Shown in pieces: positions 1 through 48,780 of a stretch of DNA of 48,780 nucleotides. Made by a program: the position numbers and the translations under genes. Source of the DNA: Desulfovibrionaceae bacterium. Lineage in GTDB: Bacteria; Desulfobacterota; Desulfovibrionia; Desulfovibrionales; Desulfovibrionaceae. The DNA lies in the NCBI GenBank assembly GCA_031082225.1, contig JAVHLG010000033.1, positions 1 through 48,780 on the forward strand. The letters are read 5' to 3'. Numbering within the stretch: the first letter of the stretch is position 1; the number at the start of each line of letters is the position of its first letter. The notes under the pieces were generated by a model, which worked only from the letters and a program-made list of their open reading frames with translations, made no database searches and was not told the DNA's origin.

Positions 1-279
1 CGGCGGTGGACCGGGCCGCCAGGGGCTGGGGCCGTAATAGGGGGGCGGCGGCGGACCGGGCCGCCAGGGTCCGGGACCGTAATAGGGGGGCGGGGGCGGT
101 CCCCATCCAGGCCGGTAGACATAGGGCGGCGGCGGCGGGGGAGGCGGCCCCCATGGTTGGGCCTGGGCCTGGCCGATGCCCACGGGACCGGGCAGATCCA
201 CGGGAAACGCAGACAAGAATCCCGCGCCGACCAGGACGGCCACGCATGCCGCAACGCGTAAAACCACGAGTCGTCTCAT
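1..279 (-). CDS. Secreted Pro/Tyr/Gly-repeat protein (C-terminus outside window)
   Basis: The reading frame starts at 279 behind a clear GGAGG Shine-Dalgarno and runs off the left edge after 93 codons. The N-terminus (MRRLVVLRVAACVAVLVGAG) looks like a signal peptide. The mature part is low-complexity: runs of proline followed by tandem PYYGPxPWRPGPPPP units, two of which are visible and are mirrored as DNA repeats. A secreted surface or matrix-type protein is likely, but no enzymatic domain is visible and I do not recognise a family. A protein of similar composition is encoded at 5237-5542. The sigma-70-like pair TTGTGT/TATATG on the minus strand at about 348-375 is a weak promoter candidate. 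Confidence 0.7.
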   Translation of the reverse strand, partial: MRRLVVLRVAACVAVLVGAGFLSAFPVDLPGPVGIGQAQAQPWGPPPPPPPPYVYRPGWGPPPPPYYGPGPWRPGPPPPPYYGPSPWRPGPPP

Positions 280-574
280 GGCGACCTCCATGTGTGGGGC
301 CTGTCCAAAGCGCCCAGTGCCATGCACAGGCGTTTATTGAGGTACTACATATATCCATTGTCGGGGAAAACACAACCGGGGCAGGGGAAACCGTCAGGCG
401 AGGGGCGGTTTACAAACCTCCCGGGCCCGCCTAAGAGGTGGACATGCCGAAGGATTCCCGTCCGCTTCCCGCCCATGCGACGCAGGATGCGCCGGGGGGC
501 GTCGCGAGGCCGCAACACGGTCGGGACCGCGCCGGGAAGAGGGCGAACCGGCCGGATGGCCGGGGGGGGGACCC

Positions 575-1900
575 ATGGACATCACCGATCCGGTGGATCA
601 CAACGCCCCGGGCAGGCATCACTGCGCGCTTCTGGCCGATCCCGACGCCGTTGGCCGGGCCGTGTGGGGACGGCTCCTGCGCGCCCGGTTTCCCCTGGTG
701 CTTGAGGCCGAAAACGGGGCCGAGGCCCTGGCCCTGTTCGGCCGCCACAAACCGGATCTGGTGATGGCCAAGATCCAGATGCCGGGCCTGGACGGCGCCA
801 GCCTGGCTCTTACGGCGGCCGGGACGGACCCGCATGTGCCGTTTTTCCTTCTGGGGACATCCAGGCAGGTCACGCAACTGGTGTCCTCGGTTTTTTTGCC
901 CACGGTGCGGCTGGTGCCCACCCCCGTGGACCCCGAGCGGCTCATGCCCCTGGTGGAGGACGCCGTCCGGGTGGCGGCCCTGCGCCGGTCGGCCGGGGAG
1001 TCCGAACGGCTGGTGCGGTTTTTTTTGGACGCCTCGCCCCATCCCCAGGCCATCTTTTCCCGGGGGCGGATGGAATACGTCAACCGGGGCCTTTTGCGCT
1101 GCATGGGCCTTACCTCCTTCCATGAATTCCAGGCCATGGGGCTTGGCTTAAGCGACTTTTTCCGGGTGGAGGACGCGCCCCTGGCCGACCCGGCCCGGTT
1201 TGCCCGGGACATCCTGGACGATCCCCTGGACCGGGAGCACATCGTAAGCCTTGTGCATCCCCGCCACCCCGGCCGTCCGGCCCACGTGTTCCAGGCCGCG
1301 GCCGCCCGCCTGCCGGGTACGGACCGGATCATGCTCACCCTGACCGACATCACGGAACTGGAATACGAAAAGCGCGACCTGATCGACCTGGCCACGGTGG
1401 ACCCCCTGACCCGGGCCTTCAACCGGCGCAAGCTCTCGGAGATCCTGGCCGACGAGATTTCCCGGGCCAGGCGCTACGGCACGCCCCTGTCGGTCATCCT
1501 TTTTGACATCGACCATTTCAAGAGGGTCAACGACACCTACGGCCACGACGCCGGGGATGCGGTGCTTGTGGAGATGGCCCGGCTGGTCATGGGGCTTTTG
1601 CGGGAAAACGACCGCCTGGCCCGGTGGGGGGGCGAGGAGTTTTTGGTGGTGGCCCCGGGCGTGGGCCTTGAGGGGGCGGCGGAACTGGCCGAGCGGCTGC
1701 GCGCGGCCGTGGCGGCCACGGAGTTTCCGGGCGTGCCCGGGGTGACGGCGAGCTTCGGCGCGGCCCAGTACCGCCCGGGCGAACCGCCGGAGCCGCTGGT
1801 CAAGCGGGCCGACGCGGCGCTGTACCGGGCCAAGGAGGGCGGCCGCAACCGGGTGGAGAAAGAGGCGGACGATCCTGCCGCCCCAGGCGGGATCAATTGA
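575..1900 (+). CDS. Diguanylate cyclase: degenerate receiver + PAS + GGDEF
   Basis: This 441-residue protein is predicted to make cyclic di-GMP from GTP. The order is a receiver-like fold (about 17-135), a PAS-like segment (about 150-260) and a GGDEF domain (about 275-430). The active-site loop is RWGGEEF with G352-F356, and an inhibitory-site RxxD (R343-D346) lies five residues before it, so both synthesis and product inhibition look intact. The receiver is not canonical: the phosphoacceptor Asp is Lys66 in the context LVMAKIQMPG, and the conserved beta-5 Lys is Thr, so it cannot be phosphorylated in the usual way. The start follows a G-rich stretch; an earlier start is possible. It stands alone, with ahbA 31 bases downstream. 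Confidence 0.88.
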   Translation: MDITDPVDHNAPGRHHCALLADPDAVGRAVWGRLLRARFPLVLEAENGAEALALFGRHKPDLVMAKIQMPGLDGASLALTAAGTDPHVPFFLLGTSRQVTQLVSSVFLPTVRLVPTPVDPERLMPLVEDAVRVAALRRSAGESERLVRFFLDASPHPQAIFSRGRMEYVNRGLLRCMGLTSFHEFQAMGLGLSDFFRVEDAPLADPARFARDILDDPLDREHIVSLVHPRHPGRPAHVFQAAAARLPGTDRIMLTLTDITELEYEKRDLIDLATVDPLTRAFNRRKLSEILADEISRARRYGTPLSVILFDIDHFKRVNDTYGHDAGDAVLVEMARLVMGLLRENDRLARWGGEEFLVVAPGVGLEGAAELAERLRAAVAATEFPGVPGVTASFGAAQYRPGEPPEPLVKRADAALYRAKEGGRNRVEKEADDPAAPGGIN

Positions 1901-1931
1901 CAGCCGCCCCGGGCGACCCTATGTAGCGCCC

Positions 1932-2411
1932 ATGGATTCCATCGACCGCGACATCCTCTCCGAGATCCAGTCCGGCTTTCCCCTGTGCGCGCGCCCCTAC
2001 GCCGCCATCGGCGAAAAAGTGGGCCTGACCGAGGCCGAGACCCTGGCCCGGGTCCGGGCGCTGAAGCAAAAAGGCGTCATCCGCCGCATCGGGGCCAGCT
2101 TCCAGTCCCGCAAACTGGGGTTTTTGAGCACCCTGTGCGCGGCCCAGGTTCCCGAGGACCGCATCGAGGCCTTTGTGGCCGAGGTCAACCGCCACCCCGG
2201 GGTGACCCACAACTACCTGCGGGCGCATCACTATAATGTCTGGTTCACCCTGATCGGCCCGGACACGGACAGCATGCGGGACACCCTGGCCTCCATCAGC
2301 GCCGCCACGGGCATCGCGATCCTGAATCTCCCGGCCGAAAAGCTTTTCAAGATAAAGGTCGATTTTTCCATGCACAAGCCTGCGGTTGACCCGTCGTCCC
2401 AACCCGGCTAG
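1932..2411 (+). CDS. ahbA: Siroheme decarboxylase subunit, AhbA-type (Lrp/AsnC fold)
   Basis: A 159-residue protein of the Lrp/AsnC-like AhbA/AhbB/NirDLGH family. These pair up to decarboxylate siroheme to 12,18-didecarboxysiroheme in the alternative heme pathway used by sulfate reducers. An N-terminal winged-helix-like part (about 1-60) is followed by an alpha/beta domain with the characteristic GASFQSRKLGFLSTLCAA and GVTHNYLRAHHYNVWF stretches. The version of the first motif matches my memory of AhbA; AhbB proteins usually show a RHxxxGF..NAM-type motif, so subunit assignment is probable, not certain. The partner and hemB/ahbC/ahbD are not adjacent. Automated pipelines often mislabel this family as AsnC transcription regulators. 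Confidence 0.8.
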   Translation: MDSIDRDILSEIQSGFPLCARPYAAIGEKVGLTEAETLARVRALKQKGVIRRIGASFQSRKLGFLSTLCAAQVPEDRIEAFVAEVNRHPGVTHNYLRAHHYNVWFTLIGPDTDSMRDTLASISAATGIAILNLPAEKLFKIKVDFSMHKPAVDPSSQPG

Positions 2412-2553
2412 CATCATTCGCCCGCCGATTCGCCATTTGTCCGGCCAAGACGCGGCCAGCATCCAAAAACCCGGCCTTCCTGCGGCGCCGAAGCCGCCTT
2501 TTTGCACCACGCCGCCTGGCGCGGCCCTGTTATGAGGCCACAAGGAGAGTTCC

Positions 2554-5067
<2,514 letters not shown>

Positions 5068-5092
5068 CCCCGGCCGCGATTCCCCCGATGTT

Positions 5093-5132
5093 GAAACGCC
5101 CGCCCTGGAGGATGCTCCGGGGCGGGCGTTTC
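5093..5132 (+). terminator. Stem-loop downstream of secA
   Basis: A perfect 13-bp inverted repeat (GAAACGCCCGCCC / GGGCGGGCGTTTC) with a 14-base loop begins 25 bases after the secA stop codon. There is no T-tract after it, so it may act as a mRNA 3' stabiliser or a GC-driven terminator. Confidence 0.65.
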
Positions 5133-5236
5133 GACGTCTGTGGCGCGTCATGTGAAAAACGCGCCAGCAGCATCTTGAGCCAATCAGGTATTCACGTCGG
5201 TGTGTTCAGCATCCGCCTGGGCCAATGTCGCGGACG

Positions 5237-5542
5237 CTAGCGGATGATGATGGGCGGCACGTCGATGGTGATGCCATACCGCGGAGGGGGCGGCGGCGGG
5301 ACCGGGGCCCAGGGGCGGCAGGCGCCATAGCTCCAGAAGGTTCCCGGCGGGCATCCGCGGGGATAGTAGGGGTCGTAGTAGACCGGCGGGGGCGGGGGTG
5401 GCGGCCCGTAAGGCATGCAGCCGTAGGGTCCGTCCCAGAAATATCCCGGCGGGCAGGGCCTGCGGGCCTGGGCCTCGTTCGCGACAAGGGCGGCGGCCGT
5501 GAACAGTCCCAGACAGACAAGCATCAAGGCAAATGATTTCAT
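5237..5542 (-). CDS. Small secreted Pro/Tyr/Cys protein
   Basis: 101 residues starting at 5542 behind AAAGGAG, chosen over the longer frame because it yields a clean signal peptide (MKSFALMLVCLGLFTAAALV). The mature protein has two CPPGxFW...C units (CPPGYFWDGPYGC and CPPGTFWSYGAC) separated by polyproline and a YYDPYYP stretch, and ends in a hydrophobic ITIDVPPIIIR tail. The four cysteines suggest two small disulphide loops in the periplasm or on the surface. Function unknown. It resembles the truncated protein at 1-279 in composition and is convergent with secA. Confidence 0.7.
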   Translation of the reverse strand: MKSFALMLVCLGLFTAAALVANEAQARRPCPPGYFWDGPYGCMPYGPPPPPPPVYYDPYYPRGCPPGTFWSYGACRPWAPVPPPPPPRYGITIDVPPIIIR

Positions 5543-5874
5543 GGTGTTCTCCTTTCCTGGCGGGTGCGTGCCCCGACCGCACCGGAAGGCGGGTTCCCTG
5601 CCGGCCTGGGGCTGCGCGCATGGCCGCCTGGACACTAGCAAATTTTTCGCCAGTCACGCAACATGCCGGAAAAGCGTATTTTTTGTATGATGGAGAGGCC
5701 TCGTCTGCGGATATATCACCAAAATGTCGACTGGCCATGGGAAAATTTCGTCATCGGACGCAGCAGGAGTCGTCGTCGGCCATGCAGCGGGAGGGCCGCA
5801 TGACCAGGAACCCCTGTGGCCTTGCCCGGCGATCTGGGATATGATCCCGCAAAAAACGCAAAGGCGGAGTGTCT
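5543..5874. other. Divergent intergenic region
   Basis: About 330 bases between the minus-strand secreted-protein gene and the plus-strand lipoprotein gene, so it must carry both 5' regions. The part from about 5640 to 5720 is AT-richer than its surroundings, as expected for promoters, but no consensus -35/-10 pair with good spacing stands out. No protein-coding reading frame with a plausible ribosome binding site is seen. Confidence 0.4.
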
Positions 5875-6042
5875 ATGAAAGCGAAAGCCTTTTTTCGGGC
5901 CACGACCATGCTGCTGGTCCTGGCCGTGGCCGCCCTGGCCCTGGGCTGCACCGGCAGCGGTCCCTATGATCGTTTTGACCCCAATCGCCAGGCCAAGCAG
6001 GAAGAACTGCTGCGTTGGATGCAGGAGGATCATCGAAATTGA
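5875..6042 (+). CDS. Small lipoprotein (55 aa)
   Basis: The start at 5875 follows GGCGGAG. The product is a 55-residue lipoprotein precursor with signal peptide MKAKAFFRATTMLLVLAVAA and lipobox LALGC (Cys25). The mature part is only about 31 residues, polar and helical, with a KQEELLRWMQEDHRN tail. It is probably anchored in the inner or outer membrane; the residue after Cys is Thr, not Asp, which would favour the outer membrane under the E. coli rule (an inference). I do not recognise a family. Confidence 0.7.
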   Translation: MKAKAFFRATTMLLVLAVAALALGCTGSGPYDRFDPNRQAKQEELLRWMQEDHRN

Positions 6043-6106
6043 GGCCTGGGCGGACAGGCGTACAAGAAACTGTACGGGGGCCGGAAGGCCCGGGGTTTGG
6101 GCCAAA

Positions 6107-6247
6107 TTTTTTTACCGCCCCGGGCCCGTGGCAGGCGGGGAAGGCTGGAAGGCTTTTTGGAAGAATCTTTAACATGATGAAATAGCGGTATTTTTTATCT
6201 GATGACGGGGATTGGATGGCTTTGGCACGATCCCTGCTATATCCCCT
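6107..6247 (+). promoter_or_regulatory. Sigma-54 promoter and upstream flank of small RNA copy 1
   Basis: TGGCACG at 6223-6229, four bases, then CTGCT at 6234-6238 give the GG-N10-GC spacing (6224-6225 and 6236-6237) of a -24/-12 sigma-54 promoter. Counting from the -12 C, +1 falls at about 6249. A T7 tract followed by ACC lies at 6107-6116, its end 109 bases before the -24 element. A TTAACATGATGAAATA motif at 6169-6184 has a close counterpart upstream of copy 2. The flank is AT-rich, as expected for an activator/IHF region. No specific enhancer dyad was identified. Confidence 0.75.
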
Positions 6248-6248
6248 T

Positions 6249-6318
6249 CATCCTTCCTCTGAAAGAAATTTCAGCACGAAACGGCTCCCGGGTGGCTCCC
6301 AGGAGCCGTTTCGCTTTG
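6249..6318 (+). ncRNA. Putative sigma-54-driven small RNA, copy 1
   Basis: A predicted RNA of about 70 nt. It starts with CATCCTTCCT, then a 6-bp stem closed by a GAAA tetraloop (CTGAAA/TTTCAG, 6259-6274), then a long stem-loop (CGAAACGGCTCC 6277-6288 paired with 6302-6313) followed by CTTT. The first 25 bases are identical to copy 2 at 6871, and identity begins at the predicted +1. No open reading frame fits inside. The pyrimidine-rich 5' end is complementary to Shine-Dalgarno-like sequences (AGGAAGG), suggesting translational repression by pairing; that role is inferred. Transcription itself is unproven. Confidence 0.65.
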
Positions 6319-6844
6319 CGGGCCGTGGCCAGGCGGGTTTTCGCGTCGGCCAAAGGCCGGGATGGGGCCATCCAGTCCCTTCCCCGGGCAGCAAAAAAGC
6401 CCTGCCCCGCCCGGGACGCCGCCCCCTGTCCGTTCACCATTCCGCCTTTTCCTGGCGGTGGTTCCGAAAACCGCCAGCCGCCCGGCCACGGCCCATATGC
6501 CCGGCCACAGTTGAGGCTCCTGGCCATCCCACCCGGCCACGGCCCTCGGGGAGGTTCCTGGCCAGCCGCCCCGGTCGTTGACCCCGGTGCCCGGCCTGGC
6601 CGGATATGGCCCCGTGCGCCAGCCGTCAGCCGCAGGCCGCCCGGCCTTGCCCCTCATGTCCGGATCCGGCCGGGATGGCCCCGGGCGTCGGCCGCCTTGG
6701 GGAGGGCGGGAAAGGCCGCAATACAGTTTTTTTTACCCCGGCAGGGCGTCCCAGGGCCTTGGACCGGAGAAAGGCAGGGGGCAGTATGTATCAACATGCT
6801 ATATTAACAGGAGAAAATAATATCCAGCAGGTTTTTATGGGGGT
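6289..6844. other. Non-coding spacer between the two small RNA units
   Basis: From the end of copy 1 (about 6318) to the copy 2 promoter there is no protein gene with credible start and composition; the open frames are GC-rich artefacts. The stretch 6478-6575 holds degenerate repeats of CCCGGCCAC and GAGGYTCCTGGCCA. A T8-ACC tract at 6727-6737 lies 110 bases before the second promoter, matching the T7 tract before copy 1, so the repeated unit includes the upstream flank. Confidence 0.5.
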
Positions 6845-6869
6845 TGGCACGCTTCGTGCTATATGAAAT
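6804..6869 (+). promoter_or_regulatory. Sigma-54 promoter of small RNA copy 2
   Basis: TGGCACG at 6845-6851, four bases, then GTGCT at 6856-6860 give GG (6846-6847), ten bases, GC (6858-6859). The predicted +1 is about 6871. Upstream sequence is AT-rich, with TTAACAGGAGAAAATA at 6804-6819 resembling the motif before copy 1 but at a different distance. The two core promoters differ in the spacer yet keep all consensus bases except the first of TTGCW, as expected for a selected element. Confidence 0.75.
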
Positions 6870-6870
6870 G

Positions 6871-6940
6871 CATCCTTCCTCTGAAAGAAATTTCAAAGCG
6901 AAACGGCTTCCGGGTGGCTCCCGGAAGCCGTTTCGCTTTG
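6871..6940 (+). ncRNA. Putative sigma-54-driven small RNA, copy 2
   Basis: Second copy of the element at 6249. It has the same 5' 25 bases, the same small GAAA-loop hairpin, and a perfect 17-bp terminal stem (GCGAAACGGCTTCCGGG / CCCGGAAGCCGTTTCGC, 6898-6914 and 6920-6936) closed by TGGCT and followed by TTTG. Relative to copy 1, one C-G pair is replaced by T-A on both arms, a compensatory change supporting RNA structure. Copy 1 has one mismatch here where copy 2 pairs perfectly. Together they look like a duplicated regulatory RNA gene. Confidence 0.65.
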
Positions 6941-7084
6941 GTGCGCCCCGGGACCATGGCGGGCTGGCGGCCATGGCCCGACCAGGGAACCCCCGGCCCG
7001 GGGGGCGCAGGCTTGCGTCCCGGCATCACAGCGGGTTGACGGCCGGTACCCGGCCAGGGAGGCATCGGCCCTGGGGCCGGAGGA

Positions 7085-7375
7085 TCAGCGGGTGACGGAG
7101 GTGGTGGTGACGGAGGTGGTCTGCAGGTTGTTTTGCTCCTCGGCGGCGCTGATGGCCTTGTAGGCCGCGTCGAGGCAGATCGAAAAGTTCTTGTCGCAGG
7201 AGATCTGGCACTGCTGGCGTCGCACGAAGTCGGAGGTGTTCTGGCAGCTCAGGATGCAGCGGGTGGACTGGGTGTTGCAATCGCAGATGGGACAACCGGA
7301 ATCCGCAGCCAGGGCCATGCCTGCGCCCAGGGTCAGGCCGAGAAGTACGGATGTGCTGAAAAAGGGATGCTTCAT
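7085..7375 (-). CDS. Secreted eight-cysteine small protein
   Basis: A 96-residue protein starting at 7375. The signal peptide (MKHPFFSTSVLLGLTLGAGM...ALA) precedes a mature chain with eight cysteines: CPICDC, then single cysteines in the pattern Cx3C, Cx3C and a last C before LDAAYKAI. The pattern suggests a helical disulphide-bonded periplasmic protein or a metal-binding one. It ends in a Thr/Ser/Val repeat (TTSVTTTSVTR). I do not recognise the family. The TPR gene lies just upstream on the same strand, 114 bases away. Confidence 0.7.
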   Translation of the reverse strand: MKHPFFSTSVLLGLTLGAGMALAADSGCPICDCNTQSTRCILSCQNTSDFVRRQQCQISCDKNFSICLDAAYKAISAAEEQNNLQTTSVTTTSVTR

Positions 7376-7488
7376 GGAAAAACCGTCCTTGGCAAGGCGG
7401 GAATTGACGTGCTCCGTCCGCCTGGCGCGCACATTGTAGCAAACGGCGGCATCCGTCAACACCTGTGCAACAGCTTGGTTTCCCTGAA

Positions 7489-8481
7489 TCAATTCCCGCC
7501 GGTTGCGGCCTTGCCCGGGGACGGGGATGCAGCGGCATCCGACCGTGCCTTCCGGGACGGATCCTTGGCCGCCCTCGCGGTCTGGCCCGTTGCCGGTTGC
7601 GACCCTGCACCCGCCCGGCCTTCCCGGGAGGCGGCGGTCTGGGCCGCCAGGGCCTCGCCGTTGGCGGGATCCGCCTCCAGGGCCAGCATCCACAGCCGAC
7701 CGGCCTTGGCCTGGTTGCCTGCGGCCTGGGCCGTCAGGGCCTCGTCGGCCAGACTTCGGGACAGGCAGAATCGGGCCTCGGCATATCCCGGGTCCACGGC
7801 CATGGCCTGCCTCCAGGCCGCCTCGGCCAGATCGCGCTGCCCCTGCCGGTAGAAGAGCGTTCCGAGTCTGGTCAGGGCCAGCACGTCCGTGGGACGCAAC
7901 TCCAGGGTGGCCTCCAGTTCCAGGCGGGCGTTTTCCGGCATTCCCAGGGCCTGGTAGGCCAAAGACAGCAGATAATGCAGGCCGGGATCCTCCCCGTCGG
8001 CGGCCGAGGCGGTCGCAAAGCGCTCCACGGCGGCCACGCGCTGGTCCGTAAGCATCAGGGCGACGCCCTGCCAGGCCGTGGCCTGGGGGTTTCCCGGGTC
8101 GGCGTCGAGCATGGCCTGGAAGCGGCGGTCCGCCTCCTCCCGGTTTCCCCGGCGCAGGGCCGCGATGCCCAGCCACTTGAGGGCGAACAGGTTGTCCGGG
8201 GCCACGGCCAGGGCCGCCTCGAGATATCGCGCAGCGGCGTCCAGGTCGCCCTTTTCCGCAGAAAGCACGCCCAGCCGGGCCAGGGCGTAATCGTTGTCCG
8301 GGTCTTTGCGCAGCACATCCTCAAAGGCCCCCGCAGCCCGGTCGTCCAGTCCGCGATAATAGGCGTCGGCAGCGAAAAAAAGCTCGTCCTCCAGGCTGGC
8401 CGCAAAGGCCGCGACCCCGCCCGGCATCATGGCCATGGCCGCCAGCACGGCCGCCAGCACAGTCTGCTTCATGCGTCCCAT
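7489..8481 (-). CDS. Periplasmic TPR-repeat protein
   Basis: About 330 residues. A signal peptide (MKQTVLAAVLAAMAMM) is followed by six or seven tetratricopeptide repeats with the usual A..LG.....G....A spacing (about 30-260), then a low-complexity Ala/Gly/Lys tail. TPRs bind partner proteins; the partner is unknown. Starts at 8481 (MGRMKQ) and 8472 (MKQ) are both possible; GGCGGA lies very close to the first. The longer open frame upstream overlaps the dehydrogenase gene and is not credible. Confidence 0.75.
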   Translation of the reverse strand: MGRMKQTVLAAVLAAMAMMPGGVAAFAASLEDELFFAADAYYRGLDDRAAGAFEDVLRKDPDNDYALARLGVLSAEKGDLDAAARYLEAALAVAPDNLFALKWLGIAALRRGNREEADRRFQAMLDADPGNPQATAWQGVALMLTDQRVAAVERFATASAADGEDPGLHYLLSLAYQALGMPENARLELEATLELRPTDVLALTRLGTLFYRQGQRDLAEAAWRQAMAVDPGYAEARFCLSRSLADEALTAQAAGNQAKAGRLWMLALEADPANGEALAAQTAASREGRAGAGSQPATGQTARAAKDPSRKARSDAAASPSPGKAATGGN

Positions 8482-8575
8482 GTCCGCCTTGTGGTCTGGC
8501 AATCCCCTGGTGTCAAGGCGCTTCGGGATCGAGTCCGGGACAGCAGCGAGTCGGCAAGGAGCGACCGTCGCGCCG

Positions 8576-9664
8576 CTATCGCCTGCGGCGGCCCTCGGCG
8601 TCGGCGGCCTTGAGGGCGTCCAGGACGAGGGCCGGGGATATCTCCACAGGCTCGTTGTGGATGCTTTCCTCCGGCAGGCACGCCTTATCCGCAACGAGCA
8701 GCAGGTCGTGGTCCGCCACGCCCCCAAGGCCCAGATCGGCGAAGGTGGTGGGCAGGCCAAGCGTCATGCACAGGTCGAAGACCTCGTCCATGAGGGCCAG
8801 GGGCTTGTCCGTGAGGAACAGGGAGGCCAGCACGCCGAAGGCCACCTTTTCGCCGTGCCAGAGGTTTCTGGTCGCCGGGAGGGCGGTCAGGCCGTTGTGT
8901 ATGGAATGGGCCGCGCCCAGGCCGCCGCTTTCAAAGCCCAGGCCGCTTAAGAGGGTGTTGGCCTCGACCGCCCGCTCCAGGGCGGGGGTGACCACTCCGG
9001 CGGCGCAGGCCGTCAGGGCGGATGGGCCCCAGTCCCGGACCGTTTCGTAACACAGCCGGGCCAGGGCGTGGGCGGTCATGGACCCCACCGCGCCCGGGAT
9101 GTTCCGGCCCCGGCTGACGCGGCAGGATTCGGCCTCGAACCATGTGGCCAGGGCGTCCCCCATGCCCGAGGCCAGAAAACGGGGCGGGGCCTTGGCGATG
9201 ACGGCGGTGTCGACCAGCACCACGTCGGGGTTGCGGGGCAGGATGTCCGCCCTTTGGAAGACGCCCTCCGGGGAATAGACCACGCACACGCAACTGCATG
9301 GCGCATCCGTGGAGGCGATGGTGGGCACGGCGACGAAGGGGACGTCTGACCGTGCAGCCACGGCCTTTGCGGCGTCCAGGGTCTTGCCCCCGCCGAGGGC
9401 GGCCACGGTCCGGGCCCCGAAGTCGCTGGCCATGGCCGTCAGCCGGTCGATCTCCTGGTCCGTGCATTCCCTGCCGAAGCGTTCCACCCGGAGGCTTCCG
9501 GTCTGTTCGACCTCCGGCAGCAGGGGGGGCAGCAGGCGCGTGAGGGGATGCGGGGAGCAGATCAGGAAATGGCGGTCCCCCAGTCGGGCCAGTTCCATGC
9601 CCAGACGGTGCAGGGCCCCGGCGCCCTGCACGTAGCGGCCCGGAAAAAGCGTGGTGCTGATCAT
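8576..9664 (-). CDS. gldA: Glycerol dehydrogenase (iron/zinc-type ADH family)
   Basis: 362 residues of the GldA type: NAD-dependent oxidation of glycerol to dihydroxyacetone or a related polyol reaction. The dinucleotide-binding GGGKTLDAAK lies at 91-100 and VPTIASTDAPCS at 114-125. The three metal ligands of the family are visible as D170 (SGMGDALATW), H253 (GAAHSIHNGL) and H270 (LWHGEKVAFG). The start at 9664 follows AAGGGAAA. Substrate cannot be fixed from sequence; close relatives act on glycerol or glycerol-1-phosphate. It stands as a single gene. Confidence 0.9.
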   Translation of the reverse strand: MISTTLFPGRYVQGAGALHRLGMELARLGDRHFLICSPHPLTRLLPPLLPEVEQTGSLRVERFGRECTDQEIDRLTAMASDFGARTVAALGGGKTLDAAKAVAARSDVPFVAVPTIASTDAPCSCVCVVYSPEGVFQRADILPRNPDVVLVDTAVIAKAPPRFLASGMGDALATWFEAESCRVSRGRNIPGAVGSMTAHALARLCYETVRDWGPSALTACAAGVVTPALERAVEANTLLSGLGFESGGLGAAHSIHNGLTALPATRNLWHGEKVAFGVLASLFLTDKPLALMDEVFDLCMTLGLPTTFADLGLGGVADHDLLLVADKACLPEESIHNEPVEISPALVLDALKAADAEGRRRR

Positions 9665-9873
9665 GTCGTTTCCCTTTGGGCTCGGGGACGCCGCGCGCGT
9701 GGCGCGACGCCTCCGGTTGGAATGGTCCCGGGGCCCCGGTTCGGCCCGAACGGGTCGGACGGGGCGGGACCGGCCCAGGCCTGCCCCGCTTCCGACCATG
9801 AATCCCTGAGGCGACCCGAACGAAAAAGGCGTGTCCGGCAGATGCAAAGAAGGCCAGGCCTTGAAGGAGACGG

Positions 9874-9909
9874 AAAAACGAAAAATCGCCTGCCGCAAAG
9901 CGGCAGGCG
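9874..9909 (-). terminator. Rho-independent terminator of the zinc-ribbon gene
   Basis: On the minus strand a perfect 10-bp stem (CGCCTGCCGC/GCGGCAGGCG, 9887-9909) with a TTT loop is followed by ATTTTTCGTTTTT. It begins 20 bases after the zinc-ribbon stop codon. Confidence 0.88.
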
Positions 9910-9929
9910 AGTCGGATCGCTGCGACGTG

Positions 9930-10127
9930 TTATTGGAGTACCTGGCTGTGTCCGCCGCAGGACGAACAGGTGAAATCCATGGCCTGCCGCGGGCTGTCGT
10001 CTTTGGGCGTCAGGGTGCCTGAGGCGATTTTTCGGCACGAAAGGCAATACCTCTGGTGCAAGGCGGCCTTGGACTCGTTGACTGCCCCTCCGAAAAGCCG
10101 TTTGAGGGCGCTGAAAAATCCGGCCAT
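9930..10127 (-). CDS. Small zinc-ribbon protein (65 aa)
   Basis: Starts at 10127 (MAGFFSALKRLFGG) behind GGAGG. Two cysteine pairs, CLSC and CSSC, about 29 residues apart, form a likely single zinc ribbon; the N-terminus is amphipathic and basic. Similar short proteins occur in sulfate reducers, but I cannot name a function. It has its own terminator. Confidence 0.75.
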   Translation of the reverse strand: MAGFFSALKRLFGGAVNESKAALHQRYCLSCRKIASGTLTPKDDSPRQAMDFTCSSCGGHSQVLQ

Positions 10128-10521
10128 GATGCAAACCTCCGCGTAAGATGGTTCGTCGTATGCAAGACGGTCAAAGCCTGCAGCGTGCGCCGACTTCGAC
10201 CGTGCAGCGCGGATGCGTCTCATGCGGCGACTCCCTCCCGCGGGGGCATGCGTCCCGAAAAGCTTATATCCGTAAGCCTTGTGTAGGAGGATTGCGTTTG
10301 TGAAACCAGAATCCATCCTTTTTGGCAAGCACTATATGCAGTTTCCACGTTGCCTGTTTTGGCTGATGCCGACGCAGCCCGGGAATTCCGCTCCCAGCGC
10401 AGGCTGGCGTCCGGCATGACGGGCGCGCCGCCCGCCGCTTTCGGACATCGACGAGTTCGCGTCGTGAGCCAGGGCAACTCTGCGAAATTTACAAAAAAAT
10501 AGGCATGTTAACGTGTTGATG
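10128..10521. other. Intergenic region, no supported gene
   Basis: 394 bases. A plus-strand frame of 39 codons could start at a GTG near 10301 behind TAGGAGG, but it has no recognisable composition. On the minus strand TTGACA...TATTTT with an 18-base spacer near 10499-10528 could be a promoter reading towards the zinc-ribbon gene. Neither is convincing alone. Confidence 0.3.
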
Positions 10522-11952
10522 TCAAGGTTCGGACCCTCGGTCATCAAGGGCGCGTCCGGCCCGTGTCGCGGCCTCGATGACCCGCATGCGCCGCCATGCG
10601 CCGCCCCGGTAGCGCAGCCACATGAGTCCGGCCAGGGCCAGGACGTAGGCCGTCAGAAACGTCCAGGCGACATAGATCCCGGCCCCGAAGGCCGAAACCG
10701 CGGCATAGGTGGGCAGGATCATGACGAAGACCGCCGCGCCGCCTATGGACAGCATGAGATAGCGGCTGTCGCCCGCCCCCTTGAGGGCCCCGAAGAGGAT
10801 CATGGCCACGGCGTCGAAGATCGAATACACGGCCACGAACCGCATCAGCCACACCCCGGTGGCGGTGATGGCCGCATATCCGGCGGCGTCCATGTCCCGG
10901 GGCCGGAAAAGGGACAAAAAGGCCTCGGGGAAAGCCACGAACAAAAGGGCCACGACGGTCATGTAGCCCAGGGTCAGGCGCAGGGTGGCCATGGTGTCGC
11001 GGTGGGCCGCGTCGGGATCGTCGGCCCCCAGGGCCTGGCCCACCAGGGTGCTGGCCGCCACCGAGAACCCGACCATGGGCAGAAAGGTCAGGGTGTTGAT
11101 GGAAAAGACGATATTGGTGGCCGCCAGGGCCTCCTTGCCGATGCGCCCCACCAGGAAGACGAAGAAGGTGATGGCGAAGATGTCCAGGAAGAACTGGACC
11201 CCGCCGGGCAGGCCGTATTTCATGAGCCGGGAAAACAGGTCGCGATCCAGGGCGAAGGCGCTTCTCACCCGGAAAAGGACCTCGTTTTTCCGGGTGAAGA
11301 TCAGCGCCGCAAAGAGAACCGCGCTCACGGCCCCACCGGTCACGGTGGCCAGGGCCGCGCCCCGGATGCCCATCTCCGGAAGGCCGAAGGCCCCGTAGAT
11401 CAGGGCGTAGTCCAGGGGGATGTTCAGGGCCGCCCCGACCAGATTGACCGCCATGACCACCCGGGTCAGGCCCCGGCCGGTGAAGAAACCTGAAAACGTC
11501 GCATCAAGGATGCCGAACACCCCGCCCAGCATCAGGATCCGGAAATACGGCTCCTCCAGGACGCGCACGTCGTCCGGATGTCCGGCCAGGGCGAAAAGCG
11601 GCCCGGCCACAAGCGAGGCCGCCGCCGTGACAAGCCCGGCCAGAAGACAGAACCACACCCCCTGCCACAGGGCCGCGCCCACGCGCTGCGGGCGCTGGGC
11701 CCCGGTATACTGGGCGATGAACACCCCGGTATACCCGGCCGTGCCGATGAAAAACGACTGGATGGCGAAGGCCGCGATGCCTGCGGGCATGGCCGCAGCG
11801 ATGGCGTCGAGGGAATAGTTGCCCAGAAACATCCGGTCGGTGAAAAGCATGAGCGTGGTGGAGCCCATGCTGACCACCAGGGGCAGGCCGATGGCCAGAA
11901 CCCGCCGGTATGCGTCCCGGCGCGCGCCCTGGTGTGTGGCGTTGGACGACAT
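10522..11952 (-). CDS. MATE-family multidrug/Na+ exporter
   Basis: 476 residues, about twelve membrane segments, in the two-halves MATE layout. Typical stretches are GLPLVVSMGSTTLMLFTDRMFLG near the N-terminus and GLPGGVQFFLDIFAITFFVFLVG at the start of the second half. These proteins export drugs or metabolites in exchange for Na+ or H+; the substrate here is unknown. The start is placed at 11952 (MSSNATHQG) because a strong promoter occupies the region where the longer TTG-started frame would begin. No clear Shine-Dalgarno precedes it. Confidence 0.88.
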   Translation of the reverse strand: MSSNATHQGARRDAYRRVLAIGLPLVVSMGSTTLMLFTDRMFLGNYSLDAIAAAMPAGIAAFAIQSFFIGTAGYTGVFIAQYTGAQRPQRVGAALWQGVWFCLLAGLVTAAASLVAGPLFALAGHPDDVRVLEEPYFRILMLGGVFGILDATFSGFFTGRGLTRVVMAVNLVGAALNIPLDYALIYGAFGLPEMGIRGAALATVTGGAVSAVLFAALIFTRKNEVLFRVRSAFALDRDLFSRLMKYGLPGGVQFFLDIFAITFFVFLVGRIGKEALAATNIVFSINTLTFLPMVGFSVAASTLVGQALGADDPDAAHRDTMATLRLTLGYMTVVALLFVAFPEAFLSLFRPRDMDAAGYAAITATGVWLMRFVAVYSIFDAVAMILFGALKGAGDSRYLMLSIGGAAVFVMILPTYAAVSAFGAGIYVAWTFLTAYVLALAGLMWLRYRGGAWRRMRVIEAATRAGRALDDRGSEP

Positions 11953-11995
11953 GAGGTGGCTCGAGTTGATAGAAGTGCTGAAGAAAAAGAGTATA

Positions 11996-12024
11996 TATTT
12001 AGACCTGTCGCAATCTGGTGTCAA
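11996..12024 (-). promoter_or_regulatory. Sigma-70 promoter of the MATE gene
   Basis: On the minus strand TTGACA (12019-12024), a 17-base spacer and TAAATA (11996-12001). The expected transcript start is about 11989, leaving a leader of about 37 bases before the ATG at 11952. Confidence 0.65.
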
Positions 12025-12369
12025 GAAAATTGCAAAGCGTGTGCGCAGACGGGCCGCCGCCTGGAAACTTTCGAAAAGAGCATGTAAAATATCAGTGGGT
12101 TAGCTGCCGTTTCGTGAGGCCCGGACGTGGGTGGGCGGTCGCGACAGGCCCCAGGCCACGTGGCGTGGCGGGAACACCTTGCGCAAAACGCCGCAACCGG
12201 TGTAGAAGGATGATACAGACAGGCCATTTTCTCACGCCCGTCCTCCGGCTTTTGCCGCCCCCGGGAACGCGCCGAGCAGGGCTGCGCCGACCGTGCCGCC
12301 GCAGCGGCAAAACGGTTTTCGCCTCGCGCCGCGTCTCCCGGAGACACCACAAACCGCACGGAGGTGACG
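12025..12369. other. Leader region before the secreted propeller gene
   Basis: 345 bases between the divergent MATE promoter and the gene at 12370. An inverted repeat TTTTGCCGC ... GCGGCAAAA (about 12248-12313) could fold in the leader. I compared it with the c-di-GMP, cobalamin and TPP riboswitch signatures I know and saw no match. No protein gene is supported. Confidence 0.35.
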
Positions 12370-14418
12370 ATGCGTCCCAGCGCCCTGCCCATATCCTGCC
12401 TGGCCGTGATCCTGGCCACGTTGTGCAGCCTGCCGGAATCTGCCCTGGCGGCTGTCTGGACCTCCCTGGCCCCGTCTCCCACGGGCAATACCCTAAACGA
12501 CGCCTACAGCCCGGACGGAGGGACAACCACCTATTTCGTCGGGGACGGCGGCGTCATCCTGCGGCGGGACGCAACGACCGTCAGTTTCATGGAATCCGGC
12601 ACAACCGCCCCCTTAAAGGCCATCCACGGCCGCTCGGCCACCGACATCTGGGCCGTGGGCGGCAACGGCGCGGCAGCCATCGTGTCCGACCCCACCCGCT
12701 CGGTGCTTTTGCACTTCAACGGCTCGGCCTGGACCCCCACCACGCCGCCCACGGTCTCCGGCTGGGACGGCCTGTACACCATGGCCGACGTCTGGGTGTC
12801 CCCCACGGGCGCGGCCCATGCCGTGACCGACTTAAGCGGGGCCCCGGTCTGGTGGAACGCCGCGGCGCAGAAATGGGAGTTTGCCGCCGTGACCAACGCC
12901 ACGGGCGGGGAGATCAACTGGGGCTATCATCTGAACGCCATCTTCGGCTTCTCGGACACGGACATCTTTGCCGTGGGCACCTACGGCACGGTGCTGCACC
13001 GGGACGCCACGGGATGGAAGATCATCGCCCAGCTTGAAGCGGCCCCGGGCTCCACCAGCTACAACCTGCTGCAGGACGTGTGGGGGCCCAACGCCGACAA
13101 CGTGTTCGCCTGCGGCAATTCAGGGCAGATCTACCGGCTGCGGCGATCCGTGTCCGCCGTCTGGGAGATGGTCAACACCGGCGGCGGCATCCTGGACGGC
13201 TACGATCTGTCGGCCATGCGCGGTTCGGGCCCGGCCGACATCTGGTTCGTGGGACGCTCCGGGGTCATCCGGCAGTGGGTGGGGACCAACAACGCCCTGG
13301 TCAACCGCGACGACCCGGCCAGGAAGGCCCGCACCGCCATCGTGCCCGGGGCATCCGGCAGCTACCTGCTCGGCGGCTACTACGGCCTGATGGAGAGGCT
13401 CAATGGGACCACCGGGGCGCGCCAGACCCTGAACACCCCGGCCGGGGTGAGCGCCCCCCTGCAGTTTGCGGGGTTCGCCGACCGCCTGTGGATCGCCCCG
13501 CAATGGACCACCCCGTCCATCGGCATCTACGCCTGGAACGGCGGCCGGATGACCCCGCGCACCATCCCGGCCCTGGCGGAGAACAGCTTCACCAAAACCT
13601 TCAAGGCCTTCTCTCCCTCGGACATGTGGCTGTCGGTGCTCGACGCCTCCACCTGGAACGGCATCACCCTGCGCGGCAACGGCTTCACCTGGACCGCCTG
13701 GACCCCGCCGGGCAGTTCCGGCCAGCATCCGCCCCTGCTCGACGTGGTCAAGACCGCCTCGGGCGGCTACGCCGTCCTTCAAGACGCCAATGGGCAGGGG
13801 AACCCCTGCATGGTGGGCAGCGAATTCATGACCTGCCTCGACGCAGGGGGCGACTCCTACCAGTACCTGGGCATGGCCGCCTCTCCCAACGGGGACGTGC
13901 ATGCCGTGGGGCTGGGCGGCCGGGTGGCCCTGTGGCGCGGCGGGGCCTGGAGCACGTCCGTGGTCGGGGCCAACGGGGACGATCTCAGGGCCGTGGCCGC
14001 CGCCACGAACATGGTCGTGGCCGTGGGCGAAAACGGCGCGGCCTTTTACAGCACCAACGGCACGACCTGGTCCCCGGTGGCGGGCATCAGCCGGGTCGCG
14101 CCGCCGGAGCCGGGCTATCCCCTGCAGTGGTTCTCGTCCATCGTCCATGCCGGGGACGGCGTGTTCTGGGCCGCCCTCAACACCTCAACCCGGTACACCG
14201 ACGGCGGCAAGGCCTCCCTGTACCGCATCCAAAACGGCGCGGGCCAGCTCGTGGAGGGAGGGTTCTCCAGTCCGGTCAACGGATTGGCCGCAAGCGCGGC
14301 CCAGAACGCGGTCTTTGCCGTGGGAGACAACGGTTCGGTCATGACCACCAATCCGGCCTTCAAGGAGGTGGGTTTCGGGCAGGTGGGCCCGCTTCTGCCC
14401 CTTCTGCTGGGCGAATAG
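12370..14418 (+). CDS. Secreted beta-propeller-like repeat protein
   Basis: 682 residues starting at the ATG at 12370 behind GGAGG (the GTG six bases earlier overlaps the ribosome binding site). A signal peptide (about 1-27) precedes many repeats of the form D(I/V)(W/F)AVGxxGxxxx, for example ATDIWAVGGNG, DTDIFAVGTYG, ADNVFACGNSG and ADIWFVGRSG, as in BNR/Kelch-like propellers. No catalytic site is evident. The C-terminus is short and hydrophobic (GPLLPLLLGE), resembling the tail of the secreted protein ending at 36798. Probably extracytoplasmic; the ligand is unknown. Confidence 0.8.
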   Translation: MRPSALPISCLAVILATLCSLPESALAAVWTSLAPSPTGNTLNDAYSPDGGTTTYFVGDGGVILRRDATTVSFMESGTTAPLKAIHGRSATDIWAVGGNGAAAIVSDPTRSVLLHFNGSAWTPTTPPTVSGWDGLYTMADVWVSPTGAAHAVTDLSGAPVWWNAAAQKWEFAAVTNATGGEINWGYHLNAIFGFSDTDIFAVGTYGTVLHRDATGWKIIAQLEAAPGSTSYNLLQDVWGPNADNVFACGNSGQIYRLRRSVSAVWEMVNTGGGILDGYDLSAMRGSGPADIWFVGRSGVIRQWVGTNNALVNRDDPARKARTAIVPGASGSYLLGGYYGLMERLNGTTGARQTLNTPAGVSAPLQFAGFADRLWIAPQWTTPSIGIYAWNGGRMTPRTIPALAENSFTKTFKAFSPSDMWLSVLDASTWNGITLRGNGFTWTAWTPPGSSGQHPPLLDVVKTASGGYAVLQDANGQGNPCMVGSEFMTCLDAGGDSYQYLGMAASPNGDVHAVGLGGRVALWRGGAWSTSVVGANGDDLRAVAAATNMVVAVGENGAAFYSTNGTTWSPVAGISRVAPPEPGYPLQWFSSIVHAGDGVFWAALNTSTRYTDGGKASLYRIQNGAGQLVEGGFSSPVNGLAASAAQNAVFAVGDNGSVMTTNPAFKEVGFGQVGPLLPLLLGE

Positions 14419-14480
14419 GGCCGGTGACTGTCCGGGGCAGGCCAGGGGCCGACCCCGGTGGGGAGTGGCGAGACGTTCGG

Positions 14481-15227
14481 TCAATACGTCTCCACGATCT
14501 CCTTGAGCTTTTGCACGGACACCGCATGGCCGCCCAGGCGCGGGATGGCATGGGGATTGACGCTGCCGTCGAAGGGCCGGTAGCCGGTGACGAACATGAG
14601 ATCATAGCCGTTCTCGGCCAGAAGCGACCCGAAGACGTCGTTGCCCAGGCCGTAGGGATAGGCGTAATACTTGGGATAATAGCCGAAGATCTCGTGGAAG
14701 CGTTTGCGCGAGGCGGCCAGGTCGGTGCGCAGAAAGGCCAGGTAGGCCTCGCGCGAGGCGTGCTTGTCCACCTGGAGCCGGGGGGAGTGGCTGAAGGAGT
14801 GGTCCGCGAAGGTGACCTTGGGCCAGGTCTTGAGCTGCTCGATCTGGGCGGCGCTCAAGGTGATCCTGGAATTGGGATTGGCCATATAGGCCATGGGCAG
14901 AAACAGGGTGAACGGGAGGTCGTATTTTTTTAAAAGCTCGAAGGCCTGCATGACCGAGGACCAGCCGTCGTCGATGGTGATGACCACGGTGCGGGGCGGA
15001 AAGCTTTCCCGGCGTTTGATGTAGCCCGCGAATTCGTCCATGGACACCACATTGGCGTGTTCCTTGAGATACTTGAGATGGGCCTCGAACACATCCATGG
15101 GCATGGACATGCTGGAGCGATGGCCGTCGAAGCGGTGGTAGCCGATGACCGTGGCCGAGGCGGCCTGGGCGGTCTCGGCCACGATGAGGGCCAGGCACAG
15201 GAAAAAAAGGCGCAGGAAGGGGGGCAT
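14481..15227 (-). CDS. Secreted polysaccharide deacetylase (CE4/NodB)
   Basis: 248 residues with a signal peptide (1-23). NodB-homology motifs are TIDDGW (D86-D87; D87 is the likely metal ligand) and DHSFSH (H143 and H147, the metal-binding HxxxH), followed by YPYGLGND, matching motif 3. It is predicted to remove acetyl groups from a glycan such as poly-N-acetylglucosamine or peptidoglycan in the periplasm. It is followed at low coordinates by the convergent propeller gene. Confidence 0.9.
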   Translation of the reverse strand: MPPFLRLFFLCLALIVAETAQAASATVIGYHRFDGHRSSMSMPMDVFEAHLKYLKEHANVVSMDEFAGYIKRRESFPPRTVVITIDDGWSSVMQAFELLKKYDLPFTLFLPMAYMANPNSRITLSAAQIEQLKTWPKVTFADHSFSHSPRLQVDKHASREAYLAFLRTDLAASRKRFHEIFGYYPKYYAYPYGLGNDVFGSLLAENGYDLMFVTGYRPFDGSVNPHAIPRLGGHAVSVQKLKEIVETY

Positions 15228-15329
15228 GGGGGTCCCGTTGCGGTTTGGCGTCCTGGGGCGGGGCCAGGGGACGCACGGTCGGCGTATCGGCGGGTCGCGG
15301 GGGCAGGGGCCGGGTCTGTGGCCCGCAGG

Positions 15330-16532
15330 CTACTGCCCGGGCGCGTCTGGTCCAGGGTTTTCGCGCACGTGCGCGGCCACGGCCATGACGGTGTTCACGT
15401 AGGTCCGGCTGCGATTGTAGCGGAAAAGGGCCTCGCGAAGGTTCGCCTCGGAGGTCTGCCCTCCCACTCCGGCCTTTTGCAGGAAATTGCCCATGCTCTC
15501 CAGGGCGTCGTCCACGTTGAAAAGATCCGCCACGCCGTCGCCGTCGCCGTCCCGGGCCAGGGTCAGGGCGTTTGTGGGCATGAACTGGCTGACCCCGATG
15601 GCCCCGTAGACCGAGCCGGGCATGGCCAGGGGGTCGCGGCCAAGGCGCGCGGCGTAGTCCAAAAGGGCCGTCAGCTCCCGGAAGGCCCAGTCCCCCCGCT
15701 CGCGCGCCGTCTGGGCCAGCCAGGCCGCACGCTCCGGAGAAGGGTTTTCGTAGGCGAAGGTCTGGGCCACCAGGGCATAGTCCCTTGCCAGGGCCATGCC
15801 CGCCAGGGACACGACGGCCGGTTTGTCACCCAGGAAGCGGCCGCACCGGGTCTCCACGGCGCTCACCCCCACGGCCACCTCCCCGGGCAGGCCGTAGCGG
15901 GCCAGCACCCGGGCCAGGATCGCCCGGTTGGCGGCGTAAAACTCCCGGGCCTCGGCCAGCCGCTCCGGGGTCAAGGCGCTGTCATAGACGCTTGGGGCCT
16001 CGATGGGCGGAAACGTGAGGTCCGGCGGGGCCTTGGCTGTGGCGGCCCGCAGGGCGGCCAGGAGTTCGGGCGTGGCCACGGCCCGCTCCGGCAGGCCGGT
16101 CTCACGCTGCCAGGCCCGGATGGACCATTTGGTGAGCCGTTTGAGGCGACCGTCCACGGGCCAGGGGTGATAGCCCAGTTCCTTTAAGCGGGTCTGGATG
16201 TCGGTCACCAGCCTGAGGCCGTGCCTGGCCATGTACAGTTCGGTGAGCTTGGTGGTCATGGGCTCGGGATCAAAGACCATCTCCGGCCGGGCGAAGAGGG
16301 CCCGCACCGTGGCCTCGGGACGGCCGGAGTCCGTCAGCCGCCGGATGAGCGGCTCGAAGCTGACCGGGGCGGCCGGGGCGGCAGATGCGACAGGGACGAC
16401 TGGGGCGGCAGTTGCGACTGGAACGACAGGGGCCGTCTGGGCGGACGCCGTTGTGGCCGCAAGGAGGCAAAGCGTCAGGACAGCCATGGCCAGAATCGCC
16501 TCCGGGCGGCGCTGCCCCGGTTTGGGCGTCAC
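15330..16532 (-). CDS. Lytic murein transglycosylase, MltB type
   Basis: About 400 residues starting with GTG at 16532, which forms a GTGA overlap with the stop of the upstream gene and has GGGAGG upstream, indicating translational coupling. A signal peptide ends near ASAQ, then an Ala/Pro/Val-rich linker, a peptidoglycan-binding-like region (IQTRLKELGYHPWPVDGRL) and the MltB-type catalytic domain. The catalytic Glu is in VSAVETRCGRFLG, and an EF-hand-like loop DGDGDGVADLFN matches the Ca2+ site of Slt35. It cleaves the glycan strand of peptidoglycan to 1,6-anhydro products. Confidence 0.88.
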   Translation of the reverse strand: MTPKPGQRRPEAILAMAVLTLCLLAATTASAQTAPVVPVATAAPVVPVASAAPAAPVSFEPLIRRLTDSGRPEATVRALFARPEMVFDPEPMTTKLTELYMARHGLRLVTDIQTRLKELGYHPWPVDGRLKRLTKWSIRAWQRETGLPERAVATPELLAALRAATAKAPPDLTFPPIEAPSVYDSALTPERLAEAREFYAANRAILARVLARYGLPGEVAVGVSAVETRCGRFLGDKPAVVSLAGMALARDYALVAQTFAYENPSPERAAWLAQTARERGDWAFRELTALLDYAARLGRDPLAMPGSVYGAIGVSQFMPTNALTLARDGDGDGVADLFNVDDALESMGNFLQKAGVGGQTSEANLREALFRYNRSRTYVNTVMAVAAHVRENPGPDAPGQ

Positions 16533-17491
16533 AAGGGCCTCCCCGCCGCCGACCCGGGAACCGACAGGCGCGGGCCCACCAGCCGCGACAGGACGGCCAC
16601 CACCAGCATGGAGAACAGCAGCCGTCCGAAAAACGTGCCCTGCATGCTGGCCCCGATCAGGGCCATGAGCAGGGTGTCCTCGATGAGGGCGTGGGACAGG
16701 CTCATAAGCGACAGGGAGGAGAACACGTCGCGCCGCGACAGCCGTCCGGCCTTGACCTCCATCATGATCAGCCCGCCGCCGTAGGCCAGGCCCATGACCA
16801 GCCCGATGACCGTGATGTTGGCGGCCTTGGCCCCGATGCCCAAAAGCCCCAGGACCGGTGCCAAAAGCCGCTCGAAGAGGTCCGTGACCCGGAACCGGGC
16901 CAGGATGCGCATCAGGATGATGAGGGCCAGGATGACCCCGAAGATCATGGCCAGGTTTTTGGCCTCGCCCAGGGCCCACCCGGGCAGGGAGGCCTGGGCC
17001 GGGGCGGCGGTGAAGATCGCCCGGGCCGGTTCCGCGAGCATCCCGGCGGCGGCGAAGAACCGGTGCATGAGCATGCCGCACACAAGGGCCCCGGCCATGC
17101 GCAGCACCGCCTGACCCCAGAACCCCACCCCGCATTTCTGGGTGATGCGGCCCTCCACCGGGATGTTGTGGGCGATGAGGATCATGGTGGAGAGCACCGT
17201 GACCTGGGCCACGCTCAAGGGGTCGGCGCCCGGCGGCAGGGCCACGTAGACCAGGATGCCGCCGTAGATGTTGGTCAAAATGGCCGTGGCCCACACCAGC
17301 CCCATGTCCGGGGGCAGCCCGGCCAGTTCCATCAGCGGCCCAAGCGGCACGGCCAGATAGGCGATGAGGTCCAGTTCCTTGAGGATCTTGACCCCGATGA
17401 TTACCGGGATCATGACCTTGTACAGGTCCAGGCTGATGCGCACGGCGTCGGTCAGGGCCTTTTTCGCGGCCTCGGCCAGGGGCGCGCTCAT
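16529..17491 (-). CDS. Nucleoside-recognition (Gate) domain membrane protein
   Basis: 320 residues with about eight membrane segments in two similar halves (DLYKVMIPVIIGVKILKELD... and ...VIGLVMGLAYGGGLIMMEV), typical of the Gate/nucleoside-recognition family related to SpmA/SpmB. Start and stop overlap the neighbouring genes by 4 bases on both sides (ATGA and GTGA), so the three genes form a coupled operon with a lytic transglycosylase and an anchored protein. Function in the family is poorly known; a link to cell-envelope growth is inferred from context. Confidence 0.8.
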   Translation of the reverse strand: MSAPLAEAAKKALTDAVRISLDLYKVMIPVIIGVKILKELDLIAYLAVPLGPLMELAGLPPDMGLVWATAILTNIYGGILVYVALPPGADPLSVAQVTVLSTMILIAHNIPVEGRITQKCGVGFWGQAVLRMAGALVCGMLMHRFFAAAGMLAEPARAIFTAAPAQASLPGWALGEAKNLAMIFGVILALIILMRILARFRVTDLFERLLAPVLGLLGIGAKAANITVIGLVMGLAYGGGLIMMEVKAGRLSRRDVFSSLSLMSLSHALIEDTLLMALIGASMQGTFFGRLLFSMLVVAVLSRLVGPRLSVPGSAAGRPL

Positions 17492-18162
17492 TCGCCTTCT
17501 CCCTCGGGGGGCTCGGGCCCGTCGGACGCCGCATGGCTGGCCGACTCCTCGGGGGCGAGGGTCAGATCCTGGTCCGGCCGGGGCAGTTCCCCGCCGATGG
17601 CCACGAAGGTGTCCTGGTTGAGCAGGCCGGAACGGAGGTAGAGCTCCCGCCATTGGTCCACGGTGAAGGTGCGTCCGCCCATGGCCGCCTGGAGCTGCAC
17701 GTCGCGTACGGTCCCGGCCAGAAGGCGCTGGGCCTGGGCGTCGCCTGCGGCGGCCAGGCGCACGGCCGTCTCCATGGTCTCGGCCACGGCGTAGCGGGAG
17801 CGGACAGGCTCCACGTAAACCGCCGCCACATAGCGGACGTATTCCTCCAGCGTCCCGGGCCGGGGCTGGGCGGTCTTGGCCGCCTGCACCCGGGTCAGGC
17901 AATCGGACACGGCCGGGGCGGTCATGGGCATCACCGCCGGGGGCGGCGGCGTGGGCGGCGCCTTGGCCGCAAAAAAAGTGCATCCCAGAAAGAGCCCGGC
18001 CGCCAGGATCCCGGCCAGGGCCGCAAGCCGCATGAAACGCAGGCCCGTTCTCCCGGAACCGGACGGACCGCCCCGGCGGGGCCTGGCCCGGCGCGCCGGG
18101 CGCGTGTTGGACGTCTGCGCCCTGCGATGTGCGTTGCCCCGGATCGTGCGCCCCTGGTACAT
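17488..18162 (-). CDS. Membrane-anchored protein, first gene of envelope operon
   Basis: 224 residues if started at 18162 (MYQGRTIRGN). A basic 43-residue N-terminus precedes one hydrophobic segment ending in FLGC. A start at 18033 would instead give a 184-residue lipoprotein with lipobox LFLGC; the weak ribosome binding sites do not decide. After a Pro-rich linker comes a helical domain of about 130 residues (LTRVQAAKTAQPRPG to GGELPRPDQDL) that I do not recognise. The last base pairs overlap the start of the Gate-protein gene (ATGA). Confidence 0.65.
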   Translation of the reverse strand: MYQGRTIRGNAHRRAQTSNTRPARRARPRRGGPSGSGRTGLRFMRLAALAGILAAGLFLGCTFFAAKAPPTPPPPAVMPMTAPAVSDCLTRVQAAKTAQPRPGTLEEYVRYVAAVYVEPVRSRYAVAETMETAVRLAAAGDAQAQRLLAGTVRDVQLQAAMGGRTFTVDQWRELYLRSGLLNQDTFVAIGGELPRPDQDLTLAPEESASHAASDGPEPPEGEGE

Positions 18163-18425
18163 GCTTCCGATACCCTTGGTGGTCACTGTTGGAAAAAGGT
18201 GCGCGCGGCGTATGGCCGTGTCGCATGGCCCGCGAACCGGGGAAACAAAGCATTTTCCCTGGCTTTTGTCCACAAACCGCCGCTGTGCGGGCCGCGTCAG
18301 GTTCGGCCAGCCCCTAGGAAAGGAGGGGAAAATACGCTAGGCAGGGGGTGCGCAAAAAAACGCATGCTGTCCGGCGTCGCAGACGATCCGGGCGCACCGC
18401 CACCTTGCAGACAAAGGACGCACGC

Positions 18426-20027
18426 ATGGATGCCCTGACGGACTTTCGTGGCTCGGACTTTCTTGAACAGATCACCCTTTTGCGCGACATTGAGGCCAGG
18501 GCGGACGTCACGGCCATCCCGGGGCTGTGCGAGCTTGTCGCTGCGCCCCTTGGCGACCAGTCCGTGGATCTGGCGGTGATAAACGTCCTGCAGGCCCTTT
18601 TGGCCCACGACGAGGCCCGGGCCGTGGACGGGCTGGCCTCGCCGTCCCCGGCCGTTCGCCGCCTGTGCCTGCGTTCGGTGGGCAAATACGAGTTTACGGC
18701 GGCCCTGTCCGTGCTCACGGACATGGCCCGGCGCGCGACGTCCTCCGAGGATCTTCAGGAGATTTTGAGCGCCCTGTCCCGCCTGCGCCATGCCGACAGC
18801 CTGCCCCTGTTCCGCAGGCACCTGGACCATCCCGACCCCCTGATCAGCGCCCTGTGCGCCGAGACCCTGGGGGCCCTGTCCGACGCCGATTCCCTGCCGC
18901 GTCTGGCCGCCCTGGTGGATGCGGCGGAGATCATCTCCGGCGACGACTGCCCGGTCACGGTGTTCAAGGCCGTGGGGGCCGTGGCGGATATCGGCGGCGA
19001 CGCGGCCCTGTCCTTTCTGGCCGGCAAGGTCCACCACAAAAATCCTACGGCCCGGCGGGCCATCCATGCGGCCCTCATCGACGCGGGGCCTGCGGCCGTG
19101 CCCTTCGTGGCCCGGCTTATGACCGAGGGCGACCTGGACGAGAAGATCCTGTCGGCCAACGTCCTGGGGTTCATCGGACACAAATCCGGGGCCGAGGCCC
19201 TGGTCACGGCCCAGGATCTGGAGGACTTCAACCATCCCAACCTGCGCTTCGCCGTGTATGAGGCCCTGGGCCGGGCGGCCTCCCTCAAGGGGCTGGTGTT
19301 TCTCCTCGACGGGCTGGCCGAGAACGATCCCATGCTGCTTTTGGCCGTGGTCACGGCCCTGGAGGCCAACGCCAACCCCGGGGTGGCCAGAAAGCTCGTG
19401 GAGGCCATGCAGGCCGATCCGGCCAAGGCCGGGTACATAGCCCGGGCCATGGCCGATTCCGGCGCGGTGCGCCTTTTTTCCTCCCTGCTGTCCGAACCGG
19501 ACCTGGCCGCACTGGTGGTGGCCGAGGTGGAGACGGGGTGCGACCCGGAGACCGTGGCCGGATTCGTCCAGGTGCTGGAGGGGGCGGGGACGCCCGGGGC
19601 CCTGGCCCTGGCCGGACGGCTGCGCGCCGCCTGCAGCGAAACGCCCGGGGTCGATGCGGGACAGCGGCGCGTCCTGGCCGTGGACGACTCCAAGGCCATG
19701 CTGGCCTTTTACCGTTCCGCCCTGCCGACCATGGGGTTTGCCGCGGTCACGGCGGAAAACGGCCAGACCGCCTGGGACATCCTGGAGACCTCGGAGCCCT
19801 TCGACGTCATCGTGGCGGACATGAACATGCCGGTCATGGACGGCATCGAACTGACCCGGCTGGTGCGCGGGGACATGGCCCATGCCGCCACCCCCCTGCT
19901 CATGGCCACCACGGAATCCACGGGGGAGCAGGTGGAACTGGCGCTTCGGGCCGGGGTCACGGGGTTTCTCAAAAAGCCCTTCACGGTCGAGGCGCTGCAG
20001 GACGAGATATCCAAAATCCTGTCGTGA
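18426..20027 (+). CDS. HEAT-repeat protein with C-terminal receiver domain
   Basis: 533 residues. Residues 1-410 form about ten HEAT/Armadillo-like helical repeats (for example NPTARRAIHAALIDAGPAAVP and HPNLRFAVYEALGRAAS), a protein-binding scaffold. Residues about 418-533 are a complete receiver: acidic pair VDDS, phosphoacceptor D465 (VIVADMNMPVMDG), MATT and KKPF. Phosphorylation probably switches binding of a partner. It starts at 18426 behind AAAGGA. The FtsH-like gene follows after 34 bases and is likely co-transcribed. No kinase is adjacent. Confidence 0.85.
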   Translation: MDALTDFRGSDFLEQITLLRDIEARADVTAIPGLCELVAAPLGDQSVDLAVINVLQALLAHDEARAVDGLASPSPAVRRLCLRSVGKYEFTAALSVLTDMARRATSSEDLQEILSALSRLRHADSLPLFRRHLDHPDPLISALCAETLGALSDADSLPRLAALVDAAEIISGDDCPVTVFKAVGAVADIGGDAALSFLAGKVHHKNPTARRAIHAALIDAGPAAVPFVARLMTEGDLDEKILSANVLGFIGHKSGAEALVTAQDLEDFNHPNLRFAVYEALGRAASLKGLVFLLDGLAENDPMLLLAVVTALEANANPGVARKLVEAMQADPAKAGYIARAMADSGAVRLFSSLLSEPDLAALVVAEVETGCDPETVAGFVQVLEGAGTPGALALAGRLRAACSETPGVDAGQRRVLAVDDSKAMLAFYRSALPTMGFAAVTAENGQTAWDILETSEPFDVIVADMNMPVMDGIELTRLVRGDMAHAATPLLMATTESTGEQVELALRAGVTGFLKKPFTVEALQDEISKILS

Positions 20028-20061
20028 CCCCGGGATGCCCCGGGGAAGGGAGTGCACGCCG

Positions 20062-20625
20062 ATGCGGGAAACCGGGCGCGATCCCCTGACGGCCCTGGCC
20101 CACCATGTGGCCGGGCATGTGGTCATGTCCTTCGCCGTGGACTGCCCGGCCGCAAGCGCCGGCATCGACGGCCCGGATGACGATCCCGGCTACGCCTTGC
20201 CCGGCGGCGGCCGCAAGCTGACCATCCGGCGGCGGTTTCTCATCGCCCTGGCCGGGCATCAGGCCGAGATGCTCCATCTCGGCGAGGCCTTCGGGCTTTA
20301 TGCTGATACGGCCAACGAGCGGCTGGCCTTCGACATGCTGCACGTCATGCGGGAGTTCGAGGCCATGGGGCTGCGCGGCGCCGGGGCCTCGTCCCGGCTT
20401 CGGGGCCAGCTTGGGGCCGTGCTGCGCGATCTCTTCTCCCGGGCGGCGGTCTGGGACCGGGTGCGGGACGTGGCCGAGGCCCTGGCGGCCAGGAGGCGTC
20501 TGACCGCTTCCGAACTGCGGGCGTTGATCCCGGCCGAGGTCACGGTCCTGGGAACGCGGCTTTTAGATGAAACGCGCCGGACGGACGATCCGGCGGCAGT
20601 CGCGCCGTCTCTGGCCTGCCCCTAG
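20062..20625 (+). CDS. FtsH-protease-domain-like protein without catalytic Glu
   Basis: 187 residues. The pattern LAHHVAGHVV (H15-H19) matches the HEAGH zinc motif of M41/FtsH peptidases, but the catalytic Glu is Val16. Further matches are FLIALAGHQAE (like the ALGGRAAE helix) and TANERLAFDM (like the SNDIERAT segment that supplies the third metal ligand). There is no AAA domain. It is probably a pseudo-peptidase that keeps the fold, perhaps with metal binding. It starts behind AAGGGAG, 34 bases after the HEAT-receiver gene, which suggests a shared role. Confidence 0.6.
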   Translation: MRETGRDPLTALAHHVAGHVVMSFAVDCPAASAGIDGPDDDPGYALPGGGRKLTIRRRFLIALAGHQAEMLHLGEAFGLYADTANERLAFDMLHVMREFEAMGLRGAGASSRLRGQLGAVLRDLFSRAAVWDRVRDVAEALAARRRLTASELRALIPAEVTVLGTRLLDETRRTDDPAAVAPSLACP

Positions 20626-20707
20626 GGGACGGCCGGTTGCGACCGGTTCTGGCGGTTTGGTATTGAGCCGAGTCAGTACAAACCTTCACGTGGAGCGAGG
20701 GCGATAC

Positions 20708-22504
20708 ATGAAACGCGTATCGGGCATGGTCATCATGGTTGTGGCGGCGTTTTTGACGTGTGCGGTCTGCGCCTGGGCGCAAGAGGCTTCCCCGGCCGAC
20801 GCCGTCTCCGTTCCTGTCCCGGTCGTTTTGAAAAATCTCGGCCTGTTGCCGGATTCGGACGCGACGCGCTCCGCCCTGCCGAGCACCGCAAGCTATTCCG
20901 TCCCAGGCACGAACCAGAGCCTGTGCTACAACATGTCGTCGCTCATGCTCTGCCCGAACGCCGCAAGCGCCTTTTTCGGCCAGGACGCCACCTATGACGC
21001 CGCTCCCATGGCCTTCACGAAAATGACCATCTCCGGGGGGAGTTATGTCTATGATTCCCTTGGCCGGTACTGGGCCGCGCCTGGCATGAACCGGACCTGG
21101 AGCGACGCCCAGGCCTATTGCGCCTCCCAGACCGTGCTGGGCTCGCCCCTGCGCCTGCCGACCCTCCTGGAGCTTTCCCAACTCGTGGACGCCTCGCGCA
21201 CCACGCCCGCCGTGAACCAGACCGCCTTCCCGGCGTTGCAGTCCGGCAACTACTGGACCGCCGACGCCCAGGGAGAGGTCAATGCCTGGGCCGTGAATTT
21301 CGCCGCCGGGGCCACCCAGCCCCTGGCCAAAACCAGTCTGGCGGGCACCATGTGCATGTCCTCCATGATGCGCTATTCCGGCGGTCTCGTGGATTTCGGC
21401 GACGGGGCCGTCGCCGACAGCAAGACCTCCCTGGTGTGGGAAAAGGCGGATTCCGCCACGGGCATGTCCTGGGACGCCGCCCTGGTCTCCTGCGCCCAGA
21501 AACAGACCGGAGGCTACACGGACTGGCGGCTGCCCACCAAAAACCAGTTGCAGTCCATCATTACCCCGTCCTCGTCCACCCTGTGGCCGTCGTCCTTCAC
21601 CGCCCACGCCGGGGCCTATTGGACCGCAACCACGCTCAACGACACCCCGGCCAGCGCCTGGGTGGTGCTCTCCGACAAACAGACCAACGCCGCGCCAAAA
21701 TCCAATGCCCACCGCGTCCGTTGCGTCCGGGAGATGGCCCCGTTCCCGGCGGAGGCCAGCCAGACGATCATGAGCGGAACCTGGACCGCGAGCGTTGGCG
21801 GCGCCGCAGTCAGCACCAGGCTCGTCAATGTCCCCCGGGCCAGCGAAGTCTTCCTGAACGGACAGTCGCAGAAAGCGGTGTCAGAAATGCTCTCCAGCGA
21901 GGTGACCGTGGCCGGGAGTCCGTCCTATTCCTACCATGCCACCGGCGTGGCGATGACCGGCCTGCCGGATTTCAACGTCATGCTCTCGCACTATGGCGAT
22001 ACCGGTTCGCACACCTACCTGGGCCTGTCCACCGGCCAGGGCGTCAGCGGGACCCTCAAGGATTCCGCCCAGACCACCATCGCCACCGTGGCGGCGGCCA
22101 GGACCGCCAAGCCGAGCACCATGCAGGACTTCGACATAAGCGGCCAGTGGGCGGGCGTCGCCCTGGGCGCGCAGGTGTCCGCCGACATCCGTTCCGCCAC
22201 GTACACCTCAGGCGGCCAGACCGTGGCCTATTTCAACGGATACCTGACCGTCCCCTACGGGACCGGGATGTCCCCGTATTCCTTCACCGGATTCATGGAG
22301 GCCGATGGAACCGTGTTCATGATCCGCAACACCACCACCAAGGTCTATATCTTCGAGGGCCTGCGCAGCGGCAACGTCATCACCGGCAACCTGCGCAACT
22401 ACGACCAGCCCGTGGCCTCGAACCTGGTCTTCACCCGGATCGCCGGGCATAACCCCCAGGACGGGGGCGTGGCCACCGTGCCGTACACCCTGCTTTTCGA
22501 TTGA
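20708..22504 (+). CDS. Secreted DUF1566/Lcl-domain protein, two copies
   Basis: 598 residues, start at 20708 behind GAGGGCG, with a signal peptide (MKRVSGMVIMVVAAFLTCAV...WA). Two Lcl/DUF1566 domains are visible. The first contains TWSDAQAYC...LRLPTLLELSQL...YWTAD; the second MSWDAALVSC...WRLPTKNQLQSI...YWTAT...VRCVRE. The fold resembles C-type lectin-like carbohydrate-binding domains. The last 200 residues are a beta-rich part with two similar sub-blocks (ISGQWAG.. and MSGTWTA..) ending in VPYTLLFD. Likely surface adhesion; the ligand is unknown. Confidence 0.82.
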   Translation: MKRVSGMVIMVVAAFLTCAVCAWAQEASPADAVSVPVPVVLKNLGLLPDSDATRSALPSTASYSVPGTNQSLCYNMSSLMLCPNAASAFFGQDATYDAAPMAFTKMTISGGSYVYDSLGRYWAAPGMNRTWSDAQAYCASQTVLGSPLRLPTLLELSQLVDASRTTPAVNQTAFPALQSGNYWTADAQGEVNAWAVNFAAGATQPLAKTSLAGTMCMSSMMRYSGGLVDFGDGAVADSKTSLVWEKADSATGMSWDAALVSCAQKQTGGYTDWRLPTKNQLQSIITPSSSTLWPSSFTAHAGAYWTATTLNDTPASAWVVLSDKQTNAAPKSNAHRVRCVREMAPFPAEASQTIMSGTWTASVGGAAVSTRLVNVPRASEVFLNGQSQKAVSEMLSSEVTVAGSPSYSYHATGVAMTGLPDFNVMLSHYGDTGSHTYLGLSTGQGVSGTLKDSAQTTIATVAAARTAKPSTMQDFDISGQWAGVALGAQVSADIRSATYTSGGQTVAYFNGYLTVPYGTGMSPYSFTGFMEADGTVFMIRNTTTKVYIFEGLRSGNVITGNLRNYDQPVASNLVFTRIAGHNPQDGGVATVPYTLLFD

Positions 22505-22551
22505 TCCCCGTTCCCTGGCCGGGCGCTCCAGGCCCGGCCGGACGACCGATT

Positions 22552-22587
22552 CCAGGGCCTCTGCTCCGGCAGGGGCCCTGGTTTTTG
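22552..22587 (+). terminator. Rho-independent terminator after the DUF1566 gene
   Basis: A 12-bp stem with one wobble pair (CCAGGGCCTCTG / CAGGGGCCCTGG) and a 6-base loop is followed by TTTTT. A second GC hairpin (GGCCGGGC/GCCCGGCC) lies just before it. Confidence 0.85.
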
Positions 22588-22718
22588 TGCAGGCGGGGTA
22601 TTTCGAACGAAAGTAAAGGCAGGCGGCAGAAAGTACGAACAGCTCCGACAGTTTTTTCATGCACCGGTCTTCGCCGTGCATGCGGACCACGCCCGGCGTG
22701 TACCGTGCGTCCTCCCCT

Positions 22719-23108
22719 CTAACCCGCCCCCACGGCCTTTCTCCTGTCGTACACCGCCCGCACGCACCCCACCAGTTCGTCCAGGGGACAGGGCTTGAGC
22801 AGATAATCCGCCGCGCCTCCGGCGATCATCTCGGCCGCGATGTCCACCGAGGCGTGGCCGGTCAGGATCAGCACCTCCACGCCCGGGGCCACGGCCTTGA
22901 TGCGCGGCAGCACCTCCTGGCCGCTTTCGCCCGGCATCTTGACGTCCAAAAGCACCACGTCGAAGGGTTTTTCGGCCAGCAGGGCAAGGGCCTGCTCCCC
23001 TCCCGAGGCCGCCTCGGCGAAAAGCCCCTGGGCCCCCAGAAGCTTCACCAGCGTGGTCCGGAAGCGGTCTTCGTCATCGACGACCAGGACGCGAATGGGG
23101 TCCGGCAT
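22719..23108 (-). CDS. Single-domain response regulator (CheY-like)
   Basis: 129 residues, receiver only: VVDDED, phosphoacceptor D55 (VVLLDVKMPG), ILTGHA and LKPC. There is no output domain. It is the last gene of the cluster kinase-receiver-kinase-receiver on this strand, 113 bases after the kinase stop, and is probably a phosphorelay intermediate or acts by protein contact. Confidence 0.88.
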   Translation of the reverse strand: MPDPIRVLVVDDEDRFRTTLVKLLGAQGLFAEAASGGEQALALLAEKPFDVVLLDVKMPGESGQEVLPRIKAVAPGVEVLILTGHASVDIAAEMIAGGAADYLLKPCPLDELVGCVRAVYDRRKAVGAG

Positions 23109-23221
23109 GTCTGGCTCCTTGTCGTTTGCGTCGTGTTCGCGACACGTCTGAAAAAATCACGTGAACGCCCTGACCATGTCGCATTGCGTGAACAATCCCG
23201 GCGGGTGTTCGGGCCGAAGCC

Positions 23222-24184
23222 TTAGCGGGGCAGGGTCACGGTGAACTTCGCCCCCCTGCCCGGTTCGCTTTCCACCGTGATCGCGCCGCCCAGTCGGTCC
23301 ACGATGCCGTGGCACATGGACAGCCCCAGGCCCGTGCCCACCCCGGGCGGCTTGGTGGTGAAAAACGGGTTGAAGATCTTGGACATGTTTTCCGGCAAAA
23401 TCCCCGCCCCCGTATCGGCCACGGCGATGGCCACCCGGTCCGCCCCGGCCGGACGCGTGGACACGGTGATCGTGCCCTGGCCCGGGATGGCCTGAAAGGC
23501 GTTTAATAGAAGGTTCAGGACCACCTGCCGCAAAAGCGGCACGTCGGTCTGGATGGCCGCAAGCTCGGGGTCATAGTCGCGCACGATGGACACGCCCTGG
23601 AGTTTGGCCTCCTTTTCCACCAAAAGCACCATGTCCTCCATGATCCTTTCCAGGTGCTCCTGCTGCAGGATGGGATCCATCTTGCGCGAGAAATTGAGCA
23701 GATTGTGGGTGATGGCCTTGCAGCGGTCCACCTGGCGCACGATCTCGGCCAGGGAGTCCCGCAGTTCCGCCAGATTTTCGGGCGTGACCTGGGGCTGGGA
23801 CATGAGGTGGGTCATCCAGTCCGATTCCTGGGCGATGATGGCCATGGGGTTGTTGATCTCGTGGGCGATGCCCGCCGACATCTCTCCGATGGCCGCCAGC
23901 TTCTGGGACTGGACGAGCTGGGCGTCCAGGGAGCAACGTTCCTGTTCCGAGGTCCGGATGCGCGAGGCCAGGGCCGCCGCCGACCAGGCCGCCAGGCTGG
24001 CGGTGAAAAGGGCCAGGATCACGGCCAGGGGGATGGGCAGCACCATGGCCGACAGCACCGCAACGGCCGTCACCCCCGGCAGGCCGACCAGGTGGAGCCA
24101 CAGGGGGCGGTTTTTCCCCGCAGGAGGGGAAGCGGGTTCTCCGGCCGCCGACGCCGGGTCAGCGCGGGGCGTTTCGGCCTTCAT
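23222..24184 (-). CDS. Membrane histidine kinase without sensor domain
   Basis: 320 residues. Two adjacent membrane segments (about 28-72) carry almost no periplasmic loop, so the signal is likely membrane- or partner-derived. HisKA has H108 in GIAHEINNPM. The ATPase domain has LLLNAFQAI (N box), DTGAGI (G1) and GTGLGLSMC (G2). The start at 24184 overlaps the end of the upstream receiver gene by 26 bases, which implies coupled expression. Confidence 0.88.
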   Translation of the reverse strand: MKAETPRADPASAAGEPASPPAGKNRPLWLHLVGLPGVTAVAVLSAMVLPIPLAVILALFTASLAAWSAAALASRIRTSEQERCSLDAQLVQSQKLAAIGEMSAGIAHEINNPMAIIAQESDWMTHLMSQPQVTPENLAELRDSLAEIVRQVDRCKAITHNLLNFSRKMDPILQQEHLERIMEDMVLLVEKEAKLQGVSIVRDYDPELAAIQTDVPLLRQVVLNLLLNAFQAIPGQGTITVSTRPAGADRVAIAVADTGAGILPENMSKIFNPFFTTKPPGVGTGLGLSMCHGIVDRLGGAITVESEPGRGAKFTVTLPR

Positions 24185-24554
24185 TGAGCAGCTTTCTTTC
24201 GTGGGCCTTGCGCACCTTTTCCAAAAGCTCGTCAAAGTCCACGGGTTTTAAGACGTAGTCGTACGCCCCAAGGGACATGCCGCGCATCCCCGACTCCACC
24301 GAGGCGTGCCCGGTGAGCATGATGACCTCGGTCAGGGGGTAGCGCTTTTTGATCTCTTTTAAGGTCTCGATGCCGTCCTTGCCGGGCATGCGCACGTCCA
24401 TGATGACCACGTCGAAGGGCTCGGCCTCCAAGAGCTTCAAGGCGGCGATGCCGCTTGGCGCGGCCGTGACCGGCATCTTGCGGAAGGTGAACCGCTTGAC
24501 CATGGTTTCGATGAAATCCGGCTCGTCGTCCACGACGAGGATCCTGATGCTCAT
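24159..24554 (-). CDS. Single-domain response regulator (CheY-like)
   Basis: 131 residues: VVDDEP, phosphoacceptor D53 (VIMDVRMPG), MLTGHA, LKPV. Receiver only. It overlaps the kinase gene that follows and lies 143 bases after the upstream dCache kinase, so it may receive phosphate from either. Confidence 0.88.
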   Translation of the reverse strand: MSIRILVVDDEPDFIETMVKRFTFRKMPVTAAPSGIAALKLLEAEPFDVVIMDVRMPGKDGIETLKEIKKRYPLTEVIMLTGHASVESGMRGMSLGAYDYVLKPVDFDELLEKVRKAHERKLLNEGRNAPR

Positions 24555-24659
24555 GTGCGACCTCGTTGTCCGGTGGGGGCCTGCAACCCGCCTCGTGGTG
24601 TATTCGGTCCTTTCCGTTATGGAACAACAAGCAGCAACATCTTGAAGTTATGATTTATA

Positions 24660-24690
24660 TTCACAAAAAACAGAACTGTTTTGTTGTGAA
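24660..24690. repeat. 31-base near-perfect palindrome after the dCache kinase
   Basis: TTCACAAAAAACAG, two bases, then CTGTTTTGTTGTGAA form an inverted repeat with one bulged base. It sits 7 bases after the kinase stop and about 105 bases before the start of the receiver gene. It may be a terminator or a regulator-binding site for the downstream operon; the T-tract on the minus strand is weak. Confidence 0.5.
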
Positions 24691-24697
24691 CGCCACA

Positions 24698-26350
24698 CTA
24701 GTGAGCGGGCAGGGTGATGGTGAAGGTGGTGCCCTTGCCCTCGGCGCTTTGCAGGACGATCTTGCCCCCGAGCTTTTCGATGATGCTGTAGCTTATGGTC
24801 AGGCCCAGTCCCGTGCCCTCGCCGACTTTCTTGGTGGTGAAAAACGGGTCGAAGATCTTGTCCGCGACCTCTTTGGGCATGCCCTTGCCCGTATCCGTGA
24901 TGGCGATGACCACGGCCCCGGCGTCCTTGTCGTGGCGGGTGGTCACGGTGATCACCCCGTCCTTGTCGATGGCGTCGATGGCGTTGTCTATGATGTTCAG
25001 AAAGACCTGCTGCAACTGGGAGGCGTCGGAGGTGATGCTGGGCAGGCCCCGGTCGTAGTCGGCCAGGATCTCGATGTTGCGGAACGAGGCCTCGTTTTCC
25101 AGAAAGGACTTGGTCTGGTCCAAAAGGATGTTGACGTTGATGTCGTCGCGCAGCGGATCCATGCGCCGGGCGAAGCCCAGGAGGCGGTGGGTCACGTCCT
25201 TGGCCCGGCGCACGTGGAATTCGATTTTCTGGACGGCGTCGGCGTATTCCTGGAAGTTGGGACTGGCCTTGATGTCCTCTTCACTCAGGAGGTCGCGCAT
25301 CCACCCGGCCTTTTCCATGATGATGGCCAGGGGGTTGTTGACCTCGTGGGCCACCCCGGCGGCCAGCTTGCCCAGGGCCGCCATCTTGCTCGACTGGGTC
25401 AGGGAGGCGTCCAGGGAGGCCTTCTCCCGCTCCGAGCGCACCAGTTGCCGGACCATGGAGTTGGCGATGAACACCGCGCCGCCGATGATGATCAGCGTGC
25501 CCCCGAACAGGATGAAGACCAAAAGCCAGCGGGCCTGGTACAGGGGCAGGAGTTCTTCGCGGGGGTCGTCTTTGATGACCAAAAGCCAGTCCTTGTTGTC
25601 CAGCCAGGCCATGGCGTAGAGGCTGGTCTTGCCCTTGACCGCGAATTCCTCCACCCGGGTACCGGAGAACTTGGAAAAACGGGGGAATTCGATCTTTTCC
25701 AGGATGGTGTCGTCGAAACGGGGCTTGGTCTGGAGCACGTTTTCCGAGGTCAGAAGGAAGGCGTCCCCGGATTTGCCCAGGTGGACGCTGCGCACCAGGG
25801 TGTCGAAGATGTCGGAATCGATGGCCGCCCGCAGGATCCAGGACTGGTCGCCCTCGCGCCGGGTCACGGCGATGATGAAGTGGGGATATTTGCGGAAACC
25901 CAGAAACACGTCGCTGACGTACAGCCCCCGGGCCATGGCCATGTTGAACCAGGGTTCCTGGCTGTAGTTGACGTCTTTTAAGCGGTAGGGGCCGCAATAG
26001 GACACGGTGTTCCCTTCCTGGTCAATGACCTGGAGGTCGATAAAGGACTTGGAGTGGATCTGGAGGATGGAAAAGACCTTTTCCAGGTATTTTTCGTCCG
26101 AGAGCTGTACGAAGGTTTCGGTGAAGGCCAGGGTGGTGAGCTGGGAGATGCGTTCGTTCAAAAAAAGGTCGATGGTGGTTTTCTTGTTCTCCACCAGGGT
26201 GCGCAGGTTGCCGTAGACCTTGCCCACATAGACCGACTCGGTCTTGAGGTAGATGGTGACGCCGAGCGCCAGAAGCGGCACGAAGGAAAAGGCCAGTGTG
26301 GTGGCGATGATTTTGAGACGAAGGCGCTGGTAGTCGTCCTGCTGCATCAT
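24698..26350 (-). CDS. Sensor histidine kinase with dCache periplasmic domain
   Basis: 550 residues. A membrane segment at about 12-34, a dCache-type periplasmic sensor at about 35-285 (with the YVSDVFLGFRKYPHFIIAV stretch), a second membrane segment at about 290-315 (LLVFILFGGTLIIIGGAV) and no HAMP. HisKA follows with H335 in GVAHEVNNP and an ATPase domain (NIIDNAIDAI, DTGKGMP, GTGLGLTIS). Such sensors usually bind small organic ligands. Starts at 26350 or 26347 behind GGCGGA. The Mrp operon lies upstream on the same strand. Confidence 0.9.
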   Translation of the reverse strand: MMQQDDYQRLRLKIIATTLAFSFVPLLALGVTIYLKTESVYVGKVYGNLRTLVENKKTTIDLFLNERISQLTTLAFTETFVQLSDEKYLEKVFSILQIHSKSFIDLQVIDQEGNTVSYCGPYRLKDVNYSQEPWFNMAMARGLYVSDVFLGFRKYPHFIIAVTRREGDQSWILRAAIDSDIFDTLVRSVHLGKSGDAFLLTSENVLQTKPRFDDTILEKIEFPRFSKFSGTRVEEFAVKGKTSLYAMAWLDNKDWLLVIKDDPREELLPLYQARWLLVFILFGGTLIIIGGAVFIANSMVRQLVRSEREKASLDASLTQSSKMAALGKLAAGVAHEVNNPLAIIMEKAGWMRDLLSEEDIKASPNFQEYADAVQKIEFHVRRAKDVTHRLLGFARRMDPLRDDINVNILLDQTKSFLENEASFRNIEILADYDRGLPSITSDASQLQQVFLNIIDNAIDAIDKDGVITVTTRHDKDAGAVVIAITDTGKGMPKEVADKIFDPFFTTKKVGEGTGLGLTISYSIIEKLGGKIVLQSAEGKGTTFTITLPAH

Positions 26351-26539
26351 GTCCGTCCGCCCCCCGGGGGTTGGCTCAAACGCGGCGAAACCTGCCGTAT
26401 GAGCCGGACACGGCCGGGCCGTCATCGCGGCCCGGCCGGGGCGTGCGTCGCGCCCGCGTCCATGCTGCAAGACTAGAGCGGATGGCGCTGAAAATCAAAC
26501 ATTTCCACGCCGTCCCCGGCCCTGGTCCAGGCGGCCGGA

Positions 26540-27013
26540 TCAGGCCGGGGCCAGGTCCGGGTGGCGCGTCAGGAGGGTCAGGAACTGGGAGGTGCGCAGC
26601 GTCAGCCGGTCGTTCACCAGCCGGTACATGGCCAGCAGAAAGGGCACGCCGAAAGCCGGGGCCTCGGTGATGAGTCCGACCAGGGCCGGGCCGGGCACGG
26701 CCAGGGTGCGGCAGGCCCGGGCCGCGACCACGGTATGGTCGTGGGTCTCTCCCGGGGTCAGGGCGGAAAACCCGAAGCAGTAGCCGGGGTTGAGCGAGCC
26801 AAGGGACACGATGATGTCCGGGGGCAGGCGTACCTGCAAAAGGGCCCTGCCGTCCAGGAGCAGGGAGAAGTGCTCGGCGGGCTTGCCCATTTCGTGGATG
26901 GTCTGGCCCCGGTCGAAGTCGCGCGGCACGGCCAGGGCCAGGAAGCGTTCCAGGAGCGGTTCGGGAATGCCTGCCAGTATCTGGAAATTGACGAGTTCGG
27001 GGGGCGTGGGCAT
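26540..27013 (-). CDS. Cyclic-nucleotide-binding-domain protein, no DNA-binding domain
   Basis: 157 residues. A CRP-like cNMP-binding beta-roll (about 10-125) with the pattern FDRGQTIHEMGKPAEHFSLLLDGRALL and PGYCFGFSALT. There is no helix-turn-helix. The phosphate-binding cassette does not match the canonical FGExAL..R.AT form, so nucleotide binding is uncertain. It starts behind GGAGG, 19 bases after the last antiporter gene, so it is the last gene of the Mrp operon and could regulate the complex by protein contact. Confidence 0.75.
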   Translation of the reverse strand: MPTPPELVNFQILAGIPEPLLERFLALAVPRDFDRGQTIHEMGKPAEHFSLLLDGRALLQVRLPPDIIVSLGSLNPGYCFGFSALTPGETHDHTVVAARACRTLAVPGPALVGLITEAPAFGVPFLLAMYRLVNDRLTLRTSQFLTLLTRHPDLAPA

Positions 27014-27032
27014 GGGGCCTCCGGGGGATGCG

Positions 27033-28826
27033 TTACAAAAGAAGGATCAGGAACAGGCACAGGCCGAGCAGGGCCGCCGCCAGGGTGACGCCCACGGGGG
27101 GCGTCCAGGTCTGGGCGGCCAGGGCCGCCTCGTCGCGCAGGCGGTGGGCGTTTTTGCCCAACAGCGGGAAAAAAAGCGTGACGACCAGGGCGGCGAGTCG
27201 TTGCGGGCCCTGGGCGGTCAGGCGATTGAGGGCGGCTGCAGCCCGGGCGGCCATGTCGGCGGCGGCGGTGTTGACGCTCCCGGTAAAGGCGTCTGCCAGG
27301 CGGTACAGCAGGCGGCCCCCCATGCGGTAGAAGAAGTCCGTGTCCAGGGTGATGCCGGGTTTGCGGCGCAGAACCGGGACGTAGAGGGCGAAAAAGAGCC
27401 CGGCGAAGGCCAGAAGTTCGAACACCGCCGTGATCTTGCCGGGCGAAAACGGGACGAACTCCGGGGCCGCAAAGGGCAAAAGGGCGTACAGCGGCCAGGG
27501 GTAGACCCCGATGCCCAGGCAGGCCAGGGCCGCCAGCCCCATGCCCGCAAGGGCTGCGACCGGGGCCTCGCGACGCGGGGAGGCTGTTTTCGATGCCTCC
27601 GATGCACCCGGGGACTGCCCGAAAAAGACGAAGTAGGGCACGGCCAGCCCGGCGTACATGAGCGTTCCGGCCGAGGCCGCCTCCAGGAACAGCCACACCA
27701 GGGCCATGTGGGCCTCGGCCGTGGCGGCCAGCACCATGGGCTTGGACACGAAGCCGCAGGTGCCGGGCAGGGCGGACAGGGACATGGCCCCGACCACGGT
27801 GGCTGCGAAGGTCAGGGGCATGGCCGAAAAAAGCCCGCCAAGCTCGGTGAGTGTGCGTTTGCCTGTGGCCGCGATCACCGACCCGGCGGACATGAACATC
27901 AGGGACTTGTACAGGATGTGGCAAAAGGCCAGGGCGCAGGCCCCGTTTAAGGCCTCGGGCGTGCCGATTCCCACCCCCACCAGCATGAACCCCACCTGGT
28001 TGGTGATGCTGTAGGACAGAAGGCGGCGCAGGTCGTTTTCGCGCAGGGCGTAGATCAGGCCGTAGAGGATCATCAGGCATCCGGCCACGATGAGGATGTC
28101 AAAGCCCGGGAAGCCCCGGATGAGCACGTACACCGCCGTCTTGGTGGTGAAGGCCGACAGGAATACCCCGCCCGTGGGCGAGGATTCGGGATAGCTGTCG
28201 GGCAGCCAGGCCGAGAAGGGAAAGGCCGAGGCGTTGATCAGAAATCCGGCCAGGACCAGAAGCGACCCCGGGCCGCCGTCGGCCAAAAGCGCGGCGGTAA
28301 AGGCCGTGGAGCCGGTTTTGGCCGCCAGGAGCACCAGTCCGGCCAGCAGGCAGACGCCGCCAAAAAGATGCACCAGGGCGTAGCGAAAGGCCGCCGCCCG
28401 GGATTGTTCCGTGCCCCCGGCCAGGATCACGAAGACCGCCGCCAGGGCCATGGCCTCCCAGAAGACGTAGAGCGTAACCATGTCCCCGGCGAACACCGCG
28501 CCAAGGGCCGACCCGGCATAGGCCAGGGTGGCCGCCCGCTCGGGGCCGCCCTGCCTGCCGAAGGCGAACAGGCAGGAGAGGCAGGCGCTTATGGTGAAGA
28601 TCCAGGCGAAGAGCACAGCCAGCCTGTCGGCGCGCAGAAATTCCAGGGTCAGCCCGGCCGGGTGCAGGGCCAGGGCCGCGCCGCCGTCGCCGGGCAGAAT
28701 CGACACGGCCCAGACCGAGGCCAGGGCGGCGGCCAGGGACACCGCCCCCCCGGTTTTCCTGCCGAAAAAGGCGGTGAGCGCGGCCCCGGTAAAAAGGGGC
28801 AGGGCGGGATGCAGGCTAGCGATCAT
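27033..28826 (-). CDS. Antiporter-like membrane subunit 3 (NuoL/MrpA-like, atypical)
   Basis: 597 residues, about sixteen membrane segments. The TM5 glutamate (FWEAMALAAVFVIL) and a lysine in TM8 (FTTKTAVYV) of the NuoL/M/N and MrpA/D family are present. The TM7 lysine and the following His are replaced: the usual FxKSAxxPFHxWLP reads FLINASAFPFSAWLP. Proton translocation through this subunit may therefore differ. The start at 28826 overlaps the 94-residue protein gene by 11 bases. Cytoplasmic membrane, part of the Mrp-type complex. Confidence 0.82.
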   Translation of the reverse strand: MIASLHPALPLFTGAALTAFFGRKTGGAVSLAAALASVWAVSILPGDGGAALALHPAGLTLEFLRADRLAVLFAWIFTISACLSCLFAFGRQGGPERAATLAYAGSALGAVFAGDMVTLYVFWEAMALAAVFVILAGGTEQSRAAAFRYALVHLFGGVCLLAGLVLLAAKTGSTAFTAALLADGGPGSLLVLAGFLINASAFPFSAWLPDSYPESSPTGGVFLSAFTTKTAVYVLIRGFPGFDILIVAGCLMILYGLIYALRENDLRRLLSYSITNQVGFMLVGVGIGTPEALNGACALAFCHILYKSLMFMSAGSVIAATGKRTLTELGGLFSAMPLTFAATVVGAMSLSALPGTCGFVSKPMVLAATAEAHMALVWLFLEAASAGTLMYAGLAVPYFVFFGQSPGASEASKTASPRREAPVAALAGMGLAALACLGIGVYPWPLYALLPFAAPEFVPFSPGKITAVFELLAFAGLFFALYVPVLRRKPGITLDTDFFYRMGGRLLYRLADAFTGSVNTAAADMAARAAAALNRLTAQGPQRLAALVVTLFFPLLGKNAHRLRDEAALAAQTWTPPVGVTLAAALLGLCLFLILLL

Positions 28827-29100
28827 AGACGTCTTCGCCTCGTCCGAGGAGCACCCCGGCCAGCCCGCTCGCCAGGACCAGGGCCGCACAGGCCAGAAAT
28901 CCCAACAGGGCGTGGAACCCGAAAAAACCGTCAAAACCGAAATGGGCCGGGCCGTGGGCCACAAGGCCTGCTCCGAGGCTGGCCAGGCACAGGCCCGCGG
29001 TCAGGCGCAGGGCCAGACGCCGCCCGGCGGCGACAGGGGGCGCGGCCGGATGGCGGTCGGCCGGGGGAGGGCTGGCCGGGGAGGAAGGGCGTTTTTTCAT
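28816..29100 (-). CDS. Small two-helix membrane protein of the Mrp operon
   Basis: 94 residues starting behind GGGAGG. A Pro/Ala-rich cytoplasmic N-terminus (1-25) is followed by two membrane helices (about 28-50 and 60-85) and GRGEDVYDR. I do not recognise a named family. Its place between two antiporter-like subunits, overlapping the next gene by 11 bases, suggests an accessory subunit of the complex. Confidence 0.75.
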   Translation of the reverse strand: MKKRPSSPASPPPADRHPAAPPVAAGRRLALRLTAGLCLASLGAGLVAHGPAHFGFDGFFGFHALLGFLACAALVLASGLAGVLLGRGEDVYDR

Positions 29101-29146
29101 GCGGGCCTCCCATGGGCGGGAAATCGGGTTGGAACAGTGGACGCGG

Positions 29147-30691
29147 TCATGGCTGGGCTCCGGCCAGACGCAGGAGCACGTCCGGCCACCAGAAAAGGGC
29201 CAGCACGAGCAGGGCCGTGACCACAGGCGGAACCACGCACCACAGCGGGGCCTCGCGCATCCCGGCGGCCGGGATTTTCTTGTCCCGGCGCGTCTTGTGG
29301 CCGACCAGGGCCGGGTCGTCCGGGGCCTGTCCGAAAAAGGCCCGGATGACCACAGGCAAAAAATACGCGGCGCTCAAAAGCGAGCTGACGCACAGGGCCG
29401 CCACCACCCCGTAGCGGGAGGTTTCGGCCGCAGCCAGCAGGATCTGCCACTTGCTCACGAAGCCTGCCGTGAGCGGCACGCCGATGATGGACAAGGCCCC
29501 CACGGCAAAGGCCGCAAACGTGAACGGCATGCGCCGTCCCAGGCCGCCCATGCGGCTGACGTATTTCTCGCCCGTGGCCACGAAGATGGCCCCGGCGCAA
29601 AAAAACAGCGTGATCTTGCCGCAGGCGTGCATGGCGATGTGTAGAAGCCCCCCCGTGTCCCCCCGGGGGACGAGCAGGGCCACGCCCAGGACCACATAGG
29701 CCAGTTGGCCGATGGTGGAATAGGCCAGCCGCCGTTTCAGGCCGTCCTGGGTCAGGGCCACCACCGAGGCCGCGATCATGGTGAACACGCACACCCACAC
29801 CAGGATGTCCCCCAGGTTCAGGGAGGACAGATAGCCCGTGCCCAGGATGCCGGTGACGGCCCGGTACACGGAGAACACGCCCACCTTGACCACGGCCACG
29901 GCGTGAAGGAGCGCCGACACCGGGGTGGGGGCCACCATGGCCGCCGGGAGCCAGGCGTGCATGGGCATGACCGCGGCCTTGGCGAACCCGAAGACAAAGG
30001 CGAACAGCAGGCAGCCCACGGCCAGGGAGCCCAGGCCCGGGGGCAGCACCCCGCCCGGGGTGAAGGCCAGGGTGCCCGAGAGGTCGTACACGGCGATCAT
30101 GGCCGGCAGGGCCAGGGCGATGGAGCCGCCCAGGATGTAGGCCAGATAGCGCCGCCCCGAGGACCGGCCCTCGGCGTCCTGGTGGTGGGTGACCAGGGGA
30201 TAGGTGGCCAGGGAAAGGATCTCGTAGAAAAGATAGAGGGTGAACAGGTTGGCGGCCAGGGCCACCCCCAGGGCGGCGCTCACGGACACGGCGAAAAAGG
30301 CGAAATAGCGGGTCTGGGCGTGTTCGGAAAGCCCGCGCATGTAGCCCACGGAATAGATGGAGGTGACGATCCACAGAAACGAGGCCACCAGGGCGAAGAG
30401 GAGCCCCGGCCCGTCCACGGCGAAGGCCAGGGGGGCCCCGGGCAGGACATGGGCCACCACGTATTCCACCCGGTTCCCGGCCAGGACGGCGGGCAGCATG
30501 GTCACAACCAGCAGGAAACTGGTCACGGCGGCCAGAAAGGTCCAGGCCTCGCGCCGGTTGGGGGAGTCGGCCGCGCCGGCCAGGACCATGCCCGGAATGG
30601 CGCACAGGGGGGCCATCACGGCCAGAAAGGGCGCGACGGAGCCGAAGCTGGGCAGGGTGGCGACGGCGGAGGCGATGACGGTGGCGTCCAT
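29147..30691 (-). CDS. Antiporter-like membrane subunit 2 (NuoM/MrpD family)
   Basis: 514 residues, about fourteen membrane segments. Key residues are present: TM5 Glu in FYEILSLATYPL, TM7 Lys in FAKAAVMPMHAWLP, TM8 Lys in HAVAVVKVGVF. Probable proton or Na+/H+ translocating subunit. It starts at 30691, 16 bases after the MnhD stop, and carries AAAGGACG upstream. Confidence 0.88.
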   Translation of the reverse strand: MDATVIASAVATLPSFGSVAPFLAVMAPLCAIPGMVLAGAADSPNRREAWTFLAAVTSFLLVVTMLPAVLAGNRVEYVVAHVLPGAPLAFAVDGPGLLFALVASFLWIVTSIYSVGYMRGLSEHAQTRYFAFFAVSVSAALGVALAANLFTLYLFYEILSLATYPLVTHHQDAEGRSSGRRYLAYILGGSIALALPAMIAVYDLSGTLAFTPGGVLPPGLGSLAVGCLLFAFVFGFAKAAVMPMHAWLPAAMVAPTPVSALLHAVAVVKVGVFSVYRAVTGILGTGYLSSLNLGDILVWVCVFTMIAASVVALTQDGLKRRLAYSTIGQLAYVVLGVALLVPRGDTGGLLHIAMHACGKITLFFCAGAIFVATGEKYVSRMGGLGRRMPFTFAAFAVGALSIIGVPLTAGFVSKWQILLAAAETSRYGVVAALCVSSLLSAAYFLPVVIRAFFGQAPDDPALVGHKTRRDKKIPAAGMREAPLWCVVPPVVTALLVLALFWWPDVLLRLAGAQP

Positions 30692-30707
30692 GGTCGTGAA
30701 GCGTCCT

Positions 30708-32255
30708 TTATCCCAATCCCGGCGGCAAAATGGGGTCCACCACCAGGCGCACGATCTGTCCGGTCAAAAGTCCCATGACCACAAGGCTTGCGGCGACGAG
30801 GCACAGGGGGGCCAGGCGGGCGGGCGGCATCTCGTCGCGAAAAAACGGGATGGGCCCGGGATGGCCGTGGCCGGATTCCCCGGCCGGTTCGGCCTGGTCG
30901 GCCTGACCGGTGTGGTCGGGGGGGGCGCCGAAAAAGCCGATCTCGAAGATGCGGAAAAAGAGCACGGCGTTGACCAGGCTGGAAATCACCAACGCCCCGG
31001 CAAAGGCGTAGCTTTCGGCCGCGATGGCCCCGGAGAGCAGGTACCACTTGCTGAAAAAGCCGCAAAAGGGCGGCACGCCGATCATGGACGCCGCGCCCAG
31101 GACCAGGGCCGCCGCGGTCACGGGCATGCGCCGGAAAAGCCCCCCCATGTCCGAGAACCGTCCCCCTGTGCCGCGTTCGATGTTGGCCGCCACCAGAAAC
31201 AGGCACAGGGTCATGAGGAGGTCGGCGAAGATGTGGTAGATGGTCCCGGTCAGCCCCGCCCGGTTGCCGAGAAATGCCCCGCCCACCATGTAGCCGACCT
31301 CGGACAAGAGGATAAAGCACAGCATCTTGCGCAGCGACCGCTGGGCCAGGGCGCAGAAGGAGCCGTAGAGGATGGCCGCCGTGGCCAGGACGAGGATCAG
31401 GGTGTTTATGGCCGGGACCCCCCAGGCGGCGTCCGGGGTGAAGACGGAAAGGATCATGCGCACCAGGACATAGGCCATGACCTTGGTGGTCAGGGGGGCG
31501 ACCAGGGCTGCAGCCGGGGCGGCGGAAAAGGAATAGGCCGCCGGGAGCCAGGAATGGAACGGGAAAAGGCCCATCTTGACGAAAAGCCCGGCCAGGATGA
31601 CGCCCCAGGCTGCGGCCAGGGCCGTTGAACCGGACAGGCCGTCCGGGGTCAGGCGGCCGATGATGGCCGAGAGGTCGGCCATGTTGAGGGAGCCGGTCAT
31701 GATGTACAGGTAGCCGACGCCCAGGAGATACAGCGAGGCCCCAAGCGACCCCACGAAGAGGTAGTTGAGGCTGGAAAGCATGGCCCGTTCCCGGCCCTGG
31801 GCCAGGATGGCGTAGCCGCTTAAGGCCGCCACCTCGATGAGCACATAGAGGTTGAAGGCGTCGCCGGTGACGACGATGCCCATGTGCCCGGCCACGGCCA
31901 GGAGAAACAGGGCGTAGAAGGCCGAATTTTTCAGCGGATAGCTGGTCTCGATCTCGGATTTGGAGGCCAGAAAGGTGCAAAGCGCCGCCCCGGAGACAAA
32001 GGCCAGCATGAGCGCGGACAGGGGGTCGGCCACATAGGAGATGCCCACGGGCGGCGGCCAGCCGCCCACGAAGTAGATGGCCGGGCCATGGGTGAGGATC
32101 TGGATGGCCAAAAGGACCGAGGCGGCGAACGACGCGGCCAGGGCCAGTGAGGCCACGGCGTAGTTGGCGCGGCGGAAAAGGAAGCGCCCGGCGGTTACGG
32201 CAAAGGCCCCGAATAAAAGCGGGGCAATGGTCAGGATGGGCAGTTGACCGGTCAT
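30708..32255 (-). CDS. mnhD: Na+/H+ antiporter subunit MnhD/MrpD
   Basis: 515 residues. MrpD/NuoM family signature with TM5 Glu (IEVAALSGYAIL), TM7 Lys (FVKMGLFPFHSWLPAAYSF) and TM8 Lys (PLTTKVMAYV). The TM7/TM8 stretch has the Mrp-D form (SFSAAPAAALVAPLTTK). The start overlaps the mnhC stop (ATGA), showing translational coupling. A core cation/proton exchange subunit in the cytoplasmic membrane. Confidence 0.92.
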   Translation of the reverse strand: MTGQLPILTIAPLLFGAFAVTAGRFLFRRANYAVASLALAASFAASVLLAIQILTHGPAIYFVGGWPPPVGISYVADPLSALMLAFVSGAALCTFLASKSEIETSYPLKNSAFYALFLLAVAGHMGIVVTGDAFNLYVLIEVAALSGYAILAQGRERAMLSSLNYLFVGSLGASLYLLGVGYLYIMTGSLNMADLSAIIGRLTPDGLSGSTALAAAWGVILAGLFVKMGLFPFHSWLPAAYSFSAAPAAALVAPLTTKVMAYVLVRMILSVFTPDAAWGVPAINTLILVLATAAILYGSFCALAQRSLRKMLCFILLSEVGYMVGGAFLGNRAGLTGTIYHIFADLLMTLCLFLVAANIERGTGGRFSDMGGLFRRMPVTAAALVLGAASMIGVPPFCGFFSKWYLLSGAIAAESYAFAGALVISSLVNAVLFFRIFEIGFFGAPPDHTGQADQAEPAGESGHGHPGPIPFFRDEMPPARLAPLCLVAASLVVMGLLTGQIVRLVVDPILPPGLG

Positions 32256-32635
32256 TTGCCGCGCAGCCTCTGAAGGATCTCGTCCTCCTCAAGGGTTCCG
32301 TGGTCGCGGTGGATGTTCTGGACCAGGGCCAGGGCCACCCCCAGGGTGGCCACGGAGACCACGATGGCCGTGAGCATGAGCACATGGGGCAGGGGGTTGG
32401 CGTAGGCGGCCGGGTCGGCCGTACCCACGGCCGGATCCAGGATGGGGATGCCCGCGCCCTCCTTGGCCCCGATGGACACGTAAAAGAGCATGATGGCCGT
32501 CTGGAAGATGCCCAGGCCGATGCATTTTTTGAGCAGGTTGGTCTTGGCGATCATGGCGTAGAGCCCGATCATCATGATCGCGAAATAGCCGTAATAATGG
32601 AATTTGTTTCCGAATTCAGCCAGAAGTTCATGCAT
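32252..32635 (-). CDS. mnhC: Na+/H+ antiporter subunit MnhC/MrpC (NuoK family)
   Basis: 127 residues with three membrane segments and the NuoK/MrpC core (LKKCIGLGIFQTAIMLFYVS and LPHVLMLTAIVVSVATLGVALALV). The membrane helix pair normally contacts the D subunit. It starts 3 bases after the MnhB-fusion stop. Confidence 0.93.
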   Translation of the reverse strand: MHELLAEFGNKFHYYGYFAIMMIGLYAMIAKTNLLKKCIGLGIFQTAIMLFYVSIGAKEGAGIPILDPAVGTADPAAYANPLPHVLMLTAIVVSVATLGVALALVQNIHRDHGTLEEDEILQRLRGK

Positions 32636-32638
32636 GGC

Positions 32639-33472
32639 TCAAAGCCCCTCTTCCACAGTCCCCCGGGAGGACACAAGCTTGTAGATGGTCACCAAGGTGG
32701 CCATGACCGTCAGCGCCACGCCGATCTCCACGATGAGGATGCCCATGGACCGGGCGGCCGGGACGGCCGCGCCGAAAAAGGAGGCATAGGCCCCGTAGTC
32801 CAGGAAGTTGCCGCCGAAAAAAAGGGCCAGGAGCCCGGTCCCGGCATAGAGGCAGACCCCGGCGGCGGCGGTCAGGATGGCGGTTTTTTCGGTCAGAAGG
32901 CTCTCCACCGTGCGCAGGTCGCGGGAAAGCCCGACCAGGATGAAGCTGGCGGCCAAAAGCACGCCCCCCTGGAATCCGCCGCCCGGACTGTAGTGGCCGT
33001 GGGCGATGACGTAGAGGGCAAACACCTGGATGAAGGGGACCATGAACAGGCACATGGTCTCCACCACCATGTCCTGGGGGGTCCAGTCGGCGTCGATGCG
33101 TTCGAAGCAGCTCGTGCGCGGGGAGATGCGGCGCGGCGCGAGCATGGCCAGGACCACCCCGGTGGGTTTGTGGCGGTAGTAGTAGACCTCGGTGAGGCCC
33201 CGCCTGCGCAGGGCGCGCAGGATGAAAAAACAGGACATGCCCGCCAGAAAGACCACCGCCGTCTCGAACATGGTGTCGAAACCACGATAGTCGCCCAGGA
33301 CTGCAGTGACGAAATTGGGCGTGTGGGTCTGGGGCAGGGAACCCTGGATATAGGCCGGGGAGAGATGACGCGACGGCGCGGAATCCGGGTCGCCCAGTCG
33401 GGGAAACTCCGAGGCCGTGGCCGCGAAAAGCACCCCGGCCAGGATGACGGTGAAAAGGGCCAGGCGTTTCAA
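32639..33472 (-). CDS. mnhB: MbhE-like + MnhB/MrpB fusion subunit
   Basis: 277 residues from a TTG at 33472 that overlaps the previous stop (TTGA) and is preceded by GGAGG. Residues about 1-95 resemble the MbhE/MrpA C-terminal part (AVLGDYRGFDTMFETAVVF). Residues about 125-270 are the MnhB domain (HGHYSPGGGFQGGVLLAASFILVG). In many Mrp operons these are separate genes. It forms part of the membrane antiporter complex. Confidence 0.88.
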   Translation of the reverse strand: MKRLALFTVILAGVLFAATASEFPRLGDPDSAPSRHLSPAYIQGSLPQTHTPNFVTAVLGDYRGFDTMFETAVVFLAGMSCFFILRALRRRGLTEVYYYRHKPTGVVLAMLAPRRISPRTSCFERIDADWTPQDMVVETMCLFMVPFIQVFALYVIAHGHYSPGGGFQGGVLLAASFILVGLSRDLRTVESLLTEKTAILTAAAGVCLYAGTGLLALFFGGNFLDYGAYASFFGAAVPAARSMGILIVEIGVALTVMATLVTIYKLVSSRGTVEEGL

Positions 33473-33714
33473 TCCTTGGTCCTCCTGGTGGTGCGAAAGA
33501 CCGCGGCGATCATGAGCACGGTGCTTATGCCCGCGCCGATGGTGGCCTCGGTGAAGGCCACGTCCACGGCGGCCATGGAGACCCACAACAGGCACATCAT
33601 GAAGCTGTAGGTGCCGAACACCACTGCCGCGCCCAGAAGATCCTTGATGGTGATGGAGGCCACGGCGCACACGATGACCAGGACCAGCATGGCGATCTTG
33701 ATTTCAAGGATCAC
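33469..33714 (-). CDS. MbhD-like (DUF4040) subunit
   Basis: 81 residues from a GTG at 33714 in a GTGA overlap with the mnhG stop, preceded by AAAGGAG. Two to three membrane segments with KDLLGAAVVFGTYSFMMCLLWVSMAAVDVAFTEA split over the DUF4040 core that corresponds to part of the MrpA C-terminus. Coupled to the next gene by a TTGA overlap. Confidence 0.85.
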   Translation of the reverse strand: MILEIKIAMLVLVIVCAVASITIKDLLGAAVVFGTYSFMMCLLWVSMAAVDVAFTEATIGAGISTVLMIAAVFRTTRRTKD

Positions 33715-34040
33715 GGGTCGCTCCTTTGGCCGTCCTTGACCCACGGGGCCAGCCCGGCCCGCAGGCAGGCGTTCACCATGGCGTGGCAGGCCGTGGGCGA
33801 GGCCAAAAACTGGAAAAAGAGCACCAAAAGGATCTTCAGGCCGACCAGCAGGTGGGCCATGTCGAAGGTCTCGATTTCGTGGAGGAACAGGGCGGCGATG
33901 AGGCTTATGGAGCCCATGGTGTCGATCTTCCCGGCCATGTGCAGGCGGGAATAGACGTCGGGCAGGCGGATGAGGCCCAGGGTGCCGCCGGTGAAAAACA
34001 ACAGGCCCAGGCCCAGAAGGACGTACATGACGATGTCCAT
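33711..34040 (-). CDS. mnhG: Na+/H+ antiporter subunit MnhG/MrpG
   Basis: 109 residues, three membrane segments, with the family signature GTLGLIRLPDVYSRLHMAGKIDT and a C-terminal FFQFLASPTACHAM. Start at 34040 preceded by GAGGAGGG. It is separated from mnhF by 210 bases of tandem repeats, unlike the other genes of the operon, which abut or overlap. Confidence 0.93.
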   Translation of the reverse strand: MDIVMYVLLGLGLLFFTGGTLGLIRLPDVYSRLHMAGKIDTMGSISLIAALFLHEIETFDMAHLLVGLKILLVLFFQFLASPTACHAMVNACLRAGLAPWVKDGQRSDP

Positions 34041-34054
34041 GCCGCCCTCCTCTA

Positions 34055-34268
34055 GCCTGTCCGCCAGGCCGCGCCGCGACCTGAGAAAAATACGGCAGTA
34101 TTTTTTAATGAAGAACTATTCAAGTACGTTGCCATGGAAAAGAGAACCTTTACGGCCTGTCCGCCAGGCCGCGCCGCGACCCATGAAAAATACGGCAGTA
34201 TTTTTTTCATATATAAGTATTCAAGCATGTTGCCATACAAAAGAGAACCTTTACGGCCTGTCCGCCAG
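34055..34268 (-). repeat. Tandem copies of the mnhF 3' end plus AT stem-loop
   Basis: Two complete units of 100 and 101 bases (34055-34154, 34155-34255) plus the original gene end (34256-34268). Each unit has, in minus-strand order, the coding end of mnhF and its stop (GCGGACAGGCCGTAA), a moderately conserved spacer, and a stem-loop AAAAATAC-TGCC-GTATTTTT (plus strand 34186-34205 and 34086-34105). The hairpins look like terminators or attenuators inside an operon. Confidence 0.8.
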
Positions 34269-34526
34269 ACCACGTTTAAGGACATACCGCGAGGCAGCCA
34301 GGACGGAGATGAAGTTGAGCATGGCGTAGGCCAGGGCGATGTCCACGAACATCTCCAGACGGCCGAAGGCCGTGCCCAGAAAGAGGATGAGCACCGTGGT
34401 CTTGGTGCCCATGGCGTTGGCCCCCATGAGCCGGTCCAGGGTGGTTGGCCCGGCCGCCGTGCGGTACAGGGAGACCAGCATGAGCAGGGAGATGAACACG
34501 GCGCTGTATAAAAAGACGTGATCCAT
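34251..34526 (-). CDS. mnhF: Na+/H+ antiporter subunit MnhF/MrpF
   Basis: 91 residues, three membrane segments, with GPTTLDRLMGANAMGTKTTVLILF and a C-terminal LAYAMLNFISVLAASRYVLKR core of the MrpF family. Its last codons (LADRP, stop) are repeated downstream. Starts 3 bases after the mnhE stop. Confidence 0.92.
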   Translation of the reverse strand: MDHVFLYSAVFISLLMLVSLYRTAAGPTTLDRLMGANAMGTKTTVLILFLGTAFGRLEMFVDIALAYAMLNFISVLAASRYVLKRGLADRP

Positions 34527-34529
34527 GGC

Positions 34530-35120
34530 TTATTCCCCGAAGGTGTCGGCGATTTTTTGTTCCATCTCGCCGGGAAGCCCCTCGGCGGATTTGCCGTCGA
34601 TGGCGTGGACCAGGAAATGGCCGCGTTCGTTGACGCTGACGGTGATGGTGCCCGGGGTCAGGGTGATGGAGTTGGCGAACACGGTAAGCGCGCCCCGGGA
34701 GGTGAGGCGGCTTTTGAAGGTGATGAGCCGGGGGTTGATCTTTTCCATCATCCGGGGATGAAAGACCAGGTAGAGCACCCAGAAATTGGCCTTGACGATC
34801 TCCCACGTCAGCCACAGTCCGTACAGGGGCAGCCGGAAAACCAGACGGAAGGGGAACGGGGCGTCGGCCCGGGGCGGCAGGAGGCGCAGGGAGAAAAGGG
34901 TCACGCCCAGACAGGAGACGGCCCCCAGGGTCATGTGAAAGGCGTCAAACATGCCGGAAAGGACCAGCCAGACGGCAAAAAGCGAGAAAAACCGGACCAG
35001 GACGGACGCCGCCCGGGCGGTTTTGGGCCGGGGGGGGCGCGGCTGGCGGCGGCGTTCCACGCTGACGTCGTCAAAGACCTTGAAAATGACGCCGCCCTGT
35101 CCGCTGTCTGGGTTGTGCAT
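34530..35120 (-). CDS. mnhE: Na+/H+ antiporter subunit MnhE/MrpE
   Basis: 196 residues. A polar, basic N-terminus of about 40 residues, longer than usual, is followed by two membrane segments and the soluble MrpE domain with NSITLTPGTITVSV. It is the first gene of the operon. No clear Shine-Dalgarno precedes 35120, so a downstream start is possible. Confidence 0.88.
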   Translation of the reverse strand: MHNPDSGQGGVIFKVFDDVSVERRRQPRPPRPKTARAASVLVRFFSLFAVWLVLSGMFDAFHMTLGAVSCLGVTLFSLRLLPPRADAPFPFRLVFRLPLYGLWLTWEIVKANFWVLYLVFHPRMMEKINPRLITFKSRLTSRGALTVFANSITLTPGTITVSVNERGHFLVHAIDGKSAEGLPGEMEQKIADTFGE

Positions 35121-35577
35121 AGGTATGGCCGTTACATCGGTTGCGGCGGGAAGGGGCGCGGCGGCCCGGACCCGGAATGGAAAAAAGGCCGCGTGGGAAC
35201 CGGTGTCCGGCGGCCAGACCGTGATTGACGAAAATGACGATACGACAATCCGGCGGGCATTTCAACGCAAAGCGCGAGAAGTTGCGCGGCCGGGTGAGAA
35301 CGGGCGCAGCGGCATGGCGGCCTTGGCCCGGGGCCTTCGCAAGACGAATGAAGATGAGCGATTTCGGCAGGGAACGAATTGAAAGGCCTTATCCCGGGGC
35401 TTGCCAGGGCGGCTGTCGTCAGGCATTCTCCTCTATGCTGAAAGGGAGAGCCCGTACCCGATCAACGCGGGGCGGGTCTGGACATGCATGCCGTGCCAGG
35501 CGTTGTGCGGCGAGGCCCACGGCGTTGGTTCCTCCAGCCCGGGGCATTCGCCCGGGCACAAAAAAACGGAGTCGATC
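35121..35577. other. Divergent intergenic region before mnhE and the PQQ-propeller gene
   Basis: 457 bases holding the promoters of both genes. A perfect 7-bp hairpin (GCCCGGG, 7-base loop, CCCGGGC) lies at 35537-35557, about 20 bases before the ATG at 35578. I found no consensus promoter or riboswitch pattern and no protein gene with a credible start. Confidence 0.4.
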
Positions 35578-36798
35578 ATGAACAATCTTCTGCGATCATT
35601 AGCTCTTTGCGTCGTCGTGTGGCTTTTCCCGGCCATCCTGCACGCCGCTGCGGGCGACCTGCTGTGGACCGGGCAGACGGGCGGGAACCACGCCACCTGG
35701 TCCACGCCGCTGTTGTCCGGCGACTTGGTCATCATCAAGGAGCAGGACGGCGGCATCTCGGCCTTGAGCGCCGCCACCGGCGCCCTGGCCTGGTACACGT
35801 CCGGGGTCGCCAGTTCCCTCACGTCGCCCATCCTCGTGGACGGCACGCTGTATCTCGGCGCCGGATCGTTTTTGTACCGCATGAACCCGGCCACCGGGGA
35901 GATCCTGGATTTCCGCACCCTGGACGGGTGGGTGGTCTCGAACGCCCTGACCGCCCTGGGGGCCAACCTCTACTACGTCAAAAGCAAGGATCTCGCATAT
36001 TCCATTGAGGCGGTGTCCGCCGCCACCCTGGCGGACATCTGGACCCAGCCCCTGTTCGAGGCCGGAACGGCCCTGACCGACGGCACGAACATCTATGTTC
36101 TTTCGAGCATCCTGCAGGCCCTCAACCCGGCCACCGGGGGGCAACGCTGGTCGGCGTCCCCGCCCACCGGGTTCAACCGCATCCAGGAGGGGGCGCTGCA
36201 CGGCGGCTATCTCGTGGCCGTGGTCTATTCGAATTATACCGGCAAGACCGGTCTGGCCTGCTGGTACGTGGGCGATGGCCAGGCCGCTCCCAATCTGATC
36301 TGGCATGTGGATCTGGGCCAAAACGCCTATGCCGACGGGATTCCCCCGGTCATCGACGGCGCCCGGGTCTTTTTCGCCGCCAGCGACGGCTATGTGCGGG
36401 CCTTTTCCCTGACCACGGGCGCCAGCCTCTGGGACCGCGAGATTCGCGACGTGGGTCTTGCCGGAGCCCGGCCCGTGGCCCTGGACGACAAGGTCTACGT
36501 TCAGGATATGACGGGCGGCGTCAACCGGGCGCTGTGCCTGAACGCGGCCACCGGAAACGTGCTGTGGACGACCGGGGGAACCTCAGGGATCGTGTGGGGA
36601 CAGGCGGCGGTGGGCGGCGGCAGGGTCTACTTCGCTGCGGACTGGGCAGGGGTGTTCGCCTTTGACTCCGGCCCCCACAACGGGGCCTGGCCCATGCACA
36701 AGAACAACCCCGGCCAGACCTCGGCCTCGGGCATTGCGCCGCCATCTCCGCCGGTGGATACCTCCGGCCAGAACCTGCTTTTGCTCTTGTCGGAATAG
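35578..36798 (+). CDS. Secreted PQQ-like beta-propeller protein
   Basis: 406 residues, start at 35578 behind CGGAG. A signal peptide (MNNLLRSLALCVVVWLFPAI...A) is followed by PQQ-type propeller blades, recognised by repeated ALxxATGxxxW units (SALSAATGALAW, YRMNPATGEIL, ALNPATGGQRW, FSLTTGASLW, LNAATGNVLW). No cofactor ligands of quinoprotein dehydrogenases were seen, so a structural or scaffold role (as in BamB-like proteins) is more likely than catalysis. The C-terminus is LLLLLSE. Confidence 0.82.
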   Translation: MNNLLRSLALCVVVWLFPAILHAAAGDLLWTGQTGGNHATWSTPLLSGDLVIIKEQDGGISALSAATGALAWYTSGVASSLTSPILVDGTLYLGAGSFLYRMNPATGEILDFRTLDGWVVSNALTALGANLYYVKSKDLAYSIEAVSAATLADIWTQPLFEAGTALTDGTNIYVLSSILQALNPATGGQRWSASPPTGFNRIQEGALHGGYLVAVVYSNYTGKTGLACWYVGDGQAAPNLIWHVDLGQNAYADGIPPVIDGARVFFAASDGYVRAFSLTTGASLWDREIRDVGLAGARPVALDDKVYVQDMTGGVNRALCLNAATGNVLWTTGGTSGIVWGQAAVGGGRVYFAADWAGVFAFDSGPHNGAWPMHKNNPGQTSASGIAPPSPPVDTSGQNLLLLLSE

Positions 36799-36825
36799 CC
36801 CGGGCGGGTCGTGAAACGCCGGATC

Positions 36826-36869
36826 GCCGGGAACGGACGCCGCAGGCCGTCCGTTCCCGGCAGTTTTTT
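36826..36869 (+). terminator. Rho-independent terminator after the PQQ-propeller gene
   Basis: A perfect 14-bp stem (GCCGGGAACGGACG / CGTCCGTTCCCGGC) with an 8-base loop is followed by AG and six T. Confidence 0.93.
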
Positions 36870-36937
36870 GGCGTGGCGCATTGTCTGGCTGGGGCGGTTC
36901 CCGGTACGGTTCTTGACAAAACACCATTTTCTGAACG

Positions 36938-36945
36938 AGGTACCT
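36938..36945. promoter_or_regulatory. AGGTACCT palindrome at the mqsA ribosome binding site
   Basis: A perfect 8-base palindrome overlaps the GAGG of the Shine-Dalgarno sequence, just before the ATG at 36949. MqsA-type antitoxins repress their own promoters by binding AGGT/ACCT palindromes (AACCT-N-AGGTT in E. coli), so this is a candidate operator. A TTGACA at 36913-36918 lies upstream but has no good -10. Confidence 0.35.
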
Positions 36946-36948
36946 TTT

Positions 36949-37387
36949 ATGAATGCACAAAGAGTGAATTGCCCACATGATGGTTGCCTCATGGAACACG
37001 ATGTCCGGAATGTGACCATTACGTATAAAGGATTGTCGAAGTCCGTTGATGTTCCAGGATGGTATTGTCGTGAATGTGGCGAGGGTATTCATAGCGGAAA
37101 AGATCTGAAGATCACAGACAAGGCCTTGAATGAATTGAAAATGCAAAGCGACGGACTTTTGAGCCCGCAGGAATACGAAGAACAAAAAAAAATTGCGTCT
37201 CACGCAAAAAGAGGCCGGAACGATCATTGGTGGAGGACCGCGCGCCTTTCAAAAGTATGAAAGCGGCGAGTTGCTCCCCAGCCGGGCTATTGTGAGCGCG
37301 CTGAAATTGCTTGATTCAAATCCGAAGGGTCTCGAGGTTCTTCGCAATCCACAGGAGGCATCCCACACGTCGCCTGTGTTTGCGTAG
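36949..37387 (+). pseudogene. mqsA: Orphan MqsA-family antitoxin, frameshifted at A9
   Basis: The first frame (36949-37260) encodes an N-terminal zinc ribbon (CPHDGC and CREC) and a linker up to LLSPQEYEEQKK. The C-terminal Xre-like helix-turn-helix (LTQKEAGTIIGGGPRAFQKYE...LLDSNPKGLEVLRN) is in the +1 frame (37193-37387). The break is at nine A (37184-37192); with eight, one continuous protein of about 145 residues results. Either this is a pseudogene, a base-call error, or slippage on A9 makes the full protein. The MqsR toxin is not present nearby. The gene is AT-richer than its surroundings, which points to transfer. Confidence 0.75.
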
Positions 37388-37597
37388 TTCTATGCGTTGT
37401 AGGAAGATTCCATGCTGGCGTGAAAAAGGGGCGCCCCTGAATCCCGGCCATACCGGCGACGGCCGTGCACCCAAAGACGCCGCGGGCGTTGCCGCCCTGT
37501 CCCTGCCGCGTCCTCCCGGCCAAGAGCGTCCCAGAAGACGCCGTTTCGCCGTTTGATATCCTTTCCGCACGTCGCAGCAACCCGTCCAACGCTGCTC
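37388..37597. other. Intergenic, no supported gene
   Basis: 210 bases between mqsA and the tandem repeats. It has GC-rich frames on both strands, none with a credible start or composition. No structure noted. Confidence 0.3.
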
Positions 37598-37790
37598 CCA
37601 TGAAAAGACGTGTCGTCTTTTTTTATCCTCCCCAGAAGCCGCAACATTCCGTCCAGAACTCCCAGAAAAAGACGATCAGTCTTATTCTATCCTCACCTAA
37701 AAGGCAGGGCATCCCGTCCAGAACCCCCAGGAAAAGACGATCAGTCTTTTTTTATCCTTCCCAGAAGCCGCAACATTCCATCCAAAGCCG
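37598..37790 (-). repeat. Three tandem copies of the Hyf small-subunit gene end plus stem-loop
   Basis: Units of about 64-65 bases: 37727-37790 (including the real gene end), 37662-37726 (more diverged) and 37598-37661. On the minus strand each carries ATGTTGCGGCTTCTGGG-like gene sequence, a GGATAAAAAAAGAC segment and a stem-loop AAAAGAC-loop-GTCTTTT (37732-37750 in the original). The stop codon of the gene lies in the hairpin loop. Copies I and III match better than copy II. The same architecture occurs behind mnhF. Confidence 0.8.
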
Positions 37791-38523
37791 TTATCGGATG
37801 CGGCGGACATCCCGGGATGTACAGATCGACCGGCACGACGGCGTCGGCCCCGTCATGGGATTCGGGCAGTCCGGCGAACGGCCCCCCGGAGATGGCGCAG
37901 GCCCCGGAGGCGATGACGATTTTGGGGTCGGGCGTGGCCTCGTAGCACTTGATAAGCGCCTCGCGCATGTTCTCGGGCACCGGCCCGGTGATCATCAACC
38001 CGTCGGCGTGGCGCGGCGAGGCCACGAAATCGATGCCGAAGCGCCCCAGGTCGAAGACGATGGTGGTCAGCACGTTCAAATCCGCCTCGCAGGCGTTGCA
38101 GCCCCCGGCGCTGACCTGCCGCAGCTTCAGCGACCGGCCGAAGAGCTTCCGGGTCCGCTTCTCCAGGGCCTCGGCCAGGCGCAGGGCCTCGCCCCGAAAA
38201 TGCAGATGCTCCCGTTTCCTCACGGCCAGCCGGTAGTCGCGGCCGAAGGTGATGGCCCCTGCGGGGCAGGCGGCCATGCAGTCCGTGCAAAACAGGCACT
38301 TGCCCAGGTCGACAAGCGGCGTGCCGCCCAGGCCCAGGCCCGGGCGCATGGCCCCCACGGGACAGGCGGCGGCGCAGGCCGGGGCGGCCAGACAGTCGGG
38401 AGGGCATTTCCCGGCGTCGATGACCGGCAGGCCGCGCAGGCGGTCGGGCAGGTTCGGGGCGCCGTCCGGAAAGGCCACGGTGCGGCGTTTTTGTCTCAGG
38501 CGTTCCAGGGCGGCGCGAAGCAC
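37741..38523 (-). CDS. Hyf/Ehr complex small subunit: ferredoxin domain + NuoB-like domain
   Basis: 260 residues from a GTG at 38523. The N-terminal part has two [4Fe-4S] sites: one canonical (CLFCTDCMAACP) and one unusual (CPPDCLAAPACAAACP, Cx3Cx5Cx3C). The C-terminal part is the NuoB/HycG-like small subunit with all four cysteines of the proximal cluster (GGCNACE, SGACAISGG, PGCPPHP). It fuses the roles of HyfH-type ferredoxin and HyfI. It passes electrons towards the large subunit and lies in the peripheral arm on the cytoplasmic side. Confidence 0.88.
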   Translation of the reverse strand: MLRAALERLRQKRRTVAFPDGAPNLPDRLRGLPVIDAGKCPPDCLAAPACAAACPVGAMRPGLGLGGTPLVDLGKCLFCTDCMAACPAGAITFGRDYRLAVRKREHLHFRGEALRLAEALEKRTRKLFGRSLKLRQVSAGGCNACEADLNVLTTIVFDLGRFGIDFVASPRHADGLMITGPVPENMREALIKCYEATPDPKIVIASGACAISGGPFAGLPESHDGADAVVPVDLYIPGCPPHPITALDGMLRLLGRIKKD

Positions 38524-38607
38524 GAGGGGAGGCTCCCTTGGGCGGCCCGGCAGGGGCCGGGACGGTTGGCGGCGCGGCGTGACGACAGGACGCCGGTCAT
38601 GGCGGTT

Positions 38608-40179
38608 TTACAGGTCATGTCCGCAATAGGACAGGTTGAAGCTTTTGTTGCACAGGGGAAAATCCGAGATGGCCCGGCCGCGCAGGGCCATGGCCAGCCC
38701 CTCCCAGTTGTGGAACGACGGATCCACCATCTTGTAGCGCATAACCCGCCCGTCCTCGTCGGTCAGGGCCACATGGCAGATCTCGCCGCGCCAGCCCTCG
38801 ACAAGGGACACGGCAAGGCTCTCCGGCGCAAGGGGCCTGGGCCAGGAAGCGGCGTCGCCGTGGCGGATGTCGCCGCCCGGCAGGCCGGACAGCAGGTCCA
38901 GGGCGGCCCGGATAAGCCGGGCGGACTCGCGGATTTCCTGGCGGCGCACAAAGGCCCGGGCATAGACGTCGCCCGATGGCCAGGAGGCGGCCCGGGCCGC
39001 GAGGCGGCGGTAGGCCCCGAAGGGATGGTCCACGCGCACGTCCCGGGCGATGCCGCAGGCCCGGGCCGCCGGTCCCACCAGCCCCAGGGCCGTGGCCGTC
39101 TCCCGGGTGATCTCGCCGGTGTGCTCGAAGCGGGCCCGCACCGAGGGCGTCTCGAATAAAAGGTCCGCCGCGCCTTCCACATCGCGAAAGGTGGATTCGA
39201 AACGGCCGCGCAACTCCGCCAGCCGGGCCGGGTCGGCGTCGAAGGCCACCCCGCCCGGGACCACCAGGCCCCGGCCGAAGCGGTTGCCGCACAAAAGCGC
39301 GGTCATGTTCAAAAAATCGCCGCGCAGCCTGCCGCAAAAGGACATGGTGGGCAGATAGGCCACGTCCCCGGCCAGGGCCCCCAGGTCGCCGGTGTGGTTG
39401 GCCAGGCGCTCCAGTTCCAGGGCGATAAGCCTGAAAAGCCCGGCCCGCTCCGGGACAGTCGTCCCGGACAGGGACTCCATGATCCGGCACCAGGCCAGGG
39501 TATGGCCGATGGTGGTGTCCCCGGCGGCCGTGGCCATGAAGTGGGGGATGCGGCCGAAGCCCTGGCCGCCTGCGGCCAACGGGCCGAGAAGTCCGCCCTC
39601 CAGGGAGGCCTCGATGCCCCGGTGCTGGAAGCCCAGGGCGATCTCCAGGTGGAAGACCGTCTCCCCGTGGCACTGGAACCGAAAATGCCCGGGCTCGATG
39701 ACCCCGGCGTGGATGGGTCCCACAGCCACCTCGTGCACCTCGTCGCCCTCGACCCGGAAAAAATCCGTGTCCGCAGGCAGGGGCCGGGGGGCGGCCGGGG
39801 CGGCCGGGTTAAGCGTCCCCGGGGCGTGGTAGCGCACGGGTTTCAGGCGCGGATGCCCCACGGGGGTGACCCCGAACTGCTCGGAAAGCTCGCGCTCGAA
39901 AAGATGGGCCTGGGGGAGGTCCGGGGTGAGCGCCGGATAGCGGTCGCAGGCCTCGGACACCACCGGACGCAGGATGCCTGCGCCGTCCCGGGCCACCACG
40001 GCCAGAAGGCGCACCGCGCCGCCGGTTCCGGGCGATGGGGGCAGTCCGAAAAGGGCCGCCAGGCGTCCGCCGCCGCGCATCTCGCCTACCAGGAAGGTCC
40101 GCAGGGACTCGAAGTCCAAAACCGGAATCAGGTGCGCCGGGATGGATTCCCCGTTGCGCATGGTCAGATCGGGTTGCAT
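38608..40179 (-). CDS. Ehr-type large subunit (NuoCD/HycE-like), nickel ligands lost
   Basis: 523 residues, start at 40179 behind GGGGGAA. The NuoC-like part (about 1-130) contains LFERELSEQFGVTPVGHP; the NuoD/HycE-like part follows with HRGIEASLEGG and VPERAGLFRLIALELERLANH. In hydrogenases the first nickel-ligand motif is CGIC...H; here that place reads AAGDTTIGH. The C-terminal DPCxxC motif is replaced by DFPLCNKSFNLSYCGHDL. So no [NiFe] site can form, as in energy-converting hydrogenase-related (Ehr) complexes. The electron acceptor is unknown. Confidence 0.85.
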   Translation of the reverse strand: MQPDLTMRNGESIPAHLIPVLDFESLRTFLVGEMRGGGRLAALFGLPPSPGTGGAVRLLAVVARDGAGILRPVVSEACDRYPALTPDLPQAHLFERELSEQFGVTPVGHPRLKPVRYHAPGTLNPAAPAAPRPLPADTDFFRVEGDEVHEVAVGPIHAGVIEPGHFRFQCHGETVFHLEIALGFQHRGIEASLEGGLLGPLAAGGQGFGRIPHFMATAAGDTTIGHTLAWCRIMESLSGTTVPERAGLFRLIALELERLANHTGDLGALAGDVAYLPTMSFCGRLRGDFLNMTALLCGNRFGRGLVVPGGVAFDADPARLAELRGRFESTFRDVEGAADLLFETPSVRARFEHTGEITRETATALGLVGPAARACGIARDVRVDHPFGAYRRLAARAASWPSGDVYARAFVRRQEIRESARLIRAALDLLSGLPGGDIRHGDAASWPRPLAPESLAVSLVEGWRGEICHVALTDEDGRVMRYKMVDPSFHNWEGLAMALRGRAISDFPLCNKSFNLSYCGHDL

Positions 40180-40189
40180 GGCGTTCCCC

Positions 40190-41671
40190 CTACATCCCTG
40201 CGGCCAGGGCGGCGGCCCGGGTGAGCAGGTCGCTGAAAAAGGACGGCACATACAGCCCCAATACAAGCGTCAGCCCGCCAAGGACCAGCGGCGGCCCCAC
40301 GGACAGGGCGTCCTCGCCGCGCGGCCCCGGGGCGATGTGCGGGGTGGGCGGGCCCTGGGCCATGCGCAACACCGGCACGGCCATGCCGCAAAAGATCAGC
40401 CCCAAAAGTCCCAGATAGGCGGCGGCCAGCACAAAGCGGCCGGAGTCCAGGGCGGCCTTTAAGATGGTCAGTTCGCTTAGGAAAATGCCGAAGGGCGGCG
40501 AGCCGGTGATGGCCAGAAATCCGGCCACCCACAGGATGCCGGTGACCGGCATGGCGCGGATGACCCCCCGGGCGTCGTGGGAGGACTTGGTGTGGAAGGC
40601 GGCGAGGATGTTGCCCGCCAATAAAAACAGCATGGCCTTGGTCACGGAGTGGGCCGCGGCGTGCAGCATGCCGCCGAAGACCGCCGCGCCGCCCAGGCCC
40701 ATGGCCAGGGACAGGATGCCCATGTGCTCCACGCTGGAATAGGCCAGGATGCGCTTGAAATCCCCCTGGCCGATGATGAACGCGGCGGCCGTGACCATGG
40801 AGAAAAGCCCCAGGCCGATGAAGATCGGGGAGCAGAAGTCGGCCAGTCCGGCGGCCACGCCGATCTGATGCGCCCGAAGTATCCCCAGGAAGGCGCAGTT
40901 GAGCAGCGCCCCCGAGAGCAGGGCCGAGACCAGGGAGGGCGACTCGCTGTGGGCGTCGGGCAGCCAGGTGTGCATGGGGGCCAGACCCATCTTGGCGCCG
41001 TAGCCGACCATGAGAAACACGAAACCGGCCTTGAACCACATGGGGTTCATGGTTTTGGCCCCGGCCAGCAGGTCGCCCAGGTATAGGGAGGATTCCGTAT
41101 CCGGCGCTCCGGAGCCGCCTGCGGCGGCCAAAAGGATGTTGCCCACCAGGGCCAGGGCGATGCCCACGGAGCAGATGACCAGGTATTTCCAGGCCGCCTC
41201 CAGGGAGCGGTGGTGGCGGTGGAAATAGATCAGCGGGGCCGAGGCCAGGGTGGTGGCCTCGATGGCCGCCCATAGAAGGCCCAGGTGGTGGGTGGCGGTG
41301 ACCAGGGTCATGGAGCCCAGGAAAAAAAACAGGCAGGCGATGAACACGGTCTGGGGGGCGTTGGAGAAAAAGGCCCCCTCCTGGAAGTCGCGCCGCTCGT
41401 CGGCGTGCTCCTTGGCCAGATACCCCACGGCGTAGACGGCGGCGGCGGCGAACAGGATGCTGGTCAAAAGCAGAAACAGCCCCCCCAGGGCGTCCAGCAG
41501 CAGGATGCCGCCGAAAAGCGCGTCCGGGCGGCCGAACACGGCGGCCACGGACAGGATCAGGTGCGCCCCGGCCCCGGCCACGAGCAGGCCCCGCCCGGAC
41601 GGGCCGGTCCGGCACAAAAAGGCCGCGCCGCCGAGCACGAAGGGGAGGATGACCAGGATGGCAAGCAGCAT
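40190..41671 (-). CDS. hyfF: Hydrogenase-4-type antiporter subunit HyfF (NuoN/NuoL-like)
   Basis: 493 residues, about fourteen membrane segments. TM5 Glu in WAAIEATTLASAPL, TM7 Lys in YGAKMGLAPMHTWLPDAHSESPS, a later Lys in the HSVTKAMLFLLAGN segment. The HyfF/HyfD class is indicated by GLAPMHTWLPDAHSESPSLVSALLSG. Start at 41671 behind AAGGACT, directly after the hyfE stop. A proton-pumping subunit of the membrane arm. Confidence 0.9.
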   Translation of the reverse strand: MLLAILVILPFVLGGAAFLCRTGPSGRGLLVAGAGAHLILSVAAVFGRPDALFGGILLLDALGGLFLLLTSILFAAAAVYAVGYLAKEHADERRDFQEGAFFSNAPQTVFIACLFFFLGSMTLVTATHHLGLLWAAIEATTLASAPLIYFHRHHRSLEAAWKYLVICSVGIALALVGNILLAAAGGSGAPDTESSLYLGDLLAGAKTMNPMWFKAGFVFLMVGYGAKMGLAPMHTWLPDAHSESPSLVSALLSGALLNCAFLGILRAHQIGVAAGLADFCSPIFIGLGLFSMVTAAAFIIGQGDFKRILAYSSVEHMGILSLAMGLGGAAVFGGMLHAAAHSVTKAMLFLLAGNILAAFHTKSSHDARGVIRAMPVTGILWVAGFLAITGSPPFGIFLSELTILKAALDSGRFVLAAAYLGLLGLIFCGMAVPVLRMAQGPPTPHIAPGPRGEDALSVGPPLVLGGLTLVLGLYVPSFFSDLLTRAAALAAGM

Positions 41672-41673
41672 GG

Positions 41674-42318
41674 CTAGTCCTTGAGCGAACAGAACCGGTC
41701 GGTGTCGATGCAGTCGAATTGCCGGTTGATGTGGTGGATGGCGATGCCCATGACGAAGACGGCCACGAACACGTCGAGCAGGATGGCCAGTTCGATGAAA
41801 AGCGGCCCGCCCGGGGCCAGGACGGCGGTCAAAAGGAAGATGCCGTTTTCCGCCGCAAGGTAGCCCATGACCTGGGTGAAGGCCTTTTTGCGGGTGACGA
41901 TGAGCAAAAGGCCCGTGAGGATGGTGGCGAAGGCCGCCGCAAAGGACCGGTAGGACGCCGCAGGCACCCCCAGGCGTCCGGCCAGCCACAGGGAGGCCAG
42001 AAGCCCCAGGATGCCAAGCAGGATGGACAGGGGATAGCCCAGGTAGGGCTCGATCTCGTGGCGCACCACCACCCGGCGCAGGGTGCGGTGCAAAAGCTGG
42101 GGAAAGACCACGCCCTTGAGCCCCAGGGCCACGGCGCACAAGACGGCGGTGTGGACGGTCAGGGGCCCGGACTCGAAAATAAGGGGCGTGACGCTGATGA
42201 CCGCGCCCTGCAGGGCCACCAGCCGGATGCAGGTCACCAGACGGCTGGAGGCCAGAAGGGCCAGGTTGGCCAGGATGACCGGCACAACCGCTGCGTGGGC
42301 CAGGGAAATCATGTCCAT
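41674..42318 (-). CDS. hyfE: Hydrogenase-4-type membrane subunit HyfE
   Basis: 214 residues, about six membrane segments. The HyfE family (NuoK-like part at the C-terminus: LAAENGIFLLTAVLAPGG and LLDVFVAVFVMGIAIHHI) is recognisable. It joins the antiporter-like subunits to the membrane arm of the complex. Confidence 0.9.
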   Translation of the reverse strand: MDMISLAHAAVVPVILANLALLASSRLVTCIRLVALQGAVISVTPLIFESGPLTVHTAVLCAVALGLKGVVFPQLLHRTLRRVVVRHEIEPYLGYPLSILLGILGLLASLWLAGRLGVPAASYRSFAAAFATILTGLLLIVTRKKAFTQVMGYLAAENGIFLLTAVLAPGGPLFIELAILLDVFVAVFVMGIAIHHINRQFDCIDTDRFCSLKD

Positions 42319-42460
42319 GTCTACTCCACACTCCCGTCCGCGCCCATCGAAACGTCATCCATGATCGGGCCTTCCGCTCCCCCCGTTGCGGGTTTCCAAA
42401 GGGCAAAGCCCTTTGGCCGCCGGAGGCATCCCCACAGCCCACGCCCCGCGCCCATCACCG
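42319..42460 (-). other. Intercistronic spacer with palindromic element
   Basis: 142 bases between hyfC and hyfE, unlike the other tight junctions of the operon. A perfect 9-bp inverted repeat (CCAAAGGGC-AAA-GCCCTTTGG, 42396-42416) is followed by GCCGCCGGAGGC, itself partly palindromic. The arrangement resembles REP-like intergenic elements common in GC-rich Desulfovibrio genomes (recalled, not checked). Confidence 0.55.
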
Positions 42461-43369
42461 TCAGCCCCCCACCAATATGAGCGCCAGGGCGGCGAAGGCC
42501 CCGGCGGCGGCCAGAAGCGGCGGCACCCGGGTCAGGCGCAGCCGGGCCATGACCGATTCCGTGACCCCCACGGCTGCGGCGGCCGCAAAGACCCCGGCCA
42601 GGCCCCACAGGGCGTCCCAGACCAGGGAACCCGAGGCGGCGGGCAGAAGCAGGCTGGTGGCCACGGCCGCGAAGATCCACAGCTTGAGCGTCTGGGCGTA
42701 TTCGATGAAGGCGAAATCCGGGCCGCCGTGGTCCAGGACCATGACCTCGTGGATCATGGTCAGCTCCAGGTGGGTCGTGGGGTCGTCGAAGGGCACCCGG
42801 CAGTTTTCGGCCAGAAGGATCAGGAACAGGGCCACGGTGACCAGGGCCAAGACCGGCGCGCCCGTGAGCCAGGAGCCTGCGGACACGGCCGCGAGCATGC
42901 CCGAAAGCGACAGGTCGCCGGAGTGCCGGGCCAGGGCCAAAAGCGCCAAAAACAGCATGGGCTCGGCCAGACAGGAATAGACCGCCTCCCGGGAGGCCCC
43001 CATGCCCTCGAAGCTCGATCCGGTGTCCAGGGCGGCCATGATGGTGAAAAAACGGCCCATGGCCAACAGATAGGCGAAGACGAAGATGTCGCCTGGGAAG
43101 GACACGGCGGCCGGAAGTCCGCCCAGGGGCACGAACGAAAGGGCCGCAAGCGTGGCCGCCAGGTTGATCGTGGGTCCGGCCCGAAACAGCCAGGTGGTGG
43201 TGCGGCTTAGGGTCGCGCCCTTGCCCAGGCATTTACGGATGTCGCGGTAGATCTGCATCAGGGGCTTGCCCTGCCGCCCGGCGAAGCGGGCCTTGACCCG
43301 GTGGATGACCGCGAAGGCCAGGGGGGCCATAAGAAGCGGCAGGACAACAGACAGGGCGCGGGCGGTCAT
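42461..43369 (-). CDS. hyfC: Hydrogenase-4-type membrane subunit HyfC (NuoH-like)
   Basis: 302 residues, about eight membrane segments. NuoH/HyfC features: PLMQIYRDIRKCLGKG at the N-terminal end, AENCRVPFDDPTTHLELTMIHE in the middle with conserved acidic residues. It forms the link between the peripheral arm and the pump subunits. Its start overlaps the hyfB stop (ATGA). Confidence 0.92.
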   Translation of the reverse strand: MTARALSVVLPLLMAPLAFAVIHRVKARFAGRQGKPLMQIYRDIRKCLGKGATLSRTTTWLFRAGPTINLAATLAALSFVPLGGLPAAVSFPGDIFVFAYLLAMGRFFTIMAALDTGSSFEGMGASREAVYSCLAEPMLFLALLALARHSGDLSLSGMLAAVSAGSWLTGAPVLALVTVALFLILLAENCRVPFDDPTTHLELTMIHEVMVLDHGGPDFAFIEYAQTLKLWIFAAVATSLLLPAASGSLVWDALWGLAGVFAAAAAVGVTESVMARLRLTRVPPLLAAAGAFAALALILVGG

Positions 43370-45378
43370 GCGGCGAACCCCAGGGCGATGGCCAGGAGGA
43401 TGACCAGGGTGGCCAGCAGGTAGAGGATGTACAGGTTCAGGTTGCCGTGCTGGAAGCGCTTGAGCGCGTCGCAGGCCGTGAGCACGGCGGAAAACAGGGG
43501 CGCGAAAAAGTCGTCTTTCACCCTGTCGGGCGTCTCGGTGGCGAAGCGGGATGTGCCGGTGGCCGGGAAAAGGCCTTCGGGGGGCGTAAAGCGGCGTTTC
43601 TCGCCGAGCAGGCGGCGAAACAGCACGGTCATGGGCTCGGCATAGGAGGAGGCCGTGTACTGCATGCGCGGCGCGGGCCTGATGTAGCCGCAGTCCCAGG
43701 TGCCGTGGGAGCGCACGCTGCGCCCGGCGAGCAGCCTGCTGCGGGCAAAGGCCAGGATCAGGGCCAGGGCGGCGGCTCCGAAGGTGAGAGACGCGGCGGC
43801 GGTCAAAAGCGTCTCGGGATTGACCACCTCCGAGGGCAGGACCGGCAGGACCGTGGACTGCCCGGCCAGAAGCAGGCGCGCGGCCGGAAGCATGGCCGTA
43901 AAAAGGAAAGGGGCGGCCAGGGCCGCGCCCAGGGCCAAAAGCCCCAAGGACCACATGGCGGCGCGCATGAGCGGGTCTGGATCGTGGGCGTTGACGGCGT
44001 CAGCGGTGCGCGGTTCGCCGGAAAAGACCATGCCGCAGGCCCGGGTGAAGCCGATGACCGACAGGCCGCCGATAAAGGCCAGTCCCGCCACCCCGGTCCA
44101 GGCCCAGACCGCGTCGGTCAGGGGCATGTCCATGGCCGCCAGCCCGCCGCCCACGTAGATGAGAAGCTCCCCGAAAAAGGCGTTGCCCGGCGGCAGTCCG
44201 GAAATGGCCGCCCCGGCCAGGACGCAGGCCCCAGCCGTAAACGGCATGCGTTTGGACAGGCCGCCCAGCCGTTCCATGAAACCGTGGCCCACGGCGTGCA
44301 GCACGCTTCCGGCTCCGAAAAAGAGCAGCCCCTTGAGCAGGGCGTGGTTGATGACGTGAAAAAGCAGCCCGCTCAAGGCGAAAAGGGCCGGGCCGGGATG
44401 GCCCGTGGCCGCGGCCAGCACCCCGAGCCCCAGGCCCAGAAAGATGATGCCCATGTTCTCGATGCTGGAGAAGGCCAGAAACCGCTTGAGCTCTCCCTGG
44501 CCAAGCCCGGCCAGAAGGCCCAGGACGCCGGTCAGGATGCCGATGGCCAGAAGGGTCTGGCCCATCCAGGGGGCAAGGGGGCCAAGGAGCGTCAGGGAGC
44601 GCAGCACGCCGTAGACCCCGGCCTTGATCAGCGCCCCGGACATGAACGCCGAGACGTGGCTGGGCGCGGCGGGATGGGCCTCGGGCAGCCAGACATGCAG
44701 GGGGACGATGCCCGCCTTGACCCCGAATCCGGCCAGGGCCAGGAAAAAAAGGGCCGGGGCGTAGGGACCAAGTACGTCCGGCGCGACCCTGGCCATGGCC
44801 GAAAATTCCATGGACCCGGCCAGATGTCCCAGGATCAGGAAAAAGGCCATGAGAAAGGCCGTGCCCAGGTGGGCGGCGAAGAGGTAGGTGCGCGCCGCTG
44901 TCCGCACCCGGTCCTCCTCGTGGTGCAGGCAGATGAGGAAAAACGGGGCCAGGGACATGATTTCCCAGGACACCAGGAAAAAGACGGCGTTGGCCGCGCA
45001 CACGGTCAGGGCCATGCCAAGGACCATCAGGCAGAAAAAAAACCAGTGCGCGCCAAGATGGCGTTTCCCGGCCAGCCCGGACAGATAGCCCTTGCCATAG
45101 AGGGCGGCGGCCGCGCCCAGGATGAACACCGGGAGCAAAAACAGGGCCGAGAGGGGGTCGATGGTCAGGGAGATGGCCCCGTAGGGCACGCTCCAGGGCA
45201 GGCGCAGGACCGGGGGGACGGGGGCGGTAAGGGCCGATACGGCGGCAAAAAGCCCCAACCCGCAGCCCGCAAGGCAGCCCAGCGGTCCCACCAGGTTGGC
45301 GGCCCGGCCGCGACCGCTTGCCAGCGCCGCCAGGGCCGTGGCCAAAAGGACGAAAAGGGCGGTCAGATAGAGGGGCAT
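43366..45378 (-). CDS. hyfB: Hydrogenase-4-type antiporter subunit HyfB (NuoL-like)
   Basis: 670 residues from 45378 (MPLYLTALFV); a longer start near 45480 would add a Pro-rich stretch not seen in the family. About sixteen membrane segments with TM5 Glu (SWEIMSLAPFFLI), TM7 Lys (FGVKAGIVPLHVWLPEAHPAAPS) and TM8 Lys (SGALIKAGVYG). First gene of the six-gene operon hyfB-C-E-F-large-small. Proton-pumping subunit. Confidence 0.9.
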   Translation of the reverse strand: MPLYLTALFVLLATALAALASGRGRAANLVGPLGCLAGCGLGLFAAVSALTAPVPPVLRLPWSVPYGAISLTIDPLSALFLLPVFILGAAAALYGKGYLSGLAGKRHLGAHWFFFCLMVLGMALTVCAANAVFFLVSWEIMSLAPFFLICLHHEEDRVRTAARTYLFAAHLGTAFLMAFFLILGHLAGSMEFSAMARVAPDVLGPYAPALFFLALAGFGVKAGIVPLHVWLPEAHPAAPSHVSAFMSGALIKAGVYGVLRSLTLLGPLAPWMGQTLLAIGILTGVLGLLAGLGQGELKRFLAFSSIENMGIIFLGLGLGVLAAATGHPGPALFALSGLLFHVINHALLKGLLFFGAGSVLHAVGHGFMERLGGLSKRMPFTAGACVLAGAAISGLPPGNAFFGELLIYVGGGLAAMDMPLTDAVWAWTGVAGLAFIGGLSVIGFTRACGMVFSGEPRTADAVNAHDPDPLMRAAMWSLGLLALGAALAAPFLFTAMLPAARLLLAGQSTVLPVLPSEVVNPETLLTAAASLTFGAAALALILAFARSRLLAGRSVRSHGTWDCGYIRPAPRMQYTASSYAEPMTVLFRRLLGEKRRFTPPEGLFPATGTSRFATETPDRVKDDFFAPLFSAVLTACDALKRFQHGNLNLYILYLLATLVILLAIALGFAA

Positions 45379-45504
45379 GGGCGGGTCCGTCGGGCGTTTT
45401 GCGCGTGGACCGGCGGGACGTCCGTATGGGCGTGGCGTCGGCTGGGGGTATGGATTTTTTGCATGGGCAAACCGCTCCATGTCCGTCAATCAAAAAAGGC
45501 CCTG

Positions 45505-45531
45505 CCTATACCCCGGAAACCGGGAAGTCAA
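45505..45531 (-). promoter_or_regulatory. Possible promoter of the hyf-like operon
   Basis: On the minus strand TTGACT (45526-45531) and TATAGG (45505-45510) are separated by only 15 bases, which contain a CCCGG-TTT-CCGGG palindrome. The short spacer needs an activator or a shifted element. It lies about 125 bases before the hyfB start. Confidence 0.3.
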
Positions 45532-45788
45532 CATGGCAGTTGCTGCCTGTCGCGGGCACATGGACCGTTCCCTGGACGATCTTGGTCATCGCCCGGTTTG
45601 CTGTCCAAGAAAACCGGGACCGCCTCACGCCGTTGGTCCATAGCGAATTGCGCCTGTCTCCCTGACGACCACGACCCATTGGCCACCTCCCGTGCGTCCG
45701 TGGAGAATGTCCGTTCCATGGCATGTTCCTACGGGCAGAGAGCTTGACCGATTGTCAATTTTTCCGCGCCCCCCGCAGCCTCCGAGGC
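45532..45788. other. Intergenic, no supported gene
   Basis: The rest of the 410-base gap between hyfB and the methyltransferase gene. An inverted repeat TTGAC-CGATT-GTCAA at 45747-45761 follows the methyltransferase stop on the minus strand. Nothing else seen. Confidence 0.3.
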
Positions 45789-46910
45789 TCACTTGCGCGC
45801 AACGATGGCCGTCGAAGCGACAAAGCTCCCCGGGGGGCAGTAATCGAACGCCACGTCCACTTCCGCGAAACCGGCGATGTGCAGCATGTCCAGGAGACAG
45901 GCTGTATTGGCGGTCCATTTTCCCAACTTTCTGTCGGAAAGCAGCAGGATGGACGCCGCCCGACCTGTGCGCATGGACGGATTGGCCCCATGGATCTGGT
46001 CATAGGGCATGTGGATGGGGTCATGGATCGTGGCGGCGATGGTTCTTCCCGTCACGATGAGCATGTCGTTGGTCAGGGCGTGCAGCTTGACGAAATAAGA
46101 CAACGGATCCTGCAAATGGTAATAGATGCCGAGAGACAGAACGATGTCGTAGGAGTGGCGTGGAGCGTCGATAAATGCCTCGATGCGCGCATTGTGGTAT
46201 GTGACATGGGATTCGTAAAGGGATCTGGCGTGAAGAAACCGTTTGAGCCCTGCCTCGTTCTCCCAGCCAGGCCCTTCCACGGCCGTCACGCTCAGGGCGT
46301 TGCGGGCCTCGCACTCAAAGCTGTACAAGCCATCCGATGCCGCGAGATCCAGGACGGTCTTGCCCGTGAGATCCCTTGGCAATCGGATCTGATCCAGCAT
46401 GCGGTATGTCAGCACGCCCTTGTACGATTTCGTATAGCGGCCGCCGCCAAGCGGCATGCTGTGAAACCAGGCGGTGTCGGCCGGGGCGTCCCGGTCACCG
46501 TCAAATGGCGCGCCGAGCATCTTTTGGGCCAGCAGGGACTGCTTTGCCTCATGGGCCAGATATTCCTCGAGCGTGTCCGCGGACAGGATGGGAACATCCG
46601 GCCCGAGTTGCCTGCACAGATCCTCCCGCATGGCGGGAAAGAGGGAGTTGGAGGTGACGAGCACGAGATCGGGCTGCAGTGCGGAGAGGGTCTCTGCGTC
46701 GTAGATTTTCAGTCCGTCCAGACGCAGGGAGGTCTTGTTCGGATCCTTGTCGCCCAACCCGATGATGTTGCGTAATATGTCAGGAAATGCATCTTTCAGA
46801 AAGGAGAGCAGATAAGCCGAACCGCTGGCTGCCGGATAGAGAAGAATACGCTTCTTGTCGCTGATGGAAGAGATGGGGAACGTCGTGAGCAGATGTCCGG
46901 CAAGCTTCAT
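45789..46910 (-). CDS. CmoB-like SAM-dependent methyltransferase with N-terminal Rossmann-like domain
   Basis: 373 residues, start at 46910 behind GAGGAT. Residues about 18-115 resemble a nucleotide- or sugar-binding Rossmann fold (RILLYPAASGSAYLLSFL...LQPDLVLVTSNS). From about 190 a class I methyltransferase follows with motif I VLDLAASDGLYSFE and the CmoB/DUF1698-type SLGIYYHLQDPLSYFVKLHALT. The second half may act on a lipid- or sugar-linked substrate; the true substrate cannot be told. It is followed by glycan-type genes, which suggests a role in polysaccharide or LPS modification. Confidence 0.75.
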   Translation of the reverse strand: MKLAGHLLTTFPISSISDKKRILLYPAASGSAYLLSFLKDAFPDILRNIIGLGDKDPNKTSLRLDGLKIYDAETLSALQPDLVLVTSNSLFPAMREDLCRQLGPDVPILSADTLEEYLAHEAKQSLLAQKMLGAPFDGDRDAPADTAWFHSMPLGGGRYTKSYKGVLTYRMLDQIRLPRDLTGKTVLDLAASDGLYSFECEARNALSVTAVEGPGWENEAGLKRFLHARSLYESHVTYHNARIEAFIDAPRHSYDIVLSLGIYYHLQDPLSYFVKLHALTNDMLIVTGRTIAATIHDPIHMPYDQIHGANPSMRTGRAASILLLSDRKLGKWTANTACLLDMLHIAGFAEVDVAFDYCPPGSFVASTAIVARK

Positions 46911-47349
46911 AAATATCCTCGCTGATTCCCCGGTTGATTTTCCGGGTCGGCTTCTCGCTCCCAAACACAGGAACGCAGAGGGGTGACGCCGCCCGCCACT
47001 GTCGAATTCCCAAAGAGATGCACGGAAAGCGGCCCAAAGTCCATATCATGGGGCTGGATCGCAAGGATGCGCCGGATGGCGCTGGCCTAGTATCACGTCC
47101 CTTAAAAAATACGATAGTATTTTTTAAGAAAAATAAATAATTTTAGTTTGTTATCTACGGAACGCCATATGCGCTTTTCGTGGACGCGAACTAGCTTGGC
47201 GAGGCCGCCAGGCAGAGAACCGCCCTGGCTGTCCGTGGCCGCATGGATCATTTCTGCCCGGTGAAGCTGGAAGCGGCGGCAGGTGGACGAAGTGACCCCC
47301 ATGAGGAAATCTTCGAGCCGGGTGACTTGGCCTATCTTCTTAAGATAAA
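46911..47349. other. Intergenic with AT stem-loop
   Basis: 439 bases between the methyltransferase and fucosyltransferase genes. A minus-strand frame (47102-47302) ends in KKYYRIF at the stem-loop but has no recognisable family and may be a relic. The part from 47129 to 47155 is AT-rich. Confidence 0.4.
47101..47128. terminator. Perfect 12-bp AT stem-loop
   Basis: CTTAAAAAATAC-GATA-GTATTTTTTAAG is a perfect inverted repeat with tails of A and T, so it could terminate transcription in either direction. The core AAATAC-NNNN-GTATTT is the same as in the mnhF repeats. Confidence 0.6.
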
Positions 47350-48453
47350 ATGGGAAAAAGAGATTCCAAGGCCAGGGATGGAAATTGGGCGAAGACGGTG
47401 ATAGTGCTTGGAGGTGCGGAATGCTCTTGTCGGGTTGGAGGTGGGCGTTTGATCTCCAGCATGTGCCAAGAAGAGGGATTTCAGATCGTTGTACAACAAG
47501 AAAAGAAGCGCCATGGTGTTTTCGCTTTGGAAAAATACCTGATCGTCAAGGGCTCGGGGGGCTTAAGCAACCGCATCCAGGCCGCCCTGGCCGGGATCGG
47601 CTATTGTCTGCTCACGGGCCGCACCCTGTGCGTGGACTGGCGCGACGGGCTGTATTCCAACGCCTTTGAGAACGTCTTCCCCCTGTATTTCACGGTTCCG
47701 GGCCTGCTAACCGTGGACGTCCCACCGCCGGTTTCGCCCCAGACCACGATTTTTCCGGAGTTCTGGCGCAACCGGCTGGCCGACCCCGTGGCCGTGGAAT
47801 ACCTCTTCGACAACGATCATTTGAGCCGCGCCGTGCGGGAAAAGACCTGCCTCGATTTCACCAGGACGGAGTACGGCCAGGACATCCTGGTGGGCTGGGC
47901 CCCGGACCTGGAGCCGGCCCTGTCCCTGGCCCCGCTTCTGGCCCGGGACGTGCCGGGATTTTCCGGGCGACAGCCCATGCAGGCCTGCCGGGATCTATTG
48001 CGCGGCTACCTGCGCCCCGTGCCGGAACTGGCCCGGGCCGTGGAGGATTTTGCCGCAGCCCGTTTTTTGCCCTCGGGGATGATCGGGGCCCACATCCGGC
48101 ACACGGATCTGAAGTCCCCCCTGGACGCCTTTGTCCGGGTCATCCGGGAGACCATGGAGAAGACCGGCCACGGGCTTTTTATGACCACGGACAACCGCCA
48201 GGTGCAGACCACGTTTTGCCGCCTGTTCCCGGGGGCCGTGCATACCGAGAAGTTTTTTCCCGAACCGGGCGAGCCCCTGCACGCCTACTATGAGGGGCGG
48301 GACAACGCCCGAAAGGGCTTCGAGGCCCTGGTGGACATGTACCTCCTGGCGCGCTGCCGCCACATCGTGCACTACGCCCCGAGCTCGTTTGCCCGGGCGC
48401 CCATCCTGTTGTCCGGGCTGCCCCCGGAGCGGGTCACGGCTATCGGGGGATAG
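47350..48453 (+). CDS. NodZ-like alpha-1,6-fucosyltransferase family protein
   Basis: 367 residues if started at 47350; ATG at 47461 is an alternative and the conserved part begins near residue 62 (EKYLIVKGSGGLSNRIQ). GT23-type features are GGLSNRIQAALAG (nucleotide-sugar binding), HIRHTD (the H-x-R motif of the catalytic core) and EALVDMYLLARCRHIV near the C-terminus. It would transfer fucose (or a related sugar) from GDP-sugar to a glycan acceptor. No membrane segment is evident. A glycan-modification function fits the neighbouring methyltransferase. Confidence 0.78.
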   Translation: MGKRDSKARDGNWAKTVIVLGGAECSCRVGGGRLISSMCQEEGFQIVVQQEKKRHGVFALEKYLIVKGSGGLSNRIQAALAGIGYCLLTGRTLCVDWRDGLYSNAFENVFPLYFTVPGLLTVDVPPPVSPQTTIFPEFWRNRLADPVAVEYLFDNDHLSRAVREKTCLDFTRTEYGQDILVGWAPDLEPALSLAPLLARDVPGFSGRQPMQACRDLLRGYLRPVPELARAVEDFAAARFLPSGMIGAHIRHTDLKSPLDAFVRVIRETMEKTGHGLFMTTDNRQVQTTFCRLFPGAVHTEKFFPEPGEPLHAYYEGRDNARKGFEALVDMYLLARCRHIVHYAPSSFARAPILLSGLPPERVTAIGG

Positions 48454-48693
48454 GCACGCTTCACGGCCGGGTTCCGGATGCTGTCTCTCAATGTCTCCAG
48501 CCAGTGTCGCTTCGCCTAAACGATGTCGTGTTGCGTATCGTCGGATGCAGCGACACGAAAATGCCTGCAAGAAATGAATAGAATGCGGCAACTCATGCTG
48601 TGTGGTCTCGTGCGACGCGCCGGGGTTGACAAGTCGGCCTTTTTTGAAAACCATGCACCAAACCTCATCCCGGGGGTGAAAAAGGAGACGCAT

Positions 48694-48780
48694 ATGAAAG
48701 CAGCAATTCTCATGTTGGCCATTTGTCTGAGCCTTGCGGCCGTGTCCTGCTCAAACGACGACAGCAAACCCGCCGCCCCG
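48694..48780 (+). CDS. Lipoprotein precursor, cut by window end
   Basis: Starts at 48694 behind AAAGGAG. The visible 29 residues (signal MKAAILMLAICLSLAAVSC, then SNDDSKPAAP) show a lipobox AVSC with lipidated Cys19 and a Ser-Asn-Asp-rich linker. The rest lies outside the window. TTGACA about 70 bases upstream (48627) lacks a good -10. Confidence 0.75.
   Translation, partial: MKAAILMLAICLSLAAVSCSNDDSKPAAP

Follow-up and report, generated by a model that had tools for sequence, protein, structure and literature searches.

The DNA considered here, a window of 48,780 nucleotides from a member of the Desulfovibrionaceae (contig JAVHLG010000033.1), harbors tandem units at the end of a gene for a Hyf/NuoB-like small subunit, in which the gene end is repeated together with a hairpin, and a second arrangement of this kind lies at mnhF. 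Such a layout raises the question whether it is peculiar to these genes or results from a process that recurs elsewhere, and by which steps the end of a gene comes to be copied behind itself.

The hyf array is real: Tandem Repeats Finder reports it at 37595-37784 (period 65, 3.0 copies, 75% matches), and its units can be traced on the minus strand over 37527-37791 (Table 1). An earlier note on this DNA, made from the letters alone, had described three units, which are found with lengths of 64-67 bases, but had missed a decayed fourth (37527-37595) showing 64% identity to units 1-3 and 62-68% to nine other units compared. With 64-84% identity among the four units, the array is not recent. The gene end is indeed copied, not as the last 12 or so codons but, in unit 1, as ~16 codons plus the stop codon (37791-37741). 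The hairpin had been placed after the gene; the stop at 37741 falls within unit 1, the 5' arm consists of the last codons, and the stem spans the stop codon. A hairpin in every unit was likewise claimed, which applies to units 1 and 3, but that of unit 2 is imperfect. A search of the array against its own genome yielded no other good match (next best E 0.16).

Two further genomes of the same genus, G001 and G002, were compared with the genome of the window (G000), and all three species carry the hyf hairpin. G001 harbors five units of ~90 bases, three of which were compared and show 87-94% identity to one another. The right breakpoint is constant, ~6 bases past the hairpin in G000, G001 and G002, whereas the left one lies at GGGTGCCCGCC in G001 and near ACGGCTTTGG in G000 and G002; these two differing left breakpoints in two lineages imply that the gene end was duplicated at least twice. 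If A denotes the copied gene end and B the adjoining sequence with the hairpin, the hyf array reads (A-B)n, with no usable trailing copy. Elsewhere in the window, the ORFs at 36811-37260 and 37193-37387, which differ in frame, seem to form a single gene disrupted at a run of A, probably for an MqsA/YgiT-like antitoxin.

The array at mnhF, located ~3.5 kb from that at hyf and inside the mnhF-mnhG operon, occupies 34049-34274 and reads A-B-A-B-A. It is likewise real and its sequence is unlike the hyf units, in agreement with the earlier claim that each array arose from its own gene end. An ORF of 77 codons (34052-34285), read in another frame, extends from within mnhF across both units and closes at the distal copy's TAG.

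Table 1. Genes, array units and dispersed element of the window.
Feature	Position	Strand	Remarks
mnhF gene	34251..34526	-	91 aa, ends ...RGLADRP (stop); name from the earlier note and by reading
mnhF unit 1	34174..34274	-	gene end (A) + B, hairpin 34186-34207
mnhF unit 2	34074..34173	-	gene-end copy + B, hairpin core 34087-34104
mnhF distal gene-end copy	34049..34073	-	followed by mnhG start region; continuous with native flank of G001
Hyf/NuoB-like small subunit gene	37741..38523	-	260 aa, ends ...RIKKD (stop); Oxidored_q6 E 5e-27
hyf unit 1	37725..37791	-	coding gene end + hairpin 37732-37751 across stop codon
hyf unit 2	37660..37724	-	non-coding copy, imperfect hairpin 37666-37686
hyf unit 3	37596..37659	-	non-coding copy, hairpin 37603-37622
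hyf unit 4	37527..37595	-	decayed gene-end copy + decayed hairpin 37535-37554
Class I element	47088..47194	+	hairpin core 47106-47123, TAG at both ends; end counted by eye

Hairpins of this type were sought with the pattern AAAANACN{3,6}GTNTTTT, the reversed pattern serving as control. Matches against control amount to 47 vs 0 in the genome of the window, 31 vs 2 in G002, and 42 vs 10 in G001. Across 59 genomes of the family most counts are near the control, with G005 (56), G027 (52), and G029 (30) standing out. A flanking direct repeat, counted at a score of at least 34 and compared with random positions from the same stretches, accompanies 12 of 39 hairpin loci in G000 (12 of 420 random positions), 10 of 24 in G002 (15 of 288), and 3 of 33 in G001 (6 of 384), where three more sites of one repeated hairpin were left out. 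No flanking repeat was present at the 18 hairpin sites tested in G005 (of 56) or the 15 tested in G027 (of 52). Most of the sites listed among the 56 matches of G005, which belongs to a different genus, carry the hairpin AAAATACTTCGTATTTT, found there near one end of a transposon-like family with CTAG ends (L236-L255). Another 80 relatives, 57-67% identical, are too distant for a comparison of arrays.

Altogether, 14 gene loci in the three genomes show an A/T-rich hairpin (AAAAnAC-loop-GTnTTTT) between directly repeated copies, of a gene's 3' end at 13 loci and of a gene start at one (ydjC). They comprise mnhF, hyf, dapB, a glycosyltransferase (GT4), acrB, znuA, a branched-chain amino-acid ABC ATPase, a protein kinase, DUF6811, flgO, ydjC, a 4Fe-4S protein, and the unnamed genes at L312 and L313, the names being assigned by Pfam except for mnhF, named by reading, and acrB, named by eye. 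L158 passed the repeat score, yet was not accepted as a case; L166 and L315, though within the ten of G002, are outside the 14 gene loci, as is an intergenic array at G002 1964750. L166 (G002:C1:1758276-1758583) consists of three tandem copies of a transposon-like element directly at a TAG stop codon. Since the genes at the 14 loci are unrelated and share no functional theme, the suspected association with energy-converting membrane operons is a coincidence. With many more cases found by the genome scan, the possibility that the two arrays of the window stand by themselves is dismissed.

A test independent of the pattern compared the last 160 bases of each gene, predicted with a home-made gene caller, with the next 260 bases. 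Stretches of 0.8 Mb each from G002 and G001 and the window were covered, the G001 stretch and the window having been picked for hyf and not at random. A gene end is copied downstream in 8 of 1137 genes (3/548 in G002, 3/558 in G001, 2/31 in the window), and in seven of these eight the two copies are separated by an A/T hairpin. In the remaining case (G001 3558028) the stem is of the G/C type, the copy starts ~10 bases after it (by eye), and its folding does not surpass that of shuffles (z -1.3). The 4Fe-4S locus of G001 escaped this test, though inside the sampled stretch, and the mnhF array of G002 was detected from the gene-start side only. Of 233 genes in 0.4 Mb of G027 two passed, with a G/C-rich stem and alignments that stop 116-117 bases before the stop codon. 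Gene starts copied upstream amount to 2 of 548 in G002, one being the mnhF array seen from the wrong side and the other lacking a real hairpin; none were found in G001, G027 or the window. These findings point to a recurrent process of hairpin-linked duplication in the genus that is not peculiar to the hydrogenase gene.

Ten loci, i.e. eight of G000 traced through orthologues as well as mnhF and hyf, were compared across the three species (Table 2). At nine of the ten a sister species has a single gene end and no hairpin, the exception being hyf; G001 is empty in this manner at all nine non-hyf loci, and G002 likewise at znuA, DUF6811, and ydjC. Counting an empty site as 0, hairpin number differs among the three at nine of the ten loci, a variation between species, not strains. 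A fixed number of units in all relatives, the outcome opposed to gain or loss of units in the earlier note, is therefore not what the comparison yields.

Table 2. Hairpins per locus in the three species.
Locus	G000	G002	G001
dapB	4	1	0
acrB	1	2	0
kinase	2	1	0
DUF6811	2	0	0
znuA	1	0	0
ydjC	2	0	0
GT4	2	2 (second decayed)	0
mnhF	2	2	0
ABC ATPase	1	1 (second gene-end copy truncated)	0
hyf	4 (one decayed)	3	5

Alignment of occupied and empty alleles makes the duplicated stretch A directly visible at five of nine loci. The overlaps span 17-121 bases: 17-19 at mnhF, 23 at DUF6811, 34 at GT4 (G000 only, with a weak right block), 45-47 at ydjC, and 110-121 at acrB. At the other four loci, namely dapB, znuA, the ABC ATPase, and the kinase, the overlap is negative and the flanks are diverged. 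At mnhF and DUF6811 it is the distal copy, not B, that is continuous with the native flank; the same continuity at ydjC rests on 10 bases, the contig ending 10 bases past the last copy.

The ten gene-end loci measured for geometry (15 rows) share the layout gene-A-(B-A)n-flank, with the hairpin carried in B. A is between 14 and 144 bases long, its end falling at -12 to +13 bases relative to the stop. The distance from the hairpin to the distal copy is 0-24 bases (median 8), that from the proximal copy to the hairpin 11-67 bases (median 31). As the downstream gap between genes has a median of ~100 bases, the nearness of the end of A to the stop is unlike random intergenic events. Seven of 22 rows were not counted, namely three of hyf, two of flgO, and one of L312, which provide no usable trailing copy, and that of the 4Fe-4S locus in G001, misplaced (+57) because a second hairpin escaped the pattern; ydjC is outside this set. 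Four of the 15 rows have trailing-copy scores near the background, of which 95% is reached at 29 (GT4 of G002, 19; mnhF, 28 and 30; 4Fe-4S of G002, 28). Avoidance of TGA at the target stops was considered and not retained (p 0.06-0.10).

Two classes of hairpin can be distinguished by eye, those between direct gene-end copies (class II) and those of dispersed elements (class I). Class I elements measure ~105 bases, have inverted-repeat ends with TAG or CTAG beside them, and carry the hairpin just inside one end. Under a strict two-end test, both ends were recognized at 15 of 98 hairpin sites in four genomes; in the window this applies to the hairpin at 47106 only, and not to those of the hyf and mnhF arrays. 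The element around it (Table 1), with inverted-repeat ends and the hairpin AAAATACGATAGTATTTT, has close relatives at C16, C26, and C74 of G000. Of 14 B sequences, four resemble class I outside the hairpin (p < 0.05, uncorrected), namely those of mnhF in G002, GT4, the ABC ATPase, and dapB; that of mnhF in G000 shows no such match. For ydjC and znuA, the three genomes contain no further copy of B, the similarity being confined to the hairpin and the A/T bases next to it. With these results, the idea that B is copied from a single master sequence was abandoned. Apart from these hairpins, a long array in G001 (C1:3393324-3407313) with 61-base periods and the repeat TTCCCCGCGCTCGCGGGGAT is CRISPR-like by look.

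Folding was assessed for RNA and DNA. The five window hairpins reach -4.2 to -8.3 kcal/mol as RNA, in most cases barely exceeding the stability of shuffled sequences (four gave z -0.5 to -2.1). Nine A/T hairpins were folded as DNA, and these are more stable than their shuffles (z -1.9 to -8.1). A stable G/C-rich stem followed by a T run, the hallmark of an intrinsic terminator, is absent from the five window hairpins, which are thus not convincing as terminators. A terminator scan lists none of them, its rule of at least three G-C pairs excluding such stems by design. At the gathering score, Rfam gave no match in the window and the nine loci, which rules out a known RNA family.

The repeated mechanism suggested for the two arrays in the earlier note is supported by the many further loci and the varying unit number; the two mechanisms it offered are borne out only in part. 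Slippage fits the change in unit number at hyf, dapB, acrB, and the kinase locus, as would unequal exchange, though a setting of terminators is not convincing. Of an element inserting at gene ends, the part that stands is that something arrives, as the sister sites are empty at nine of ten loci. The reading preferred here, to which a probability of about one half is given, is that hairpins provoke template switching and derive in part from a dispersed transposon-like element. The hyf array is then a series of direct duplications in which the last ~50 bases of the gene are repeated along with an A/T-rich palindrome. Comparison of the loci other than hyf shows that B with its hairpin comes to lie at a gene end and that the adjoining A is directly duplicated, changing the locus to gene-A-B-A-flank, with gain, loss and decay of units thereafter. 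As to the mechanism, the hairpin would form in newly made DNA, the strand would quit its template a few bases later, and the freed strand would re-prime upstream within the gene, so that the gene end is copied again. A switch triggered in this way would always place the right breakpoint next to the hairpin and leave the left one variable. Once two copies of A exist, slippage or unequal exchange could alter the number of units. The hairpins probably derive in part from the ~105-base class I elements, either through insertion of an element or because the strand switched to one as its template. The gene-proximal copy would stay intact because it is coding, while distal copies decay, and the array would require no cellular function. 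Template switching, which we infer from the breakpoints, would on its own leave unexplained how B reached an empty site in the first place, a step for which another template or an enzyme would be needed. The narrower proposal that a palindrome at the stop codon provokes repeated copying of the last 14-144 bases of a gene is tentative.

Alternatively, an enzyme could insert a short mobile hairpin element near stop codons with long, variable target duplications, slippage then altering the copy number; nicks tens of bases apart on the two strands or an insertion of the reverse-transcription type would be possible routes. The change from gene-A-flank to gene-A-B-A-flank would then be the trace of insertion with target duplication, and the constant hairpin end and variable other end of B, the dispersal of class I elements with the same hairpin in the genus, and the position of the end of A within 13 bases of the stop at all ten loci, despite downstream gaps of ~100 bases (median), would fit as well. 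This explanation is nevertheless rather doubtful, as the duplications range from 14 to 144 bases and hyf requires no insertion. To our knowledge, such a range is unlike that of known transposases. No clear parent insertion sequence came to light either: an end search with TAGTGTCGCGTCC recovered pairs spaced ~105 bases, and inspection by eye revealed no clear pair at 1-2 kb. Reverse transcriptase (PF00078) is absent from G000 and G002, which argues against RNA copies, and hence retro-insertion, as a general route; in G001 three matches, two of them over the cut-off, were obtained.

A plain tandem duplication of a gene end that already possessed its hairpin, with no arriving element and no role of the hairpin, would account for hyf, where all three species have the hairpin, and for flgO and L312, which like hyf are all (A-B)n with no clear trailing copy. 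It is already contradicted at most loci, and improbable in general, by the sister genomes lacking the hairpin at nine of ten loci, by the A/T hairpin in seven of the eight gene-end copies found without the pattern, and by the distal copy adjoining the native flank at mnhF and DUF6811. Even less probable is that selection keeps the arrays behind genes as terminator or mRNA-protecting clusters: the prevalence of 3' ends (13 of 14 gene loci) and the dapB units, whose stems persist while loops change, could be so understood, and in the accessible part of one source hairpin clusters are proposed to terminate transcription (PMC8355165). However, the window hairpins are weak as RNA, distal units decay, one array lies at a gene start (ydjC), and that of mnhF-mnhG sits inside an operon.

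Duplications by template switching or replication slippage are known as short direct duplications with inserted filler at the junction, a description that covers the arrays as well; here, however, one breakpoint lies beside a hairpin and the events recur at stop codons across the genus. Class I elements resemble MITEs in being short, non-coding, and dispersed, with inverted-repeat ends, TAG/CTAG at the ends, and the same hairpin, whereas the gene-end arrays lack inverted-repeat ends and show duplications of 14-144 bases instead of a short fixed one. Regarding the dispersed similar copies typical of MITEs, the arrays have the hairpin in common; the remainder of B resembles class I in 4 of 14 sequences, and no further copies of B exist for ydjC and znuA. 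MIRU loci of Mycobacterium tuberculosis are located at stop codons, and units of different loci share one sequence. Their copy number is variable, according to the part of the source available (PMC3635867), and the present arrays also are tandem units between genes whose number varies between relatives; each, however, is made from its own gene end, with only the hairpin in common. BrickBuilt of Porphyromonas gingivalis, a minisatellite within a MITE with target duplications of differing length (PMC4596501), likewise ties tandem repeats to a MITE-like element, but its repeat, as given in the accessible portion of that paper, is a 23-base unit of the element and not a copied gene end. SPRITE of Streptococcus pneumoniae is a dispersed repeat with a stem-loop resembling rho-independent terminators (PMC10969869), which is the likeness to the hairpins discussed here; the accessible part of its description mentions no duplication of gene ends, and the stems of the present hairpins are weak and rich in A/T. 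Among known systems, MITEs, MIRU loci, BrickBuilt, and SPRITE come closest, and the arrays lack a defining property of MITEs, MIRU loci, and terminators. A description of hairpin-linked duplication of bacterial gene ends was not found in the accessible parts of the open-access literature, most subscription papers being outside it. We know of no earlier description of a hairpin-anchored duplication process of this type.

Hairpin-linked duplication of gene ends is a genuine phenomenon that recurs in three species of a single genus, and the hyf array is one member. If the reading holds, these genomes record many separate short duplications tied to hairpins, with empty sites in sister species, and the old idea that DNA hairpins provoke template switching would become testable in a natural genus. 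A gene would gain a new, slightly different end while its native end is pushed downstream; at znuA the ending now read is ...AMKEAR (stop), and the displaced copy ends ...SMK (stop). The process would then be one route by which the 3' ends of genes get rewritten and variable tandem repeats begin.
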